Shown here: positions 1-64,000 of the stretch, one piece after another | How the letters are laid out: every line of letters begins with the position of its first letter | How positions within the stretch are numbered: position 1 is the first letter of the stretch | Assembly: GCA_030432595.1 (NCBI GenBank) | Contig: JAUIGU010000002.1 | Span: 186,001-250,000 of the forward strand | Length of the DNA: 64,000 nt | Reading direction: 5' to 3' | Source: Phycisphaerae bacterium | GTDB taxonomy: Bacteria > Planctomycetota > Phycisphaerae > Phycisphaerales > Phycisphaeraceae | Made by a program: the position numbers and the translations under genes | The notes under the pieces: generated by a model | The model's input: only the letters and a program-made list of their open reading frames with translations | Database searches by the model: none | What the model was told of the DNA's origin: nothing

Positions 1-181
1 ATGTGGTCACCGATCACGGCCGGCAGACGCAACGACTGCGCCGCTACGCCGGAAGAACAAACAACAACAACAAGGAAGATCGCCGCAAGTGCTCGCATCG
101 GTCGTGCCTTTCGATCGGGTTGCAGTGAAAAAAGTCAGGATCGGTGCCGCACCATCGCAGCGTCTGCCACACGCGGCGGGC
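1..181. other. window edge, no supported gene
   Basis: I see no convincing gene here. The open frames on both strands lack a ribosome binding site, a recognisable domain or the codon pattern of the neighbours. The stretch follows the 3' end of the PL7 lyase gene on the minus strand. Confidence 0.5.
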
Positions 182-964
182 TCAACGGTCGTAGTACTTC
201 AAGGAATCGAACCAAACCGTCGACGTGCCGGGGTCCTGGTTGTAAACACCGGCCTTGAAGTAGTTGTCCAGGCCATCCCAGTACGCCACGTCTTTGCTGA
301 TCAACGTGACGTCATCGATCTTCACTTTCATCGTGTTGTCTCTCACCTTGATCTCCGCCTTAAAGAATCCGGTCGGCCTGGGCCCCAGGTCGATCCAATC
401 GGCGTCGAGGTTGCTCAACGAGATCGGCCGGCCCGGGTCGGCGGGGGTGCGGATCGCCGCCCAGAGGTGGTCGTCCTGCCCCGCTCGCGAACGGCGCCAG
501 GTCAAGCGGATTAACGGTTTGTTGAGTCCGCCGGTCACGTCGTGGATCTGCATGAACGTGAATTGGTTCATGCTTGTGTCGGCGGGGTAATCAACCTTGA
601 CCCGCCCGATCATCTTCTGCCACGTCGGGCTGGACGTCTGCCAGTCGCCCGTCATCTGGCGAAGCTCGGAGCGGTTTGAGTCGCCCGACACCGTAAAGGT
701 CATGTGCGTTCCGGTCGGATCGAGGCTGAAGTATTGATTGGATTGTTCGTCGAATTCCCCGTGCGGGATCAAAGTCGAGCTGGTCGGAGCCTGCAGCTTG
801 GAGCCGTCGAGCACCGAGCGGAACTTCCGGAGGTTGTAGGGCGCGTCGGGGTTGGCCTGCGCATTCGTCAGCGGAACAGAGACACCGCACAGCAGCAACG
901 CACCGAACCAACCCATGATGTTCTTCTGCACACGCTTAGTCATGGAGCCTGAACGACCTTTCAT
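182..964 (-). CDS. PL7-family alginate lyase (alginate lyase 2 domain), secreted
   Basis: This enzyme should cleave alginate by beta-elimination outside the cytoplasm. The three PL7 signature strands are all visible: RSELR at about residues 98-102, QIH at 139-141 and YFKAGVYNQ at 235-243. These supply the substrate-binding Arg and the catalytic Gln, His and Tyr of the family. The N-terminus has a hydrophobic signal-peptide-like segment (about residues 17-36). I chose the ATG at 964 because GGAAGG lies seven bases upstream; a GTG at 1021 and an ATG at 943 are alternatives. The product of about 260 residues is a single catalytic domain with no anchor. It is the last gene of a minus-strand run of alginate genes, 60 bp behind the PL6 gene. 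The family call is firm; substrate preference (M or G blocks) cannot be read from the sequence. Confidence 0.9.
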   Translation of the reverse strand: MKGRSGSMTKRVQKNIMGWFGALLLCGVSVPLTNAQANPDAPYNLRKFRSVLDGSKLQAPTSSTLIPHGEFDEQSNQYFSLDPTGTHMTFTVSGDSNRSELRQMTGDWQTSSPTWQKMIGRVKVDYPADTSMNQFTFMQIHDVTGGLNKPLIRLTWRRSRAGQDDHLWAAIRTPADPGRPISLSNLDADWIDLGPRPTGFFKAEIKVRDNTMKVKIDDVTLISKDVAYWDGLDNYFKAGVYNQDPGTSTVWFDSLKYYDR

Positions 965-1024
965 GGCCAAACCTTCCGAATCGGGGAGAACGGGACGCCG
1001 CGCTACTCCGAACGCAGTCACGGA

Positions 1025-3274
1025 TCAACGGAACGCACGCCGACGCTGGAACAAACCTGAAAGTAAAACAGCGCCCAAGGCGGGCTCGGGCAACGTGTGG
1101 CCGCGGAAGTCGGGCACACTAGATGAGCCCCAGTTCTGCAAGACACCGTCGAGCTCCGCCTGATCGACCAACCCCTCGGGCAGGTCATTGATCCATCCGC
1201 CGGGCACGCCCCCGCCGCCAATGTCCAGCCCCCAGTTCTGCAGGACCAAATCAAGGTCGCCTTGCTCGACTTGGCCGTTGCCGTTGTAGTCGCCGGGCAG
1301 CGACACGACCAGAAACAGGGCGTCGAGCTGCGCGTCGGACAATGCGCCGTCCAAAGAAAACACAATCGCGTCAATGGAGGTGGACTGCTCCCGCATGCCC
1401 AGCCGCAACTCGAGGGGCATGTTCACGTTGGACGCGTTGATCTCGAAGGTGCTTCCGGTCTCCCAACGCCATGTGCCGTCCGAGGTCGTGCTGTCGTTGA
1501 TGTCGGGGTCCTGGTCGAACGCGTCGGCGCGATAGAAGCTGTCGCTGCTGCCGGAATACCCCGCGGTGCGGAAGTACGAGGTATAGGTCCCGACTTCGTC
1601 GAACTCCAGGTCGAAGGTCGCGATCGCATCGTGGTCCTGGGCCGGCAGATCGACGCGGTCGCCGTCGGGGGCCGAGATCACCTGGTTGCTCAGCGAGCCG
1701 GCGACGGTCTCGAGCGTCCACGTGTCGCCGTCGCCGTTGGGGTCGAGGCGGTTGGTGAACGAGTCGGCGTAGAGCGCAACGAATCCGGCGCCGCCGATCT
1801 GCCCCGGGCCCGGGCCCGGTCCGGTGCCCGGGTCGCCGGGGCCGGCGCTGAGGTCGAGCCAGCTTGCGCCGACGTCGTCGGCTTCGAGCGGCTTGCGCAC
1901 GATCGACGCGGCGGAGACTTCGTCCGCACCGACATCGAACAATCCGATGCGGGCCTGGCCGTCCATGTCCACACCGATCAGCCCGCTGTAGTCCCCGGAC
2001 CCGCCGTTGATCGCCGGGCTGCCGGCGGCCGGGCGGTACAGTCCGTCGGGGCCTTGCACGAGTTGCGGGTCGACCTGGTTGATGCCCGGACGAGGAGAAA
2101 TCCCCAGCGACCCGCCAAACGCAATATTGCCCTCCCACGTGAACCCTGAACCCTCGGCGCCTTCAAACGCTGGCGCCGCGTTGTAGATCAGGTTGTTCGC
2201 GATCGTGACGTCTTCGGGCAGCAGCGTCCGGCCCGAGCTCCCGAGGCCGTCGTCAAGCTTGATCGCCGCGTCGGAGATGTTCACGATCGTGTTGTGCGCG
2301 ATCACGGCATCTAAGACCTGGGCGTACTCGCTGAGTGCCCCGCCGTCCACGCCGGCGGTCAGGACGAGCCCCCCATTGGCCCGGCCATCCAGGTCCTGCA
2401 GGTAATTGTTCACGATGGTGTGGTTTTCACCAATGATGCGGACACCACCGGAGCCGCCAACGTTATCACCCAGAAAGAAGTTCCCCTCCACGTTGTTGTC
2501 GTTGCCGTGGCGAAGCGTCAGCGTGGCCGAGGTCCGACGGAAAGTGTTGTAGCGGAGCTGGTTCTGCCCGGACTTGACGGAGATGGCCTCGATCTCGCCG
2601 TTGACCTCTTCGAAGAGGTTGTTCTCGACCACCGTGAACGAGTCCGACAACGATTCGTTGGACGTGCCGATGCGGATGGTCTCGAATCCGTTGCCGTTCC
2701 CGACGGGCCGGCCGGCGAAGTAATTCGCGTCGATGCGGTGGTTGTCCGCCGCCGCCGAGTCGCGCCAGACCGTCACGGTCACGCCCGAGTGGGTCTGGTT
2801 GTCGAAGGTGTTGTGGTCGACGCGGTTGTTGCTGCCGTACATCGAGACCCAGAAGTAGCGGGTGTTGATGTCGGCTGGGTTGTAGTCGGTGATGGCGGAG
2901 TTGGTGAAGCGCGAGTTGGTCGCGTCGCCGTTGCTGCCGGTGAACCGCACGACGTGCCCGGACGACAGCGCGCCGCCGTCGAAGTGAAGCCCATCGACCG
3001 TGAGGTTGTCGCCCGAGATGTCCAGGCGGGAGCTGCCGTTGAGGATGACCTGCCCCGGGGTTTCGGCGCGCAGCGTCAGGTCGTCGCCGTTGAACCGGAT
3101 GTACTGGTTGGTCCACGTGCCGTTCTGCATGACCAGCACGTCGCCGGCGTTGGCGGTCTGCAGGGCGCTGGCGATGTCTGAGGCGGAAGAAACGGGGATG
3201 TCCACGGCGTGGACACGGGCGGGGTAAGCCACACCGGCGGCGAGTGAACACAGAGAAAGGAGGGCGTACTTCAT
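1025..3274 (-). CDS. PL6-family alginate lyase with Ca-loop module and PEP-CTERM anchor
   Basis: This is a large (749 aa) secreted right-handed beta-helix lyase of the chondroitinase B/PL6 family, which cleaves alginate or MG-rich polymannuronate. The catalytic pair is visible as Lys234 (EAISVKSGQN) and Arg255 (LTLRHGN), with the 21-residue spacing known from PL6 enzymes. A signal peptide covers residues 1-23. After the helix come a carbohydrate-binding-like region (about 500-650), a two-loop module with DYNGNGQVEQGDLDLVLQNW and a second ELDGVLQNWG, and a C-terminal PEP-CTERM-like tail (LPEPALGAVLLSGL, then RRR). The ATG at 3274 is preferred because GAGG lies six bases upstream; a TTG at 3286 is also open. 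The tail implies sorting by an exosortase, which is not encoded in this window. Confidence 0.9.
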   Translation of the reverse strand: MKYALLSLCSLAAGVAYPARVHAVDIPVSSASDIASALQTANAGDVLVMQNGTWTNQYIRFNGDDLTLRAETPGQVILNGSSRLDISGDNLTVDGLHFDGGALSSGHVVRFTGSNGDATNSRFTNSAITDYNPADINTRYFWVSMYGSNNRVDHNTFDNQTHSGVTVTVWRDSAAADNHRIDANYFAGRPVGNGNGFETIRIGTSNESLSDSFTVVENNLFEEVNGEIEAISVKSGQNQLRYNTFRRTSATLTLRHGNDNNVEGNFFLGDNVGGSGGVRIIGENHTIVNNYLQDLDGRANGGLVLTAGVDGGALSEYAQVLDAVIAHNTIVNISDAAIKLDDGLGSSGRTLLPEDVTIANNLIYNAAPAFEGAEGSGFTWEGNIAFGGSLGISPRPGINQVDPQLVQGPDGLYRPAAGSPAINGGSGDYSGLIGVDMDGQARIGLFDVGADEVSAASIVRKPLEADDVGASWLDLSAGPGDPGTGPGPGPGQIGGAGFVALYADSFTNRLDPNGDGDTWTLETVAGSLSNQVISAPDGDRVDLPAQDHDAIATFDLEFDEVGTYTSYFRTAGYSGSSDSFYRADAFDQDPDINDSTTSDGTWRWETGSTFEINASNVNMPLELRLGMREQSTSIDAIVFSLDGALSDAQLDALFLVVSLPGDYNGNGQVEQGDLDLVLQNWGLDIGGGGVPGGWINDLPEGLVDQAELDGVLQNWGSSSVPDFRGHTLPEPALGAVLLSGLFQRRRAFR

Positions 3275-3312
3275 TTCGATCCTCAACCCGGTCGGGTGAA
3301 CAATCCCGAAAA

Positions 3313-5796
3313 CTAATGGCGGACCCCGGCCAGCGAGAATCCGGTGATCAGGAACAGAACCCCTGCGGTCGGCTCGGGGAGGTTGATGCCTTCGAGTTCC
3401 GCGATGTCGCCTGTGTAGTTGCGCCGCAGCAGCATCGCGTCGGCGAAGTCCACGTCGCCGTCGCCGTCCAGGTCGCCGTCCGCCCAGCCGAAATCGCCCG
3501 GTGCCCCCGCCACGCCCGCGTAGTTCTGCGCCAGGGCCATCGCGTCCGACAGATCAACGTCGCCGTCCAGGTCCAGATCACCGTAGTCGGTGCCCGCCAC
3601 CACGCGCAACCACGCGTCGATGTCGTCCGCGTTGACTTGTCCGTCGGCGATCAGGTTCATGGCGTCGCCGGGCTGCGCCGTGTCGCCCAGCGCGTCGAAC
3701 AACAGATCCACGTCCCTCGCGTCGAGTGTTCCGGAGCCGTCGTAATCGCCCAGCACGCCCGGCGTCGCGACCAGGTCGAGACGCGCCCAATCGACCGCGG
3801 CCGTGTCCCCGATCATCGCGTTGAGCCGGCCGTCGCGCAGGTCGGCGAGCGACACGCCGAGCAACTGAACCACAATGATTTCGCTGCCGGTCGAAGTGAT
3901 GGGCTGGGGGTAGCCGAGCACGGCAAGCGACCGCGTGTCTTCGATGCGTTCGAGCGCGAGGAGTTTGGAGGACATCCCGCCGCCGGTGTCGCGCAGCGCG
4001 AGCGTCAGCGTCGCCGCGGCGATGTACTCGCCGGGATCGACCTGGAAATCGAACGTGAACGGCACGAACCCCGTGACGCCCGTGTCGTCGAACCCGCCCA
4101 ACCCGCGGCCGAAGAGCCCCGCGAAATCTGCGACATCCTGTGCCCAGCCGGCGTCCACCGGCGCGGCGTCGCGAGAACCCGCGCCGTCCACAAAGAACTC
4201 GTCGTAGTCGCCCAGGTGGTACTCACGGAACGAGGCATCGGCGAACCGCTCGCGGTCGGCCAACTGGGCGTAGTAGAGGCTGCGCGTGTCCACGTTCGCG
4301 CCGTGCTGGTCGTAGATGCCCGGGTCATGCGGGTCGAATTGCGTGTTGTTGATGATGCCGCCCACCGAGCCGATGAGCCAGTTCTGCGCCGTCGGCGGGT
4401 TCTGAACGGTGAAGCCCTGAGCGGTCGAGTTCCACACGACCATGTTGCCGCCGGTCCAGCCGTGCCCGGTGCCGGCGTTTCCGCGGTTGCGGATGTTCAG
4501 TTCATCCCCGCCGACGGTCACGTTGTCATACAACGCCCCCGTGCTCCAACGCTGGTGCGGCCCGGTGTCGGCGTGAGAGTTCACGGACGTCACATCGACA
4601 AACACGTTGGGCCCGGTGTTCGGCGAGTTCTGAACGAAGTCGTGCCGGCCCTCGGTCGAGAGCAAGTTGCGGAACAGCGAGAGCTGGCTGTTGTTTTGAA
4701 ACGCGTAACGCCGTCCGCCGGTGATGATCGAAATCGGATCGAGGTTCGTTGAGTCTTCGACCGTGATATTCTTGGCCCGCGTGTCCGCCTCGACCAGCGA
4801 GTACCAGAAGTGCTCTGCCGTGACATCCCGCACGAAGCCGTCCTCGATCCGGTTCATGTAGATCAGGCTGCGGGCGTGGTTTTCGTCGGTGTTGTTGCCG
4901 GCCTGGTAGTCCGAGACGCCGCGAAGGTTCTCGACGCCGACGTGGTTGATCCGGCCGGACCAGTTGTATTTGTAGAGCGTGCCACCGCCGTACTGCGCGT
5001 CGAGCGACTGCGTGATCGGGGCGTTGAGAAACACGCGGTCGCCTTCGACGCGTGTCACCACGCGGTCGTGCTGCCGATCGAAGTTGCCCTCCGCCCACTG
5101 CACCACCGTGCCGCCGTCGCTCCGCGGCGGGATCTGGTCCATGCCCAGTTCTTCGATCCAGGCCTGCGTACTGGGGCGGTACACGTTCACGCGGTCGCCG
5201 ACGTTGAAGCTGCCCGCGTCGGCCACCCGGAAGCTGGTTGCCCCGACGGGCACATACTTGTCGAGCACCGCCTTCTCGCTGCCGGAGACCTTCGACCACG
5301 AGCCCGAGCCTTCGATCTGGATCACGTCGCGCTGCGACGTACCGGTCGCGCGAATCACCGTGCCGGCCCCGGCGTCCTGGCCCGAGCCGCGCAGGACAAT
5401 CCCGCTGCTGTTGATGGTGACAAAGGTGCCGACTTGAAACTCGCCCGCCCCCAGCTGCACCGCCCCGCGGAACCCGTTGGTGCCGATGGGCATCGCCGCG
5501 ACCTGGTTGATCGCCGCCTGGATCGCAGCCGTGTCGTCGCCCGCCCCCGGTTGCACGGTCACCACCGTCGCCACGTCCGGGACGGCCTGCCCGAACCCGT
5601 AACCCACCATCGAGAAGTCCACGATGCGGTCGCCGTTGGGCTGCGCGTGGTACATCAGCTGACCGTCGGCACCGGGGTAGACCCACGTGCTCTCGGCGGC
5701 GTGCGACGCCCCGGCCATCGCGACGATCCACCCCGCCGCGAGACCCAAATAAGACGAACGACGAAACATCGGTTTGGCTCGGTCTTTCTTCTCCAT
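3313..5796 (-). CDS. secreted beta-helix lyase-like protein with dockerin-type loops
   Basis: The protein of about 827 aa has a signal peptide (ending near HAA, residue 33) and a long right-handed beta-helix. It opens with a pectate-lyase-3-like segment (GDDTAAIQAAINQVAA, then LGAGEFQVGT). Near the C-terminus are several Ca-loop repeats of dockerin type (GDYDGSGTLDARDVD, GDLDLDGDVDLSDAM, GDLDGDGDVDFADAM) and a short LPEPTAGVLFLITG tail resembling PEP-CTERM. It probably binds or cleaves a polyuronide, judging from the fold and from its place between the SSS transporter and the PL6 lyase. I could not assign a numbered lyase family, and no catalytic residue is certain. The ATG at 5796 gives the best signal peptide context; 5829 and 5769 are also possible, and none has a strong Shine-Dalgarno. 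Confidence 0.75.
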   Translation of the reverse strand: MEKKDRAKPMFRRSSYLGLAAGWIVAMAGASHAAESTWVYPGADGQLMYHAQPNGDRIVDFSMVGYGFGQAVPDVATVVTVQPGAGDDTAAIQAAINQVAAMPIGTNGFRGAVQLGAGEFQVGTFVTINSSGIVLRGSGQDAGAGTVIRATGTSQRDVIQIEGSGSWSKVSGSEKAVLDKYVPVGATSFRVADAGSFNVGDRVNVYRPSTQAWIEELGMDQIPPRSDGGTVVQWAEGNFDRQHDRVVTRVEGDRVFLNAPITQSLDAQYGGGTLYKYNWSGRINHVGVENLRGVSDYQAGNNTDENHARSLIYMNRIEDGFVRDVTAEHFWYSLVEADTRAKNITVEDSTNLDPISIITGGRRYAFQNNSQLSLFRNLLSTEGRHDFVQNSPNTGPNVFVDVTSVNSHADTGPHQRWSTGALYDNVTVGGDELNIRNRGNAGTGHGWTGGNMVVWNSTAQGFTVQNPPTAQNWLIGSVGGIINNTQFDPHDPGIYDQHGANVDTRSLYYAQLADRERFADASFREYHLGDYDEFFVDGAGSRDAAPVDAGWAQDVADFAGLFGRGLGGFDDTGVTGFVPFTFDFQVDPGEYIAAATLTLALRDTGGGMSSKLLALERIEDTRSLAVLGYPQPITSTGSEIIVVQLLGVSLADLRDGRLNAMIGDTAAVDWARLDLVATPGVLGDYDGSGTLDARDVDLLFDALGDTAQPGDAMNLIADGQVNADDIDAWLRVVAGTDYGDLDLDGDVDLSDAMALAQNYAGVAGAPGDFGWADGDLDGDGDVDFADAMLLRRNYTGDIAELEGINLPEPTAGVLFLITGFSLAGVRH

Positions 5797-5837
5797 GTTC
5801 TCATCGCCGGGCGAGGCCCGACGCGCCATAAATAGGT

Positions 5838-7679
5838 TTACGCCACGGGCGGCTCGACGACCACCGAATCTGCCGGCGGCGTTTCTTCTGAATCTTCCTT
5901 CACGCGCCCCGCCCACCACAGGCCCAGCCCGGCGAGCACCACGAACCCGCCGACGAACAACACCTCAAACCGCTGCGCGAACCGCTCCTGCGGGATCAGC
6001 GTCAACAGGCAGACTCCCGCCCCGACCAGCGCGGCAAAGAAGCCCATGATCCGCAGTTGTGACACGTCGTTGCCCGGGCCGACCTCCGCGGCAAAGTCGA
6101 CGGGCCGGTGCATGATCTCGAAGAAATCGTCCACCTTCTTCGCGTACGCCACGGACACCGTGTTCCAGAACGGCATCGTCAGCAGGAACACCCCCGCCCC
6201 CACACCGACAATCCAGAACACCTTCTGCTGATAATTGAACGGCTCCAATGCGATCCGGTCCTGGCCCGCCAGAAACGCCACGACGCTAGGGATCATCGCG
6301 CCGATCAGCGCGGCGATGGCCGCCCAGCTCGGCACCCGACGGATGAAGAGCGCCAGCAGCATCGGAACCGCCATCGGCAACGCCAGCAACGCGCCCACGT
6401 CGAGCATGTTCTCGAACACACCCTTGCCGCCGGTCTGCGCGAAATACAACGCCATCGTGATGATCACGCACCCGAACAGGAAGGAGAACGCCTGCCCCCA
6501 GCGGTACTGCGCCCGCTCCCCGGGCACGTCGCGTCCGGCGACCCGGCAGAAGATCGGCAGCACGTCCCGCACGAAGATCGCCGAGTTGCGGTTCAGCCCC
6601 GAGTCCATGCTGCTCATCGTCGCCGCGAACATCGCCACCGCCATCAAACCCGTCATGCCCGCCGGCAGCAGCATCATGCTGATGAACGCGTACGACGCCT
6701 CGGCCGGCTTCTCCACGCCCGCCTCGGCCATCGCCATCACCTCCGGCGCGTACAGCACCCGCGCGACCATCGGCGGAATGAACCACACCAGCGTCCCCAG
6801 CAGCATCATCGCGCAACCGACCCACGCCGCCTTCCGCGCCGCCGCGCCGTCCTTCACCGCAAAGAACCGCGGCGCCGCGTTGATCCCCATCATGTTGAAC
6901 GACTTGTAGACGATTGTCGCCACCGCGAACCAGAGCGTGTACTTGTTCTCCTTGAACACGCCCGGCTCGTTGATGAACCGGAAATCTCGGGTCAGGCCCT
7001 GCGCCTCCACCTGTTCCACCAGGCCGCCGAACCCGCCCACCGCGCGCAGCGAGACGTAGGCCACCAGCACCGTCAGGGGCATCAGGATCAAGAACTGAAG
7101 GAAGTCCGTCGCCATCACCGCCCAACTCCCGCCGAACACGGAATACAGCAGCACCACGATCCCGACGCAGACGATGACCGCCTGGAGCTCGGTCTCGATC
7201 GGGATCGACGCCCGGCCCAGCAGCTCGACGACGCCATCGAAATCAAACACCGCCGAGGCGAAGATCGCCAGGCCGTACAGCCACAGCGCCGCGTAGCACA
7301 CACCCAGTACCATCGTGACCCAGGCGTAGAACTGCTGAGTCGCCGGGTTGAAGCGCCGCCGGATGACCTCCGGGGCCGTGATCGCGCGGAGCTGGCGAAA
7401 CCACGGCGCCAGCCAGATCGCGGTGACGGCGAAGCCCAGCGCGTTGCCCAGGAAGATGATCGTCACGCCCAGGCCCGACTCGAACGCCGCCCCGGCCATC
7501 GCCGTGAACGTCACCGCGCTGAACGACGACATGAACGCGCTCGCGCCCACCAGCCACCACGTACCCTTGCAGCCGTTGCGGAAGTAGTCCGACACGTCCT
7601 TGTTGAACGCCCGGAACGTGAACCCGATCGCGACAAGCACGAGCAGGTAAGCGGCGATCACGGCGTATTCAATGTTCAT
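5838..7679 (-). CDS. sodium:solute symporter (SSS family), probable uronate or oligosaccharide importer
   Basis: This 613-residue membrane protein has about 13 hydrophobic helices and starts inside the first one (MNIEYAVIAAYLLVLVAIGF). The SSS-family pattern is clear: SAFMSSFSAVTFTAMAGAAF near residue 60, GGSWAVMATDFLQF near 170 and MDSGLNRNSAIFVRDV near 360. These transporters use the Na+ gradient to import sugars or organic acids. Directly downstream on the same strand lie three polyuronide lyase genes, and SSS proteins serve as alginate-oligomer or DEH importers in marine bacteria, so that role is likely here but is inferred. The longer open frame to 7781 adds an unlikely N-terminal extension, so I use the ATG at 7679. 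No clear ribosome binding site is visible. Confidence 0.88.
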   Translation of the reverse strand: MNIEYAVIAAYLLVLVAIGFTFRAFNKDVSDYFRNGCKGTWWLVGASAFMSSFSAVTFTAMAGAAFESGLGVTIIFLGNALGFAVTAIWLAPWFRQLRAITAPEVIRRRFNPATQQFYAWVTMVLGVCYAALWLYGLAIFASAVFDFDGVVELLGRASIPIETELQAVIVCVGIVVLLYSVFGGSWAVMATDFLQFLILMPLTVLVAYVSLRAVGGFGGLVEQVEAQGLTRDFRFINEPGVFKENKYTLWFAVATIVYKSFNMMGINAAPRFFAVKDGAAARKAAWVGCAMMLLGTLVWFIPPMVARVLYAPEVMAMAEAGVEKPAEASYAFISMMLLPAGMTGLMAVAMFAATMSSMDSGLNRNSAIFVRDVLPIFCRVAGRDVPGERAQYRWGQAFSFLFGCVIITMALYFAQTGGKGVFENMLDVGALLALPMAVPMLLALFIRRVPSWAAIAALIGAMIPSVVAFLAGQDRIALEPFNYQQKVFWIVGVGAGVFLLTMPFWNTVSVAYAKKVDDFFEIMHRPVDFAAEVGPGNDVSQLRIMGFFAALVGAGVCLLTLIPQERFAQRFEVLFVGGFVVLAGLGLWWAGRVKEDSEETPPADSVVVEPPVA

Positions 7680-7856
7680 GACACGTATCGACCACGGACA
7701 AAACCTCAACCGACGTGACGCAGACGGCCGGTCCCCCCACAAGCAACCCCCGGCAAGACCACCAACCGGCCGCCTTGCCACAACCGGGACGTGCGAGAAA
7801 CTGCTGCGTGCTGCGACCGCCTATTTCGGTGCGCGTCGAGTCGGTCGTTGAGGACC

Positions 7857-8735
7857 TTATTCAAATGCAATGTCGAACTGCAGATTCCGAGTGCCGTTGG
7901 GGTCGCGGGCCACAACAGCCGCCTCGGGTTTCTCGAGCGAGGTGACGTGCCCGTCCATAAACAAATAGTTGGCGCGTCCTTCGGCGGTGGCGTTGCCGCC
8001 ATTTTGAAACTTCGTGTCGTCCAGACCGCTGTGTCGGTCGGGTTCGCCGGATTCCCAGCGGTACTGCTCCCTCAATTCACCGGTCTCTCGCGTCGGCTCA
8101 AAGTATACGTAGGTGTTCTGGCTGACCGTGCTGGGCCGCACTTTCAGGTGTTGTTGAAAGCTCGCTCCGCTGATCATCGTGCCCGTCGCGTTTCGAATCG
8201 TGTCCTGAAGCAGCCAACCGGTCAGAGGCCGGTTCTGACCGAAGTCGCCGTATCCTTGCTCTGATGTCGATGAGATCGGGAAATACTCCTCGGCACCGTT
8301 TTCGACCAGGAACAGGTTGTAGCCGTAACCGGTTTTTGTCGTGTTGAGGTTTCCGCTCGGCTGTTCGGCTCGAGAAAAATCGAACTCCGGGCAGTGGAAT
8401 TCTTCGCGGATGAACCTGCTTCGATCGTTGGTCTCTTCGTACTCCGCCTTGTCGCGGATCATGACGTCGACCAACTCCTGGAACCAGAGGATCTCTCGTT
8501 CAAACGCCCCGTTGTTGTCTACTTCGGCGTAGGAATACGGGACGATCCGCCCGCCGTTGTCCGCACTCCAGACCTCGTTTGCAACACCAAGTTGCTTGAG
8601 GTTGCTCTTGCACGCGACGTCGCGGGCGGTCGCTCGGGCGGCCCCCAGCGCCGGCAAGAGGATGCCGATCAGCAACGCGATGATCGAGATCACGACCAGC
8701 AGTTCGATGAGGGTAAAGGCGTGGCGATGACGCAT
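7857..8735 (-). CDS. prepilin-type N-terminal cleavage/methylation protein (DUF1559-like)
   Basis: The product (292 aa) begins with a short basic leader and the type IV prepilin signature [18 protein letters not shown], with cleavage expected before Phe and the conserved Glu5 present. The body ends with NYLFMDGHV, the DG-containing motif common in planctomycete DUF1559 proteins. It is likely processed by a prepilin peptidase and inserted into an envelope pseudopilus or the inner membrane; its task in polysaccharide use is unknown. The start at 8735 is well supported by AGGAG eight bases upstream; the open frame to 8900 adds an unlikely extension. It lies between the transporter and two PEP-CTERM genes. 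Confidence 0.85.
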
Positions 8736-8853
8736 GGTCAGCTCCTGGGGACCGGGGGGATTGGGATTGAAGATTCGGATCGGGTGGAGCCTACGTGGCT
8801 CGGTGCAAAGCCCCGGCGCGGCCGCTGGGCCGCGAGGGACAGGAGGAATTGCT

Positions 8854-10035
8854 TCAAGCGCGGCGGCGACGGGCCAACAGCCCAGCCGCGGCCAACACAC
8901 CCAGCACGGCCGGCTCGGGCACCGCGCTGCCGGAGAAGTCCGGGACGCTCGTGCTGCCCCAGTTCAGCAGCACGCCGTCCAGCTCGTTCTGATCGACGAG
9001 CCCGTCGAACGCGCCACCGCCGGGGAAGTTGATCCAGCCGGTAACGTCCGAGACGTCGGTGTCGCCCCAGTTGGAGAGGACGAAGTCCAGGTCGGTCTGC
9101 TCAACCTGCCCGCCGTTGTCGTAGTCGCCCTCGATCGAGGTGGCACCGCCGATGAACTCGACCTTGATGTTGTCGAGAACGTAGTCGAAGTCGACGGTGT
9201 TTCTGAAGACCATGTAATGGTAAGTCGGATCGAACGTCGCCAAGTCAGGATCGGTCAGCGGGTCGTCGCCCATGATGGTGGCGGAACCATCGGCATCCGT
9301 GACGGTGTAAGTCGCGGTCAGCATCGTCTCGCCTTCGACATCCATCAGACCCCACTCGGAGACAAAGCTGTGTTTGTTGGTGGTGCTGATGTCCAAGCCC
9401 ATCACGTCTTCATCAGGCGCGGTCGAGAACGGGGCCGCGACGGTTTCGCCACCCCCCGACAAGATGCTGGTATCGCCCGCGTTTTCCGTCCGCTGGCGTG
9501 CGCCGTCGGCTGAGCGGAGCACGACGACCGCATCGGTACCGACGAGGACGCGCGAATGCAAACCAAAATCGGGCGCGATCGGCCCGTCCGGCAGATCGAA
9601 ATCGCCGGACGCGCTACCGAAGGTCTGACCGCCAAAGTCCTGCCCCAACGAACCGTCGGCGTCGGCGTACACGCCCAGTCGCAGCGCGGCCGTGGCCGTG
9701 GTCGGCAAAGAGTTGGCGTCAAGACGCATATCAAAGCTGTAGCGGATCGACGTGCCTTCCGTCAGCGTCACCGGCTGGGAAAAGGGGATGTACCACTCCG
9801 CACCGCCGCCCGCCGACTCGACGAACAACGCGTTGCCGCCGCCGAGTTCCGTGTCGTCGGCGACAGTGAAGCGCGGTTTAAAGCCGTCTTCCGGGTTGGA
9901 GAAGGCGTCCCCGCCGAACACGTTGCCGGTCAAACCGTCGGTGAAGTCCAGATCAATCAGGGTCGTCTGGCCCGCCGCGGGCAACGCGGCGAGGAGCCCG
10001 GCCGTCAGCGAAAGAGTCGAGAGCGTGCGAATCAT
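8854..10035 (-). CDS. PEP-CTERM protein with two-loop NWG module
   Basis: This 393-residue exported protein has a signal peptide (residues 1-21), a beta-rich domain of roughly 250 residues that resembles a lectin or carbohydrate-binding fold, and a conserved module with [20 protein letters not shown] and a second loop [19 protein letters not shown]. It ends in a PEP-CTERM anchor ([20 protein letters not shown]). No catalytic motif is recognisable, so it is probably a surface-attached polysaccharide-binding or structural protein. The ATG at 10035 has GGAGG about nine bases upstream. Its C-terminal 75 codons are nearly the same, at DNA level too, as those of the gene ending at 18567. Confidence 0.8.
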
Positions 10036-10220
10036 GAGAAAGTCCTCCAGGTAAGAATCAAACACAAGGGGAAGTCAGATCAATGAAACACGAATGCGGT
10101 GGATAACGGAAGCAGTCGCTCGATCGCCCCCACGCAAACGGAAACGGCGACATCTTTAAACAGCCCAGCGAACGGGAAGCGCGGGCCCGGCGGTGGGCCG
10201 GGGCCGCGGCGGGGGTTGCG

Positions 10221-11153
10221 TCACTTGCGGCGGCGCAGCATGGCGAGGCCGCCGGCCGCGAGCAGCGCCATCGACGCGGGCTCGGGGACGGGGATGAACT
10301 CGATCTTGATATTGGAGAAGTCGATGCCGTTGTCGGGCTCGCCCTGGGCGTTCGTCGAGCCGAACTGGTTCGAGTTGATGTGGAAGCCCAGGAAGCCGAG
10401 GTCCACGGAGTCGAACGCGTCGGTCACGGAGTGGGTCGCGCCGTCGAGCGTGCCGGTGAGCTCGACCTCGGTCGCGCTGATGCGTTCAATGGTGAACGAC
10501 CCGGTGTACTGGGTGTTCGCCATGAAGACGTAGGCGTTGTCCGGGCCCGAGGGCGAGATACTGCTGAACGACCCGCTGCCCGTGGTCGACATGAGCCGAC
10601 CGGTCGCCGAGTTGACGTCGTGCTTGCGGAAGTTCAGGTCGTCGGCACCGTTGTCCACGTCCATGTCGAGCATGTAGCCGGGCAGGCCCAGATCGCCGGG
10701 GCCGCCGTTGCCGACGCTCCAGCCGTACAGGGCGTTGGGCGACCCGCTGGACGCGGAGATGTCGGCGTCGAGGCCGGCGCGGCCGAGCGTGTCGTAGAGC
10801 CCGACGCGGAAGGACGAGTTCCCGCCCGAGCCGACGGTGGCCGGGGTGGTGAAGGTGTAGGTGGCGGTCAGCTTGTCGCCGACGTTGGCCAATGTCTGGG
10901 TCGGGAAGACGGTGTGGATGCCGCGGCCCGAGGTGCCGGTGACCAGACCCAGCGAACCGGGGGTGATCTCGGCGCCGCTGCTAGAACTCGACGTCCACCA
11001 GTTGGTGTCGAGCGCCCCGGTCTTGGCCAGGTCGCCATCGGCGAAGCTGTCGTCCACGATCACCACGGCCGACGCCGTGTGGGTCGTCGCGACCGCCGCC
11101 AGCGCGGCCGCCGCCAGACCACACGTTCGCCATCGTTTCGTGTCAATCATCAT
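10221..11153 (-). CDS. PEP-CTERM sorting-domain protein
   Basis: This 310-residue secreted protein has a signal peptide ending near TASA (about residue 29), a beta-rich body and a canonical PEP-CTERM tail (VPEPASMALLAAGGLAMLRR). GGAGG lies about nine bases before the ATG at 11153. It lacks the NWG module of its neighbours. Function is not recognisable; it sits between another PEP-CTERM gene and the LacI regulator and is probably part of the same regulated set. Confidence 0.8.
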   Translation of the reverse strand: MMIDTKRWRTCGLAAAALAAVATTHTASAVVIVDDSFADGDLAKTGALDTNWWTSSSSSGAEITPGSLGLVTGTSGRGIHTVFPTQTLANVGDKLTATYTFTTPATVGSGGNSSFRVGLYDTLGRAGLDADISASSGSPNALYGWSVGNGGPGDLGLPGYMLDMDVDNGADDLNFRKHDVNSATGRLMSTTGSGSFSSISPSGPDNAYVFMANTQYTGSFTIERISATEVELTGTLDGATHSVTDAFDSVDLGFLGFHINSNQFGSTNAQGEPDNGIDFSNIKIEFIPVPEPASMALLAAGGLAMLRRRK

Positions 11154-11223
11154 GATTCAATTCCTCCAAAAAAGAAAAGAGAGTGAAAACCAGAAAAGAC
11201 CAAACCAAAATACGTCCGGGGGC

Positions 11224-12282
11224 CTACACAGCCGAGCCCGGTGACAACGTCGATTCCGGCAGCACCAGCCTAGGCTGGATCCACAGCACAGCCCGCGACA
11301 TCGAACGCGAGTCCGGCTCTTCGAGACGACGAAGCAGTTGACGCACGGCCTCGGCGCCGATCAGGTCCGGCTGAATGTCGATCGCCGCCGGCGCCGGCGA
11401 CAGCGCCCGCAAAATCGGGTCGTTGTCGCACGCCACGACCTCGACGTCCCGGCCCGGCTCCAGGCCGATCTCCCGCATCGCCTCGTACACCATGAACGTC
11501 CACCGCCCGCGCGGCACGAACAACGCCGTGGGCCGCGGCGACTTGGTGTCCAACTCTTCGATCACCCCTTCGAGCGCCGCACGATCCACTTCCGACGGGT
11601 GCGCGTCGTCGGGGTTCTGGCATGCGGCGTCGAGTACCACGCACCGTGCGCCCGCTTCTTTGACCGCCGCGACAAAACCGTGTTCACGGTCCATAAACCC
11701 GCGGTGCGACTCTTCGATCCGCAGAAACGCGAGCGTCTCGTGGCCGCTGCCGATCAGGTGCTCGGCCGCCATCCGCCCCACCGCTTCGTTGTCGGGCGCG
11801 ACCCGGTCACCCCAGTCGCCCGACTCGGTACGCCGGCTCATCATCCACACCGACGGGAACTCGCGGAGTTTGTCCGCCACCGTTTCGTCTGGCGGGAAGC
11901 CGTGCAGGATCAACCCGTCCACCTCGCCCTTGGATACCGCGGGGGGCAGACGTCCGTCGTCGCCGACCTTCGCCAGCGTCATGTTCAAACCCAGCTCGGC
12001 CAACGCGGACTCCACCGCGTCCACCGCCAACGCGGCCACCGGCGCCCGCATGGGCGTGCGATCCGTCCCCAGGAACAACACCGCGACGCTGCCGGAACGG
12101 ACGTTCGGCCGGTCCTTGGGCACCGGGCCGCGCCGCTTGGCCGGCGGGCTGTAACCCAGCTTCTTCATCGCGGCCCGCACCCGTTCCGCCGCCGAGTCGG
12201 ACACGCCCGGACGGTCATTGATCACGCGCGACACCGTCGCGTGCGAAAGACCGGCCAATTTGGCGACCTGGACGATGGACAT
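11224..12282 (-). CDS. LacI-family transcriptional regulator
   Basis: The N-terminus is a complete LacI helix-turn-helix and hinge (VAKLAGLSHATVSRVINDRP, residues 5-24), followed by a periplasmic-binding-protein-like sensor domain to residue 352. It most likely represses the neighbouring alginate genes and responds to a uronate or sugar derivative. It is transcribed divergently from the alginate-lyase-family gene at 12587; the 304 bp between them carry repeated TGTACATTT sites that are good operator candidates. I use the ATG at 12282 because the HTH starts at once after it; a longer frame to 12312 is open but would run through one of the putative sites. Confidence 0.9.
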   Translation of the reverse strand: MSIVQVAKLAGLSHATVSRVINDRPGVSDSAAERVRAAMKKLGYSPPAKRRGPVPKDRPNVRSGSVAVLFLGTDRTPMRAPVAALAVDAVESALAELGLNMTLAKVGDDGRLPPAVSKGEVDGLILHGFPPDETVADKLREFPSVWMMSRRTESGDWGDRVAPDNEAVGRMAAEHLIGSGHETLAFLRIEESHRGFMDREHGFVAAVKEAGARCVVLDAACQNPDDAHPSEVDRAALEGVIEELDTKSPRPTALFVPRGRWTFMVYEAMREIGLEPGRDVEVVACDNDPILRALSPAPAAIDIQPDLIGAEAVRQLLRRLEEPDSRSMSRAVLWIQPRLVLPESTLSPGSAV

Positions 12283-12586
12283 GCCGTAAATGTACAGGGG
12301 CCACCCGTACATTACAACTCTTTTTTCCAGACACTGTCACATTTTTCTTAACCATAATCCGTACAAAATACTATCAAAACGGTGTGTCAATCCAGGCGAT
12401 TTAGGTTCGATTCGTGGCTTGTCCAGTGTTTTTTTGCCTGATTATTGCGGAAAAACGTCGATCAAGAACGCGAGAATATTTGTTGACACCGCCGTACATT
12501 TCGCTGTACATTTCAGCTTTATCGCTGTACATTTCCCTGAACATTGTGACGCTTCCCCCTCCATCGCCCCCTCAAGGCCTATATCC
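12283..12586. promoter_or_regulatory. divergent regulatory region with repeated TGTACATTT sites
   Basis: This AT-richer gap separates the LacI gene (minus) from the alginate-lyase gene (plus). Copies of a motif close to C(G/C)CTGTACATTT occur at 12288-12299 (reverse orientation), 12304-12314, 12492-12502, 12503-12513 and 12524-12534, with a weaker copy (CCTGAACATTG) at 12536-12546. A possible promoter for the plus-strand gene has TTGACA at 12483-12488 and TACATT at 12507-12512, so the sites would overlap its -10 region. The arrangement suggests repression by the adjacent LacI protein. The sites are seen; the regulator assignment is inferred. Confidence 0.65.
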
Positions 12587-13852
12587 ATGATCCGCCTCCC
12601 CCTTCTCGGTACGCTGCTGCTCGCCACGGGCCTGGTGCTCGGTTGTTCAGCGATTTCGACGAACTCCCACGCCCAGGGAGACCAGCCCGCGACTTTTGAG
12701 GGCGTGCTGCTCAACCCCGACCACATCACCGCCGTCCGCGACGCCCTGCGCAACGGCACCGCCACCGCTGAACAGGAAGCGGCGCTCCAGACGCTGATCG
12801 CGCTGGCCGACGACGCGATGAGCCTCCCGGTCGGGGCCGTGACCGACAAGCCCAAGGCCGGACCTTCAGGCGACAAACACGACTACGTCTCACTCTCGCC
12901 GTATTGGTGGCCGAACCCCGACACCGCGGACGGCCTGCCGTACATCCGCAAGGACGGCCAATTCAACCCCGAGCGTGACAACTACGACGTCGCCCCCCTT
13001 TCGGACATGGCCGACGCCGTGCGTTGGCTCGGCTTCGCGTACTACTTCACCGGCAACGAGGCGTACGCGAAGAACGCCGTCGAGCGTTGCCGGGTCTGGT
13101 TCGTCGATCCCGAGACCCGGATGACGCCGCGCGTGCAGTACGGGCAGTTCATCCCCGGCGTCGAGGACGAAGGCCGGCACCTGGGCATCATTGAAACCGT
13201 GCGCCTGCGCTGGTTCCCCGACAGCTTCAACATGCTCGCCGGCTCTGAGCACATGACCGACGACGTCCGCGACGGTGTCAAGCAGTGGTTCGATGACTTC
13301 GCCCAGTGGCTGATGGACAGCGACTTCGGCACGGCCGAGCGCGTGTACCCCAACAACCACGGCACCTGGGCCAACGCCCAGACCGCAACCTACGCCCGCT
13401 TCGCCGGCCGAGACGACATCGCCGACGAAGTCCTGGCGACCATCCCCGGCCGCATCGCCGCGCAGATCGAGCCCGACGGCTCGCAGCCGCACGAGCTCGA
13501 ACGCACCAACGCCCTGCACTACAGCGACTTCAACCTCCGCGCCCACATGGACCTCGCGACCCTCGGCGATGCGTACGGCGTGGACCTGTGGAACTTCAAA
13601 ACCGACGACGGCCGCAGCCTCCGCGCCGCCGCCGACTTCGTCCGGCCGTACTACGCCAACGAAAAACCGTGGCCCCACCAGCAGATCAACCCGCGCAAGG
13701 GCGTCCACATGGCCACCGCGATGCGCGTCGCGGCGCAAGGCTTCGACGACCCGCGCTACGAAGCGGTGATCCCCGAGCTGATGAAGCTCGAAAAGTTCAC
13801 CGACGAGGGCCACGTCTGGCTCGAATTGATCATGCCCGAGGCCCAGGAGTAG
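12587..13852 (+). CDS. alginate lyase-family lipoprotein (PF05426-type fold)
   Basis: The product (421 aa) is an (alpha/alpha)-barrel lyase of the alginate lyase superfamily that includes PL5 and PL38-like enzymes. Diagnostic segments are HDYVSLSPYWWPNPDT near residue 95, NNHGTWANAQTATYARF near 260 with the active-site Asn-His pair, and ELERTNALHYSDFNLRAH near 303. It starts with a lipoprotein signal (LLLATGLVLGC), so it should be anchored in the envelope. The start at 12587 fits the signal peptide; the frame is open further upstream, but that part covers the promoter and the repeats. The exact substrate (mannuronan, glucuronan or oligomers) cannot be decided. It heads a plus-strand run of uronate catabolism genes. 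Confidence 0.85.
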   Translation: MIRLPLLGTLLLATGLVLGCSAISTNSHAQGDQPATFEGVLLNPDHITAVRDALRNGTATAEQEAALQTLIALADDAMSLPVGAVTDKPKAGPSGDKHDYVSLSPYWWPNPDTADGLPYIRKDGQFNPERDNYDVAPLSDMADAVRWLGFAYYFTGNEAYAKNAVERCRVWFVDPETRMTPRVQYGQFIPGVEDEGRHLGIIETVRLRWFPDSFNMLAGSEHMTDDVRDGVKQWFDDFAQWLMDSDFGTAERVYPNNHGTWANAQTATYARFAGRDDIADEVLATIPGRIAAQIEPDGSQPHELERTNALHYSDFNLRAHMDLATLGDAYGVDLWNFKTDDGRSLRAAADFVRPYYANEKPWPHQQINPRKGVHMATAMRVAAQGFDDPRYEAVIPELMKLEKFTDEGHVWLELIMPEAQE

Positions 13853-14000
13853 CCACGGACGGACGCAAACGCGCACCGATGAAGCCAAGCAAGTTGAATC
13901 TTTTGTTCACGCAACGCCGCAGACGCCGGTGATGGAATAAGCTCTCCGACCGAAGCGAGATCCGCGTCTGTCTACTTCCATCTGCGGCAATTACACACCC

Positions 14001-14990
14001 ATGCAAACCACCACGATCCCCCACACCGATATCGAAGTCACCCGCGTCGCGTTCGGCTGCATGTCCACCGCGCCCAACCCGACCTACGACGGCATCCCCG
14101 ACGAAGACGCCGTCAAAACCATCCACGCGGCCATCGACCACGGCATCACCTTCTTCGACAACGCCCCCGCCTACGGCAACGGACACGCCGAGGAACAGCT
14201 CGGCCACGCCATCCACGACCGCCGCGACAAGGTCGTGATCGCCACCAAGGCGTCAGGCCAAACGCTCTCGGCCGACGAGATCAAAACCGACTGCGAGGCG
14301 AGCCTCAAACGCCTCCGGACCGACGTCATCGACCTGCACCAGATCCACTGGCCCCGCCGGCAGGTGCCGCTCCAAGAATCCCTCCGCGCGATGGAGGACC
14401 TCAAATCCTCCGGCAAGGTCCGCGCGATCGGCGTCTGCAACTTCGGGCCCGAGGACATGGCCGAAGCCGTCGGCCTGACCACCGTCTGCACCAACCAGAT
14501 CGTCTACAGCCTGCTCGCCCGTGGCGTCGAGATCGAGACCGCGCCCGTCTGCCACGAGCACGGCGTCGGCCTGCTCTGCTATTCCCCGCTCGCCCAGGGC
14601 CTGCTCACCGGCAAATTCAAATCGGCCGACGACGTCCCCGACGAGCGTGCCCGCACCCGGCACTTCGCCTCGACCCGCCCGCAGGCTCGCCACGACGAGC
14701 CGGGCTGCGAGGCCGCGACTTTCGCCGCGGTCCAGCGTGTCGCCGAGATCGCCGAGCGCGTCGGTCACCCCGTCGCGCAGGTCGCTTTGGCGTGGCTGCT
14801 GCATCAGCCGAACGTCACGGCCGTCCTTGCCGGGGCCTCGAAGATTTCTCAGGTCGAGTCCAACGCCGCCGCGGCCCAGATCAAACTCGACCCCGACACC
14901 ATCGCCGAACTCGACGACGCGACGCGCCCGGTGAAGGAAGCCATGGGTGCCAGCCTGGACATGTGGGCCACGCCGGCACGGACCCGTTGA
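14001..14990 (+). CDS. aldo/keto reductase
   Basis: This is a full-length 329-residue NAD(P)H-dependent oxidoreductase with a TIM barrel. The catalytic tetrad is complete: Asp53 and Tyr58 (FFDNAPAYG), Lys83 (ATKAS) and His116 (HQIHWP). The later cofactor-binding region is present (IGVCNFGPEDM and AGASKISQVESN). It probably reduces or oxidises a sugar or uronate intermediate released by the adjacent lyases, for example the unsaturated-uronate product DEH, but the family alone does not fix the substrate. It is about 150 bp downstream of the lyase gene and 28 bp upstream of the next oxidoreductase gene. Confidence 0.88.
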   Translation: MQTTTIPHTDIEVTRVAFGCMSTAPNPTYDGIPDEDAVKTIHAAIDHGITFFDNAPAYGNGHAEEQLGHAIHDRRDKVVIATKASGQTLSADEIKTDCEASLKRLRTDVIDLHQIHWPRRQVPLQESLRAMEDLKSSGKVRAIGVCNFGPEDMAEAVGLTTVCTNQIVYSLLARGVEIETAPVCHEHGVGLLCYSPLAQGLLTGKFKSADDVPDERARTRHFASTRPQARHDEPGCEAATFAAVQRVAEIAERVGHPVAQVALAWLLHQPNVTAVLAGASKISQVESNAAAAQIKLDPDTIAELDDATRPVKEAMGASLDMWATPARTR

Positions 14991-15018
14991 CCCGTATGCG
15001 TTTTTCGGGAAGCCCGAG

Positions 15019-16224
15019 ATGACCGACCGCGACGACAAGCCCGAATCCACCCCCCCGGCGGGTGCCCCGCTGCGGCTGGGCATCGCCGGCCTGGGGCGCA
15101 GCGGCTGGAACATCCACGCCCAGAGCCTCCAGCTTCTGCCCGAACATTTCGAGGTCGCCGCCGTCGCCGACGGCCAGGCAGCGCGGTGTGAAGAGGCGAG
15201 GCGCGCGTTGGGCTGCGCGGTTTACGAAGACGTCGAATCCTTGCTGGGCCACCCGGGTCTGGACGCGGTGGTGATCGCCACGCCCAACACCCTCCACGCC
15301 CGGCACGTCATCGCCGCGTTCGAGCACGGCCTGCACGTCGTCGCCGAGAAGCCGATGGCCATGAACCTCACCGAGGCCGACGGGATGATCGCCGCGGCGG
15401 AACGTGCCGGCCGCGTCCTCGCCCCGTTCCAGAACCGCCGCTTCGAGGCGGGTTACCTCAAGGTCCTCGAGCTGATCCGCGGCGGGGCGTTGGGCCGGGT
15501 CGTGCAGGTCCGCATGTGCTGGCACCAGTTCACGCGCCGCTGGGACTGGCAGGTCGTGCGCGAGCGCGGCGGCGGCCTGCTCAACGTCAACGGAACGCAC
15601 CTGGTCGATCAGGCGATCCAGTTCTTCGGACCCGGGCCGATCGACGTAACGGCCAACCTCCAACGCGCGCTCAGTTGCGGCGACGCCGAGGACCACGTCA
15701 AGGTCCTGCTCCGCGGCGACGGGCCGACGGTCGATATCGAAGTCACCAACTGCTGCGGCTACCCGCAGGACCGCTGGCTGGTCATGGGCACGCACGGCAG
15801 CCTGCGCGGCACGCCCGACAAGCTCACGTGGAAGACCGTCGACTGGTCAACCATGCCCGAACGAACACTCGACCCCCGACCCTTCGCCGCCGACCGCGCC
15901 TACCCGCACGACGACCTGACGTGGGTGACGCACCAGTGGGAGAGCGGCGACGACTTCCGCCAGCCCTACCTCGCGTTCTACCGGGACTTCCACGCCGCGG
16001 TACGTCAAGGCCGTGCGCTGCACGTCACCCCGCAGAGCGTGCGCCGCACGATCGACGTGGTCAACCGTTGCTACGCCCAGGCCGACCTGAACCCACCGCA
16101 CGAAACCTCGGGTTTCAACGGCCGCAATCGCGCGGTCAATGGTCACGACCTGGCGCCCGCCGAACCCACAGACACGTCCACGCGGAAAACGACCACCCAC
16201 CAGCCCCGCCCGTCGCGCACCTGA
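15019..16224 (+). CDS. Gfo/Idh/MocA-family oxidoreductase
   Basis: The protein (about 401 aa) has an N-terminal Rossmann fold with LGIAGLGRSGWNIHA (near residue 19), the EKP motif in VVAEKPMAMNLTEAD and a C-terminal alpha/beta domain with GGGLLNVNGTHLVDQA, which holds the usual catalytic His and Asp region. Members oxidise or epimerise sugars and sugar acids with NAD(P). In this neighbourhood it likely works with the isomerase and dehydratase that follow. The ATG at 15019 fits the start of the Rossmann fold; an upstream frame overlaps the aldo/keto reductase gene. The last 40 residues are polar and low in complexity. Confidence 0.87.
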   Translation: MTDRDDKPESTPPAGAPLRLGIAGLGRSGWNIHAQSLQLLPEHFEVAAVADGQAARCEEARRALGCAVYEDVESLLGHPGLDAVVIATPNTLHARHVIAAFEHGLHVVAEKPMAMNLTEADGMIAAAERAGRVLAPFQNRRFEAGYLKVLELIRGGALGRVVQVRMCWHQFTRRWDWQVVRERGGGLLNVNGTHLVDQAIQFFGPGPIDVTANLQRALSCGDAEDHVKVLLRGDGPTVDIEVTNCCGYPQDRWLVMGTHGSLRGTPDKLTWKTVDWSTMPERTLDPRPFAADRAYPHDDLTWVTHQWESGDDFRQPYLAFYRDFHAAVRQGRALHVTPQSVRRTIDVVNRCYAQADLNPPHETSGFNGRNRAVNGHDLAPAEPTDTSTRKTTTHQPRPSRT

Positions 16225-16243
16225 CCCTTCGGAGTTCGCCGCG

Positions 16244-17107
16244 ATGCGGGAGATGTACGCAAGCCTGATGCCCGACCTGATCGGCGTGCGTTGCACGGTC
16301 GGCGAAACGATCGACCTCGCACAACGCCACGGGTTCGCCGGCGTCGACCTGCGCCTCAACCGCGATCCGCTGCCGACCGACGAACAAGCCCGAGAACTCC
16401 GTAAACAGATGGACGACCTCGGCCTGACCGCGGGGTACTGCTCGATCCTGCCCAACAAGATCAGCGTCACCGCCGACGAATGGAACACGCACCGGCCGCA
16501 CCTCGAACCACGGCTCGACATCGCCGCCGCGCTGGGCTTCACGCGCTCGACGACGGTGGTGCTCCCGTTCCACGAAATGCTCGCGTTCGACGAAGCGATG
16601 GCCGAACACGTCGCGCGTTTGCACGACGTGTTGCCGCACTTCTCCGACCGTGGGCTGTCGTTGGGCCTGGAGTACGTCTCGCCCGTCACGCGGCGGGCCG
16701 GGCAACCCCACGAATTCGTGCACGACCTGCCAAGCATGCTCGGGCTGATCGACGCCGCGGGCAACCCCGCGAACCTGGGCATCATGGTCGACAGCTTCCA
16801 CTGGCACTGCGCCGGTGAAACGGAGAACGACCTCGCCGCGCTGCCCGCCGAGCGCATCGTCACCGTGCACGTCTGCGACGCCATCGCGGGCCGGCCAACC
16901 GAGGAGCAGGTCGTGCAGGAGCGCGAATTGCCTGGCGACTCCGGCGTGATCGACCTCGACGCGTTCATGCGCGGGCTGCGCCGCGCGGGCTACACCGGCC
17001 CGATCACCGCGGAGCCTACGCACCCGCGCTGGACCGATCTGGCCGCCGACGACGCGTGCGCCGAAACAGCCGATGCCGTGCTGGCCTGCCTGCATCGCGG
17101 GCGGTGA
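16244..17107 (+). CDS. sugar phosphate isomerase/epimerase-like TIM barrel protein
   Basis: This 287-residue protein looks like an AP endonuclease family 2/xylose isomerase-like TIM barrel. Metal-binding residues expected in the family are visible in GLEYVSP (Glu), MVDSFHWHC (Asp, His) and VTVHVCDA (His, Asp), and a late ITAEPTHPRW supplies another Glu. Such proteins isomerise or epimerise keto sugars or act as hydro-lyases on inositol derivatives. It begins 19 bp after the Gfo/Idh gene, with CGGAG upstream, which suggests an operon. The substrate is not evident; a role in uronate catabolism is inferred from context. Confidence 0.8.
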   Translation: MREMYASLMPDLIGVRCTVGETIDLAQRHGFAGVDLRLNRDPLPTDEQARELRKQMDDLGLTAGYCSILPNKISVTADEWNTHRPHLEPRLDIAAALGFTRSTTVVLPFHEMLAFDEAMAEHVARLHDVLPHFSDRGLSLGLEYVSPVTRRAGQPHEFVHDLPSMLGLIDAAGNPANLGIMVDSFHWHCAGETENDLAALPAERIVTVHVCDAIAGRPTEEQVVQERELPGDSGVIDLDAFMRGLRRAGYTGPITAEPTHPRWTDLAADDACAETADAVLACLHRGR

Positions 17108-17184
17108 AAACCGTGATCCGGTTTTGCTCCCTCACCCACGGCATTACGCTGTGGTCGTTCAATATCCATGTCGAGATTGACCCC

Positions 17185-18435
17185 ATGAAGTCGCTGCCCA
17201 TCAAAGACGTAATCGTGATCGAGACCGCCCCGTCGGCGCGGAACCTCGTGATCGCCAAGGTCGTCACCGAAGAGCCGGGCTTGTACGGCCTGGGCTGCGG
17301 CACGTTCACCCAGCGCTACGCCGGCGTCTCGGCCATCCTCCGCGAAAACCTTCGGCCGCTGGTGATCGGCCGCGACGCGCTGCGCACCGAAGAGCTCTGG
17401 CGGCTGATGATGTTCAACGGCTACTGGCGCGGCGGCCCGGTCCTGAACAACGCCGTCAGCGCGATCGACATGGCGCTCTGGGACCTCAAAGCCAAAGTCG
17501 CCGGCCTGCCGCTGTACCAACTGCTGGGCGGCAAGGTCCGCGAGGCCGCCGCCGTCTACCGCCACGCCGACGGCACAACCCACGACGAGCTCGCCAAACA
17601 CGTCCGCGCCCACCTCGACGCCGGCGTCACCCACGTCCGGCTACGCCTCGGCGGCGGCGCGGCCGAGACCTACCGCAGCGGCGAGGCCGGCGGCATGGCG
17701 TACGGCGGCGTCAACGACGACCCCGTCCCCGCGCCCGACGGTGCCCTGCCCGGCGCGTACTACGACGCGCGCAGCTACGTCGCCACCACCCTCGACGCCT
17801 TCGCCCACATCCGCGCGACCTTTGGCGACCGCGTCGAACTGCTCCACGACGTCCACTCCCGCCTGAACCTCACCGAAGCCATCCGCTTCGCGAAGGAACT
17901 CGAACAATTTCGCCTGTTCTTCCTCGAAGACCCGCTCGCGCTCGAGGACTTCACCGCCTACCGCCAGCTCCGCGCCCACACGAGCACGCCGATCGCCGCC
18001 AGCGAACTGTTCACCAACCCCGAGCAGTGGCTGCCGCTCGTGCAAGAGCGCCTGATCGACTTCCTCCGCATGCACGTCAGCGATATCGGCGGGCTCACGC
18101 CCGCCCGCAAGGCCGCGATCGTCGCCGAGCAGTACGGCGTGCGCACCGCGTGGCACGGGCCCGGCGACTGCTCACCCGTCGGGCACGCCGTCAACCTGCA
18201 CCTCAACCTCGCGTCGCCGAACTTCGGCATCCAGGAGTTGCAACCTTTCGACAAAACCGCCCAGGCCGTGTTCCCGGGCTGCCCCGAGTTGCGCGCCGGG
18301 TACCTCTACCCCAACGACAAGCCCGGGCACGGCGTCGACCTCGACGAAGCGCTCGCCGCCGAGCACCCATGTAAAGCCGAAGTCCCGCAGTGGACCCAGG
18401 CGCGCCGGCCCGACGGCTCGTTGAACGCGCCTTGA
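17185..18435 (+). CDS. mannonate dehydratase-like enolase-superfamily enzyme (ManD/RspA group)
   Basis: The product (416 aa) belongs to the mandelate racemase/muconate lactonising branch and resembles ManD (RspA) acid sugar dehydratases. Visible signatures are YRHADG, LLHDVHSRL with the metal Asp and catalytic His, FFLEDPLALED with the metal Glu, AASELFTN and AWHGPGDCSPVGHA with the active-site His. ManD enzymes dehydrate D-mannonate or D-gluconate to 2-keto-3-deoxygluconate, the node where alginate-derived DEH also enters. The ATG at 17185 starts at the capping domain; the open frame upstream overlaps the previous gene. It is the last gene of the plus-strand run. Confidence 0.88.
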   Translation: MKSLPIKDVIVIETAPSARNLVIAKVVTEEPGLYGLGCGTFTQRYAGVSAILRENLRPLVIGRDALRTEELWRLMMFNGYWRGGPVLNNAVSAIDMALWDLKAKVAGLPLYQLLGGKVREAAAVYRHADGTTHDELAKHVRAHLDAGVTHVRLRLGGGAAETYRSGEAGGMAYGGVNDDPVPAPDGALPGAYYDARSYVATTLDAFAHIRATFGDRVELLHDVHSRLNLTEAIRFAKELEQFRLFFLEDPLALEDFTAYRQLRAHTSTPIAASELFTNPEQWLPLVQERLIDFLRMHVSDIGGLTPARKAAIVAEQYGVRTAWHGPGDCSPVGHAVNLHLNLASPNFGIQELQPFDKTAQAVFPGCPELRAGYLYPNDKPGHGVDLDEALAAEHPCKAEVPQWTQARRPDGSLNAP

Positions 18436-18481
18436 CATCGAACACGCGCCACGGGCGGTAAACCACGCCCTCCCTATGCCA

Positions 18482-18524
18482 CCACGCGCCCGGCCGGCCG
18501 ATTCAGCCGAGCGGGCGCGCGTGG
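18482..18524. terminator. strong hairpin between convergent genes
   Basis: CCACGCGCCCG at 18482-18492 pairs with CGGGCGCGCGTGG at 18512-18524, with an inner GC-rich stretch. It sits midway between the convergent ManD-like and PEP-CTERM genes and could act in both directions, but no T-run follows on either strand. Its outer GTGGCAC end resembles the nested-palindrome repeats found elsewhere in the window, so it may be a repeat element instead. Confidence 0.45.
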
Positions 18525-18566
18525 CACAAAAGGAGGAGTCGGTTGTGGTCCGTCAAACAGAAACGC

Positions 18567-20078
18567 TCAACGCCGACGGCGGCCCGCCGTCACCGCGGCC
18601 AGACCCAAAAGGCCCAAGGCCGCCGGCTCGGGCACGCTGCTGCCGCTGAAGTCCGGGGCGCTGGTGCTGCCCCAGTTGAGCAGGACGCCGTCGAGCTCGT
18701 TCTGGTCGACGAGGCCGTCGAACGCGCCGCCGCCGGGGAAGTTGACCCAGCCGGTGACGTCCGAAATGTCGGTGTCGCCCCAGTTGGAGAGCACGAAGTC
18801 CAGGTCGGTCTGCTCGACCTGGCCGCCGTTGTCGTAGTCGCCCTCGATGCCCTCGGCCCCGAACACCTCGGTGATCAGGCGGATGTTGTCGATGAAGACA
18901 GAGCCGCTATCGACATTGGTGTTAACGCCGATGCCGATGCTGATGATGCCGCTCGAGGCGTTGAACCCCTCGAAGGGGGCGTTGGGTTCGACGGCCCCGC
19001 CGCCCAGAGCTTCCAACGTAGACAGGTCAAAGGCCACGGTCTGCACCACGGGGTCTTCCCCTTCGGCGGGCGGGTTCACCCCGACCGAAGAAGGTGCCTG
19101 CCAGAACTGCCCGTCCCCGTCATTGAGGTAGAGGATGTACGACGTGTAGGGAAATTCGATGCCGGGATCGACGTTGAGCGTCGCTTCGTCCACGATGACG
19201 TCGAAGGCAAACTTGGTGTTCTCGATGTCGTTGTCGAACAACGCCGCAAAGTCATCCACCTCCTGCTGTGTCGCGTTGACGGCGGGGCGGCCCGAGTCGG
19301 GGTCCGGCACGACCCGCCCGCCGAGCGCGTCGATGTCCGTGGCGTTGAGATAGAACTCCGTGCCCCATTCGAACTGGTCCGCCGAGCCAGGCGCGCGGAT
19401 AATCGCCAGGGACTGCGACCCTTGGCTGGCATGCGCGGTATCGACGGCGTGCGAGGTGACGTCGTGCTGGAACGACCCGCCCCAGTTTTCAAACCCCGTC
19501 TCGAACGACATCAGCGGCGTCTCGACGATCGTCGGCGGCTCACCGACCTGGAACACCCGCGCGGTCTGCGCGAACGACGTGCCGTCGTCCGGGTCGAACA
19601 TCTGGATGCCCCAATTCACCACGCTCTCGGGGTCGGGGATCGTGCTCAGGTCCAGCGAAATGCGGTCGTCCGACCCCGTCTGGATCGTGATCAGCGGGCT
19701 CTCATAGAAACCGGAAGAAGTGTTGATGTACGTCTTCACCGACATCGGGATCAGGTCCGGCATGAACCCGATGTCGAAGGTGTCAAACCCCGACAGGTCC
19801 GTCAACTCCGGCGTGTCCTGCTGCACGACCACGCGGCTGAACCCGTCGGTCCCGGGCGCGAAGTCCATGTCGTAGATGACGCCGTCGTCGCCGTCGAGCC
19901 CGTACGCCGTGCCCGGCCCCGTGTACAACGCGCCGCCGCCGCTGAAGTCCGCCGTCACGTCGGTGATGTCGAACAGCTGCGCCTGCGACGGCGAATACAC
20001 CAGCGCCGATGCTGGCGCAACCAGCGCGGCCGACGCCGCCAGGCAAGAAACGATTTGAAGAGAGTGTTTGCCGATCAC
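18567..20078 (-). CDS. PEP-CTERM protein with two-loop NWG module
   Basis: This exported protein of about 503 aa has a signal peptide, two consecutive beta-rich domains that look like carbohydrate-binding modules (the second begins near SFETGFENWGGSF), the module [20 protein letters not shown] plus [12 protein letters not shown], and a PEP-CTERM tail (VPEPAALGLLGLAAVTAGRR). I place the start at the GTG at 20078 because AGGAGG lies nine bases upstream; the in-frame ATG at 20132 has no such site. No catalytic residues are recognised. Its 3' end is about 90 percent identical in DNA to that of the gene ending at 8854, which implies recent duplication or gene conversion. Confidence 0.8.
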   Translation of the reverse strand: MIGKHSLQIVSCLAASAALVAPASALVYSPSQAQLFDITDVTADFSGGGALYTGPGTAYGLDGDDGVIYDMDFAPGTDGFSRVVVQQDTPELTDLSGFDTFDIGFMPDLIPMSVKTYINTSSGFYESPLITIQTGSDDRISLDLSTIPDPESVVNWGIQMFDPDDGTSFAQTARVFQVGEPPTIVETPLMSFETGFENWGGSFQHDVTSHAVDTAHASQGSQSLAIIRAPGSADQFEWGTEFYLNATDIDALGGRVVPDPDSGRPAVNATQQEVDDFAALFDNDIENTKFAFDVIVDEATLNVDPGIEFPYTSYILYLNDGDGQFWQAPSSVGVNPPAEGEDPVVQTVAFDLSTLEALGGGAVEPNAPFEGFNASSGIISIGIGVNTNVDSGSVFIDNIRLITEVFGAEGIEGDYDNGGQVEQTDLDFVLSNWGDTDISDVTGWVNFPGGGAFDGLVDQNELDGVLLNWGSTSAPDFSGSSVPEPAALGLLGLAAVTAGRRRR

Positions 20079-20141
20079 GGTGATTGTCCTCCTAAAGACA
20101 GGGAAAAACCGGGGAAGAAACAGGGAAAGCATAGGTCAGGG

Positions 20142-21659
20142 TCATGCGTTCAGCGGTCCGGGGCGTACCCGCCCACCTTGCCGAACGTCTCGTTTTGGAT
20201 CTCGAAGCGGTGCATGTCGTCGGTGTCTTTGAACGCGACGGAGCCGTCGCGGCAGGCCCGCATACACACCGGCCGCAACCAGCCAAGCCATCGTCGGCTC
20301 GGGCACCACCACCCCGCCGAAGTCCGGCGACGCCGTCGCGCCCCAGTTCGACAACACGCCGTCCAACTCTTCCTGCTCGATCAAACCGCTCGGCAGGTCG
20401 TTCAACCAGCCGGCCGGGATGCCACCGACGCCCGTGTCCAGCCCCCAGTTCTGCAGCACCAGGTCCAGGTCGCCCTGCTCGACCAGGCCCGACCCGTTGT
20501 AGTCGCCGGCCAGCACCACCACCAGCGGGTTGCTCACGAAGTCCGACAGCCACTGCGTGGCCGGCACGTTGTCGGGCTGATTCGCCGGCAGCGACGCGTC
20601 CATGTTCCACTGGCTGCCGTCCGAGCCGGACATGCCCCACTGCCAGATGTGCATCGCCTCGAACGTGCCGTCCGCCGCCCGGCCGTCCAGCGCCCGCAGG
20701 AGCGCCTCGAAGCCCATGATCTGCTCATCGGTGTCGACGTTGCCGTTGTCCACGTTGTTGTGCTGACGCACCGCGCGGTTGAAGGGCAGCAGGCCATACT
20801 CCGTGAACACGATCGGCAAGCCCCCGCCACTCTGGCGTGCCTGCGCGAACGGGATGATCTCGTCGTCGAGCAGCTCGTTCCAATCGTCCTCGACCAGGCC
20901 GATGAACGACTCGTTGGGATACGTGCCGGAGTTGTTGGCCGAGAAGTTGGACGCGACGGGAAAGTACGCGTCGATGCCGAGGAAGTCGATTGCGGGGTTG
21001 TCCCAGATCGCGCTGGCTAGGTTGCCGTTCGCGTAGTTGTCCCAGTTAGACGCGTAGCCGAGGTCGCCCGTGAAGGCGGCGTCGGCGGCGGAGATGACGC
21101 TGGACCAGTTCGAGTTATTCCCCGAGTTCTGCACGAGCGCCCGCAACTCGGTGCCGACGGTCAGTGCATCCGCGCCGCTGGTCTGCGCCATGGCGGCGAC
21201 GTCGGCGATGTACTGCTCGTAGTCGCTCCAGAAAGTGTTCGATGTCGATGTGCCGGGCGTGGGGTTCCAGAAGCCGCGCCAGGTCGCAAAGTTCTCCGGC
21301 TCGACGAAGGGGTTGACCGTGACCTTCATGCCCAGCGACTTGGCCCTTGCGACGCCTGCCGCGACATGGGAGAGCTCCGCGCCGCGCTGCGACGTCGTCG
21401 CGATCGTGCCGGTGGTCTGATTGAAGTACCGCACGGGTGACAGCGAGACCTCGTCGAACCCCGCGTCGTGGACCTGCTGCACCGCGGTCTCCCAGACGTT
21501 CGCGCCGTTGCCGCCGAAGTTCCACCACGACACGAGGTTGAACCCCATGCCCGGGTCGACGCCGGGCTCGTAGGCGCTGGGGTTCGCGCCAGACGCTTGG
21601 ACCGCAAACAAACCTGCGGCGGCTAAAGCGGCGCTGGATGTGGAGGGTAAGAAACGCAT
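20142..21659 (-). CDS. GH113-like secreted glycoside hydrolase with NWG module; 3' end disrupted
   Basis: A signal peptide (residues 1-25) is followed by a TIM-barrel glycosidase resembling GH113 beta-mannanases. Key segments are VSLSPVRYFN (71-80), TVGTELRAL with probable acid/base Glu171, FLGIDAYFP and IVFTEYGLLPFN with probable nucleophile Glu287. A two-loop module (DYNGSGLVEQGDLDLVLQNW, then ELDGVLSNWG) and the start of a PEP-CTERM anchor (VVVPEPTMAWLVAAGVYAGL) follow. After the anchor the frame runs on for about 36 unusual Arg-rich residues, because the 3' end has been joined to the end of a pseudopilin gene in another frame (20150-20254). The anchor may therefore not work normally. Two pseudopilin genes lie upstream. 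Confidence 0.8.
   Translation of the reverse strand: MRFLPSTSSAALAAAGLFAVQASGANPSAYEPGVDPGMGFNLVSWWNFGGNGANVWETAVQQVHDAGFDEVSLSPVRYFNQTTGTIATTSQRGAELSHVAAGVARAKSLGMKVTVNPFVEPENFATWRGFWNPTPGTSTSNTFWSDYEQYIADVAAMAQTSGADALTVGTELRALVQNSGNNSNWSSVISAADAAFTGDLGYASNWDNYANGNLASAIWDNPAIDFLGIDAYFPVASNFSANNSGTYPNESFIGLVEDDWNELLDDEIIPFAQARQSGGGLPIVFTEYGLLPFNRAVRQHNNVDNGNVDTDEQIMGFEALLRALDGRAADGTFEAMHIWQWGMSGSDGSQWNMDASLPANQPDNVPATQWLSDFVSNPLVVVLAGDYNGSGLVEQGDLDLVLQNWGLDTGVGGIPAGWLNDLPSGLIEQEELDGVLSNWGATASPDFGGVVVPEPTMAWLVAAGVYAGLPRRLRRVQRHRRHAPLRDPKRDVRQGGRVRPGPLNA
20150..20254 (-). pseudogene. 3' remnant of a pseudopilin-like gene
   Basis: In a frame different from the GH113-like gene, 20150-20254 encodes RDGSVAFKDTDDMHRF and then about 18 residues to a TGA at 20150. 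The RDGS opening matches the C-terminal part of the two intact pseudopilin-like proteins upstream ([11 protein letters not shown] and SFRDGSSSFW). No matching N-terminal helix is nearby. The simplest reading is that a deletion removed the 5' part of a third paralog and fused what remained to the hydrolase gene. The length is too short for a database call, so this rests on the motif and the distance to the stop. Confidence 0.6.
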
Positions 21660-21748
21660 GGCGGGGAATGTTTAGATCATCTAGCAGGGAACACAGAACG
21701 AAGGTGCGGGCACATCACACCGCGAACCGCCTCGCCAACGGGGAAAAC

Positions 21749-22621
21749 TCAGCGGTCGTCGTCGTAGAAATAGAGGTTGTCGGCAGCCGTGTCCCTTTGA
21801 TGGAACAGCCCCATCTCTTTGGGGTTGTGCATCGCCACCGAGCCGTCCCTGTAGCCGGTCGCGATGTACGAGGGGGTCTTCGCCAGCGGCAGACGCGTCC
21901 AGTCGAGCTCACCGGTCCCACCGCGTGGTTGCCAGCGAAAATCTCCGTTGCCACGGTTGATGGCCCCGTTCGCCGAGCCGCCGATGTGAGGAAGCCAGCT
22001 CCCCCACTCCCGGATGGAAAGCGCCGCCGTGCAAGCGGTGACCGTTTCCGTGTCCGCGTTGTCTTCGAGCGAAAAGGGGAAAGTGAACTCGTCGCCGGTG
22101 GCCCGGTCGATCATTGCAGCACGCTCGCTCTTGAACCCGGCGTACCACATCCATTGAAGCCAGAGGATATCACCGTCGCGGTTTACCCCACCCCGCGAGT
22201 AAGCGGGGTCGTCGGTGGTGAAATCCTCGTCGATGACATCGATGCTGTATGCGTTGCACCCCATCGAGGCCGTGGGCATGCCTTGCTCATAAAGGTCCCG
22301 CGCAATGCGGTAGTTGTACCACCCGCTCATGAAGCCTTCCGTCCGCACGTCTTCCAGGGTCCCGGTCGCGTCGCCCCAGATCACGCCGCCGACGGGCAAA
22401 ACGCCGTCACGATCCACAGCCCAGGTCACGTTGGCCGTCACCCATTGACGGAGGTTGGACATGTCTTGGGTTTGACGCGCCGCCTGCCGCGCCGCGCCCA
22501 ACGCCGGCAACAGGATGCCGATGAGCAGCGCGATGATCGAGATCACCACGAGCAGTTCGATCAGCGTGAACGCGTCACGCCGGGCGCGGTCTGGCGATAT
22601 GTATTGCGGGACGGCGGTCAT
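21749..22621 (-). CDS. prepilin-type N-terminal cleavage/methylation protein
   Basis: The 290-residue product has the prepilin helix [18 protein letters not shown] near residue 17 and a soluble body shared with the next gene: [48 protein letters not shown] and [10 protein letters not shown]. The helix should be cut by prepilin peptidase. The body matches no enzyme I know. The ATG at 22621 has GGAG nine bases upstream; the ATG at 22636 and the longer frame to 22807 lack support. Its position beside mannan-type hydrolase genes suggests a surface role in polysaccharide handling, which is inferred only. Confidence 0.82.
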
Positions 22622-22863
22622 GGTGAGGGGCTCCATCGGTGGGCGATCGATTCGTGGGCGATCGGGCGGGTGCAGACATAGCCGAGCTTGTCCGCGGCCG
22701 GCGCTGCCGCGCGGGTCGGTCCGGTCACGCCCTCCATCGTCGTCACCGCAAACAGCGACGGCACGGGTCGGACGGTCAGTCCGTTCATAAACAGGGGGAA
22801 AGGGCAAGCCATAAACACACGCTTCATCAAACCCGCAGAACCGCGCGGGCTAAAAACCCGACT

Positions 22864-23715
22864 TCACTGCAACCCGTCAAACAGGAACGCCACATCCGTC
22901 ACGTTGCCGCCGGGGTAGAACGATTCGGTTTCGTCGAGCATCCAAAACGACGACGACCCGTCGCGAAAACTCATCGCCACGCCGTCGGGCTTGTACTCCT
23001 TGGGCACACGCTCCCACCGGACGCCGGTGCCGGGCCCTGAAGGCATCCGCACATTCACGGACCGCGCCTCGTTCGACCCGTTCACGTGCGGGACCCAACT
23101 GCCGAAGGTTGCGCTGTTGTTGGGGAAACCGTGGGCGCATGCCGCGACCATCTCGCTGTCGGCGTTGTCTTCCAGGGTCGTTGGGAAGTGGAAGTCCTTC
23201 TGCGCTTCGAGCGCGGTCTGGATGCCCGCGGGTGTCCCGCTGCCCGGACTGGTGGTCGGCAACCCCGCAACGTGCAGCCAACGGATAAATAACCGGTTGT
23301 TGGGTCGATCAACCCCGCCGCCGCGGGTGTAATTGGGGTCGTCGGTCGTGAGGTCTTCGAGGATGAGGTCCTGGTCGTAGGAGTTGCACCCGTAAGACGA
23401 GAGCGGCATCCCGTAGTTTTTGAACAGGTCGATCGCGTCGTCGTAGTTGAAGAACCCGGTCAGGCCGTTGTAGTTGGATTGCACGTTGTCGTAGACGCCC
23501 TTGTTGTCCACCGTCCGGGCGGTGTGCGCGACGACCCATTGACGCAGGTTGCTGACATCGACGGCGCGTTGCGCCGTCTTCCGCGCCGACCCCAACGCCG
23601 GCAGCAGGATGCCGATGAGCAGTGCGATGATGGAGATCACCACGAGCAGTTCGATCAGCGTGAACGCGCGGCAACGCTGCGGTCGGTCGAGTTGGGTTCG
23701 CGGGGCGAGCGTCAT
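22864..23715 (-). CDS. prepilin-type N-terminal cleavage/methylation protein (paralog)
   Basis: This 283-residue paralog of the gene at 21749-22621 has the same prepilin helix ([18 protein letters not shown]) and the same body landmarks: SNLRQWVVAHTARTVD, DDPNYTRGGGVDRP, TTLEDNADSEMVAAC, FGSWVPHVNGSNEARS and SFRDGSSSFW. The C-terminus differs. The ATG at 23715 is the first Met before the helix; no good ribosome binding site is visible. The two genes probably arose by tandem duplication, and a third copy has been reduced to a remnant at 20150-20254. Confidence 0.82.
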   Translation of the reverse strand: MTLAPRTQLDRPQRCRAFTLIELLVVISIIALLIGILLPALGSARKTAQRAVDVSNLRQWVVAHTARTVDNKGVYDNVQSNYNGLTGFFNYDDAIDLFKNYGMPLSSYGCNSYDQDLILEDLTTDDPNYTRGGGVDRPNNRLFIRWLHVAGLPTTSPGSGTPAGIQTALEAQKDFHFPTTLEDNADSEMVAACAHGFPNNSATFGSWVPHVNGSNEARSVNVRMPSGPGTGVRWERVPKEYKPDGVAMSFRDGSSSFWMLDETESFYPGGNVTDVAFLFDGLQ

Positions 23716-23894
23716 GAGCGGAGGGTCCGTCGTCAGAATTCGGAATCGTTTGCGTGCGGGGCGGTGCAAAACGCGAGGCGTGAACAGAGGCAAAGGTCAA
23801 AACACGAAGCAAAAACTGGGCAAAAAGTGTTCCGCTTCGTCAAGCGTCTCGGCCGGTGTGACCGGCCGGGACGCGCGGGTTGCGGGAAGCGGAC

Positions 23895-24572
23895 TCAGCC
23901 ACGGCGGCGCCGCAGCGCCAACGCGCCCAGGCCCAGCAGCGCGGCGCTGGCGGGCTCAGGGACGATCTGGATGTTGTCGGCGTACCAGGTGCTGATGCCC
24001 CGGCCCCCGTCGACGTTGGGGCCGAACGTCAGGCGGTAGAAGCTCGAGTTGGGGACCATGCCGGCGAAGTTGCCGCTGTCCAGCGGGATCGAGACGTGGA
24101 CGGTGGTGTCCGTCGCGCCCTGGCCGATGCCCGCCACGTTGTCGACCTGATTGAAGTTGTTCTCGTCCTGGAACGAGAAGGTCAGGTTCGAGAAGCTCGT
24201 GAACGTCGGCAGGTCGTTGACCAGGAACGTGAAGTCGAACTCGAGGGTCTTGCCGGCCGGGTTCGCCAAGGCATCGCTGATCGCGTTGTAGACCGCGTCT
24301 TTATCGCTGGGGTTGCCGGGGTCCGGCACGCCGGTGACCCACGACGCGTCCCACGAGAAAGCTCCGCCATCGTGGCTCATCGACAGCGCCTGGGCGCTGC
24401 CTTCGGTCGCGCCGTTGGGCGAGAGGCCCACGGCCTCGGTGCCGTTGCCGAAGCCGGAGATGTCCCAGCCCTGCTGGCCGGACTCGAAGTCAAACAACAG
24501 TTGCCCCTGCGCCCCGCCGGCCAGGGCCAGCGCAAACGCCGAAGCGGTCAAGGTGGTCAGCATTCTCGTCAT
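23895..24572 (-). CDS. PEP-CTERM sorting-domain protein
   Basis: This short (225 aa) exported protein has a signal peptide (residues 1-23), a single beta-sandwich-like domain starting LLFDFESGQQGWDISGF, which resembles carbohydrate-binding modules that begin with a DFE..GW pattern, and a PEP-CTERM tail (VPEPASAALLGLGALALRRR). GGAGG lies about ten bases before the ATG. It probably binds a glycan at the surface. It is the gene next to the LacI regulator that starts at 25757. Confidence 0.8.
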   Translation of the reverse strand: MTRMLTTLTASAFALALAGGAQGQLLFDFESGQQGWDISGFGNGTEAVGLSPNGATEGSAQALSMSHDGGAFSWDASWVTGVPDPGNPSDKDAVYNAISDALANPAGKTLEFDFTFLVNDLPTFTSFSNLTFSFQDENNFNQVDNVAGIGQGATDTTVHVSIPLDSGNFAGMVPNSSFYRLTFGPNVDGGRGISTWYADNIQIVPEPASAALLGLGALALRRRRG

Positions 24573-24671
24573 GATTCAATCCTCCAAAAGGGAAAAGGTG
24601 AAATAGACCAGGGAAACACACGGACACGGGATCGAGCCGGCGGCGGCCGGCCGGGTGAACCTTCCGAACCG

Positions 24672-25757
24672 TCAAGGCTCGGAGTTTGTTTCAACAGGCA
24701 CGCCGGCGCGCGGCCGACCCGGCTGCGGCGGCGGGGCACAACTGCGGCTGTCGTCCATCGAATACGGGATCGCCCGGGCCGGTAGCGTCGGGTCGTCGTG
24801 ACGCAACGCGCCGCGGATCATCTCCACGCCGACCTGCCCCACCGACGCGAAGGGCACGACCATCGTGCGGATCGGCAGCCCGGTCTGCTTGCGCAATTTG
24901 TCGGGGTGGAACGCGATGATCGACAGGTCGTCCGGGATGCTCAGCCCCAGCGACGCGGCGGCGACCCACGCCGCCACCGCCTCGTGCTTCTCGTAGCACA
25001 CCAGCGCCGTCGGGCGGTCCGGGCCGGAAAGCAACTGCTGCACACGCTCGGCCCCGTAGCCGAACACGAACCCGCCGGTGACCTCCACGGCCGCGGGCTG
25101 CCGCCCGGCCTCGTGCATCGCCTCCAGGAAACCGTCGCGCCGGTCGAACACGCTGTAGTGCTTGAACCCCGTCACCTCGCGCTCGTGGTGCGAGATGAAC
25201 GCCAGCCGCTGGTGCCCCAGCGACAGCAGGTACCGCGTCGCGTCCCGCGCCGCCCCGAAGTCGTCGGGGTACACGCAGTTGCTCGGGCCCTTGGCGTTCA
25301 GCCAGACGTGCGGCACCGGGCTGTCGGCAATCAGCGTCGACCACGACTCGGGCAGCTCGCCGACGTAACTGATCAGCAACCCGTCCACCGAGTTCTCGGT
25401 CAAGACGCGCGGCAGCGTCTCGGGGTTGTGGAAGCCCTGCGGCGGCAGCTCGCTGACCTGAAGCCGTTCCCCGCCGCGGCTCAACCCCGACTGCACGCCG
25501 TGGATCAGGCTCACGTCCAGCGATTCGCACAGCGGGTCGCTGCACGCGAGCAGGCCGAACGCGCCGAAGCGTCCGCTGCGGGCGGCGCGGGCCGCGGTGT
25601 TGGGCTTGTAGCCGAAGTCCGCGGCGATGCGGCGGATCTTCGCGGCCCGCTTGATGGCGGACGGCCGGTTCTCCTTGTTCTTGCCGTTGAGCACGCGCGA
25701 AACGGTCCCGACCGACACACCCGCGTGCTGCGCGATTTCGGAGATGGTGGAAGCCAA
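24672..25757 (-). CDS. LacI-family transcriptional regulator (TTG start)
   Basis: A full LacI helix-turn-helix (ISEIAQHAGVSVGTVSRVLN) opens this 361-residue protein, followed by a ligand-binding domain with a YEKHEAVAAW segment and a late SIIAFHPDKLRKQTG. I place the start at the TTG at 25757 because GAGG sits six bases before it and the DNA-binding helix begins at once; another TTG lies at 25769. It likely controls the pseudopilin, GH113-like and PEP-CTERM genes downstream. A palindrome with a CG centre at 25903-25915 in its upstream region is a possible operator. Confidence 0.88.
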   Translation of the reverse strand: MASTISEIAQHAGVSVGTVSRVLNGKNKENRPSAIKRAAKIRRIAADFGYKPNTAARAARSGRFGAFGLLACSDPLCESLDVSLIHGVQSGLSRGGERLQVSELPPQGFHNPETLPRVLTENSVDGLLISYVGELPESWSTLIADSPVPHVWLNAKGPSNCVYPDDFGAARDATRYLLSLGHQRLAFISHHEREVTGFKHYSVFDRRDGFLEAMHEAGRQPAAVEVTGGFVFGYGAERVQQLLSGPDRPTALVCYEKHEAVAAWVAAASLGLSIPDDLSIIAFHPDKLRKQTGLPIRTMVVPFASVGQVGVEMIRGALRHDDPTLPARAIPYSMDDSRSCAPPPQPGRPRAGVPVETNSEP

Positions 25758-26016
25758 GGCGGGCCTCAAAAAACGGAGTGGCCGACGTCAAGGGCGGAAT
25801 CAGCCAGGAAATGCGGCGAACCAGAAAACAGAATCGTTACCAAAATCTACCCCGATACCACGGGCAAGTCAAGCATATTCACACCAGCCCGCATAATTTG
25901 AGGTAATCGATTTACATAAGTAAAAAACGGAACATTGGCCCGTTCGCGCCGATGCCTTGGGAAGAAAACCTGCAAACCATTCTGTTTTCTTCGGGGATCG
26001 TTGGTGTGACCCGCGT
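25758..26016. promoter_or_regulatory. upstream region of the LacI gene with candidate operators
   Basis: The gap holds GTAATCGATTTAC (25903-25915), a near-palindrome with the central CG usual for LacI-family operators, and a related AATCGTTACC at 25833-25842. Sequence around 25840-25980 is clearly more AT-rich than the genes. No ORF is supported. That the sites bind the LacI protein at 24672-25757 is inferred. Confidence 0.5.
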
Positions 26017-27348
26017 TCAGTGGTCGGGGGTTGAGCTCCAGGGCGAGTCCGCCATGCGGTCGGTGATCTCCAGCAGCGCCCGCACGGTGTGGTAGCCGGA
26101 CTTCCAGTTGTTGCCTTTGCCCGGCTGTCCGTTACGTAGTCCGCTTGCGGTCACCGACCACCACCAGCCGCCGTGCTCCGCGTCGATCAGGTGCTCGGCG
26201 GTAAACACCCAGGTTTGCGCAAACGCTTCCGCGTACGGGGCCGGGTCCTCCGCCAGCGTCGCCATCAGATGGAACGCGTTGAGCGCCTCGGCCTGGGCCC
26301 ACCACACCTTCGTCGTGTCCGTCGCCGGCCGGAACGCCGTGCCCTGGTCGTACAGCCCGCCGCGCTGCCGGTCGTAGCCGTAACGCCACGCGTGCGCGGT
26401 CAGCTTCATCGCCCGGCCACGCACCGCCGCCACCGCGTCGTGCCCCAACGCCTCGGCCGCTTCGAGCAACAAGTACGTCGTCTCTACGTCGTGCCCGAAC
26501 GAATCATGATCGGGCACGGGCGTCCAGTCGGCCGTGAAAAACAGGTTCAAACACCCCGGCTCGGTGTAGACCCGCCCCGCCACGATCCGCAGCAGCGCCG
26601 CGAGTCGGCCGCGCAGCTGCTCGTCCGGCCAGACGCGGTACAACGCCGTGTACGCCTCGAGCAGGTGGATGTGCGTGTTCATCGACTTGTAGCCGAACGC
26701 CGTGCCGATGTTGTCCGTCGCCCAGACGCCCTCGTCCGTCAGGGTCGGCGGGATCGGCTCGCCGGCACGGTCGAGAGCCTCGACATAGCCGCCGTACTCC
26801 GCGTCGGCGGCGTGTTCCTCGAGCCAGCGGTACGCGCGTTGGGCGAGTTCGAGCGCGTCGTCGTCTTCGGTGAGCCGGTAGACGTTCGCCGCCGCGTAGA
26901 CCGCAAAGGCCTGGCCGTAGATGTGTTTGGAAGCACCGGCTTCACCGACGGGTTGGCCATTCCGGTCGAGTTCCCAGAAGAACCCGCCGTGCGTGTCGTC
27001 CCACATCGCGTCCCTCAGAAAGGCAAGGCCGTGCCGCGCGTGCTCGGCAAACCGTTCGCGGTGCCCGGGGCGGCGGCGCCCCACCTCGGCGGCCAGCCAG
27101 GTCATCCGGGCCTGAAACACCAGGCCTTTTGACTGTTTTTCGGCTGGCAGCGGCGTCCAGTCGTCGTCAAAACTCGCGATAAACCCGCCCTGTTTCTCAT
27201 CCACACAACGCGGGTACCACGCGTTCAGCTCGGCCCACATCACCCGCTCCAGGTCCTGGGCCTTGGGTGTCGCCACGCCGGCCGACGCGACGCCCGCCAC
27301 CCAGATCGCCGCCGATAGAAACACGATGGTCCGAAGGGCTTGGATCAC
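26017..27348 (-). CDS. AGE-family sugar epimerase with signal peptide (cellobiose/mannobiose 2-epimerase-like)
   Basis: The product (443 aa) is an (alpha/alpha)6-barrel of the N-acylglucosamine 2-epimerase family. Family landmarks are KSMNTHIHLLEAYTALY, HDSFGHDVETTYLLLEA and VWWAQAEALNAF, which carry the usual active-site His and Glu residues of disaccharide 2-epimerases. Such enzymes convert beta-1,4-mannobiose to mannosylglucose or act on cellobiose. Unusually, it starts with an apparent signal peptide (IVFLSAAIWVAGVASAG), so it may work outside the cytoplasm. The GTG at 27348 has GGAG upstream. It lies between two LacI genes, next to GH5-like and GH2 mannosidase genes, which supports a role in mannan use. 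Confidence 0.83.
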   Translation of the reverse strand: MIQALRTIVFLSAAIWVAGVASAGVATPKAQDLERVMWAELNAWYPRCVDEKQGGFIASFDDDWTPLPAEKQSKGLVFQARMTWLAAEVGRRRPGHRERFAEHARHGLAFLRDAMWDDTHGGFFWELDRNGQPVGEAGASKHIYGQAFAVYAAANVYRLTEDDDALELAQRAYRWLEEHAADAEYGGYVEALDRAGEPIPPTLTDEGVWATDNIGTAFGYKSMNTHIHLLEAYTALYRVWPDEQLRGRLAALLRIVAGRVYTEPGCLNLFFTADWTPVPDHDSFGHDVETTYLLLEAAEALGHDAVAAVRGRAMKLTAHAWRYGYDRQRGGLYDQGTAFRPATDTTKVWWAQAEALNAFHLMATLAEDPAPYAEAFAQTWVFTAEHLIDAEHGGWWWSVTASGLRNGQPGKGNNWKSGYHTVRALLEITDRMADSPWSSTPDH

Positions 27349-27470
27349 GGTTCAGAGCTCCACCACGGGATGAGATGAGTTTCTAGATCGAAGAAATACG
27401 TCCACAGAATCCGCGAGTACACCTCCGAAGATAGCGTAAAACCTCGGCGATCGTGGCGAAGACACATTAG

Positions 27471-27510
27471 GAAACTGGTTTCTTGACGACGGCAACGGGC
27501 CTGCTACCCT
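27471..27510 (+). promoter_or_regulatory. candidate operator and leaderless promoter of the LacI gene at 27518
   Basis: GAAACTGGTTTC at 27471-27482 is a perfect 5-bp-arm inverted repeat. Directly after it come TTGACG (27483-27488), a 16-base spacer and TACCCT (27505-27510). The ATG follows seven bases later, so transcription would begin at or next to the start codon. This is consistent with an autoregulated, leaderless LacI gene, but it is read from consensus only. Confidence 0.45.
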
Positions 27511-27517
27511 GCCGCGG

Positions 27518-28531
27518 ATGAGTCGGCCGTCATCCCCCTCGATCTCGCAGGTCGCCAACCGGTCGGGCGTTTCCAAGTCGACGGTCAGCCGCGTCCTCAA
27601 CAACCACCAGCACAACTTCTCGGTCAAGGACGCCACCCGGCGCCGCGTCCTGGCCGCCGCGGCCGAGCTCAACTACCGGCCCAACCCCATCGTCCGGTCG
27701 CTCAGCGCCAAACGCACCAACCTCATCGCCCTGCTGGGACTCACCGACTTCGGCTCGGGCATCCGCGGCGGCATCGAACTCGCCGCCAACGCGCTCATGC
27801 ACCGGCTGTACGCCGACGGCTACGAGTTGTGCGTCAACGTCCTGAGCCCGCGCGAACCCGCCTTCGCCCCGCCGCGCTGGCGCGTCGATGGCGCGATCGC
27901 GATCAACAACCACGACGCCCAGCAGATCGACGCGCTGGACCGGTCGGGGTTGAAGTACGTCACGGTCAACGGCCCACCGGGCCCGCACGGCGCGTCGGTC
28001 ACCGTCGACGACGACGCCGGCACCCGCGCGGCCGTGCATCACCTCCGCACGCTCGGGCACCGGTGCATCGCCTACGCGCCGCCCGAGGAATACAACCTGC
28101 ACGACAGCCTCCACCGCCGACGCGACGCCTACGCCCGCGCGATGGACGAGGTTGGGCTCGCCGCCGTGCCCGGCTACGACCAGCTCGGGCGCAGCGCGTT
28201 CGACACGCTGCGCAGCGCGGTCCGTGACCACGGCGCGACCGCCGTCATCGCGTACCACGACCAGATCGCCATCAAATTGCTCCGTGCCGCGGCGACGCTC
28301 AACCTGCGTGTCCCGCACGACGTGAGCGTGATGTGCTTCAACGACCTGCCGCCCTGCGGCGACCTGGTGCCCTCGCTCACCGCGATGGCGCTGCCCAACG
28401 AGCAGATGGGGGAACAGGCCGCGGCGCTTCTGCTGGAACAGACTGAAAACCCGTCTTCAGATCCCAGACACGTCAAGCTCCCCGAGCGCCTGGTCATCCG
28501 CGAATCGACCGCGCCGCCGCCGAACGTTTGA
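27518..28531 (+). CDS. LacI-family transcriptional regulator
   Basis: A typical LacI-family protein of 337 aa. The helix-turn-helix and hinge (ISQVANRSGVSKSTVSRVLN) lie at residues 8-27 and the sensor domain has the usual LRTLGHRCIAYAPP and DVSVMCFNDLPP strands. It is read divergently from the AGE epimerase gene and lies 87 bp upstream of the GH5-like hydrolase, so it likely controls the mannan part of the region. A palindrome lies just upstream of its apparent promoter. Confidence 0.9.
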   Translation: MSRPSSPSISQVANRSGVSKSTVSRVLNNHQHNFSVKDATRRRVLAAAAELNYRPNPIVRSLSAKRTNLIALLGLTDFGSGIRGGIELAANALMHRLYADGYELCVNVLSPREPAFAPPRWRVDGAIAINNHDAQQIDALDRSGLKYVTVNGPPGPHGASVTVDDDAGTRAAVHHLRTLGHRCIAYAPPEEYNLHDSLHRRRDAYARAMDEVGLAAVPGYDQLGRSAFDTLRSAVRDHGATAVIAYHDQIAIKLLRAAATLNLRVPHDVSVMCFNDLPPCGDLVPSLTAMALPNEQMGEQAAALLLEQTENPSSDPRHVKLPERLVIRESTAPPPNV

Positions 28532-28618
28532 CGCAACCACGCGGACGCGTCGCGTCTTCTCCGAACGCACGGCTTCCTTGCTTCGTCTCCACGCACGTCC
28601 CGGTCAAAGGTCTCGCCC

Positions 28619-30985
28619 ATGTCCATCCCTTCGATCCCCCAACTCGTGCTCGTTGCCGGCCTGACCCTCGCGTGTGTGCTGACGCTGTGCCCGGACGCTC
28701 ACGCTCAGAACCGCCGGCAACGCCGGGAGCACCCGCCCATCGTCCCCGCCGCTCCGATGTACACGGACCAGCGCACGCCCGCAGCTGAGCTCACGTCCGC
28801 ACGAGAAGCCCAAGCCAAGCGCGGCGAGCTCGTCACGTGGTCGTTCGACGTTTCCGGCACGTACGACAACCCGTTCGACGCCCGGCAGGTCCGCCTCGAC
28901 GCCGAGGTCACGATGCCCGACGGGGAGACCGTACTTGTCCCCGGCTTTTTTGCGAAAGGCTTCGAGCGTAATGGGCACGACGCGGAAGGCGAAGAGGTGC
29001 TCACCCCGACCGACGAAGGCGGCTGGTCCGTGCGCTTCCGCCCGTGGCAGGCTGGCCAACACACGGTCGCGTTCACCCTGGGAAACCAGGGCCAAACGCT
29101 CGACGCCGGCCGCGCCACCCTCGACGTCGATGACGTAGAGACGCGCGGCATGATCCGTGTCAGCCCGCACAACCCGCGCACCTTCATGTTCGACAACGGC
29201 GACAGCTACGTGCCCGTCGGCATCAACATGGCCTGGCCCGGTCCGCCCGGCACGCACAACTACGACCGCTGGCTCGGCGACGCCGCGCCGCACGGCGTCA
29301 ACTGGGTCCGCGTCTGGATCGCCCCGCACTTCAACCGCCTCGCCCTCGAACGCCCCACGCTCGGCGTCGGACAGATCGACCAGACCTCCGCGTGGAAGAT
29401 CGAGTACCTGCTGAACCTCGCCGAGCAAAATGGCATTTACCTCATGCTCTGCTTCGACGCGCACGGCGGCTTGTCCACCCGCGTCAACCCCGCCTGGCAC
29501 GACAACGCCTACAACGCCAAGAACGGCGGGCCGTGCGAGAAGCCCACCGACTACTGGACCAACCCCGAAGCGCTCGCGCAGCAGCGCAACCGCTACCGCT
29601 ACGCCGTCGCCCGCTTCGGGCACAGCCCGGCCGTGTTCGCGTGGGAGTTCTTCAACGAGATGCAGTTCACCGACGAGGACGAGCTCTACATCGGCACCAT
29701 CCGCGACTGGCACGAACGCATGGGTCGGTACCTCAAGTCGATCGACCCGTATCAACACCTGGTCACCACCAGCGGCGCGCCGGATTATCGCGAGGACCTG
29801 CTCGAAGTCATCCCCGATCTGGACTTCGTGCAAACCCACACCTACAGCATCGACAACGCCGCCGACGCCATGCGCCGCATCGCCGCCGAACGCGCCGAGG
29901 CCACGACCAAGCCGCACCTGTTCGGCGAGATCGGCATCAACCCCGGGCACGGCTTCGCGGAGAAAGACGAAGACGGCGTGCACCTGCACAACCTCATCTG
30001 GGCCGGGCTGTTCACGCAGACCCCCGCGAGCGGCATGACCTGGTGGTGGGACAGCTACCTCGACCCGCTGGACCTGTGGTGGCAGTACGGCCCGGCGTCG
30101 CGCTTCATGGACGGCGTCCCCGTCGCCGACGGCCCGATCCGCGAGCTGACCGTCGAGAATCTGCGTCGCGCCACGCCGATTGACGAGCTCAGCCCGCGGT
30201 TGCTGCGCATCAGCGGCAGCCACGCGTACTGGCAGCCGCACGCGTCGAACCTGCCGCGGCGGGTCGAGGTCGCGGCCGGCGGCGCGGTGACCAACGCCCA
30301 AGATCTGTCGGGTCTGCTGCACGGCGAGATCAACCATCCCACGCTGCGCAACCCGGTGACGATCGCCGCGCAGTACGAAACGCCGGGCACATTCGCCGTC
30401 GAGGTCACCGAGGTGTCGGCACACGGCGGCGCATCGCTGCGCATCACCGTCGACGGCAAGGTCGCGCTCGACAAGACTTTTCCCGACCCCAACGGCGAAG
30501 AACAGGGCGGCACGACCCGCGACTACAACGGGCACTACACCATCGACCTCCCCGCCGGGCCGCACGAGATCACCGTCGAAAACCCCGGCGCCGACTGGAT
30601 GCGCGCCCGCTACGAGTTGCTCGGCCCGGTCACGGACGAGACCCCCTGGCTCGATATCCATGCCGTCACGCTCGACGCGGCCGAGGTCGGCGAACCCGCG
30701 GCGCTCGTGTGGTTCCGCAACCAGGACTCGGTCTTCGACCGCGCGATCGCCGGCATCCCCGTCGAACCGGTGCCCGCGGCGAAACTCGACCTGATCGGCG
30801 TGCCCGACGGCGACTACGAGCTGCAGTGGTGGGACACCTACAAAGGCGAGATCACGGACACCGCGTCCGTCAGCGTGCGCGACGGAAGGCTGAACGTTGA
30901 AGTCCCCGAGGTCGAGCGCGACGTCGCCCTGCGTTTGATCCGACAGACACCGGTCGGGTCGGGTGCGGCCGACTTGACACCGTAA
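28619..30985 (+). CDS. secreted DUF5060/GH5-like glycoside hydrolase
   Basis: The 788-residue protein has a signal peptide (to about residue 29), a DUF5060-type beta-sandwich (GELVTWSFDVSGTYDNPF), and a TIM-barrel catalytic domain of the GH5/clan A type. The acid/base is probably Glu347 in FAWEFFNEMQF and the nucleophile Glu437 in HLFGEIGI. C-terminal beta domains (from about residue 550) look like carbohydrate-binding or accessory modules. The substrate is not certain. A beta-mannan or beta-glucan target fits the adjacent beta-mannosidase and epimerase. It begins 87 bp after the LacI gene. Confidence 0.82.
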   Translation: MSIPSIPQLVLVAGLTLACVLTLCPDAHAQNRRQRREHPPIVPAAPMYTDQRTPAAELTSAREAQAKRGELVTWSFDVSGTYDNPFDARQVRLDAEVTMPDGETVLVPGFFAKGFERNGHDAEGEEVLTPTDEGGWSVRFRPWQAGQHTVAFTLGNQGQTLDAGRATLDVDDVETRGMIRVSPHNPRTFMFDNGDSYVPVGINMAWPGPPGTHNYDRWLGDAAPHGVNWVRVWIAPHFNRLALERPTLGVGQIDQTSAWKIEYLLNLAEQNGIYLMLCFDAHGGLSTRVNPAWHDNAYNAKNGGPCEKPTDYWTNPEALAQQRNRYRYAVARFGHSPAVFAWEFFNEMQFTDEDELYIGTIRDWHERMGRYLKSIDPYQHLVTTSGAPDYREDLLEVIPDLDFVQTHTYSIDNAADAMRRIAAERAEATTKPHLFGEIGINPGHGFAEKDEDGVHLHNLIWAGLFTQTPASGMTWWWDSYLDPLDLWWQYGPASRFMDGVPVADGPIRELTVENLRRATPIDELSPRLLRISGSHAYWQPHASNLPRRVEVAAGGAVTNAQDLSGLLHGEINHPTLRNPVTIAAQYETPGTFAVEVTEVSAHGGASLRITVDGKVALDKTFPDPNGEEQGGTTRDYNGHYTIDLPAGPHEITVENPGADWMRARYELLGPVTDETPWLDIHAVTLDAAEVGEPAALVWFRNQDSVFDRAIAGIPVEPVPAAKLDLIGVPDGDYELQWWDTYKGEITDTASVSVRDGRLNVEVPEVERDVALRLIRQTPVGSGAADLTP

Positions 30986-30997
30986 CACTCACGTGCC

Positions 30998-31068
30998 GGG
31001 TGCCACGGACTTCAGTCCGTGCCGACCGACGGTGATCGAAGAAGCACGGACTGAAGTCCGTGGCACCC
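30998..31068. repeat. nested palindrome repeat, copy 1 (GGACT core)
   Basis: Two perfect 25-bp inverted arms (30998-31022 and 31044-31068) are separated by 21 bp. Each arm is itself a small hairpin: CACGGACT, TC, AGTCCGTG. The outer flank is GGGTGCCAC. Related copies with the same core occur at 50194-50260 and 58640-58714. It lies between the GH5-like and GH2 genes and may also affect transcript ends. Confidence 0.85.
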
Positions 31069-31127
31069 AGAACAGAGCACCTGTCCGTTTATTTTCTGAT
31101 TTCCACGACTTACAAATCCACCCCGCC

Positions 31128-33722
31128 ATGAGTTCATCTTCCACGACCGACACCGCGCCCGCCGCGCTCCGCCGCATCGCCCTCTCTCGCGGCTGGACGG
31201 TGTGTGCCCTCGACTCGAAAGACACGATCCCGGACCACGTGAGCGGCAGGACATTCCCCGCGGCCGTGCCCGGGTGCGTGCACACCGACCTGCTCGATTC
31301 CGACGCGATCCCCGACCCGTACCTCGACCGCAACGACGAACACCAACCTTGGGTCGGCCAGACGTCGTGGCGTTACGCGTGCACGTTCACCGTCAACGCC
31401 GAGGACCTCGCCTCCGACCGCGTCGATCTGGTCTGCGACGGGCTGGACACGGTCGCCGACCTCACGCTCAACGGCCGAACCGTCGGCCGCAGCGAGAACA
31501 TGCACGTCGGCCACCGCTTCCCCGTGAAAGCGGCGCTGCGCGAAGGGCACAACGAGCTGGTCATCGACTTCGCCGCGCCGCTGCCGTTCGCGCAGGACCT
31601 GGAAGACCGGATGGGCACGATGCCGATCACCGGCTGCGGATCGAACCCGCAGCTCCCGCACAACATGATGCGCAAGATGGCCTGCAACTTCGGGTGGGAC
31701 TGGGGCCCGGCCCTGGTGACCGCGGGGATCTGGCGGCCGATCTACCTCGAAACCTGGAACAACGTCCGCATCGACGCGGTGCGCCCGCTGGTCACGAGCG
31801 CCAACGAACAACGCGCAACCGTCGATGTGCACATCGACCTGGACCGCCAAGGCGACCAAGCCCACGAAACCACCACCAAAGTCACGCTCCGCGACCCCGA
31901 CGGTGAACCCGTCGCGGAGACGACGGCCGCGCTGGATGCGCTGAACCACAAACCGGTCACGCTCGACGTCACGAACCCCCGGCTGTGGTGGCCGATCGGC
32001 TACGGGCACGCCTGGCTGTACACGCTGACCGTGGAGCTGCTCACACCGGAAGCGCCGCACCCGGTCCACACCTGGACCCGCCGCATCGGCCTTCGCACGT
32101 CGCGCCTCGTGACCGACCCCGACCCCGCGCCCACCGCGTACGGCCAAGGCCAGACTTTCCATCTCGAGGTCAACGGCCAGCGCGTCTACTGCAAGGGCGC
32201 GAACTGGATCCCCGACGACTGCTTCCCCTCGCGCATCACGCCGCAGCACTACCGGCAGCAGGTGCTCACCGCGCGCGAAGCCAACATGAACATGCTCCGC
32301 ATCTGGGGCGGCGGCATCTACGAGGACCACGCCTTCTACGACGCCTGCGACGAGCTGGGCGTCATGGTCTGGCAGGACTTCACCCTCGCCTGCGCGTGCT
32401 ACCACGAGCACGGCCCGTTCCCCGGCTGGATCGACGCCGAGGCGCGCTACAACGTCGCCCGCCTGGCGCACCACGCGTCGCTGGTGCTGTGGAACGGCTG
32501 CAACGAGAACGTTGTCGGCGTCTTCGAGTGGGGCCAGGACTGGCGCGACCTCCGCGAACAAAACAAGCCCTGGGGCGCGAAGTACCTGCTCGAAACCTTC
32601 CCCAAGGCGCTCGCCGACCTCGACCCCGTCAAGCCGTACTGGCCGGCCAGCCCGTACAGCGGCACGATGGACATGTCACCCAGCGTCGAGGACCGCGGCA
32701 ACGTCCACATCTGGGACGTGTGGAACGGGCAGGGCGACTGCAAGAACTACCTGTCGCACACGCCGCGCTTCTGCTCGGAGTTCGGGTTCCACGGCCCGCC
32801 GTGCTTCGCGACGCTCGACCGTTCGATCCCGCAGGACCAGCGCTGGTACGACTCGCCCGCGATGGTGCACCACAACAAGCACAGCGGCGGGCAGCCCCTG
32901 GCCAACGAGCGCATGGGCGACTACTTCGTCCCGCCCGAGAACTTCGACGACTGGCTGTACCTCGCGCAGGTGGTGCAGGCGCGCTCGATCGCGATGGGCG
33001 TCGAGTGGTTCCGCGCGCTGTCGCCGTGGAACAGCGGGGCGCTGTACTGGCAGTTCAACGACTGCTGGCCGGTCGCGAGCTGGTCGGCGGTGGACGGCGA
33101 CCACCGACGCAAACCCCTGTGGTACGCGACGCGCCGGTTCTTCGCCGAGCAGCTGCTGACGATCCGGCCGAGCCGGCCGCTGCCCAAGGGCGACCCGTTC
33201 GGGCCGTTGTCGGTCTACCTGCACAACGACCACGCGCACCCGTGGACGGGCGAGCTGCACGTGGCGTTGCACCGCGTCGACGACGACAGCGGCGGGCGCA
33301 GCCTGCTGACCCGGCCGATCGACGTCGCGCCGCGCGGCCTGCTCAAGGTCGACCTGCCCGAAGGCCTGGAACTGGGCGTGGATGCGTTCCTGGTCGCCAG
33401 CGTCGGCGCCGAGCGCACGTGGTGGTGGCCGCACCCCGACCGCGACGTGCCGTACCCCCAGCCGGAAATCGACGCGACGGTCACACGCCAGGGCGAGACC
33501 TACGACGTCACCTTCGAGGCCCGCTCGCTCGTGCGCGACCTCTGCCTATTCGCCGACCGCCTCGACCCCGACGCCAGAGTCAGCGACCAATTGCTCACGC
33601 TCCTGCCCGGCGAGCGCGCGACGATCCAGGTGCAGAGCGACCATTCCCTCTCGCCCAAGGCGCTCACGAAGACCCCGGTGCTGCAGTGCGTGAACCGGTT
33701 CGGGGCAAGTACACGCGAATAA
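31128..33722 (+). CDS. GH2-family beta-mannosidase
   Basis: A complete GH2 enzyme of 864 aa with the beta-mannosidase layout: N-terminal jelly-roll (WVGQTSWRYACTF), immunoglobulin-like domains, TIM barrel and C-terminal beta domains. The acid/base is Glu460 in WNGCNEN and the nucleophile Glu551 in CSEFGFHG, both typical of beta-mannosidases. CKGANWIPDD and RIWGGGIYEDHAFYD are further family landmarks. No signal peptide is seen, so it should hydrolyse mannooligosaccharides in the cytoplasm and complete mannan degradation. The start at 31128 avoids an N-terminal extension that would be encoded by the palindromic repeat upstream. Confidence 0.92.
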   Translation: MSSSSTTDTAPAALRRIALSRGWTVCALDSKDTIPDHVSGRTFPAAVPGCVHTDLLDSDAIPDPYLDRNDEHQPWVGQTSWRYACTFTVNAEDLASDRVDLVCDGLDTVADLTLNGRTVGRSENMHVGHRFPVKAALREGHNELVIDFAAPLPFAQDLEDRMGTMPITGCGSNPQLPHNMMRKMACNFGWDWGPALVTAGIWRPIYLETWNNVRIDAVRPLVTSANEQRATVDVHIDLDRQGDQAHETTTKVTLRDPDGEPVAETTAALDALNHKPVTLDVTNPRLWWPIGYGHAWLYTLTVELLTPEAPHPVHTWTRRIGLRTSRLVTDPDPAPTAYGQGQTFHLEVNGQRVYCKGANWIPDDCFPSRITPQHYRQQVLTAREANMNMLRIWGGGIYEDHAFYDACDELGVMVWQDFTLACACYHEHGPFPGWIDAEARYNVARLAHHASLVLWNGCNENVVGVFEWGQDWRDLREQNKPWGAKYLLETFPKALADLDPVKPYWPASPYSGTMDMSPSVEDRGNVHIWDVWNGQGDCKNYLSHTPRFCSEFGFHGPPCFATLDRSIPQDQRWYDSPAMVHHNKHSGGQPLANERMGDYFVPPENFDDWLYLAQVVQARSIAMGVEWFRALSPWNSGALYWQFNDCWPVASWSAVDGDHRRKPLWYATRRFFAEQLLTIRPSRPLPKGDPFGPLSVYLHNDHAHPWTGELHVALHRVDDDSGGRSLLTRPIDVAPRGLLKVDLPEGLELGVDAFLVASVGAERTWWWPHPDRDVPYPQPEIDATVTRQGETYDVTFEARSLVRDLCLFADRLDPDARVSDQLLTLLPGERATIQVQSDHSLSPKALTKTPVLQCVNRFGASTRE

Positions 33723-33751
33723 CGAAACGCCGAGTTGCCAAGCTCTGCCGA

Positions 33752-33842
33752 GGGTGCCACGGTCGCTTGCGACCGTGCGCGGAACAACACAACGACGGGT
33801 TCGATCCGTTTGACATCACGGTCGCAAGCGACCGTGGCACCC
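33752..33842. repeat. nested palindrome repeat, variant core (GGTCGC)
   Basis: Perfect 26-bp inverted arms at 33752-33777 and 33817-33842 have the same GGGTGCCACGG flank as the repeats at 30998, 50194 and 58640, but the inner hairpin is CACGGTCGC, TT, GCGACCGTG. The 39-bp centre differs. It lies between the converging GH2 gene and the HEAT-like gene. Confidence 0.85.
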
Positions 33843-33876
33843 GCCGTGTCATGTCGAACCTTTCCACCCGGGCTCG

Positions 33877-35073
33877 TTACTGCTCCGCCACCGCGCCCGA
33901 CTCGGCACCGTCGCCCTGACCGGCTTCGACCGCTTCTTCCGTCGGGGCCGCCCCGCCGGGCGCTTCGATGTTCAGGTCGTCGTCGTCGAGGTTCAGCGGG
34001 CCGTGCGCCTTGAGCTTCTCGACCCACCCGCTGCCGACTTCCTTCAGGCCCGCCCAGTCCTCGACCGGGACGTAGCGGGCCACCGGGTTGGGCATCACGC
34101 CCTGCAGCCCGACCTCGCGCTTGAGCAGGTCGAGGATCGTCTCGCTCTGCGTGACCAGCCGCAGCGCGACGTCCTTGTTCTCCGTCTCCAGTTCGCCGGC
34201 CTCGAGCTGCGTCGCGATCAACGCCAGGTACCGCGCCGCCGCCTGCACGAACGACCGCCGCTGCGCCGCGTTGAACTCGCCCGAGCCGCGGAGCAGCATG
34301 TCCTGCATCCCCGTCAACTCGGGCTGGTACGACAGGTTCGGGTTCGCCGCGTGCAGCGGAACCCGCGCGTTGAACACCGCCAGCGTCGGCGTCGCGCGGA
34401 CGCCCAGGTCCACCGACCGCATCGCGTCGAGCATCTTGCCGGCCGCGAACGCGTCCGGCTCGGTCGATGCCGACGCGGCCAACGCTTCGATCAGCCCGCG
34501 CTTGTCCGCGTCGCTGAGGCCCAGCTCTGAGTTGGGGATCACCTCGCCGATCGACTTGGCCGCGACGAAGCGCACACCGGCGCTGCTCTCGTCGCCCAGC
34601 CCGATCTTCAGGACGTCGATCGTGCTGCGGTCCACGATCCGCCGGGCGAGCATCATGCCGTTGATCTTGCCGATCACCGAGAACCCGCCGATCTTCTCGC
34701 GCAGCCGTTCGGAGAGCACGCGGAAGTACTGCGACTGGAACGCCGTGCCCGCCCGCAGGTCGTTGAGTGGCTTGAGCAGCGCTTCGCGCGCTTCGGCGAT
34801 GGCCTCGGGGTCTTCGCCCTCGAACTCCGCGAGGTGACCGTCCACGAACGCGCGGACCTCCGCGGCCTGCGTGTTCGTCCACGCGCCGGGCGATTCGAGG
34901 ATTGTCTGGTCCAGCTCGTCCGGCTGGGCCAGCGCCGCGGGCGCGAGCGCCATCAACACCAGCGCGCACCACGCCCCGGCCGCGACGGCCAGACGCGACC
35001 GCGTCCGGGAACGGGGACGACGGGCGGTCGTCCGGGGGGCGGGGGCGACGGTTCGTTCGGGAAGTAAGGTCAC
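33877..35073 (-). CDS. exported hypothetical protein with HEAT-like repeats
   Basis: The protein (about 398 aa) has a signal peptide-like start (LAVAAGAWCALVLMALAPAA) and a helical body containing at least one HEAT-like segment (GVRFVAAKSIGEVIPNSEL). The C-terminus is acidic and low in complexity. No enzyme motif is visible. I prefer the GTG at 35073, with GGAG seven bases upstream, over the ATG at 35100, which has none. Function unknown; the HEAT-like part suggests protein binding in the periplasm. Confidence 0.7.
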   Translation of the reverse strand: MTLLPERTVAPAPRTTARRPRSRTRSRLAVAAGAWCALVLMALAPAALAQPDELDQTILESPGAWTNTQAAEVRAFVDGHLAEFEGEDPEAIAEAREALLKPLNDLRAGTAFQSQYFRVLSERLREKIGGFSVIGKINGMMLARRIVDRSTIDVLKIGLGDESSAGVRFVAAKSIGEVIPNSELGLSDADKRGLIEALAASASTEPDAFAAGKMLDAMRSVDLGVRATPTLAVFNARVPLHAANPNLSYQPELTGMQDMLLRGSGEFNAAQRRSFVQAAARYLALIATQLEAGELETENKDVALRLVTQSETILDLLKREVGLQGVMPNPVARYVPVEDWAGLKEVGSGWVEKLKAHGPLNLDDDDLNIEAPGGAAPTEEAVEAGQGDGAESGAVAEQ

Positions 35074-35322
35074 GCAGGCACTCCGCTGGCCGGGATACAT
35101 CGCACGTCACGCGGGCCGTGGCGCGGCCCCTCCGCCGGCCCGTCCGTGAGCCTCCCGCACCCGCCGCCGGACCACCCGAATCACACCGGCCGGACCCCAC
35201 CGCCGGCCTTCCCCGCCGGCGGGCCACGCACCAAACCCACGCCCTGCGCAGACGGAAACCGTACCCGCAGCCACGCCGCGCTGTCAAAGCTTCCGCGACA
35301 CCCACGCCCCCCGCCACAGGTC

Positions 35323-36618
35323 TCAACCGCCCTTCGTCTCGCCCACCTGCCGCCGCACCGCCGCCCACACCGCCTCCACCGGCACCGTTCGGATCAACCC
35401 GTCATCATCCCGACGCTTCCGATAATCCACCGCCCCGTCCTCCGCGCCCTCGGCCCGCACCACCAGGTGCCGCGCATCCACCACGCCGCTTCCGTCGGCC
35501 CCCTCGCCCGGCCAAACCGCGTACCCCCACGGCCCCACCAACGCCGGGTCCGTCGGCCCGAACACGCTCACCGTCGGCACGCCCAGCCCCACCGACAAAT
35601 GCAGCGCCGCCGAGTCGTTGCAGACCACGAGTTTCGCGCCCCCGATCACCGCCATCAACTGCCCCACGCTCGTCTCCGGCCAGAGCACGCGCGCCGCAAG
35701 CCGCTCCAACCCCCCCTCACCATCCAAGTCTTTTTCGATCAAGCCGGGGCCTGAGCGCTGCGAAGACCCGGATAACGCCCCTTCAAACCCCGCTTTCAAT
35801 GCCTCCCGCTCGCCCGGCCCACACACCACCGCCACCTTCGCGCACCAACCCTCCCGCAACAAACGCTCCGCCACCGCCGCGTAAGACTCCACCGGCCAAC
35901 ACTTGCACCCCCACTGCGCCGTCGGCGCGAGCACAACATAGACCCCGTTCTCCGTCTCCTGCTCTCGTCGCCAACGCGACGCCCACGCCTCATCCGCCTC
36001 TCCCACCCGCAACCCCATCGCCGCCACCGGCTCCACCCCGTCCGCCGCCAACAACCCCAGCATCCGCTCCACCGCCCACACCCCACCCACCTCCGACTCA
36101 GATTCAGATTCAGATTCAGATTCAGATTCAGATTCAGATTCTGTTGAAGCCCACGCTCTGTGAGCGTGGATTGCCCCGCCCCGTTTCACTTCGTGCCGCA
36201 CGTTGCACCCCAACCACCCGCCCTCGCGCGCATCCGCAAACCCCACCCGCCGCCGCGCCCGCGTCGCCCACGTCAGCAACCCCGACCGCGCCAGCCCCTG
36301 AAGGTCGTACACCACATCGAACCGCTCCCGCCGCAGCCGCCGCATCAGCCCCCACACCGCCGCCGGCTTGTCCCGGTCGAACGCGATCACCTCGTCCACG
36401 TCCGGGTGGTGCCGCACCGCATCGACAAACGGCCGGTTCACCACCCACGACAACCGACACCCCGGCCAACGCCGCTTGATCGATACCGCCGCCGGCACCG
36501 TCCGCGCGACATCGCCCAACGCGCTGGGCCGCACAATCAGCACGCGCTCGGGAGCCTTAGCGTCCGAGCGCTCGCCGCGCGGGTCTGGGGGTTGGGGGTT
36601 GGGGGTTGGGTCAGGCAC
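35323..36618 (-). CDS. glycosyltransferase family 9 (heptosyltransferase-like) with Ser-Glu repeat
   Basis: The GT9 fold is recognisable from VLIVRPSALGDVARTVPAA at the N-terminus, VVYDLQGLARSGLLTW, LAPTAQWGCKCWP and the nucleotide-binding segment CNDSAALHLSVGLGVPTVSVFGPTDP. Members add heptose or other sugars to lipopolysaccharide-type glycans. Between the N- and C-terminal halves (about residues 150-175) is an unusual insert: an in-frame palindrome (HAHRAWAST) followed by eight Glu-Ser pairs encoded by a hexanucleotide repeat. The start is uncertain: the GTG at 36618 opens with a Pro-rich segment, and a GTG at 36543 immediately before LIVRPSALGD is possible. Confidence 0.8.
   Translation of the reverse strand: MPDPTPNPQPPDPRGERSDAKAPERVLIVRPSALGDVARTVPAAVSIKRRWPGCRLSWVVNRPFVDAVRHHPDVDEVIAFDRDKPAAVWGLMRRLRRERFDVVYDLQGLARSGLLTWATRARRRVGFADAREGGWLGCNVRHEVKRGGAIHAHRAWASTESESESESESESESESEVGGVWAVERMLGLLAADGVEPVAAMGLRVGEADEAWASRWRREQETENGVYVVLAPTAQWGCKCWPVESYAAVAERLLREGWCAKVAVVCGPGEREALKAGFEGALSGSSQRSGPGLIEKDLDGEGGLERLAARVLWPETSVGQLMAVIGGAKLVVCNDSAALHLSVGLGVPTVSVFGPTDPALVGPWGYAVWPGEGADGSGVVDARHLVVRAEGAEDGAVDYRKRRDDDGLIRTVPVEAVWAAVRRQVGETKGG
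36099..36140. repeat. hexanucleotide tandem repeat inside the GT9 gene
   Basis: CAGATT is repeated seven times without error (36099-36140) and is preceded by a diverged unit (CCGACT). It encodes alternating Glu and Ser on the minus strand. Because the unit is six bases, gain or loss of copies keeps the frame and would only change the length of the linker. Immediately downstream (36151-36169) is the palindrome CCACGCTC, TGT, GAGCGTGG. Confidence 0.9.
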
Positions 36619-36744
36619 GCCGACTTGTCTTCCAAGGGTGTTTCGTAAGCCGTTCGGCTACATTACCCCTTCGGCCCCCACCCGAATGCCCGCCCGCTTC
36701 CTGTCTTCCCTCAACCCCGAACCCCGCACCCCAACCCCCAGCAA

Positions 36745-37539
36745 ATGCCCACCGCCCTCATCTCCGACATCCACGCCAACCTCGACGCCCTCGAGGTCGT
36801 CCTGGCCGACATCGAGCGCCGCGGCATCGACACCATCTTCTGCCTCGGCGACATCATCGGCTACGGCCCCAACCCCGTGGAGTGCCTCGACCTCGTCCAA
36901 CAAAAGTGCGAGTTCTCCATGATGGGCAACCACGACTTCGCCGTCCTCTACGAGCCCACCAGCTTCAACACCTCCGCCGAGCAGGCCGCTTTCTGGACCC
37001 GCAAACAGTTCGAGCAGGAACCCGACGAACCCACCCGCCGCTGCCGCTGGGAGTACCTGGGCAACCTGCTCATCCGCCGCTGGGTCGACAAGGCCGTCTT
37101 CGTCCACGCCTCGCCCCGCCGACCCATCAACGAGTACGTCTTCCCCGACGACGTCATCACTGCGCCCACCAAGCTCGACGCCATCTTCGAGCGCATCGAG
37201 ACCCGCTGCTTCTGCGGCCACACCCACGTCACCGGCGTGTTCACCGACGAGCCCGACTTCTACCCCCCCGCCGACCTGGGTAACGCCTACAAGTTCGCCC
37301 CGCACGAAAAGTGCATCGTCAACCCCGGCTCCGTCGGCCAACCCCGCGACCGCGACCCCCGCGCCTCCTACGCCATCCTCTACGACCAGGGCGAAAAAAG
37401 CGAAGAACAAAACGGCGAAGACGCCGAACGCGTCGAGTTCGTCCGCCTCGAATACGACATCGACAGCGTCATCAAAAAAGTCGAAGCCATCCCCGACCTC
37501 AGCGACTTCCTGGGGCAACGGTTGCTGGAGGGGCGGTGA
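36745..37539 (+). CDS. metallophosphoesterase (calcineurin-like, YfcE/DUF2437 type)
   Basis: This complete 264-residue phosphoesterase has every metal-ligand motif of the family: SDIHAN (residues 7-12), GDIIGYGPNP, GNHDF, VHASPR and CGHTHV. Enzymes of this subgroup hydrolyse phosphodiesters or protein phosphoesters with a dinuclear metal centre. The acidic tail (EKSEEQNGEDAER) is unlike the core. Its stop is followed after three bases by the GTG of the next gene. The biological substrate is not known. Confidence 0.88.
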   Translation: MPTALISDIHANLDALEVVLADIERRGIDTIFCLGDIIGYGPNPVECLDLVQQKCEFSMMGNHDFAVLYEPTSFNTSAEQAAFWTRKQFEQEPDEPTRRCRWEYLGNLLIRRWVDKAVFVHASPRRPINEYVFPDDVITAPTKLDAIFERIETRCFCGHTHVTGVFTDEPDFYPPADLGNAYKFAPHEKCIVNPGSVGQPRDRDPRASYAILYDQGEKSEEQNGEDAERVEFVRLEYDIDSVIKKVEAIPDLSDFLGQRLLEGR

Positions 37540-37542
37540 GCG

Positions 37543-38022
37543 GTGGACCTGTTCACGCCACGGTTCTGGCGTTTATTCAAGTACGCTTTTCACAGTTCAA
37601 TCGCATTTGCATCGATCATCTGGCTATTCGCACTGGCCATCGGGATAATCGGCTGGTCTTTCGGAATGCTCTTCGGCTGGGTCTTTGTCACACTGCTTCG
37701 TTGGGAAGGCTTGAACCTATTCGAGAACTGGCTCGGTGATCGTTATCAAGCTTTGCCCAACGGCGTTATATGGTTCTGGCTTTTCGGTGCGATCGATGCC
37801 GGAGTGTTTGTCGCGGTTTATTTGATGGCTGATCTTCTCTTGCCGCCACTCAAACCGGATAGTCTGCTGGCACTTGAACCCACAACATTGATTTTGGCGA
37901 TCTCCGTAGGTCTGGCCGTGATTCCTGTACTGATAGGGATACCTTGGTCAGCACTTCTGTGGCTGGGATTTCGTCCGCCGCGCACCACTCCTCCCATCGA
38001 GTCTGACTTGTGCGATGAGTGA
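37543..38022 (+). CDS. small membrane protein of unknown function
   Basis: The 159-residue product has four or five hydrophobic segments (about residues 15-45, 77-100 and 115-145) and a short polar tail. It matches no family I recognise. Its codons and bases are clearly more AT-rich than those of the genes on either side (for example TTT, TTA and ATT are common), which suggests it was acquired by transfer. It starts with GTG at 37543, three bases after the phosphoesterase stop, with GGAGGGG about nine bases upstream, so it may be co-transcribed. Confidence 0.65.
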   Translation: MDLFTPRFWRLFKYAFHSSIAFASIIWLFALAIGIIGWSFGMLFGWVFVTLLRWEGLNLFENWLGDRYQALPNGVIWFWLFGAIDAGVFVAVYLMADLLLPPLKPDSLLALEPTTLILAISVGLAVIPVLIGIPWSALLWLGFRPPRTTPPIESDLCDE

Positions 38023-38025
38023 GAC

Positions 38026-38069
38026 GGGTGCCACACCTCATGCGAAACTACGCCCGAGGTGTGGCACCT
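38026..38069. repeat. inverted repeat with GGTGCCAC flank
   Basis: GGTGCCACACCTC (38027-38039) is inverted as GAGGTGTGGCACC (38056-38068). The outer GGTGCCAC is the flank shared by the nested palindromes at 30998, 33752, 50194 and 58640, but the core is short. A second hairpin (GCCCGCGGTC and GACCGTGGGC, 38111-38133) follows. No gene is supported in 38023-38316. Confidence 0.7.
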
Positions 38070-38316
38070 AAACCTTCTTCCGAGGTTGACCGTCTCAAGT
38101 TTCACTTGAAGCCCGCGGTCTTCGACCGTGGGCCACTCAGCCCTCCAAGGGCCGGGCTTCTCGACACGCCCCACCCTCAATCCGGCCCGCCCCCACACCG
38201 CCTGCCCCGGGCCTGTTCGGGGACTGCGCCCCCATTCATTTCCCGTTCATCCTTGCAAGCGTCTAAATTACCGCCGTTCGTTCCCTCGTAGGCCCGTTTC
38301 GGGCAAGGCGGTTGTG

Positions 38317-39015
38317 ATGCAGGTGTTGATCGTCGGGGGACCCTCGGAGCCGCGGGACGCGCTGGCGGCGGACCTGGACACGCAGGGGCTGACGCCCGAA
38401 ACCGTGGACGGCGTGCCCGACGCCGTCGCCGCGGGGACGGACAACGGGTACGCCGCGGTCCTGGTCATGCTCGACCGGCCGGACACGCTGGTCGACGACC
38501 TGCGCGTCCTGCGCGAGCGGCTGGGCGAGCCGATGATGGTGCTGCTGCCGCGCACCGACGACGACGCGGACGGCGGGGACACGCACCACCTCGCGGCCGC
38601 GCTCGACGCCGGCGCCGACGACGCGCTGGCCGCGCCCTACGACCGCGAGGTGCTGTTCGCCCGGCTGCGGGCGCTGGTCCGCCGCTGCGGGCCCGGCGCC
38701 GCCAGCGTCGTCCGCTTCGAAGACCTCGAGCTGGACTACGACGCCCACCGCGTCACCCGGGCCGGCCAGGACATCAAGCTCACCGCCAAGGAGTTCGACC
38801 TGCTCACCCTGTTCATGACCCGCCCGCGGCGCGTGCTCTCGCGCGAAGAGATCGCCCGGCACGCGTGGGACCGCAACTTCGACGCGTTCTCCAACGTCAT
38901 CGAGGTCATCATCTCCCGGCTGCGCAAGAAGATCGACCAGCCCTTCGACACGCCGTACCTGCACACCGTCGTCAACCGCGGGTACATGCTGTCGGTGACG
39001 CCGCCGACGGAGTGA
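38317..39015 (+). CDS. OmpR-type response regulator with degenerate receiver domain
   Basis: The C-terminal half is an intact winged-helix DNA-binding domain (LTAKEFDLLTLFMTRP, REEIARHAW, VIEVIISRLRKKID, VVNRGYML). The N-terminal half has receiver-like length and strands, but the key residues are absent: the acidic pair is replaced by Gly-Gly (VLIVGGP, residues 7-8), the phospho-acceptor position is Met51 (VLVMLDRPD) and the switch Lys is Ala (AAPYD). It probably binds DNA without being controlled by phosphorylation. The ATG at 38317 begins the first receiver strand. No histidine kinase gene is nearby. Confidence 0.82.
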   Translation: MQVLIVGGPSEPRDALAADLDTQGLTPETVDGVPDAVAAGTDNGYAAVLVMLDRPDTLVDDLRVLRERLGEPMMVLLPRTDDDADGGDTHHLAAALDAGADDALAAPYDREVLFARLRALVRRCGPGAASVVRFEDLELDYDAHRVTRAGQDIKLTAKEFDLLTLFMTRPRRVLSREEIARHAWDRNFDAFSNVIEVIISRLRKKIDQPFDTPYLHTVVNRGYMLSVTPPTE

Positions 39016-39144
39016 GTCCGAAGGGGCAAGCCGAAAGACGGTTAATCAAGCCCCCCCGGCCGGTTATCCGGCGTTCATCCGCCGTGCGTATCGTTCACCT
39101 TCACCTCCCGCCGCCTGTCGCGGCGCATGTCGAAAGGGCGACGC

Positions 39145-39315
39145 ATGCTCTATTGGGCCGTAGTGTTTTTCATCGTGGCGATCGTCGCGGCGATCTTCGG
39201 GTTCGGAAACATCTCCGAAGGCGCCGCGGGCATCGCGAAGATCCTGTTCTTCATCTTCGTCGTGCTGTTCGTGATCTCCCTGGTCCTGAACCTCGCGAAA
39301 GGCAAAAAGCCTTAG
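39145..39315 (+). CDS. DUF1328 (YtjA-type) small membrane protein
   Basis: This 56-residue protein has two transmembrane segments separated by a short [14 protein letters not shown] loop, and it matches DUF1328/YtjA proteins along its length ([20 protein letters not shown] and [20 protein letters not shown]). The ATG at 39145 has AAAGGG upstream; an in-frame ATG at 39127 is less like the family start. The family's role is not established; members are often linked to envelope stress. Confidence 0.85.
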
Positions 39316-39859
39316 CCGCACTTCAGGAAACGCAGACCCCTCAACCGCAAGACGCACAGCCGCAGCCCCACGGGCTGCGCGCTGTGCGCAGGTTCTGGAC
39401 GCTCGTTCCGCACTGCGTGGCAGTGCGGCTATGAACATAAACACCGTCCTCATCACGACCTCCGCGCTCTCCGCGCCTCCGCGGTTTCTCTTGCTGCGCA
39501 GCAAACCCAAACCCCGCCCCGACGTAAGCCCTCGGGAGTCAACACTTCCGGGGGGCCCGCAGGTTGTCGCGGGGTTCCAGGTCGGTGAGGCCGTGTCTTG
39601 GTGAAACGAGGGGTCCGCTGCGTGGTTGGGATTGGGTGGTGCGCCCGGCGAGTGGATGCTCGCACGCAAGGCGTAAGAGTTGAAGAATGAGCGCCACCCC
39701 ACGCTTCGCAAGACCCCCGACGGGACAAGGGCCAAGGGAGTCCGATCCGAACGCGATGGCTCGCCGGGGTCGATGCGAGGTGTGCATCAGCGTGGTGCTG
39801 CGTGAAGTGGGAGCCGCCGCCGCGTGGGATATTGAAGTCCGGCCCTGGTGAAGGTGGCG

Positions 39860-39963
39860 ATATAAAGCGGCCGACGGTGTCGGCCGTTCGGGGCGCGTGT
39901 GTTTGCGAGCGCTCGACGGCGGCCACCGGCCGCCGCTTTATATGGCTGCCGGCTCTTTGACAA
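39860..39963 (+). ncRNA. possible structured RNA or cruciform followed by a boxA-like motif
   Basis: The outer stem pairs ATATAAAGCGGC (39860-39871) with GCCGCTTTATAT (39932-39943). Inside are CCGAC-GGT-GTCGG (39871-39883) and GGCGGCC-ACC-GGCCGCC (39918-39934). GGCTCTTTGACAA follows at 39951-39963 and matches boxA (TGCTCTTTAACA in E. coli rRNA leaders) at most positions, but no rRNA follows. I do not recognise the RNA family, so this is a structural call only. Confidence 0.35.
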
Positions 39964-40010
39964 GTGAAGCAGGGGCGTTGTCGCTCCAACGTGGCGTCGA
40001 GAGAAGAGAG

Positions 40011-40037
40011 AAGCCCACGCCGTGACGGCGTGGGCTT
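40011..40037 (-). terminator. hairpin downstream of the OmpA-family gene
   Basis: AAGCCCACGCCG (40011-40022) and CGGCGTGGGCTT (40026-40037) form a perfect 12-bp stem with a TGA loop. Read on the minus strand it lies about 50 bp beyond the OmpA-family stop codon and is followed by a pyrimidine-rich tract (CTCTCTTCTCTC). It probably ends that transcript. The AAGCCCACG edge also occurs in the palindrome inside the GT9 gene, so it may be a repeat recruited as a terminator. Confidence 0.6.
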
Positions 40038-40088
40038 CGGGGGATGCTGTTTAGTTGTCTCTTTTGGGTTCCGTCAATCGGTGCCGGC

Positions 40089-40964
40089 TTACTTGAACAT
40101 CGCCGGCGACTCAGCGGGCGCGGGATTGTCCATGGGGACCACGGCGCCGGCCGTATCGGGCGCGGGCGCGTCTTCCACGGCGGCGACGGTGCGCCCGGGC
40201 ATGGGGACCAGGAAGATCTCGACGCGGCGGTTCGCTTCGGTGCCGTTGGGGTTGTTGGGCGCGATGGGGCGTTGCTGCCCGTAGCCCGCGATGCTCATCC
40301 GGCCGGCGGGCACGCCCGCGGTGTTGAGCTCGCGCATCACGCTGATGGCGCGGAAGGCGGACATGCCCCAGTTGTCCTCGTATTTCTGAACGTTGGCGGC
40401 GTTGCGGACCGGGACGTTGTCGGTGTGGCCGACCACGCGGACCTCGTAGTTCTGCGCGGCCGGTGAGTTGAGCACGCTCGCCAGCTCGCCGAGCACGCCC
40501 TTGGCTTCGTCCTGGACGTCGGTCCGGCCCAGCGCGAAGGTCACGTCGCTGCGGAAGCGGATCATGCCGGTCTTGGGGTCGAAGGTCATCAGGTTGGGGT
40601 TGGCCGCGGCGAGGCGTTCGAGCTCGCTGGTCAGCACGGTCGGCAGCGGCGCGCCCGCGGCGTTGCGCATCGCGGCGAGCGCTTCGTCCAGCGAGGCCTG
40701 CAACGCGTCACGCTCGGCGGTGAGCGCGTCGATCTGGGCCTGCAGGTCCGAGTTGGGGTTGGCCCGGCCGCGGAGCATCGCCAGCTCCGCTTCCTTGTCG
40801 TCGAGCTGGGCCCGTAGGTCGAGGATCATGTCCTCGGAGGCGAGGTACTTGTTCCGCCACTGGTCGGCCGCGTGCTGCGAGACGCAGCCGGTGCCCAGTA
40901 AGGTCAGGCCGGCCAACAGGGCGGGCAGAGCGGGAGACACGAAAAACTTGATCGCCGCATTCAT
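40089..40964 (-). CDS. OmpA-family lipoprotein (peptidoglycan-associated)
   Basis: The 291-residue product has a lipoprotein signal (LLAGLTLLGTGC), a coiled-coil-like helical stretch (LDLRAQLDDKEAELAMLRGR, about residues 48-108) and a C-terminal OmpA/MotB domain with VRVVGHTDNVPVRN and GYGQQRPIAPN and NRRVEIFLVP. It should link the outer envelope to peptidoglycan. The ATG at 40964 has AAGGA nine bases upstream; the ATG six bases earlier is too close to that site. It is divergent from the amidohydrolase gene, and 274 bp separate the two. Confidence 0.88.
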   Translation of the reverse strand: MNAAIKFFVSPALPALLAGLTLLGTGCVSQHAADQWRNKYLASEDMILDLRAQLDDKEAELAMLRGRANPNSDLQAQIDALTAERDALQASLDEALAAMRNAAGAPLPTVLTSELERLAAANPNLMTFDPKTGMIRFRSDVTFALGRTDVQDEAKGVLGELASVLNSPAAQNYEVRVVGHTDNVPVRNAANVQKYEDNWGMSAFRAISVMRELNTAGVPAGRMSIAGYGQQRPIAPNNPNGTEANRRVEIFLVPMPGRTVAAVEDAPAPDTAGAVVPMDNPAPAESPAMFK

Positions 40965-41238
40965 GGTCATCGTTCCTTGCACAAGGGGCGGTTCGGTTCG
41001 GGCCGGCCCGGTCGCGGGCGTCCGACACGGAGCGTAAGGGCGCTGTTTACGCCCGGCAGCGACCTGCGGTTCCGCAGAACACGGGTCACCGCGTCGGAAA
41101 ACGCGAGTGTACCAGAGCGACATGAGCCTGCCCGGCGGAGCGCACAGGCGGCGCACGGGCAGGACGGAACCTCCAGAACGAACAGGCCTGAACGAAAGAC
41201 CGGGCTGGACGGCACCGGGCCCGATAACCTTGGGCCCG

Positions 41239-42528
41239 ATGCCCTCGCCGCCCCGTTTGCTGATCGCCGGCGCCGTGCTCGACCCCGCCGGCGGGCTGCA
41301 CCGGCCCGGGGCGGTCTGGGTGCGTGACGGCCAAGCCGAAGCATGGGGGCCGGCGGACGAGCTGGAAAAGGCGCACGGCCACGACGCCGCGGTCACGAGG
41401 TGGCCGGACCGGCTGCTCACGCCGGGCTTCGTGAACGCCCACGCCCATCTCGAACTGACGCACGTGGGACCACAGCCGTACCCGGGCGACTTCATCGCGT
41501 GGGTGACGATGCTGCGGGAGCACTGGCCGGGCGAGGGTGAGGCGTTTGCGAAGGTGCCGGACCTGGCGTGGCTGGCCGACGCGGCGCGGGTCGGGGCGCG
41601 GCAATCGTTGGCGGCGGGGGTCGAGTTTGTCGGCGACATCCAGCGCGGGCCGGCGGTGACGGCGGCGGTCCGTGACGAGGGGTTGGGGGGCGTCGGGTTT
41701 CTCGAGTTGTTCGGGCTGGGCCCGCCGCTGGACGCCGACGCGTTGCAGCAGATCGCGACCGACCAAGACGCCGAAGGCTGGCAGCCGCACGCCCCGTACA
41801 GCGCTGGCCGGGCGGTGTTCGAGGCGGCGGCGGCTTCGGGGAAGCCGGTGAGCACGCACCTGGCGGAGATGCTGGAGGAGCACGCGATGGTCGCCGACGC
41901 GGCCGGGCCGTTCCGGGACTTCATCGCGGCGCGGGGCAAATGGGAAGACGGCTTCACCCAACCGGGCCGGTACGGGGAGGGGTTGACGCCCGTGCGGTGG
42001 ATGGAGCCGGCGCTGCGGACGACGCCGTGGATCGTGGCGCACTGCAACTACGTCACCGACGACGACCTCGCGCTGCTGGCCGAGACGGGCGCGAGCGTGG
42101 CGTACTGCCCGGTCGCCAGCGATTACTTCGGGCACCCCACACAAGATCACCCGGGATTCCACGAAAAACACTTCGGGGGGGGACACCGCTACCGCGAGAT
42201 GCTCGACGCCGGCGTGAACGTCTGCCTGGGCACGGACTCGGTCGTGTGTCAGCCGGCCGACGAAGCGCAGCCGCTGGGAATACTGCCGCAGATGCGGTTC
42301 CTGTACCGGCGCGACGCGACCGAACCGGCGTTGCTGTTCCGCATGGCGTTGCAGAACGGGCGGGCGGCGCTGCGGCACGACGGGTCGGCGACGTTGCTGG
42401 CGTCGATGCGGTTCGACCCGGGCGACCCGCGTGACCCTCGGGTTCAGGTTTTAGGGAGCGATGCGTTGTGTGGGAGCGTTCTCTTGCAATGCTCCAAGGC
42501 TTGGCGACGCGTCGAGTCGGCCGGTTGA
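41239..42528 (+). CDS. amidohydrolase (TRZ/ATZ-like; possible aminofutalosine deaminase)
   Basis: This metal-dependent hydrolase of about 429 aa has the amidohydrolase ligands in order: HAHLELTH near residue 66, STHLAEM near 210, VAHCNYVTDD near 258 and CLGTDSVVCQ near 330. The layout is close to deaminases acting on ring amines, including aminofutalosine deaminase of the alternative menaquinone route, but the sequence alone does not decide this. The ATG at 41239 starts just before the first beta strand. The last 30 residues are atypical and run into the region upstream of the M20 gene. Confidence 0.75.
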   Translation: MPSPPRLLIAGAVLDPAGGLHRPGAVWVRDGQAEAWGPADELEKAHGHDAAVTRWPDRLLTPGFVNAHAHLELTHVGPQPYPGDFIAWVTMLREHWPGEGEAFAKVPDLAWLADAARVGARQSLAAGVEFVGDIQRGPAVTAAVRDEGLGGVGFLELFGLGPPLDADALQQIATDQDAEGWQPHAPYSAGRAVFEAAAASGKPVSTHLAEMLEEHAMVADAAGPFRDFIAARGKWEDGFTQPGRYGEGLTPVRWMEPALRTTPWIVAHCNYVTDDDLALLAETGASVAYCPVASDYFGHPTQDHPGFHEKHFGGGHRYREMLDAGVNVCLGTDSVVCQPADEAQPLGILPQMRFLYRRDATEPALLFRMALQNGRAALRHDGSATLLASMRFDPGDPRDPRVQVLGSDALCGSVLLQCSKAWRRVESAG

Positions 42529-42587
42529 TGCCACGGACTGAAAAAAGCTTCCGGGGGCGGCGCTTGCGGGGGCTTTATGCTTTGGTC

Positions 42588-43835
42588 ATGACGCAGGCCG
42601 ACGCCAACCTCCGTTCCGCCCTGGCGTGGATCGATTCGCAGCACGGCGCGATGGCCGATCGGGTCGCGCGGTGGTGCCGGATCAACTCGGGTACGGCAAA
42701 CCAGGAGGGCGTCGAACACGTCGCGGCCGCGGTGCTGCCCGTGCTCAAAGCGTTGACCGACGACGTGACGCGCGTGCCGCTGCCGGCGTACGAGACCGTG
42801 GACGACGCGGGCCGGCTCACGCAACACCCCGTCGCCCCGGCCATCGTCGCACGAAAACGCCCCGACGCGCCGGTGCAGGCGTTGCTCGTCATTCACCTCG
42901 ACACGGTCTACGGGCCCGAACACCCGTTCCAAGACGTCGCCACCTCCGACGACCAACAAACCATGCACGGCCCGGGCGTCGCCGACGCCAAGGGCGGCCT
43001 GGCCGTCATGCTCACGGCGCTCGAATGCCTCGAACGTGCCGAGCCACAACACCGCGACCGCGTCGGGTGGACCGTGCTGCTCAATCCCGATGAAGAGATC
43101 GGCTCGCCCGCCTCGATGTCGCTGCTGCACGAAGAAGCCCGCAAGGCCCACGTCGGCATGGTCTACGAACCCGCGCTGCCCAACGGCGACGTCATCGCGG
43201 CGCGCAAAGGCTCGGGCAATTACACCGTGACCCTCCACGGGCGCAGCGCCCACGCCGGCCGGGAATTCTTCAAGGGGCGCAACGCGGTCACCGCCGCGGC
43301 CGAACTCGCGTTGCAGCTCGCCGCGCTCACCGACGAAACCACCGGCACCACCGTCAACGTCGCGAAGATCGCCGGCGGCGGCGCGAACAACGTCGTGCCC
43401 GACCTGGCCGTCCTGCGCTGCAACGCCCGCGTCGCCGACCCCGCGGCGCGTGAGAAGCTCGAGGCCGCCATTGCCCTCGCCGTCGGCACGCTCAACGCCC
43501 GCGAGGGCTTCGCCGCCGAGCTGCACGGCACGTTCAACAACCCGCCCAAGCCCCGCACGCCCGGGCTCAACCATTTGCTCGACCAGCTCGCCGACGCGGG
43601 CCACGTCGCCGGCGTCACGTTCGGCACGCAAGACTCCGGCGGGGTCTGCGACGGCAACAAACTCGCCGCCACCGGCCTGCCCACCATCGACACGCTCGGC
43701 CCCGTCGGCGGCCACATCCACAGCCCCGACGAAACCCTCAACCTCGACTCCCTCGTCCCCCGCGCCAAACTCTCCGCCGCCCTGCTGCTCGGCTACGCCA
43801 ACGGCCGACACGAACCCCCACCGCGCGATTCATAA
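42588..43835 (+). CDS. M20-family metallopeptidase (carboxypeptidase G2/ArgE/DapE-like)
   Basis: The protein (415 aa) has the M20 metal-binding residues in HLDTVYGP, GPGVADAKGGLAVML, NPDEEIGSP with the catalytic Glu pair, and GGHIHSPDE near the C-terminus. M20 enzymes remove acyl or amino acid groups from N-acylated amino acids and peptides. The dimerisation lid domain (GSGNYTVTLHGRSAHAG) is complete. It lies upstream of the succinyltransferase-pathway genes and could act on an N-acyl amino acid, but a link is inferred. The start at 42588 avoids a long N-terminal extension. Confidence 0.85.
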   Translation: MTQADANLRSALAWIDSQHGAMADRVARWCRINSGTANQEGVEHVAAAVLPVLKALTDDVTRVPLPAYETVDDAGRLTQHPVAPAIVARKRPDAPVQALLVIHLDTVYGPEHPFQDVATSDDQQTMHGPGVADAKGGLAVMLTALECLERAEPQHRDRVGWTVLLNPDEEIGSPASMSLLHEEARKAHVGMVYEPALPNGDVIAARKGSGNYTVTLHGRSAHAGREFFKGRNAVTAAAELALQLAALTDETTGTTVNVAKIAGGGANNVVPDLAVLRCNARVADPAAREKLEAAIALAVGTLNAREGFAAELHGTFNNPPKPRTPGLNHLLDQLADAGHVAGVTFGTQDSGGVCDGNKLAATGLPTIDTLGPVGGHIHSPDETLNLDSLVPRAKLSAALLLGYANGRHEPPPRDS

Positions 43836-43842
43836 AAGCAAA

Positions 43843-44079
43843 TCACAGAGGAAGAAGAGGCACGGAGACACAGAGAGAACATTGAACCGCAGATTTCACA
43901 AATTTCGCAGACGATTGAAGAAGAAGCCGTTTCAAGATGGACAAGATGAAACAGGATGAAGACAGAGATTTGCTCTCATCCTGATTCATCCTGTTTCTGC
44001 TGTTTCGATCTGCGTCATCTGCGAAATCTGCGATTTCCCTCACGGCTCTGTGTCTCTGTGCCTCCTTGGCTTCTGTGAT
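43843..44079. repeat. long AT-rich imperfect palindrome
   Basis: About 30 bp at 43843-43874 (CACAGAGGAAG and GGCACGGAGACACAGAG) are repeated inverted at 44046-44079 (CTCTGTGTCTCTGTG and CTTGGCTTCTGTG). Inner parts also pair: CGCAGATTTCACAAATTTCG with TCTGCGAAATCTGCG, and GAAACAGGATGAAG with CATCCTGATTCATCCTG. The whole fills most of the 313-bp gap 43836-44148, which holds no gene. Base composition is unlike the genes around it. Confidence 0.75.
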
Positions 44080-44148
44080 ATTTCGCGCCGGAAACCGAGA
44101 TCCCACGAATCTCCAACCGAAATGCCTGAAGTCTTATAGGATTCCCGC

Positions 44149-45573
44149 ATGTCCACCACCCCCCTGCTTGCCGAACAGCTCGTTGACGACCCGCGGGTCG
44201 CCGAGGCCCGCAAACTCATTCATGCCGCGCTCGACGAACAGCGGGCCAAGCTCACCGGGGTCAAACCCGCCGACCCCGCCCGCAAGCAGAGCTACGACGC
44301 GACGCTCGAGCAGTTCTCACAGCAGCGCGGCGGGAGCCTGTGGTACCCGTACCTGGGTTCGGGGTTCGGGTCCGGGCCGTTCGTCGAGCTCGCCGACGGC
44401 TCGGTGAAGTACGACATGATCGCGGGCATCGGCGTGCACTTCTTCGGGCACAGCCACCCGGCGTTCGTCGATGCCTCGCTCGACGCGGCGCTCACGGACA
44501 CGCTCATGCAGGGCGCGCTGCAGCAGAACGCCGACAGCGCGAAGCTGACCGACTCGATCATCCAACTCGCCAACGCGTCGGGCGCGAAGCTCAACCACTG
44601 CTACCTCACGACGTCGGGCGCGATGGCCAACGAGAACGCGTTCAAGATCGCGTTCCAGAAGGCGTCGCGCGACGGCAAGCCCGCCGACCGCATGCTTGCG
44701 TTCCAAGGCACGTTCTGCGGGCGCACCCTCGCGCTGTCGAGCATGTCGGACAAACCCAACAACCGCGTCGGTCTGCCCCATGCTTTGAAGGTTGATTATG
44801 TCCCGTTCTACGACGAAACCGACCCGGAAGGCTCGACGAAGCGTTCCGTGGACCGCCTGAAGGAATACCTCAAACGCTGGCCCAAGCACTACGCGGGGTT
44901 CAAGTTCGAGCTGATCCAAGGCGAGGGCGGATTCTACCCGGGCACGACCGACTACTTCATGGCCCTGATCGAGATCCTCAAGAACGAGGGCGTCGCGGTC
45001 ATTGCTGACGAGATCCAGACGTTCTGCCGGACGTCCCGACCGTTCGCGTTCCAGCACTTCGGGCTCGACGAACACATGGACCTGGTGAACGTCGGCAAGT
45101 CGACGCAGGTGTGCTTCACGCTGTTTACCGACGAGTACAAGCCGCAGCCGGGCCTGATCGCGCAGACGTTCACGGGGGCGTCGTCGTCGATCAAGGCGGC
45201 GCAGTTCGTGATAGACACGTTCGCCAACGGCGATCTGTACGAACGCGACGGCAAGGAGGGCAAAGTGATGACGCTCTCGAACCGCTTCCGCGGCCGCATC
45301 CAGGCCATCGCGGAGAAACACCCGGATTGGGTGTCGGGTCCGTACGGCCTGGGCGCGATGATCGCGTTCCAGCCCTTCGACGGCACGATCGACGACGCGA
45401 AGGCGGTGTGCACGGACCTTTATGAAAACGGCGTGGTCGGGTTCCTGTGCGGCCGCGAGAAGGCGCGGGTGCGGTTCCTGCCGTCGGTGCCGGCGTTGAC
45501 GGACGCGCACATCGACGCGGTGTGCGACATTCTCGAGGCGTCGCTGGAGCGGGTGAGCAAGACGCGCGGGTGA
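44149..45573 (+). CDS. class III aminotransferase (astC-like / lysine aminotransferase-like)
   Basis: A PLP-dependent aminotransferase of 474 aa. The cofactor-binding region includes TSGAMANENAFKIAF, VIADEIQTFCR with the Asp that binds the pyridine ring, and the Schiff-base Lys in LVNVGKSTQV. The GKSTQVC surrounding is closer to lysine 6-aminotransferases than to common acetylornithine aminotransferases. Its position just upstream of astA and astD suggests it transaminates N-succinylornithine in arginine breakdown; this is inferred. The start at 44149 follows the long palindrome, which may also affect expression. Confidence 0.82.
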   Translation: MSTTPLLAEQLVDDPRVAEARKLIHAALDEQRAKLTGVKPADPARKQSYDATLEQFSQQRGGSLWYPYLGSGFGSGPFVELADGSVKYDMIAGIGVHFFGHSHPAFVDASLDAALTDTLMQGALQQNADSAKLTDSIIQLANASGAKLNHCYLTTSGAMANENAFKIAFQKASRDGKPADRMLAFQGTFCGRTLALSSMSDKPNNRVGLPHALKVDYVPFYDETDPEGSTKRSVDRLKEYLKRWPKHYAGFKFELIQGEGGFYPGTTDYFMALIEILKNEGVAVIADEIQTFCRTSRPFAFQHFGLDEHMDLVNVGKSTQVCFTLFTDEYKPQPGLIAQTFTGASSSIKAAQFVIDTFANGDLYERDGKEGKVMTLSNRFRGRIQAIAEKHPDWVSGPYGLGAMIAFQPFDGTIDDAKAVCTDLYENGVVGFLCGREKARVRFLPSVPALTDAHIDAVCDILEASLERVSKTRG

Positions 45574-45586
45574 TTTGGTTTCTCCT

Positions 45587-45806
45587 CCCTCTCCCTTCCA
45601 GGGAGAGGGCCGGGGTGAGGGTCGCGGCGCGATCTACAACTGAAAAACAAGTTCGAGGTTTGAAGTAGTCGTAGCCCAACCCCCACCGACCCGCTTCGCG
45701 GGCCACCTCCCCCTGAGAGGGGGAGGGAGATAAATGACCTCGCTTCGGTGGATTGAGAGAAGAACCGAGCACCCTCCCCCGGCCCCTCCCGGAGGGAGGG
45801 GAGTGA
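45587..45806. repeat. cluster of GC-rich intergenic hairpin repeats
   Basis: Three related elements lie in the gap between the aminotransferase and astA: CCTCTCCC-TTCCA-GGGAGAGG near 45590-45610, CCTCCCCCTGAGAGGGGGAGG near 45711-45731 with GACCCGC-TTC-GCGGGCC just before it, and CCCCTCCCGGAGGGAGGGG near 45782-45801. All are built on CTCCC/GGGAG stems. They are typical of intergenic repeats in GC-rich genomes. No gene is supported here. Confidence 0.7.
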
Positions 45807-45813
45807 GAAGAGC

Positions 45814-46782
45814 ATGTCCACACCGCTGCCGCCCAAGACGTTGCTGCGTGCGATTGCGCCGGGGGACGCGTCGCCGTTGGTGGAGTTGATCCGTCAGGCG
45901 GGGCCGGGGTTGGCGACGCTGCCGCAGACGGTGGAGCAGCTCGAGTCGGTGATCGCGTTGTCGGAGTCGGGGGCTCGGCCGACGTTCGTGCTGGAGCGGG
46001 TGGACACGAAGGGCGTCGTCGGGTTGTCGTCGATCATCGCGCACCTTCCGGACGCGGCGCACACGGTGACGTGCGAGGTCGAGCATCTTGAGCACACGTC
46101 GCGGCTTCGGCCGGACGCGAAGTTCGTGGGGGCGACGGAGTTGTGCACGCTGTTTCTCACGCCGGAGATGCGCGGCGGGGGGAACGGGCGTTTGCTTTCG
46201 CTCGGTCGTTTCCTGGACATCGCGAACCGGCCGGACAATTTCGCGGAGACGTTGATCGTCGAGCTGCGCGGCGTGCTGGACGAGGAGGGCGTGTCACCGG
46301 TGTGGCGGGCGGTGTGCGATCAGGTGTTCAAGATCGATCACGTGACGGCCCACCGGCGGCTGCGGGAGGACCCGGGGTACTTGGCGTCGCTGCTGGACGA
46401 CGGTTGGCTGGACCTCAAGGCGGTGCCTAAGCCGGTGCGCGAGTTGCTCGGGCGGGTACACCAGAACACCGAACCGGCGCGGCGGCTACTCGAGGGCGAG
46501 GGGTTCGCGGACACGGGCTATGTAGATCTGCTCGACGCCGGCCCGGTGCTGGCGTGCCCGCGCGACGACGCCCGGATCGTGCGCGAGAGCGTCGTGGTGG
46601 AGGTGACGGCGGTGGTGGACACGGACGCGGCGCGAGACATGCTGATCGGGACGGCGGCGGGCCCGCTGCGTTGCTGCCGGGGCGTGATTGATCCCGAGGG
46701 CCGGCTGGCCGAGCCGGCGGCGCGGGCGTTGGGGGCGGGGGTGGGGGACCGGGTGCGGTACGCCGCCCTGAAGCCGAGCTGA
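45814..46782 (+). CDS. astA: arginine N-succinyltransferase
   Basis: The 322-residue protein matches AstA along its length: LLRAIAPGDASPLVELI at the start, VVGLSSI, FVGATELCTLFLTPEMRGG, GRLLSLGRFLDIA, VCDQVFKIDHVTA and NTEPARRLLEGEGF. AstA transfers succinyl from succinyl-CoA to arginine, the first step of the ammonia-producing arginine succinyltransferase pathway. The gene lies between the aminotransferase and astD, but no astB or astE is in this window. The start is the first ATG after a block of hairpin repeats. Confidence 0.88.
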   Translation: MSTPLPPKTLLRAIAPGDASPLVELIRQAGPGLATLPQTVEQLESVIALSESGARPTFVLERVDTKGVVGLSSIIAHLPDAAHTVTCEVEHLEHTSRLRPDAKFVGATELCTLFLTPEMRGGGNGRLLSLGRFLDIANRPDNFAETLIVELRGVLDEEGVSPVWRAVCDQVFKIDHVTAHRRLREDPGYLASLLDDGWLDLKAVPKPVRELLGRVHQNTEPARRLLEGEGFADTGYVDLLDAGPVLACPRDDARIVRESVVVEVTAVVDTDAARDMLIGTAAGPLRCCRGVIDPEGRLAEPAARALGAGVGDRVRYAALKPS

Positions 46783-46899
46783 ACCATGTCCGGGCGGCCG
46801 GGGCGGCGACCGGATGGGGTTTTGCACGGCGGCGCGATCCTCTAAACTCTTAGGGATCATCCATATTTCGTCCGTTCTTCAAGCCTTCCGGACCCTTGC

Positions 46900-48375
46900 A
46901 TGCCTCCTCAGATTGAATCGATCAACCCGGCGGACCAGTCCGTCGTCTGGACCGGGCCGTCCGCCACGGCGGAACAGGTCGCGCAGGCGGTGTCCCGCGC
47001 GAACGCCGCGCAGCCGTCGTGGGCGGCGACGCCTTTGGACGAGCGGGTAGCGGTGCTGCGACGTTTCGCCGAGGCCGCGGCCGCGCAGGTTGAGGACGTG
47101 GCGGCGCTGATCAGCGCCGAGACGGGCAAGACGATGTGGGAGAGCCGGGGTGAAGCGAAGCTTCTTGGCGCGAAGGTGGACGCGACGCTGGCGGCGTGGG
47201 AGCAGCGCTGCGGCGCGGAGGCGTTTTCGATGGGCGCGACGACGGCGCTGACGCGTTACGCGCCGCACGGGGTGATGGTCGTGCTCGGGCCGTTCAACTT
47301 CCCGGCGCACCTGCCCAACGGGCACGCGGTGCCGGCGCTGCTGGCGGGCAACGCGGTGGTGTTCAAGCCCAGCGAGAAGACGCCGGGCACGGGCGAGAAG
47401 CTCGTCGCGCTGTTCCACGAGGCGGGCGTGCCGGCCGACGTGATCCAGTGCGTGCAGGGTGCGCGGGACGTGGCCGAGAGTTTGACGCACCACCCGCACA
47501 TCCACGGCGTGCTGTTCACCGGCAGCTACCCGGCGGGGCGTTCGATCAACCAGGCGTTGGCGTCGCGGCCGGAGGTAATCGTCGCGCTGGAGATGGGCGG
47601 GAACAACCCGCTGGTGGTCCACGACCCCGCGCCGCACGGCACGTCGCCGGGCGACGCGGCGTTCGACGAGGCGATCGACACGGCGGCGTACCACGCGGTG
47701 GTGTCGGCGTTCGTCACGGCCGGTCAGCGGTGTACCTGCGCCCGGCGGATCATCGTCACGGACGGGCCCTGGGCGCAGCCGTTTGTGGATCGTCTGGTGG
47801 AGCGGGCGCAGGGGTTGCGGGTCGGGCTGCCGGGCGACGACCCCGAGCCGTTCTACGGGCCGGTGATCTCGGAGCGTCAGGGGCACGAGGTGCTCAAGAC
47901 GCAGCGTGAATGGATGGCGCGGGGCGCGGAGGCGTTGCTGCCGGCGGCGTCGCTGCGGAGCAACCCGGCGTTGATCTCGCCGGGCGTGCTGGACGCGACG
48001 GGCGTGGAGCTGCCGGATAGCGAGTGCTTCGGGCCGTTGACGACGGTGGCGCGCGTGCCGGACCTGGGCACGGCGATCGCGAAGGCCAACGCGACGCGGT
48101 ACGGGTTGTCGGCGGCGCTGGTCTCGCACTGCGCCCAGAGCTGGGAGCGGTTTCACACGGGCGTGCGTGCGGGCATCATCAACTGGAACGGCCCGACCAC
48201 CGGCGCGTCGGGGAAGCTGCCGTTCGGCGGCGTGGGCCGTTCGGGCAACCACCGCCCGGCGGGCTCGTTCTCGGTGGACTACTGCGCGTACCCCGTGGCG
48301 TGCCTGGAGCCCGAGGCGCTGACGATGCCGGGGACGTTGATGCCGGGGACGGAATTGCAGCCGCAACAGGCGTGA
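46900..48375 (+). CDS. astD: succinylglutamate-semialdehyde dehydrogenase
   Basis: An aldehyde dehydrogenase of 491 aa. The NAD-binding region reads PFNFPAHLPNGHAVPALLAG and FKPSEKTPGTGE, the catalytic Glu is in VALEMGGNNPLVV and the catalytic Cys in GQRCTCARRI. The C-terminal segment WNGPTTGASGKLPFGGVGRS, followed by NHRPAGSFSVDYC, is characteristic of AstD. It oxidises N-succinylglutamate semialdehyde to N-succinylglutamate. The gene is 117 bp downstream of astA and ends nine bases before the convergent ABC permease gene. Confidence 0.9.
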   Translation: MPPQIESINPADQSVVWTGPSATAEQVAQAVSRANAAQPSWAATPLDERVAVLRRFAEAAAAQVEDVAALISAETGKTMWESRGEAKLLGAKVDATLAAWEQRCGAEAFSMGATTALTRYAPHGVMVVLGPFNFPAHLPNGHAVPALLAGNAVVFKPSEKTPGTGEKLVALFHEAGVPADVIQCVQGARDVAESLTHHPHIHGVLFTGSYPAGRSINQALASRPEVIVALEMGGNNPLVVHDPAPHGTSPGDAAFDEAIDTAAYHAVVSAFVTAGQRCTCARRIIVTDGPWAQPFVDRLVERAQGLRVGLPGDDPEPFYGPVISERQGHEVLKTQREWMARGAEALLPAASLRSNPALISPGVLDATGVELPDSECFGPLTTVARVPDLGTAIAKANATRYGLSAALVSHCAQSWERFHTGVRAGIINWNGPTTGASGKLPFGGVGRSGNHRPAGSFSVDYCAYPVACLEPEALTMPGTLMPGTELQPQQA

Positions 48376-48384
48376 CGCACGCGA

Positions 48385-50157
48385 TCATTCATTCGGATGT
48401 TTTGTTGGCTCGGGCACATCACCCGTGGCCACGAGGTTTTCAGGCCCGGCGCGCCAACGCCGCGACCAGCGCGCCCGGTTGATCTGAACGAACAGGGCCA
48501 AAGCCGAGGTCAACACCACGAAGATCGCCTGAATCGCGGGGACGTGCGCGAGGACTTCGCGCTCGAATTCGTCGTCCCAGGGGCGGTCGGGCAGGCCCGT
48601 GTGGAACGTCATCGCCACCAGCGACAGCACGCCGGCCATCGCCGGCGAAGGCGAGCCCAGGTACAGCACGGGCAAATGGTCGCGGCTCACGATCGCGACG
48701 ATCACCCCGACCATGATCGGGAAGACCCAGAGCCCGAACAGCGCGAGCAGCACGAACCGCGCCTTCAACCGTTCAGCCAGGCCGTGGAACAGCAGCACCG
48801 TCGGCACGAGCACGAACATCGGCGCGGCGATCCACCGCCATTCCATCGCCCCCTGGAACAGCCGATCGTTTCCCCGCGCCACGGCGATCAACGCCGCGTA
48901 CCCCAGCACCACCACCACGACCGACCCGACCACCCACCGCAGCGCCGGCGCCGCGTCCCAGGCCGCGGGCACCACTGACCGCCCGGCCTTGCGCGCCCGG
49001 CGGTGACCGCGCAACGCCGTGTGCCGGTCCGGCGTGATCAGGAACGTCACAAACAACAACGCCGCCGCCGACACGCCGACGTAGAGCCCCATCAACCACC
49101 CGAACACGCCCGGGGCATGCACGCTCATCTGACTCGCCACCCGCCGCAGCCAAACGCCCTCGCTCAACGTGGACCACAGCGTCCCGACCAGCAGCACGTG
49201 GACCCCGACGACAAACAGCAGCCCGAACGGCTTGGAGAAGCTGTGCCAGCCGGCGTCGATCCACTTGCGCCGAACGACCGTGAACAACGTGAGCAACATC
49301 CCGCCCTGCAGCAGCAGCGAGAACCACAGCGGGTTCACCGTCCAATTGAAAAAACGGACGTCGTCGTACATCCGCAGGACGCGCCCCGGGAAGCGCGGCC
49401 CGCCCTGAGCTTGGATCACTTCCGCGATCAGCGTGAAAAACGTCGGGTAGATCGTCAGGTACTCGAACACCCACAGCCCGACATACGAGAGCTGCGGCAG
49501 CACGAGGTACAGCACCACCACCATGCCCACCGAGACCACCGCAGACTGCCAGGGCTTGCGGCTGACCATCCCCGCACACAGCCCGGTCATGTGGTACACA
49601 CACACCGCCGAGAAGAACACGGCGTAGTACTTGCCCAGCCGCAGCCACGACAGCTCGGCAACCCACGCGGCGTACAGCACGAACGGCACGGTCAACGCGA
49701 ACAAAAAATATTCACGCGACGGCAGCCCGAACAAATAACCCAGGATCTTCGTCGTCGGCGACAACGGCGTCATCCGCTGGTAGTCCAGCAGGTCGCGGTC
49801 ACGCTCGCGCGCGATCCCGGTCGCCAGCGCCATCGTGCCCATGCCCATGAGCACAACGCCCTGGATCAGCAACATCGGGAACAGGGCCGCCTTCGCCGCG
49901 TCGGTGCGCGGGCGGTCGAGTTGGTAAACCGGCCAAAGGTACGTCACCAGGAACACGAAGCCGATGACCGTGAACCCGAGCACGCCGTAGATCAAAAGGT
50001 GTCGCCCGCGCAGCCGCGCCCGTCGGCAACGCTGCGCGATGGGGTTGCGCCACACGTCGAACCACGGCACCATGTGCCCCGCGCCCACGGGGCGCACGGG
50101 ATCGAGCGTTGTCGGCGTCTCGGCGGTGAGGGGCGGGATGGCGGCGGGTTCGTTCAT
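48385..50157 (-). CDS. ABC-2 type exporter membrane protein
   Basis: This large (590 aa) integral membrane protein has about 12 hydrophobic segments. Its N-terminal part resembles ABC-2 permeases (a cytoplasmic PWFDVWRNPIAQR, then a first membrane helix, then IARERDRDLLDYQRMTPLSP). The ATP-binding partner is encoded just upstream (50268-51218). No substrate is evident; such systems often export lipids, polymers or peptides. A repeat element separates the two genes. I use the ATG at 50157 (MNEPAAIPP). Confidence 0.82.
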   Translation of the reverse strand: MNEPAAIPPLTAETPTTLDPVRPVGAGHMVPWFDVWRNPIAQRCRRARLRGRHLLIYGVLGFTVIGFVFLVTYLWPVYQLDRPRTDAAKAALFPMLLIQGVVLMGMGTMALATGIARERDRDLLDYQRMTPLSPTTKILGYLFGLPSREYFLFALTVPFVLYAAWVAELSWLRLGKYYAVFFSAVCVYHMTGLCAGMVSRKPWQSAVVSVGMVVVLYLVLPQLSYVGLWVFEYLTIYPTFFTLIAEVIQAQGGPRFPGRVLRMYDDVRFFNWTVNPLWFSLLLQGGMLLTLFTVVRRKWIDAGWHSFSKPFGLLFVVGVHVLLVGTLWSTLSEGVWLRRVASQMSVHAPGVFGWLMGLYVGVSAAALLFVTFLITPDRHTALRGHRRARKAGRSVVPAAWDAAPALRWVVGSVVVVVLGYAALIAVARGNDRLFQGAMEWRWIAAPMFVLVPTVLLFHGLAERLKARFVLLALFGLWVFPIMVGVIVAIVSRDHLPVLYLGSPSPAMAGVLSLVAMTFHTGLPDRPWDDEFEREVLAHVPAIQAIFVVLTSALALFVQINRARWSRRWRAGPENLVATGDVPEPTKHPNE

Positions 50158-50193
50158 GTCGGTTCGGTGAGACTGCATATGCCGAAATGCCGG

Positions 50194-50260
50194 TTGCCAC
50201 GGACTTCAGTCCGTGTGCCTGGGTTTCTGTCACTCGGCACGGACTGAATTCGTGGCACCC
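50194..50260. repeat. nested palindrome repeat, copy 2 (GGACT core)
   Basis: GCCACGGACTTCAGTCCGTG (50196-50215) faces GCACGGACTGAATTCGTGG and CACCC (50237-50260). The core matches the copies at 30998 and 58640; one arm has lost a base and changed another. It sits between the ABC permease and ATPase genes in a 110-bp gap. Confidence 0.8.
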
Positions 50261-50267
50261 GAAAAAA

Positions 50268-51218
50268 CTACGACACCTCCCGCGCCCCGCTCTTGAGCAT
50301 CAGGTCCTCGATGCCGCGCTTGCGTTCGTAGAACCCGCACACGGGCAGGCCCTTCTCGACGAGCGTTTTGAGCAGCGCGGCCGCGTCGCCGTTCTGCCCG
50401 GTGAAACGCAGGGTGACGATGTTTCCGTGGGCGTCGGTGCCCGACACGTGTTCAAGCTCGGCGAAGTCGTTGACGTACGTGTCGGCGGGTTCGAGCAACT
50501 CGATCACGATCTGGCGGTGGTCCTCGAGCGCCGCCGACAACGCCTCGATGCGCCCGCAGTGCGTCATCACGCCTTTTTCCATGATCCCCACGGACGTGCA
50601 GAATCCGGAAAGCTCGGTGAGGATGTGCGACGACACGAGGATCGTCGCGCCCTCGTCGGCCAGGCGGCGGAGCAGGTCGCGCAGCTCGATCCGCGCGATG
50701 GGGTCCAGGCCCGACGCCGGCTCGTCGAGCAGCATCACCGCCGGCCGGTGCAGCAGCGTCTTGGCAAGCACCAGGCGCTGCGTCATCCCGCGCGACAGCG
50801 TGCCGGCCATGGCCTTGCGTTTTGCGGAAAGCTGCACGAGGTCGAGCGCTTCATCCACGCGGCGTCGGCGATCCGTGCGCGGCAGGCCGTACGCCCCGGC
50901 GAACTGGTCGAGGAACTCGAAGCATGTCAGGTCGTCGTGCACCGGCGCGAGGTCGGGCATGTAGCCCAGGATCGCGCGGGCGTCGGCGGCATGGGTCGCG
51001 GTGTCGTGCCCGCCGACGTACACCTCGCCGTAGGTCGGCTCGAGCAGCGTGGCGAGGACTTTGATGGTCGAGGTCTTGCCGGACCCGTTGGGCCCGATGA
51101 GCCCGAACACCTCGCCGGCCCCGACCTCGAAGCTCAGCCCCTTGACCGCGGTGACGTCGTCGTAATCGACGCGGACGTCCACGGTGCGGATCATGGGCTC
51201 GGCAACAAACGGCGACAT
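50268..51218 (-). CDS. ABC transporter ATP-binding protein
   Basis: This 316-residue ATPase has Walker A (GPNGSGKTS), the Q-loop region (GYMPDLAPVHD), signature (LSRGMTQRL), Walker B (VMLLDEPASGLDP) and the switch His (VSSHILTEL). The C-terminal extension after residue 230 is like that of ABC-2 exporters. It pairs with the permease encoded next on the same strand. The ATG at 51218 is preferred; a second at 51194 (MIRTVDVRV) is equally close to the domain start. Confidence 0.9.
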   Translation of the reverse strand: MSPFVAEPMIRTVDVRVDYDDVTAVKGLSFEVGAGEVFGLIGPNGSGKTSTIKVLATLLEPTYGEVYVGGHDTATHAADARAILGYMPDLAPVHDDLTCFEFLDQFAGAYGLPRTDRRRRVDEALDLVQLSAKRKAMAGTLSRGMTQRLVLAKTLLHRPAVMLLDEPASGLDPIARIELRDLLRRLADEGATILVSSHILTELSGFCTSVGIMEKGVMTHCGRIEALSAALEDHRQIVIELLEPADTYVNDFAELEHVSGTDAHGNIVTLRFTGQNGDAAALLKTLVEKGLPVCGFYERKRGIEDLMLKSGAREVS

Positions 51219-51293
51219 CCAACCAGTATGACGGATGCCGATCCACAAGATTGCGCCGACCGGACACGCTTTCGCGTTGTTGGGAGTGTGCCG

Positions 51294-52349
51294 TCAGGAA
51301 ACCGCCGACGCTTCCGCACACGTCCGGTCCACCGCTTCGGCGATGCGTTGGAGCTGCGGCATCAGCTCGGCGAGCGTTGCGGGGGTGATGGACTGGGCGC
51401 CGTCGGTCCAGGCCTTCTCGGGGTTGACGTGCATCTCGATCGCCAGGCCGTCGCAGCCGGCGGCGACGGCGGCCTTGGCCATCGCGGGGACCAAATGGGC
51501 CTTGCCCGTGCCGTGGCTGGGGTCGATCACGACGGGCAGGTGCGTGCGGTGGTGCAGCTCGGGCACGACCGACAGCGACAGCGTGTTGCGAGTGTGGTCC
51601 TCGAAGGTGCGGATGCCGCGCTCGCAGAGCACGACCTGTGTGTTGCCCCCGGAGAGGATGTACTCGCAGGCTTGCAAGAGCTCGTCGAGCGTCATGCTCA
51701 TGCCGCGCTTCATGAGCACGGGTTTCGGCGAGTCGCCACAGGCTTCGAGCAACTTGAAGTTCTGGCTGTTGCGCGTGCCGATCTGGAGCATGTCGGCATA
51801 CTCGCTCACGAGCTCGACGTCGGTGGTGGTGAGCACCTCGGTGACGATGGGCAGGCCCGTGGCTTCGCGCGCGGCGGCGAGCATCTTCAGGCCGTCTTCG
51901 CCGTGGCCCTGGAAGGAGTAGGGGTTGGTGCGGGGCTTGAACGCGCCGCCGCGCAGCGCGTGGGCGCCGGCGGCCTTGGCGGCCTGGCCCGCTTCGATGA
52001 TCGCGTCTTCGCCCTCGACGCTGCACGGGCCGGCGATGACGGGGATCGCGTCACCGCCGAACGTGACGGCCTGCGAGTTCGTCGCGGGCCCGCCGATGGT
52101 GACTTCGCTGCGCTGCTTGGGGTCGGCCTTGGCGGCGAGGGTGTAGGGCTGGAGGACTTTCATGACGCGGTCGACGCCGGGCGCCTGCTCGAACTTGTCG
52201 CCGTCCTTTTTGCGGTCGTCGCCGATGACCGCGACGACGGTGAGGTTCGTGCCCTGGATCGGGTGGTCTTTGAGGCCCATGTCGCGGACGAGCTTGCAGA
52301 CGTGCTCGACGTTGTCCTGGGTGGCGCTAGGGTGCATGACGATGATCAT
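51294..52349 (-). CDS. aroF: 3-deoxy-7-phosphoheptulonate synthase (DAHP synthase, type I-beta)
   Basis: The 351-residue protein condenses phosphoenolpyruvate with erythrose 4-phosphate, the first step of aromatic amino acid synthesis. An N-terminal ferredoxin-like regulatory domain (MIIVMHPSATQDNVEHVCKL, about 1-85) precedes a TIM barrel with VIAGPCSVEG, RGGAFKPRTNPYSFQG, MKRGMSMTLDELL and VVIDPSHGTGKAHLV, which hold the metal and substrate ligands. The ATG at 52349 has AAGGA about eight bases upstream. Upstream lies a leader ORF rich in Phe, Tyr and Trp followed by a terminator, so the gene is probably controlled by attenuation as well as, perhaps, by feedback through the N-terminal domain. 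Confidence 0.93.
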   Translation of the reverse strand: MIIVMHPSATQDNVEHVCKLVRDMGLKDHPIQGTNLTVVAVIGDDRKKDGDKFEQAPGVDRVMKVLQPYTLAAKADPKQRSEVTIGGPATNSQAVTFGGDAIPVIAGPCSVEGEDAIIEAGQAAKAAGAHALRGGAFKPRTNPYSFQGHGEDGLKMLAAAREATGLPIVTEVLTTTDVELVSEYADMLQIGTRNSQNFKLLEACGDSPKPVLMKRGMSMTLDELLQACEYILSGGNTQVVLCERGIRTFEDHTRNTLSLSVVPELHHRTHLPVVIDPSHGTGKAHLVPAMAKAAVAAGCDGLAIEMHVNPEKAWTDGAQSITPATLAELMPQLQRIAEAVDRTCAEASAVS

Positions 52350-52361
52350 GGGGCGGTCCTT

Positions 52362-52466
52362 TACATTGCCGAATGAGGAATGCCGAGTGCCGAGTTCGGG
52401 ACAACACAACGGGTGCGTTTGTGGCGGATTCTGTTCATTGGCAATCGGCAATCCGCACTCGGAAAT
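52362..52466. repeat. CCGAGTGC-type inverted repeat between attenuator and aroF
   Basis: ATTGCCGAATGAGG and TGCCGAGTGCCGAG near 52363-52394 are inverted at about 52440-52462 (GGCAATCGGCAATCCGCACT). Similar runs are common as intergenic repeats in planctomycete and related genomes. It extends the distance between the attenuator and the aroF ribosome binding site and may be a later insertion. Confidence 0.5.
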
Positions 52467-52499
52467 AAAAAAACCCGACGCTCGCCGCATCGGGGTTTG
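52467..52499 (-). terminator. attenuator terminator upstream of DAHP synthase
   Basis: Read on the minus strand, AAACCCCGATGC and GCGTCGGGTTT form an 11-bp stem with one bulged C and a GGCGA loop, followed at once by seven Ts (As at 52467-52473 on the plus strand). This is a textbook intrinsic terminator, placed about 30 bases after the stop of the leader ORF and about 120 bases before the aroF start codon. Its 5' side begins CAAACC, which can also pair with GGTTTG in the leader ORF. Confidence 0.85.
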
Positions 52500-52529
52500 A
52501 GGGCTTGATTCTTCAAGAATCCAGCGGGC

Positions 52530-52601
52530 TCAGACGGCTCCCGACACGGCGTGTGGCCGTGCAAACCAGAAAAAGCCGTCAAAATAGAACCGCGTGGACA
52601 T
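52530..52601 (-). CDS. aromatic leader peptide of the aroF attenuator
   Basis: This 23-codon ORF begins ATG at 52601 and ends TGA at 52530. Residues 5-13 are FYFDGFFWF, that is five Phe, one Tyr and one Trp in nine codons; it has no Leu, Ile or Lys. Such a run is expected where ribosome stalling senses charged tRNAs for aromatic amino acids. The coding RNA can fold (GACGGCT with AGCCGTC; CACGGC with GCCGTG). No Shine-Dalgarno is visible, and the -10 element lies six bases upstream, so the message may be leaderless. Confidence 0.8.
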   Translation of the reverse strand: MSTRFYFDGFFWFARPHAVSGAV

Positions 52602-52607
52602 GCCGTA

Positions 52608-52635
52608 AGTATGCCTGCGTGGCCGGGAATGTCAA
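52608..52635 (-). promoter_or_regulatory. promoter of the aroF leader
   Basis: On the minus strand TTGACA (52630-52635) is a perfect -35 box, followed by a 16-base spacer and CATACT (52608-52613) as -10. The ATG of the leader peptide begins at 52601. The -35 overlaps the stop codon of the GH2 gene that ends at 52632. Confidence 0.7.
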
Positions 52636-54356
52636 TCTTTTATCGCGGAGGTCTTGGTGAATCGCCGGGCGACGGCGTCGGCCGCGAGCTTGGGTCGGCG
52701 GTACTCGTCGAGCAGGCCCTTGTTGTTGAACGCACGAGGACGGAACAGGGCCCGCCCGTCGTTGTACGTCCGGCCGTCGCAGAACTGCCAGAGCATCACG
52801 CCATTAATGCGCGGGTCTTCGTCGATCTTTTCGAGCACGGTGACGAGCAGGTCGCGCTGGTAGTCCTCGGTCCAGTGGCCGTGGAGCGCGTCCCGCCAGC
52901 CGTAGATCGCGCCGGCCCCGATCTCGCTGACGATCATCGGCTTGTCGCCGAGCCCGTTCTTCTCGAGGTGTTCGAGCGCGCGGTCGAGCAGCGGCACGAT
53001 CGTGTGCAGCGGGCGCGGGCCTTCTTCCGCGTCGGCGTACCAGCCGGGGTAGACGTTCAGGCAGACGATGTCGACCAGGTCAAGATTCAAATCATCAAAC
53101 GGCTTCATCGACGCGAACGTGACCGGTCGGCTCGCGTCTTCCTCCTTCACCGCCGACACCAACCGTTCGAACACGGGCCGCGAACTCTCTTCGTGCGAGA
53201 AGGCTTCGTTCAGGAACCCCCACATGATCACGCTGGGGTGGTTGAAGCTGCGTTGCACCATGAGGCGGGTCTGCCGTTCGCAACGTTCGACAAACAGCGC
53301 ATCCTCGAAGTGCTCGGGGTGGGCCTGCCAGCCGAGCGATTCTTCGAAGACAAGCATCCCGACCTCGTCACACAGATCGAGGAAGCGCGGGTCCTGCGCG
53401 TAGTGCGCGCCGCGCACGACGTTGCAGCCCAGGCGTTGGAGCCACTGCATGTCCTGCACGAGCTGCGTATCCGGCAGCGCGGGGCCGTATTGCGGGTGGG
53501 CTTCGTGCCTGCAGACGCCGCGCAGCTCGACCGGCTCGCCGTTGATGCGGATCTCCCGGCCGACGACATCGACCTGCCTTAACCCAAAACGGGTTTCGTA
53601 AACATCGTCGCCGAGCGTCAACGCCAACACGTGCAGGTTCGGCGACGCCGGGGACCACGGGCGCGGGTCGGGCACGTCGAGTTCAACGGTGGTGTAGGTG
53701 CTGTCCCAATGCACGCCTGGAAGTGCTTTCGGTGCGACGCCATCGAAGGACGCGGCGAGTTCCGCGTCCTTCGACACCGCGTCGAACGCTTCGAGGTCCA
53801 CCGCGATGCGCCCGGCTTGAGCATCCAACACACGGACCTTTGCCGAACGGATCGCGGGCCCCGGCAGTTCGCGCAGCCAGACCCCGCGGTAAAGCCCGCC
53901 GTACAGATAGAAATCCGCGTACGGCTGGATCAGGTCCGACGACCGCGCGTGAACGACGTTGCTGATCACGACGTCGATGTGTCGGATTTCATCCTTTCTC
54001 GGCGGGACGCGGACTTCCCAGCCGGTGTAAGGCAATTCGTGTTCCGCCAGCCGGTCCCCGTCCACGAACAACGCCGCCCACAAACCCAGGCCGTCAAACC
54101 GCAGCACCGCTTCCGCGCCCGGCGTCACCTTCACGGTGGTCCGATACAAACCGACGCCACGCCGGCCCGCCCACCGCGGGCAAGCGTCGAACACGCCGGG
54201 CACGCTGATCGTGTCGTTCGTCGAGTGGTCGCCGGGCACGACGCGGGCTGCGTCGACGTCGTCGCCGAGGTAAGCAAACGACCATCGGCCGTTGAGGCTG
54301 GCGGTGCGGTCCGACGCGTACCGGGGGTAGGGCATGAGGCTCATGGCCGCCAACAT
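52632..54356 (-). CDS. GH2-family glycosidase (beta-glucuronidase-like)
   Basis: The 574-residue protein has the GH2 order of jelly-roll (VGLYRTTVKVTPGAEAVLRF), immunoglobulin-like domain and TIM barrel. Acid/base Glu384 lies in GFLNEAFSH and nucleophile Glu478 in VSEIGAGA; NGEPVELRGVCRHEAHPQYG is the barrel opening. The length and SEIGAG pattern are closer to beta-glucuronidases than to beta-mannosidases. No signal peptide is seen. It could release glucuronic acid from oligosaccharides and links to the uronate theme of the window. The start is uncertain: 54356, 54344 and 54335 are all in-frame ATGs. Confidence 0.82.
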   Translation of the reverse strand: MLAAMSLMPYPRYASDRTASLNGRWSFAYLGDDVDAARVVPGDHSTNDTISVPGVFDACPRWAGRRGVGLYRTTVKVTPGAEAVLRFDGLGLWAALFVDGDRLAEHELPYTGWEVRVPPRKDEIRHIDVVISNVVHARSSDLIQPYADFYLYGGLYRGVWLRELPGPAIRSAKVRVLDAQAGRIAVDLEAFDAVSKDAELAASFDGVAPKALPGVHWDSTYTTVELDVPDPRPWSPASPNLHVLALTLGDDVYETRFGLRQVDVVGREIRINGEPVELRGVCRHEAHPQYGPALPDTQLVQDMQWLQRLGCNVVRGAHYAQDPRFLDLCDEVGMLVFEESLGWQAHPEHFEDALFVERCERQTRLMVQRSFNHPSVIMWGFLNEAFSHEESSRPVFERLVSAVKEEDASRPVTFASMKPFDDLNLDLVDIVCLNVYPGWYADAEEGPRPLHTIVPLLDRALEHLEKNGLGDKPMIVSEIGAGAIYGWRDALHGHWTEDYQRDLLVTVLEKIDEDPRINGVMLWQFCDGRTYNDGRALFRPRAFNNKGLLDEYRRPKLAADAVARRFTKTSAIKD

Positions 54357-54389
54357 ACCGGCTCATCGCCACACAAAACGATGCGGTGG

Positions 54390-55025
54390 TTAATCGGCTT
54401 TGGCCGCGTCGATCAGTTGCTGAGCGATGGCCCGCGCGTCCTGCGCCGCGCCGTCGTCGCCGAGCACAAGCCGCTGCGAGATCGCGCCCTGGAGCAGGAT
54501 CAGCCACTGCCGCGCGATCGCCGCCGGGTCTTTGAGTTTTGCCCGTTCCGCGAGGGTTTCGAGGATGTCGCCGGCCCGTTCGTAGTGCTCGGCCGCCTGC
54601 GCGTGGATCGGGTCGCCGGGCATCGGGAACTCGGCGCACGCGTTGATGAAGATGCAGCCGTGGAATTGCTCTTGTGTGAAGTAGTCGTGCAGCACGTCGA
54701 ACACCGCGAGCAGTTGGTCGGCCGGGTCGTCGCCGCCGCGTTCCACGATGTGCTGCGTGTAGAACAGCATGTCGATCTGGTCCCGCCGCGCGAGCGCTTC
54801 GACCGCGAGCTGGTCCTTGGACTCGAAGTGGTTGTAGAAAGTGGTCTTGGTGACGCCGACCTCGGCGAGGATGCGGTCCAGCCCGACGGCGTGGAAGCCG
54901 CACTCCATGAACAGGTTCAGCGCCGCGTCGATGAGCCGGTCGCGGGTGGAAGTCCCGCCGGGCCCGAGCCCGAAGAGTTCGACGGCGGTGCGGGGGGTGG
55001 CGGTCATGGTGAGGGTGGAGGTCAT
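54390..55025 (-). CDS. TetR/AcrR-family transcriptional regulator
   Basis: The N-terminal helix-turn-helix is typical (RDRLIDAALNLFMECGFHAV and VTKTTFYNHFESKDQLAVEA), with a helical ligand domain to residue 211. The TFYNHFESK motif is the recognition helix. The ATG at 55025 has GGAG about eight bases upstream. A perfect inverted repeat, CTTGAC-CACGA-GTCAAG (55111-55127), lies between it and the divergent methyltransferase gene, so it probably regulates both. Confidence 0.9.
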   Translation of the reverse strand: MTSTLTMTATPRTAVELFGLGPGGTSTRDRLIDAALNLFMECGFHAVGLDRILAEVGVTKTTFYNHFESKDQLAVEALARRDQIDMLFYTQHIVERGGDDPADQLLAVFDVLHDYFTQEQFHGCIFINACAEFPMPGDPIHAQAAEHYERAGDILETLAERAKLKDPAAIARQWLILLQGAISQRLVLGDDGAAQDARAIAQQLIDAAKAD

Positions 55026-55110
55026 GGTGTCGGCTCCGTGGGGGTAACGCATTGGCCGCCGCTGCGGCCGTCCATACCCCCATGCGAGGTTTACCTCTAG
55101 TCAACCCAAT

Positions 55111-55127
55111 CTTGACCACGAGTCAAG
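55111..55127. promoter_or_regulatory. candidate TetR operator
   Basis: CTTGACCACGAGTCAAG has perfect 6-bp arms around five bases and lies between the divergent TetR (55025) and methyltransferase (55251) genes. A related half-site TAGTCAA lies at 55099-55105. The 225-bp gap holds no gene. Confidence 0.6.
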
Positions 55128-55250
55128 CCCGAAACCCTCAAACCCATCGTATGGTGTGCGTCGTCCGCCGCCGGGCCCGGCGTGTATTGCGGATAACCCT
55201 AATCGCTCCCGAGACCCTTTCCCCCTTTTGCTTTTGCATTGGAGATGCCC

Positions 55251-56381
55251 ATGCCTGCGACCACGACCGACGAGACACAGAACGGCACTGCGACCGCGAC
55301 GCTTGAAAAGAACTTCGACGAGGCCAAGGCCGAGGCCTTCGCCGAACGCTTCATGACCGCCCTGAACGAGTCCGCCCTGGTGGTGATGATCTCGGTGGGC
55401 CACCGGACGGGCCTGTTCGACGCGATGGACAGCCAACCCCCGCTGACCTCGCCCCAACTCGCCGAGAAGGCCGGGCTCAACGAGCGGTACGTCCGCGAGT
55501 GGCTGGGCGCGATGACGACCGGGCGGGTTGTGGAGTATGACCCGAGCAGCCAGACGTACTTGTTGCCCGCCGAACACGCGCGCTGGCTGACCCGGCGGGT
55601 GTCGCCGGAGAACATGGCGGTGACCGCGCAGTGGGTCGCGGTGCTGGCCGGCGTCGAGACCGAGGTGGTCGAGAAGTTCAAGCAGGGCGGCGGCGTGCCG
55701 TACCAGTGCTTCCACCGGTTCCACGAGACCATGGCTGAGGAGAGCGCCCAGACCGTGGCCGCCGCGCTGCACGAGCACATCCTGCCGATGAAGCCGGAGC
55801 TTTCGACGCAGCTCGAAAAGGGCATCGACGTGCTGGACGTGGGCTGCGGGGCCGGGCGTTCGGCGTGTGCACTGGCCGAGGCGTTCCCCAATAGCCGCTT
55901 CACCGGCTACGACCTGTGCGAGGAAGCGATCGCGATGGCGACCGCGGAAGCAAAGAAGCGCGGACTCAGCAACATCACCTTCGAGGCCCGCGACGTCACC
56001 GCGCTCGACGTGGAGGACCGCTTCGACCTCGTCACCGGCTTCGACGTCGTCCACGACCAGAAAGAACCGGCCACCGTGCTGGCCAACATCTACCAGGCGC
56101 TCAAGCCCGGCGCGACGTTCCTCATGCAGGACATCGCCGGCAGCAGCCACCTCGAAAAGAACCTCGACCACCCGCTGGGCACGTTCACCTACACCATCTC
56201 GACCATGCACTGCATGACCGTCTCGCTCGCGCAGGGCGGGCAGGGCCTGGGCACGATGTGGGGCGAAGAGCTGGCCGAGTCGATGCTCAACGACGCGGGC
56301 TTCGAAGGCATCGAGAAGCGCAAGCTGCCGCACGACATCATGAACGTGTACTTCACGATGACCAAACCCGCCCGGAAGTAA
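55251..56381 (+). CDS. class I SAM-dependent methyltransferase with winged-helix N-terminus
   Basis: The 376-residue protein has an N-terminal helical/winged-helix part (LAEKAGLNERYVREWLGAMT), then a Rossmann methyltransferase domain with motif I VLDVGCGAGRSACALAE, FTGYDLCEEAI, VTGFDVVHDQKEP and ALKPGATFLMQDI. The fold resembles small-molecule methyltransferases of the Rv2258c type. The substrate is unknown. It is divergent from the TetR gene and probably under its control. The ATG at 55251 has TTGGAG six bases upstream. Confidence 0.87.
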   Translation: MPATTTDETQNGTATATLEKNFDEAKAEAFAERFMTALNESALVVMISVGHRTGLFDAMDSQPPLTSPQLAEKAGLNERYVREWLGAMTTGRVVEYDPSSQTYLLPAEHARWLTRRVSPENMAVTAQWVAVLAGVETEVVEKFKQGGGVPYQCFHRFHETMAEESAQTVAAALHEHILPMKPELSTQLEKGIDVLDVGCGAGRSACALAEAFPNSRFTGYDLCEEAIAMATAEAKKRGLSNITFEARDVTALDVEDRFDLVTGFDVVHDQKEPATVLANIYQALKPGATFLMQDIAGSSHLEKNLDHPLGTFTYTISTMHCMTVSLAQGGQGLGTMWGEELAESMLNDAGFEGIEKRKLPHDIMNVYFTMTKPARK

Positions 56382-56405
56382 ACAAACTAAAACCCAAAAC
56401 ACAGG

Positions 56406-56438
56406 AAAGCGCGGCGTCGGAAACGATGCCGCGTTTCT
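56406..56438. terminator. bidirectional hairpin between convergent genes
   Basis: AAAGCGCGGCGTC (56406-56418) pairs with GATGCCGCGTTT (56425-56436) around a GAAAC loop and is followed by CTTATTTCCTTC on the plus strand. It lies between the methyltransferase (plus) and acyltransferase (minus) stops, 84 bp apart. It likely ends both transcripts. Confidence 0.7.
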
Positions 56439-56465
56439 TATTTCCTTCTTTCGGGGAATTGCGGG

Positions 56466-57317
56466 CTACGCCGTCTTGGCGTCGAACTTGAGGTTGGCCT
56501 CGGCCTTGCGGTCCTTGAGCACCTTCGCGGGCACGCCGCCGGCGATGGTGAACGCCGGGACCGACTTGGTGACCACCGCCCCGGCCGCCACCACGCTGTC
56601 GCGCCCGACGGTGACGCCGTCGAGCACGGTCACGTTCGCGCCGACCCAGACGTGGTCTTCGAGCGTGACGCCGCCCTTCTCGAACATCGGCTGGTCGAGG
56701 ATGGGCATGTCTACGCGGTCGGTGCCGTGGTTGCCGCCGGCGATCATGTAGCAGTGCCCGGCGATCAGCACCTTGGTCCCGATACGGAACTCGGTCTCGC
56801 TGATGAGCGTGCAGTTGCACGAGATGTTCACGCGCTCGGCGAGCACGAACTTCCCGCTGTTGGGCCCCATGGATTTGCACGACAGCACGGTGTTGCGCCC
56901 GATGACCGTGTCGGCCCCGAGGTTGATCGCGACGTCCTGAAACCCCTTGGCGTCGAGCACCGCGTGGTCGTCGATCACGACGTTGTCGCCCAGACGGATG
57001 CGGTGCGGGTGGCGGATTGTCACGCCACGACCGATCACGACGTTGCGTCCAACGTGCCCGAGGAACGTCTTCCACAGCTTGCGCCGAAGCAGGATGCCCA
57101 ACGCCCCCGGTAGGTTTTGCGTGCAGAGCATCACGAGCTCGAACCACATCAACCCCAGCAGCGACTTCCGCCCCAGCACCAGCAGCATGTACTTCGTAAG
57201 CGCGGACGTGTTCTCGTCCTTGAGCATCGCACGCAGCTCGGAGTCGGCGTCGACTTCGGTGCGCTGCGGCCCTTGCGGGTTGGACGCGGTGTCGGGTTCG
57301 GTGCGTTGGCTGGTCAT
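56466..57317 (-). CDS. hexapeptide-repeat acyltransferase (left-handed beta-helix)
   Basis: The 283-residue product has an N-terminal helix region with a hydrophobic stretch (MLLVLGRKSLLGLMWFELVM) and a C-terminal left-handed beta-helix made of hexapeptide repeats (IGRGVTIRHPHRIRLGDNVV, VIGRNTVLSC, VWVGANVTVLDGVTVG), with the probable catalytic His in IAGGNHGTDR. Such enzymes acetylate sugars or lipids. It is the last gene of the minus-strand group that also contains glycosyltransferases, which fits modification of an envelope glycan. The start at 57317 is the first ATG before the polar N-terminus. Confidence 0.82.
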   Translation of the reverse strand: MTSQRTEPDTASNPQGPQRTEVDADSELRAMLKDENTSALTKYMLLVLGRKSLLGLMWFELVMLCTQNLPGALGILLRRKLWKTFLGHVGRNVVIGRGVTIRHPHRIRLGDNVVIDDHAVLDAKGFQDVAINLGADTVIGRNTVLSCKSMGPNSGKFVLAERVNISCNCTLISETEFRIGTKVLIAGHCYMIAGGNHGTDRVDMPILDQPMFEKGGVTLEDHVWVGANVTVLDGVTVGRDSVVAAGAVVTKSVPAFTIAGGVPAKVLKDRKAEANLKFDAKTA

Positions 57318-57499
57318 CGTGAGACGGGTTTGGGGACTGGGGCTTGGTGTTTGGGCGGCGACGCTTCGTCTGAGTACTTTCGGCGGACACGGGCGGGGAA
57401 ACGAGCGACACCCTAGCCGGTGCCCGATGTTTCCCAGACCCCAATCCTCAAGCCCCAGACCCTCGCCCCGACGCCCCTGTGCGACGGCAACGCCGAAGA

Positions 57500-58615
57500 T
57501 CACGCCGCGGCGGGCTGCGCTTGCGGCGCAGGCTCGGCCATCCGTGTTTCGTTGGGTAAACCTCGCACCGCCGCGTCGAACGCGGCGCGGTCGACCGGCG
57601 GGCCGATCAAGCCCTGCTCGTGGTACCACTGCGCGGTGCGGTACACGCCCTCGGCCATGCTGATGCGCGGCTGAAAACCCAGCACCCGCTTGGCCTTGGC
57701 GTTGTTGAACGCGCGGGCCTTGATGTAGAACTCGCAGCGGCGGACGTGCAGCGGCGGGTCGATCTTCAGCGGCTTGCACAGCGTCTCGCACACCTTCGCG
57801 GCAGCCAGCAGCGGGCCCAGCGGCCAGTGCACCTTCGGCGGTTGCCCCCCGACGGCGGCGGCCACCAACTTCACAAAATGATTCAGGCTGACCCAGCCGT
57901 CGCCGCAGAGGATGACCAGCTCGCCCAGCGCGTCGGGGTGGGCGCCGCAGAGGATGATGCCATCGACGAGGTCGTCGATGTAGGTGAACTGGTAGGTCAC
58001 TTCGCCGCTGCCGAACATCGGGAACCGGCCCTTTTGCACGCCGCGGAAGACCTTGAGGAAGCGCAGGTCGCCGGGGCCGTACATCCCGGCGGGCCGGAAG
58101 ATGACGCCGGGGAAGCCGTCGGCGATGGCCTCCTGCATCTTCTTTTCGCCGGCGAGCTTGGTGTCCTGGTAGATGTCGCCGGGGTTGTAGGGCGCGGTCT
58201 CGTCGGAGGGGATTTTCGAGACGTGGCCGTGGACGCCGACGGTGGAGCAGTGGACGGTGCGCGGCACGCCATGGTGCTTCGCGGCGGCGATCACGTTCTC
58301 GACGCCGGCGACGTTGACGTCGTGATAGTACGAGTCCGGGTGGCCGGCGGTGCGGAAGACGGCGGCGATGTGCTGGATGAGTTCGACGCCCTCGGCGGCG
58401 CGTTGGAGGTCGTCGAGGCTGCGGATATCGCCGGGCACGAGCTCGATGCCCTGCGCGGCGAGCTGTTGCGCGGGGCCGGCCTGCGGGTCACGGACCAAGG
58501 CGCGGACGGCGTAACCGCGCTCCTGCATGGCGCGGGCGAGGGCCCCGCCGGTGAAGCCGGTCGCGCCGGTGACGAGGGCCTTGGTGCCGGGCGTGATGGG
58601 GGCGTCGGGACTCAT
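57500..58615 (-). CDS. NAD-dependent epimerase/dehydratase (extended SDR)
   Basis: A 371-residue extended short-chain dehydrogenase. The NAD motif is LVTGATGFTGGAL (TGxxGxxG) and the catalytic Tyr-Lys pair is in DIYQDTKLAGEK. It resembles nucleotide-sugar epimerases and 3-beta-hydroxysteroid dehydrogenase-like proteins (CSTVGVHGHV, FRPAGMYGPGD). It overlaps the stop of the upstream glycosyltransferase gene by four bases, so the two are translationally coupled. The substrate is not known, though a sugar-nucleotide is likely. Confidence 0.84.
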   Translation of the reverse strand: MSPDAPITPGTKALVTGATGFTGGALARAMQERGYAVRALVRDPQAGPAQQLAAQGIELVPGDIRSLDDLQRAAEGVELIQHIAAVFRTAGHPDSYYHDVNVAGVENVIAAAKHHGVPRTVHCSTVGVHGHVSKIPSDETAPYNPGDIYQDTKLAGEKKMQEAIADGFPGVIFRPAGMYGPGDLRFLKVFRGVQKGRFPMFGSGEVTYQFTYIDDLVDGIILCGAHPDALGELVILCGDGWVSLNHFVKLVAAAVGGQPPKVHWPLGPLLAAAKVCETLCKPLKIDPPLHVRRCEFYIKARAFNNAKAKRVLGFQPRISMAEGVYRTAQWYHEQGLIGPPVDRAAFDAAVRGLPNETRMAEPAPQAQPAAA

Positions 58616-59895
58616 GCGGCGGAGGAATTGGTGGTCTGCGTGCCACGGACTTCAGTCCGTGCGTTTTCGGGAACGCCTCGGGTGGGCGGCACGGACTGAA
58701 AGTCCGTGGCACCCCCGGGGGCGGCGCTCAACCCAAACTCCGCCGCGACGTAATCGTAGAGCGCATCCACGCGGCGGCGGTGGGCGGCGTAGGTGTGATT
58801 CGCTTCGATGAACGCCCGGCCGGCGAGCCCAAGCTGTTCGCGGCGCTGCGGGTCGGCGGCGAGTTGGGCGATCGCGTCACCGAAGCCCTGCGGGTCGGCG
58901 GGGGCGAGCTCGCACACGCGGCCGTCCACGATCTGCGAATGCGTCGGCAGGTCGGTGAGCAGCACAGCCTTGCCCGAGTGCATGTAGGGGAAGATCTTCT
59001 GCGGCGTGTTGATGCCCTTGATGCGCGGCGCGGTGAGGATGTCCGCCTCGGCGAGCAGCTCGTCGAGCTGGTCCGCCGGCCAACGCCCGAGGAAGTGTGT
59101 GCGGTCGGCGACGTTCAGGTCGCGCGACTTCTGCGTGTAGGTCTCGATGTCGGCGTCGTTGCCGCCGGCGATGACGAGCTCGACGTCGGCGTCCTTCGAA
59201 CGCGCGTGGGCGAAGCCTTCGAGCAGCAGGTCGACGCCCTGGTACTTCTCGAAGTTGCCGACGTACATGAGGATCGGGCGATCCGCGGGCAGGTCAAGCT
59301 TCTCGCGAAGGAAGCCGGTGGGCTCACGATTCGGATCGGCGAGCTGTGAGATGTCGTGCAAGGTCTCAATGTGTTTCGCGCCGTGCTTCCGCGCCAGGTC
59401 CGCCAGCGCGTGGCACACCGGCGCGCACGCGAGCGCGCCTTGGACCGCCTTCTTTTCACAGACGTTGAAGAACCCGGCGAAGGGTTTGAGCTTCGCCTTC
59501 TTCTCGACCATCTGCTGGGCGATCGAGCTGTCCATATCGTAGACATAGGGGATACCGGCGGTCGCCTTGAAGTAGCGGGCCATGAAGACCGCTTCTTCGC
59601 CGGCGTGGATCACGTCGGGCTTGACGTCCTTCACGAGCTTACGGGCGAGCTTGAACAGCAGCCGGTCGGCCTTGAGCTTTTTTCCGGAGAACCCCGGGCC
59701 GATGTCCTTGAGCGTCGGCGGCGCGTCGATGCGGTGTAACGTGACGTTGGGGTAGGTGCGATCGACGCCTTCGTGGTACACGGCCGCGTGGACCTCGTCG
59801 CCGCGCTCAGACAGCGCGCGCAGCAAAATGTCCAGGTCGATCGGGGTGCCGCGATCGACATAGAAGGCGTGCGGCGCGATGACCAGGATTTTCAC
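58612..59895 (-). CDS. glycosyltransferase family 4 with repeat-encoded tail
   Basis: The protein (427 aa) has a GT-B fold: an N-terminal domain (MKILVIAPHAFYVDRGTPID) and a donor-binding domain with ILMYVGNFEKYQGVDLLLEG, FLGRWPADQLDELLAEADIL and the ExxxxxE-like end (YMHSGKAVLLTDLP). It should add a sugar to an envelope glycan. The last about 30 residues, from TDFQSVPP to RTEVRGT, are encoded by the nested palindrome at 58640-58714 and are not part of the fold. The stop overlaps the start of the epimerase gene by four bases. Confidence 0.85.
   Translation of the reverse strand: MKILVIAPHAFYVDRGTPIDLDILLRALSERGDEVHAAVYHEGVDRTYPNVTLHRIDAPPTLKDIGPGFSGKKLKADRLLFKLARKLVKDVKPDVIHAGEEAVFMARYFKATAGIPYVYDMDSSIAQQMVEKKAKLKPFAGFFNVCEKKAVQGALACAPVCHALADLARKHGAKHIETLHDISQLADPNREPTGFLREKLDLPADRPILMYVGNFEKYQGVDLLLEGFAHARSKDADVELVIAGGNDADIETYTQKSRDLNVADRTHFLGRWPADQLDELLAEADILTAPRIKGINTPQKIFPYMHSGKAVLLTDLPTHSQIVDGRVCELAPADPQGFGDAIAQLAADPQRREQLGLAGRAFIEANHTYAAHRRRVDALYDYVAAEFGLSAAPGGATDFQSVPPTRGVPENARTEVRGTQTTNSSAA
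58640..58714. repeat. nested palindrome repeat, copy 3 (GGACT core), inside a coding sequence
   Basis: GTGCCACGGACTTCAGTCC (from 58640) faces GCACGGACTGAAAGTCCGTG (from 58689) and ends CACCC at 58714. The second arm carries one extra A compared with copy 1. The whole element lies within the 3' end of the GT4 gene and is translated. Confidence 0.85.
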
Positions 59896-59943
59896 GATTC
59901 TTTTCCCCTGTCGGTCAACTTCGAAGCCCGGCCCACGGTCGGC

Positions 59944-61452
59944 TCAGGCGGCGGCCTCGGCAGACGAACCGGTCGACTGCCGCGGCACCGGCGCACCCGA
60001 GGGAACGGCCGGGAGTTCGAGGACGTCCCGCAGCGCGTCGGCGGCCTCGGCGGCGACGCGCGGGTCGGCGCCCCAATCGGTCCGCCGATGGATCATATCG
60101 TCGAGATACACCACCGATTCGAGGCGGGCGACGCGTCGGAGTTCGTCCGGACGGTCGAGGTTCGGCCGATAATCCGCAAAGTCGAGCGCACTTTCGGCTT
60201 CGGGCCGGGCGGCGGCCTCACGGTAATCGCGGAGCTTGCGCCCGAACACGCGGCGCAGCGTCTGCTCGGCGACCAGGCGGGCGGTCGTGTACTTCACGCC
60301 CGATACGCTGAACAGCCCGACGGGACCATCGGCTCGGCCGTGGTCGATCCAGACCGGACGGTGGGCCGTGTGCTCGGTGCCCGGTTCCTCGGCGGGCAGC
60401 AGGCCGCAGTAGACCCGCAGGACATGCGACCGGTCCAGCGTCAGGCCGGGCACGGCGGCGTTGAGGTCGTCGAGGAACGTGTTGATCTGCGCGTCACTGG
60501 GCTGCGGGTCGTCGAGCGGCGCGTCCTGGGGCCAGGGCGCATGGAACGTGCCCGCGAGGATGCGCGGCGTGCCGTCGACGGTCCAGGGCAGGACGAAATA
60601 CGTCCGGGCGTCGTCCTGCTTCGGCTCGACGGCCACGGCACACGACGACAGCGGCTCGTGATCGATCAGCAGGTTGAACGCCACCGACGGGCGGAACAGC
60701 TCGGTATGCGCGCGGTCGGTGTGCTCGGCGAAGGCGGCGCAGCGCGGGCCTGCGGCGTTGACGACAACGGGCGCGTTGAACGTCTGCGTGTCGCCGGTGA
60801 CGGTGTCGGTCGCTTCGATGCCGCTGGCCCGGCCGCCGTGGGTGTTGACGGTTTCCGCGCGGACGTAGTTGAGCGCGATCGCGCCGGCGTTGGTCGCCCA
60901 GCGGAGAATCTCGATCATCAGGCGTTGATGGTTGAGCATCACGCCGTCGTACCAGCGTCCGGCGCCGCAAAGGCCGGAGGGGTCGACGCGTTGGAACAAA
61001 TCATGCGTCGCGGTGCTGTCGATCAGGTGGCCGTGGGGCAGGTGACGGTCGGCCCGGACGCCGGCGTTGCGCCGCCAGGACAGCAGGTCGTTGAGGCGCA
61101 GCGCCGTGCCGAAGGTGGATCGCCGTTTGAGCCCGCGGTTGTAGAGCGGCATGAGGCAGGGCAGCACGCCCACCAGGTCGGGGAAGTGCCGGAGGAACCA
61201 CCGCCGCTCGCCGACGCTCTCGAAGAACCGCCGCAGGTCCATGCTCTGGAGGTAGCGGAGCCCGCCGTGCACGATGCGCAGGGCGTTCCAACTGGTTCCG
61301 GCGTTGAAGTCGTGGCGCTCGACGAGCAACGCGCGATAGCCCCGCCGCGCCGCTTCGAGCGTGAGTGTGATGCCATACACCCCACCGCCGACGACGATGA
61401 CGTCGTACTCTCGGCCTTCGGCGGCGCGCGGGTTGCGGGTCAGGTCGGGCAT
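59944..61452 (-). CDS. FAD-dependent glycerol-3-phosphate dehydrogenase-like oxidoreductase
   Basis: The 502-residue protein has the FAD Rossmann motif VIVVGGGVYGITLTLEAARR at residues 18-37, LVERHDFNAGTSWNA and RIVHGGLRYL after it, and a GlpD-like substrate domain (YDGVMLNHQRLMIEILRWA, VVNAAGPRC, VFSVSGVKYTT-like VSGVKYTTARLV). It likely oxidises glycerol 3-phosphate or a related hydroxyacid and feeds electrons to the quinone pool. The ATG at 61452 precedes the FAD motif directly; a longer open frame upstream is not coding. It is one of a run of minus-strand genes with glycosyltransferases. Confidence 0.84.
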   Translation of the reverse strand: MPDLTRNPRAAEGREYDVIVVGGGVYGITLTLEAARRGYRALLVERHDFNAGTSWNALRIVHGGLRYLQSMDLRRFFESVGERRWFLRHFPDLVGVLPCLMPLYNRGLKRRSTFGTALRLNDLLSWRRNAGVRADRHLPHGHLIDSTATHDLFQRVDPSGLCGAGRWYDGVMLNHQRLMIEILRWATNAGAIALNYVRAETVNTHGGRASGIEATDTVTGDTQTFNAPVVVNAAGPRCAAFAEHTDRAHTELFRPSVAFNLLIDHEPLSSCAVAVEPKQDDARTYFVLPWTVDGTPRILAGTFHAPWPQDAPLDDPQPSDAQINTFLDDLNAAVPGLTLDRSHVLRVYCGLLPAEEPGTEHTAHRPVWIDHGRADGPVGLFSVSGVKYTTARLVAEQTLRRVFGRKLRDYREAAARPEAESALDFADYRPNLDRPDELRRVARLESVVYLDDMIHRRTDWGADPRVAAEAADALRDVLELPAVPSGAPVPRQSTGSSAEAAA

Positions 61453-61532
61453 TGGTTTCGGGGTACAGGTAACAGGGACCGGGGATCCGTCCACGGAACA
61501 CGTGCGTCGCCTCGACGCGGATTTAACGCGTA

Positions 61533-62393
61533 TTACAGCACACCTTTGCCTTTGAAGAGTTTGCGGTCCAGGCGCAGGGCGAGCTGCTGGTAGACGGCCC
61601 GGGGCAGGGAGACGTGGTCGCCGAAGCGTGGCGGGACCGGGCCGGCCGCGGCGAGGCGCGTCTTCACTTCGCGTCCGAGCGTTTCGCGGCGGAAGGTGCC
61701 GTCGAGCCGGACGCCGAACCGGCAGGCCTGGCGCTGGCAGGAGCGCAGCGGCAGCGGGTCGGTGCCGGGCAGGATGGTCACGCGGTGGGCGGCGGCCTGG
61801 TCGAAGTGCGGCGGGCGCGGGCCCAGCGTCGGGCGGCCGCCGTTGTCCCCGAGCACCAAGCCGTGGTCGGCGTGCAGTTCGATCAGCCGGGAGATGATCT
61901 GGCCGCGCTCCCCGGTCCACTTCCCGAAGCCGTAGGGCACCACCGGCAACGCGTCGCGGCCGCGCACGGCGGACACGGTCTCGGCGATCGGGCGGCCGTA
62001 CTCGAACTCCGCATCGACGCCGAGCGCAAGCACCTCGAGACGTTCCTGCGTAATGATCTGCCGGCCGGCGATGACCGCCAGCGCCAGCTCGCCGTCGCGC
62101 TGCGCGAACATCACGAAGTCTTCCTCGTTGGGGTTGAATGTCCACGCCCCGACCCGGTTCCGGTCGTGCCATTGCCGGAAGACATGTTCGCCGCGCGTCT
62201 CGGTCAGCATGATGACGCCGAGCCCACGGCCGAGCCGTTTCGCGTTGTCGGCCGCGGCGTCCAGGAAGGTTTCGTGATCGAACGCGCGGTAGACGTGGAC
62301 GTGCGTGTCCACGCACAGCGGCCCGGGGATCAGGCCGGTCTGTTCGGAGGCTTGGGGTTCGGTTGCGGGGGGCGGCTCGGTGATGCTCATCAT
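61533..62393 (-). CDS. conserved hypothetical protein with metal-hydrolase-like DTHVHVY motif
   Basis: This 286-residue protein starts ATGATG at 62393 and overlaps the stop of the preceding gene. DTHVHVYRAF near residue 29 is a His-x-His pattern like that of PHP and amidohydrolase enzymes, and LGVIMLTETRG and LVLGDNGGRP follow, but the remaining ligands are not clear. I do not recognise the family. It lies between a membrane hydrolase gene and the FAD dehydrogenase gene. Confidence 0.65.
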   Translation of the reverse strand: MMSITEPPPATEPQASEQTGLIPGPLCVDTHVHVYRAFDHETFLDAAADNAKRLGRGLGVIMLTETRGEHVFRQWHDRNRVGAWTFNPNEEDFVMFAQRDGELALAVIAGRQIITQERLEVLALGVDAEFEYGRPIAETVSAVRGRDALPVVPYGFGKWTGERGQIISRLIELHADHGLVLGDNGGRPTLGPRPPHFDQAAAHRVTILPGTDPLPLRSCQRQACRFGVRLDGTFRRETLGREVKTRLAAAGPVPPRFGDHVSLPRAVYQQLALRLDRKLFKGKGVL

Positions 62394-63004
62394 GTCGTCA
62401 CCCCCGAACGCACGGGGCCGGCGGTGTCGGAGGGCCGGACGCATCGCGCCAACGCCCACCCCAGCGCGGCCATGAGCGCGGCGAAGCCGAGTTCGGTGAC
62501 CAGCGTCAGCGCGTGGTGCCCGACGTCTTTCCAGTTGGAGTGCTCAACGCCCACGAACAGGTAGATCGGCGATCCGACGCGGTCGGCGTTGATCGGCCAC
62601 CACAACCCCACGCCCCGGCCGGGCGTCAGCCAGTCCATGAGGACGTGCGAGGCGTACGCCCCGGTCCCGATAACCCAGAGCCAGCCCCAGGGCAGCGCGG
62701 CGTCGCCGAGGTGATCGCCCGGTGGATTGCTTCGAGGCGGGAACACAAGGCCGCGCACCAGCACCGCCCACACCACGCCGAACAGCCCGGCCAGCAGCAG
62801 CGAGTGCGTCGGCCCGCCGTGGAGTTTGAACGGCCCGGCACCGAGCACGAGCCCCAGTGCGATGTCGAGGTCGGGGGCGAGCAGCGCAAACACGACCGCG
62901 GCTTGGAATAGCCACCGCCGGCCACGGGTCAGCGCACGCAACCGCGCCCTCAGCGGCGGGGCCACGGCCAGCAACAGCGAGCTGTGGGCGAGTGGGGAAG
63001 GCAT
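62390..63004 (-). CDS. membrane-bound metal-dependent hydrolase (DUF457/YdjM-like)
   Basis: The 204-residue protein has four or five transmembrane helices and the YdjM-type motifs MPSPLAHS at the start, LLAPDLDIAL, HGGPTHSLLLAGL and YASHVLMDWLTP, which contain the proposed metal ligands. Members are predicted inner-membrane hydrolases. The TGA at 62390-62392 overlaps the ATGATG of the next gene, so the pair is probably translationally coupled. Confidence 0.84.
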   Translation of the reverse strand: MPSPLAHSSLLLAVAPPLRARLRALTRGRRWLFQAAVVFALLAPDLDIALGLVLGAGPFKLHGGPTHSLLLAGLFGVVWAVLVRGLVFPPRSNPPGDHLGDAALPWGWLWVIGTGAYASHVLMDWLTPGRGVGLWWPINADRVGSPIYLFVGVEHSNWKDVGHHALTLVTELGFAALMAALGWALARCVRPSDTAGPVRSGVTT

Positions 63005-63095
63005 GGAGAAACCCGTCGCTGCCGGTCCGGGCTCTGAAAAGGCTGTGCGTCGCGAAACAGAGCCGGGAGCGTGAGCGACCGGTGGCTTCCGCGTC

Positions 63096-64000
63096 TCACG
63101 CCGCGTCGGTCATGCGGGGCGTGCTGTGTTGGCCCGGCGTGTCGCCGTTGGTCGGCGTCGCGGCGGTGAACACATCGCGCACTTTGTACGGCGGGCGGTT
63201 CTGGCTCTCGTGGTAGATGCGCACCATCAGCTCGGACAGCACGCCCATCATCAGGAAGATCACGCCCATCAGGAACGTCATCATCGCGAACAGCACGAAG
63301 ATGTTGTCGTTGAGCATGACCGGGCTGTTGTGCTCGGTGAGCCAACCGAACTTCTGGATCAGCGCCACGAACAGCGACGCGAACGCCACCGCGAACGTCC
63401 CGGCCGCCAGCTTGCCGAAGAAATAGATCGGCTTGGTGAGGTAGTCGCCCAGGAACTTCACGGTCAGCAGGTCCAGCAGCACCTTGAACGTGCGCTTCAG
63501 GCCGTATTTCGACGCCCCGAACTCGCGGGCGCGGTGGTTGACGACCATCTCGGTGATGCGGGCGCCCCGCCACTTGCAGATCGCCGGGAGGAACCGGTGC
63601 ATCTCGCCGTAGATCGTGACGTCTTCGAGCACCTTGCGGCGGTACGCCTTCATCGAGCAGCCGAAGTCGTGGATCTCCGTGGTCCACGTGAGCTTCTTGA
63701 TCAGGCGGTTGGCGATGATCGAGGGGAACCGGCGGGAGAGCAGTTTGTCCTGCCGCTCTTTGCGCCAGCCCGAGACGATGTCCCACTTGCCGGGCGCGTC
63801 GCCGTTCTCGTCGAGCTTGGCGACCAGCCTGGGGATGTCGGCGGGGTCGTTCTGCAGGTCGCCGTCCATGGGCACGATGACCTTGCCGCGCGCGTGGTCG
63901 AAGCCCGCGGCGGTGGCGGCGGTCTGGCCGAAGTTCCGCATCAGTTCGATGACGGTGACGCGCGGGTCGCCGGCGGTGCATTCACGCAGCGCGCCGACGG
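63096..64000 (-). CDS. glycosyltransferase family 2 (dolichol-phosphate-type), partial at window edge
   Basis: The frame stays open to the right edge, so the N-terminus is missing. Visible parts are the DxD-containing VIVPMDGDLQNDPADIPRLV, the acceptor segment DFGCSMKAYRRKVLEDV, REFGASKYGLKRTFKVLLDL and two C-terminal membrane helices (YFFGKLAAGTFAVAFASLFV and FAMMTFLMGVIFLMMGVL). This is the layout of polyprenyl-phosphate glycosyltransferases such as DPM1 or ArnC-like proteins, which load a sugar on a lipid carrier at the membrane. It heads the minus-strand glycan group seen here. Confidence 0.88.
   Translation of the reverse strand, partial: VGALRECTAGDPRVTVIELMRNFGQTAATAAGFDHARGKVIVPMDGDLQNDPADIPRLVAKLDENGDAPGKWDIVSGWRKERQDKLLSRRFPSIIANRLIKKLTWTTEIHDFGCSMKAYRRKVLEDVTIYGEMHRFLPAICKWRGARITEMVVNHRAREFGASKYGLKRTFKVLLDLLTVKFLGDYLTKPIYFFGKLAAGTFAVAFASLFVALIQKFGWLTEHNSPVMLNDNIFVLFAMMTFLMGVIFLMMGVLSELMVRIYHESQNRPPYKVRDVFTAATPTNGDTPGQHSTPRMTDAA

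Follow-up and report, generated by a model that had tools for sequence, protein, structure and literature searches.

The leader region of aroF

The window, by which we mean the whole stretch of 64,000 nucleotides analysed here, comes from a 4.39-Mb genome that is 99.1% complete and whose nearest named relatives, among the matches listed, are Phycisphaera sp. and Phycisphaeraceae MAGs, in agreement with the original prediction, which had called the genome planctomycete-like. The region of interest spans positions 52635–52467 on the minus strand and lies 117 nt 5′ of aroF (Table 1). The product of that gene scores 446.2 bits with PRK08673 (cut-off 335) and 356.8 bits with TIGR01361 (cut-off 267.75), contains the domains PF00793 and PF18152, and has 1rzm and 3pg9 as its closest solved structures, so that the gene following the leader is indeed a type I-beta DAHP synthase gene, as had been proposed. 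Its start is the ATG at 52349, not position 52490 as in a mechanical ORF call, and the matches to relatives also begin at the equivalent of 52349. The upstream gene encodes a glycosyl hydrolase family 2 protein and ends at 52632, its TGA stop codon (52634–52632) being contained within the −35 box of the leader promoter. Between the terminator and aroF, positions 52352–52466 hold pieces of a dispersed repeat with 12 matches in its own genome (including itself), and the distance from leader to aroF is 69 nt longer than in locus L002, the closest relative.

Table 1. Features of the aroF leader region, and tRNA genes at three related loci (positions are those of the window unless a locus is named)
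Feature	Position	Strand	Basis or remark
−35 hexamer, TTGACA; overlaps TGA of the upstream gene	52630–52635	−	sequence, promoter scan
−10 hexamer, CATACT, with 6 nt between its end and the leader ATG	52608–52613	−	sequence, promoter scan
Leader ORF, 23 codons plus TGA, MSTRFYFDGFFWFARPHAVSGAV	52530–52601	−	translation; kept in relatives
Aromatic control codons 5–13, FYFDGFFWF, the last being UUU	52563–52589	−	sequence
Segment 1, CACGGC, putative protector-hairpin partner of segment 2	52556–52561	−	predicted fold
Segment 2, GCCGUGUCGGG, antiterminator 5′ arm, within the leader ORF	52540–52550	−	covariation
Terminator hairpin, CCCGATGC-GGCGA-GCGTCGGG	52494–52474	−	followed by TTTTTTT
Segment 3, CCCGAUGCGGC, antiterminator 3′ arm; contains the terminator 5′ arm	52484–52494	−	covariation
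Segment 4, GCGUCGGG, terminator 3′ arm	52474–52481	−	terminator scan, covariation
U tract of the intrinsic terminator	52467–52473	−	sequence
Shine-Dalgarno-like AAAGGA 5′ of aroF	52357–52362	−	sequence and comparison of relatives
aroF, type I-beta DAHP synthase, 351 aa, N-terminal ferredoxin-like domain	51294–52349	−	profile, domain and structure matches
tRNA-Thr	L016 2577–2651	opposite to aroF	5′ of aroF
tRNA-Leu	L020 1292–1375		5′ of aroF
tRNA-Leu	L053 1331–1414		5′ of aroF

The leader region has three principal parts, all of them named in the original prediction. The promoter is sigma-70-like, and its two hexamers and their 16-nt spacer are as had been described; it scores 10 of 12 in a promoter scan, which finds one site of this quality in 3 kb where shuffled sequence would be expected to give 0.3, and because its −10 box lies so close to the leader ATG the transcript is predicted to begin at or next to 52601. 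The leader ORF likewise reads as reported, with its 23 codons and its aromatic run at residues 5–13, and has seven aromatic residues in ten. The terminator hairpin and its seven Ts are present too, although the stem has 8 base pairs (one of them U-G) and reaches the 11 originally given only if three A-U pairs beyond a C/U mismatch are counted; it begins 35 nt after the leader stop codon. Taken alone this terminator is at chance level, a 3-kb stretch having two sites of this kind and its shuffles 2.3; its support comes from relatives. The leader transcript as a whole has a predicted fold of −55.2 kcal/mol, compared with −41.7 kcal/mol for shuffles (z −3.8).

Conservation of the leader ORF, its RNA structures and its promoter

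We scored as a leader any ATG-initiated ORF with at least five aromatic residues in ten, a threshold of our own. Among 1300 first-order random sequences (20 from the upstream region of each of 65 relatives) this level is reached by 26, at least six residues by 4, and the seven seen in the window by none. A first set of loci (L001–L030) was obtained by searching 61 genomes with the DAHP synthase, of which 58 matched and the best 30 of 58 were fetched. A leader ORF lies 5′ of aroF in 26 of the 29 loci that could be scanned (L011 has too little upstream sequence), as anticipated by the suggestion that Phe, Tyr and Trp codons should be conserved there in relatives, and no leader by this criterion was found in the remaining three (L006, L016 and L020). 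A second set of 35 loci (L031–L065), which share genomes with the first, gave leaders in 29 of the 34 with enough upstream sequence; none was found in L034, L047 or L053. Two further loci of this set have altered versions: that of L039 is poorer (FCDFFWLAQP), and L056 as read by eye has lost most of the aromatic run and retained a segment-2-like sequence and terminator sequence. At three of the loci without an aromatic leader (L016, L020 and L053) a tRNA gene sits just 5′ of aroF. The ORF is thus rich in codons for products of the pathway: at least six aromatic residues are present in 34 of 37 distinct leaders, a set that was picked by the criterion and is uninformative on loci falling below it. 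The excess of synonymous differences in the aromatic core is modest (0.54 observed against 0.35 expected, from 71 differences in 27 non-independent pairs).

A hairpin and U tract follow the ORF in 36 of the 37 leaders, the U tract beginning 48–75 nt after the leader stop codon; that of L002 is interrupted. Alignment A1 contains the 36 leaders with a terminator together with L031, which stands for L002. The pairings tested on it were named by hand, and the shuffle tests (500 shuffles each) ignore the relatedness of the sequences. The terminator pairing of segments 3 and 4 has 91.9% of its cells paired and changes on both sides in 6 of 9 pairs, and none of the 500 shuffles does as well on any of five measures. 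The antiterminator pairing of segments 2 and 3 comprises 11 bp (52550–52540 with 52494–52484; alignment columns 70 and 73–82 with 139–149), of which 83.0% of 405 cells are paired, compared with 33.9–45.1% when the pairing is slid by 1–3 positions. Both sides have changed in 8 of its 11 pairs, and shuffles match it in 0 of 500 cases on four of the five measures and in 3 of 500 on the fifth; its weak pairs are 70/149, which fails in 16 of 35 sequences, 78/143 (17 of 37) and 79/142 (11 of 37). The pair at columns 77/144 is G-C in 20 sequences and A-U in 9, and since the base in segment 4 stays G in three of those nine, the change cannot be put down to the terminator alone. Two compensated pairs occur in L054. 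In four leaders (L024, L028, L029 and L062) the stop codon falls inside segment 2 and the segment is still kept, which argues for selection on the RNA rather than on the peptide. A leader's own segments 2 and 3 pair better than segments combined across species in 30 of 37 cases (mean −18.6 against −16.1 kcal/mol), and the two mutually exclusive structures are balanced, at −18.6 and −19.0 kcal/mol. There is thus an intrinsic terminator between leader ORF and gene, found in 36 of 37 leaders with covarying arms, and an exclusive antiterminator that uses the 5′ arm of the terminator, and the compensatory changes that had been put forward as a check occur in both structures.

Two other pairings fared differently. 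The antiterminator of the original prediction, GGTTTG with CAAACC, finds no support: across the 37 leaders 65.3% of its cells pair, a level reached by 415 of 500 shuffles; the four inner pairs are 81.1% paired, with no instance of a change on both sides; and the pairing region would be hidden beneath a ribosome stalled at the aromatic codons. Of the two hairpins proposed within the ORF, both are present as predicted folds, and the one joining segments 1 and 2 is weakly supported. As a single register it has 53.7% of cells paired, with 36 of 500 shuffles as high on this measure and 381–468 of 500 on the other four, so that the A1 shuffle tests give no support for one conserved register; in the local folds of single leaders, four or more of the 10 bases of segment 2 are paired in 36 of 37 cases, and these folds are hardly more stable than shuffles (mean z −0.7). 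No Rfam match over the gathering score was found in the window or in nine related loci, two weak matches lying far below the cut-offs, and membership of the T-box or another Rfam family is accordingly rejected.

A similar design was found outside the Planctomycetota, in the Geobacterales (the order of genome G560), where all 58 genomes gave a DAHP synthase match and the best 30 of 58 loci were fetched. A leader ORF, mostly of the form FxFWxGFYFRPSAR, lies 5′ of aroF in all 30, and a terminator by our criterion in 27 (three counted through loci with the same protein). The antiterminator here is GUCUGCCC with GGGCAGAC, in varied forms, with 93.8% of 240 cells paired and at most 56.3% when slid, changes on both sides in 5 of 8 pairs, and, out of 500 shuffles, none as good on four measures and 2 as good on the fifth. 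One clade (L239, L254 and L255) keeps the leader ORF and has no terminator by the criterion, and termination may differ there.

The position of the promoter is a further shared feature. A promoter scoring at least 8 of 12 is present within 60 nt of the leader ATG in all 37 leaders; such sites also occur in 420 of 1850 random sequences, and the weight therefore rests on where the promoter lies. The −10 box is 6–11 nt before the ATG in 32 of the 37 by script, and in 35 after corrections by eye (L022 is a tie of two sites, one at 10 nt, and counting from an in-frame ATG six bases farther upstream gives distances of 9 nt for L012 and 8 nt for L041), whereas 50 of the 1850 random sequences have a site 5–11 nt before their end. 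Shine-Dalgarno-like words (GGAG, GAGG or AGGA within 20 nt) precede 3 of the 37 leaders, compared with 37 of 37 aroF genes, and there is none before the leader of the window. Two of the three are L026 and L027, whose best promoters are 20 and 27 nt away; the third, L013, combines such a word with a close promoter. In Geobacterales, TTGAC begins 35–38 nt before the leader ATG in 28 of 30 loci, and Shine-Dalgarno-like words are found in 2 of 30. This geometry suggests that the leader peptide is leaderless, a possibility raised at the outset. Planctomycetes are counted in the available part of PMC5397173 among the phyla with signs of leaderless or S1-led starts. That the ORF is translated from a longer 5′ UTR, which would leave attenuation itself unaffected, seems rather unlikely: L026 and L027 would fit such an arrangement, promoters of this score are frequent in random sequence, and the start site of the leader is a predicted one, but the close spacing of the −10 box, the scarcity of Shine-Dalgarno-like words before leaders relative to aroF, and the position of TTGAC in Geobacterales all point the other way.

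The aromatic codons themselves are unusual. Phenylalanine codons are inverted in the 37 leaders relative to the aroF genes of the same loci (TTT:TTC 119:51 against 23:170), and tyrosine codons follow suit (TAT:TAC 35:20 against 29:189), while for the remaining codons the share with G or C at the third position is similar in the two (0.76 in leaders and 0.80 in aroF). The last Phe codon before segment 2 is TTT in 37 of 37 leaders. Geobacterales have TTT:TTC of 147:42 in leaders against 49:153 in aroF, with TTT as the last Phe codon in 29 of 30, and TAT:TAC of 44:46 against 65:144; in all of these counts the rows are related and p-values for the bias are therefore too good. An effect of the neighbouring base on the last TTT can be set aside, since before A the aroF genes have TTC by 61 to 5 and the leaders TTT by 30 to 2; before T the leaders are mixed (47 to 40) and aroF offers only 3 cases. 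Slow decoding or an unstructured U-rich stretch are possible reasons for the preference.

A proposed mechanism of attenuation and its alternatives

The arrangement of these elements suggests how they might act. A distance of 13 nt separates the end of the last aromatic codon from segment 2 (column 73) in 24 of the 37 leaders. The stop codon is found past segment 2 in 33 leaders and starts 8 nt downstream of the segment's end in 25. A ribosome reaches some 12 nt past the codon in its A site. With this footprint a stall on the aromatic run would free segment 2 and a ribosome at the stop codon would mask it, and we infer that the final W and F codons would carry the most weight. Transcription would start at or next to the leader AUG, and a ribosome would begin at the 5′ end of the transcript without a Shine-Dalgarno site. 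If Phe-, Tyr- or Trp-tRNA were short of its amino acid, the ribosome would come to a halt within the aromatic codons. With codon 12 or 13 in its A site, its front would reach over segment 1 and stop short of segment 2, which would be free to pair with segment 3, and transcription would continue into aroF. When aromatic amino acids are plentiful, the ribosome would arrive at the stop codon and cover segment 2, segments 3 and 4 would pair, and transcription would end at 52467. If translation were absent, the predicted hairpin of segments 1 and 2, the weakly supported one, would favour termination.

We therefore propose, with a probability of about 0.89, that aroF is controlled by a ribosome-mediated transcription attenuator of the trp/phe kind that senses aromatic aminoacyl-tRNA. 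Comparison of relatives reveals the ORF, the terminator, the antiterminator and their spacing, whereas the start site, the stalling and the direction of the response are inferred; the conservation of the leader, its terminator and its covarying antiterminator thus lend support to the attenuator originally proposed upstream of the DAHP synthase gene.

It is scarcely credible that the hairpin is simply the ordinary terminator of the glycosyl hydrolase gene and the leader a chance ORF. The terminator does lie downstream of the end of that gene at 52632, whose stop codon is overlapped by the −35 box, and terminator-like sites are no commoner here than in shuffles; nonetheless, ORF and terminator stay with aroF in relatives, the antiterminator covaries, 0 of 1300 random upstream sequences reach seven aromatic residues, and the aromatic run is conserved together with aroF, which speaks directly against a chance ORF. 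Control by Rho, or at the level of aroF translation, in place of an intrinsic terminator would account for the broken U tract of L002 and for the three Geobacterales loci (L239, L254 and L255) without a terminator by the criterion, but with hairpin and U tract in 36 of 37 leaders, covarying arms, and Shine-Dalgarno-like words of its own before aroF in 37 of 37 loci, it appears extremely improbable.

The leader peptide or a released leader RNA could also act in trans, as S. meliloti trpL does, with attenuation in a side role. The leader RNA here shares that design, being short, coding and probably leaderless, and so has a precedent (PMC7298713, in the part available), yet the length and C-terminus of the peptide vary among relatives and the stop codon moves into segment 2 in four leaders, and we regard trans action as the principal role as very improbable, while noting that it can be true in addition to attenuation. 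The reading that we prefer remains that of an attenuator, and the aroF leader appears to be a well-supported case of a known kind of attenuator in groups for which we found none described.

Known systems and wider distribution

The trpL and pheL leaders of E. coli combine a leader ORF, alternative 2:3 and 3:4 pairings, and stalling on cognate codons. The aroF leader resembles them in all three respects, with stalling here predicted, and differs in that its target is a DAHP synthase gene, it has no Shine-Dalgarno site, and its stop codon comes after segment 2 in 33 of 37 cases. The trp and phe attenuators of Enterobacteria are named in PMC11802643, in the part available. The closest known system is the aroR-aroF attenuator of C. 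glutamicum (Neshat et al. 2014, as described in the available parts of PMC11802643 and PMC4046766), in which stalling enhances transcription. There too a leader peptide precedes a DAHP synthase gene, and aroR contains Phe-Tyr-Phe; the planctomycete leader belongs to another phylum and has a longer run of F, Y and W. A list from 2005 (Table 7 of PMC1173090, Merino's predictions) places putative attenuators ahead of gene clusters that include a DAHP synthase gene, several of these being of type I-beta, in Vibrio, Thermus thermophilus, Thermoanaerobacter, Enterococcus and Bacteroides, with neither Geobacter nor a planctomycete in the part of that source available; this part describes no leader peptide and leaves the kind of attenuator unstated, in contrast to the leader ORF found here. 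The ORF is predicted to lie at the 5′ end of the transcript, as in the leaderless attenuators of S. meliloti (trpL; PMC7298713) and S. lividans (leuL, trpL1 and ilvL; PMC8079986), according to the available parts of those papers. There the leaderless start comes from transcript data and here it is predicted, and the phyla and target genes are different. The leader peptide of C. glutamicum ilvBNC is also reportedly made without a ribosome binding site, as Morbach et al. are said to have described in 2000, and that operon concerns branched-chain amino acids. Among the matches listed in the PMC literature, outside which subscription journals mostly lie, no attenuator from Planctomycetota or Geobacterales was found.

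Gene regulation in Planctomycetota is little studied, and this leader offers a strong and testable case of amino-acid sensing by the coupling of transcription and translation in that phylum, at the first step of aromatic synthesis. Its predicted leaderless layout raises the question of whether a ribosome that loads at the first base could keep near enough to RNA polymerase for attenuation to work. The choice of Phe codons, inverted in two distant lineages, hints in a way open to measurement at a possible role for decoding speed in the sensor. Since Geobacterales include species cultured in the laboratory, tests need no uncultured genome.

Model R1, built from A1, has one strong full-length match in its own genome (96.2 bits); there are 18 other matches up to an E value of 10, most of them over the terminator part only, the next best scoring 26.3 bits over positions 102–130 and two full-length ones having E values above 1. 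In 67 of 298 Phycisphaerae genomes the model has a match at E ≤0.01, as a rule a weak one over part of its length; the 14 matches of at least 54 bits span the full length and belong without exception to families f1 and f6. Seven weaker matches from other families were examined (L129, L130, L131, L135, L136, L137 and L142), of which three are leaders. Two of these, in family f11, precede a DAHP synthase gene (L129 and L130, the latter with a GTG start read by eye), and in the third (L137; family f17, genome G291; L315 2262–5224) a GWFGYFWF leader and terminator head a serS-aroF pair, a seryl-tRNA synthetase gene followed by the DAHP synthase gene.

In a sample of the phylum 191 of 246 genomes have a DAHP synthase match, and the regions upstream of 85 matches were surveyed, taken from the upper part of the list and not as a random draw. 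Leader and terminator are present in 22 of the 41 planctomycete matches whose identity is 54% or higher and in 1 of the 44 that fall short of this value; two of the 22 are from f6 and the others from f51, f58, f69, f72, f88, f92 and f101, and three have GTG or TTG starts. Random sequences allowed ATG, GTG or TTG reach five aromatic residues in 19 of 390 cases, with no terminator required. In L147 and L154 the gene start is not at the expected place, making their negative scores unsafe. A whole-locus scan of relatives found no leader by our criteria at 30 trpE-type (PF04715) and 25 PDT (PF00800) loci, with 25 of 30 aroF loci scoring as the positive control.

A DAHP synthase tree of 130 rows (8 further loci yielded no protein by script), made by a quick method with a midpoint root and carrying long-branch warnings, requires 15 label changes against 38.5 in shuffles. 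It keeps Planctomycetota and Geobacterales apart, which makes recent exchange between them unlikely, and either one old origin or convergence of the leaders may be fitted to it. A broader and tentative proposal, to which we give somewhat less than even odds, is that an old DAHP synthase attenuator has been retained in much of Planctomycetota and in Geobacterales; that in Phycisphaerales and Geobacterales its promoter would be fused to the leader AUG, with the ribosome joining at the first base; that a Shine-Dalgarno-like word precedes the leader instead where the promoter is farther away, as in L026 and L027; and that the Phe control codons would be held at UUU, the minor codon in aroF, to set the readiness to stall. 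Finally, an aromatic-rich ORF and terminator, as scored by script, also precede DAHP synthase genes at five loci (L083, L091, L101 and L102, from Chloroflexota or unplaced, together with L097) whose hosts are Chloroflexota, Rokuibacteriota and an unplaced bacterium.
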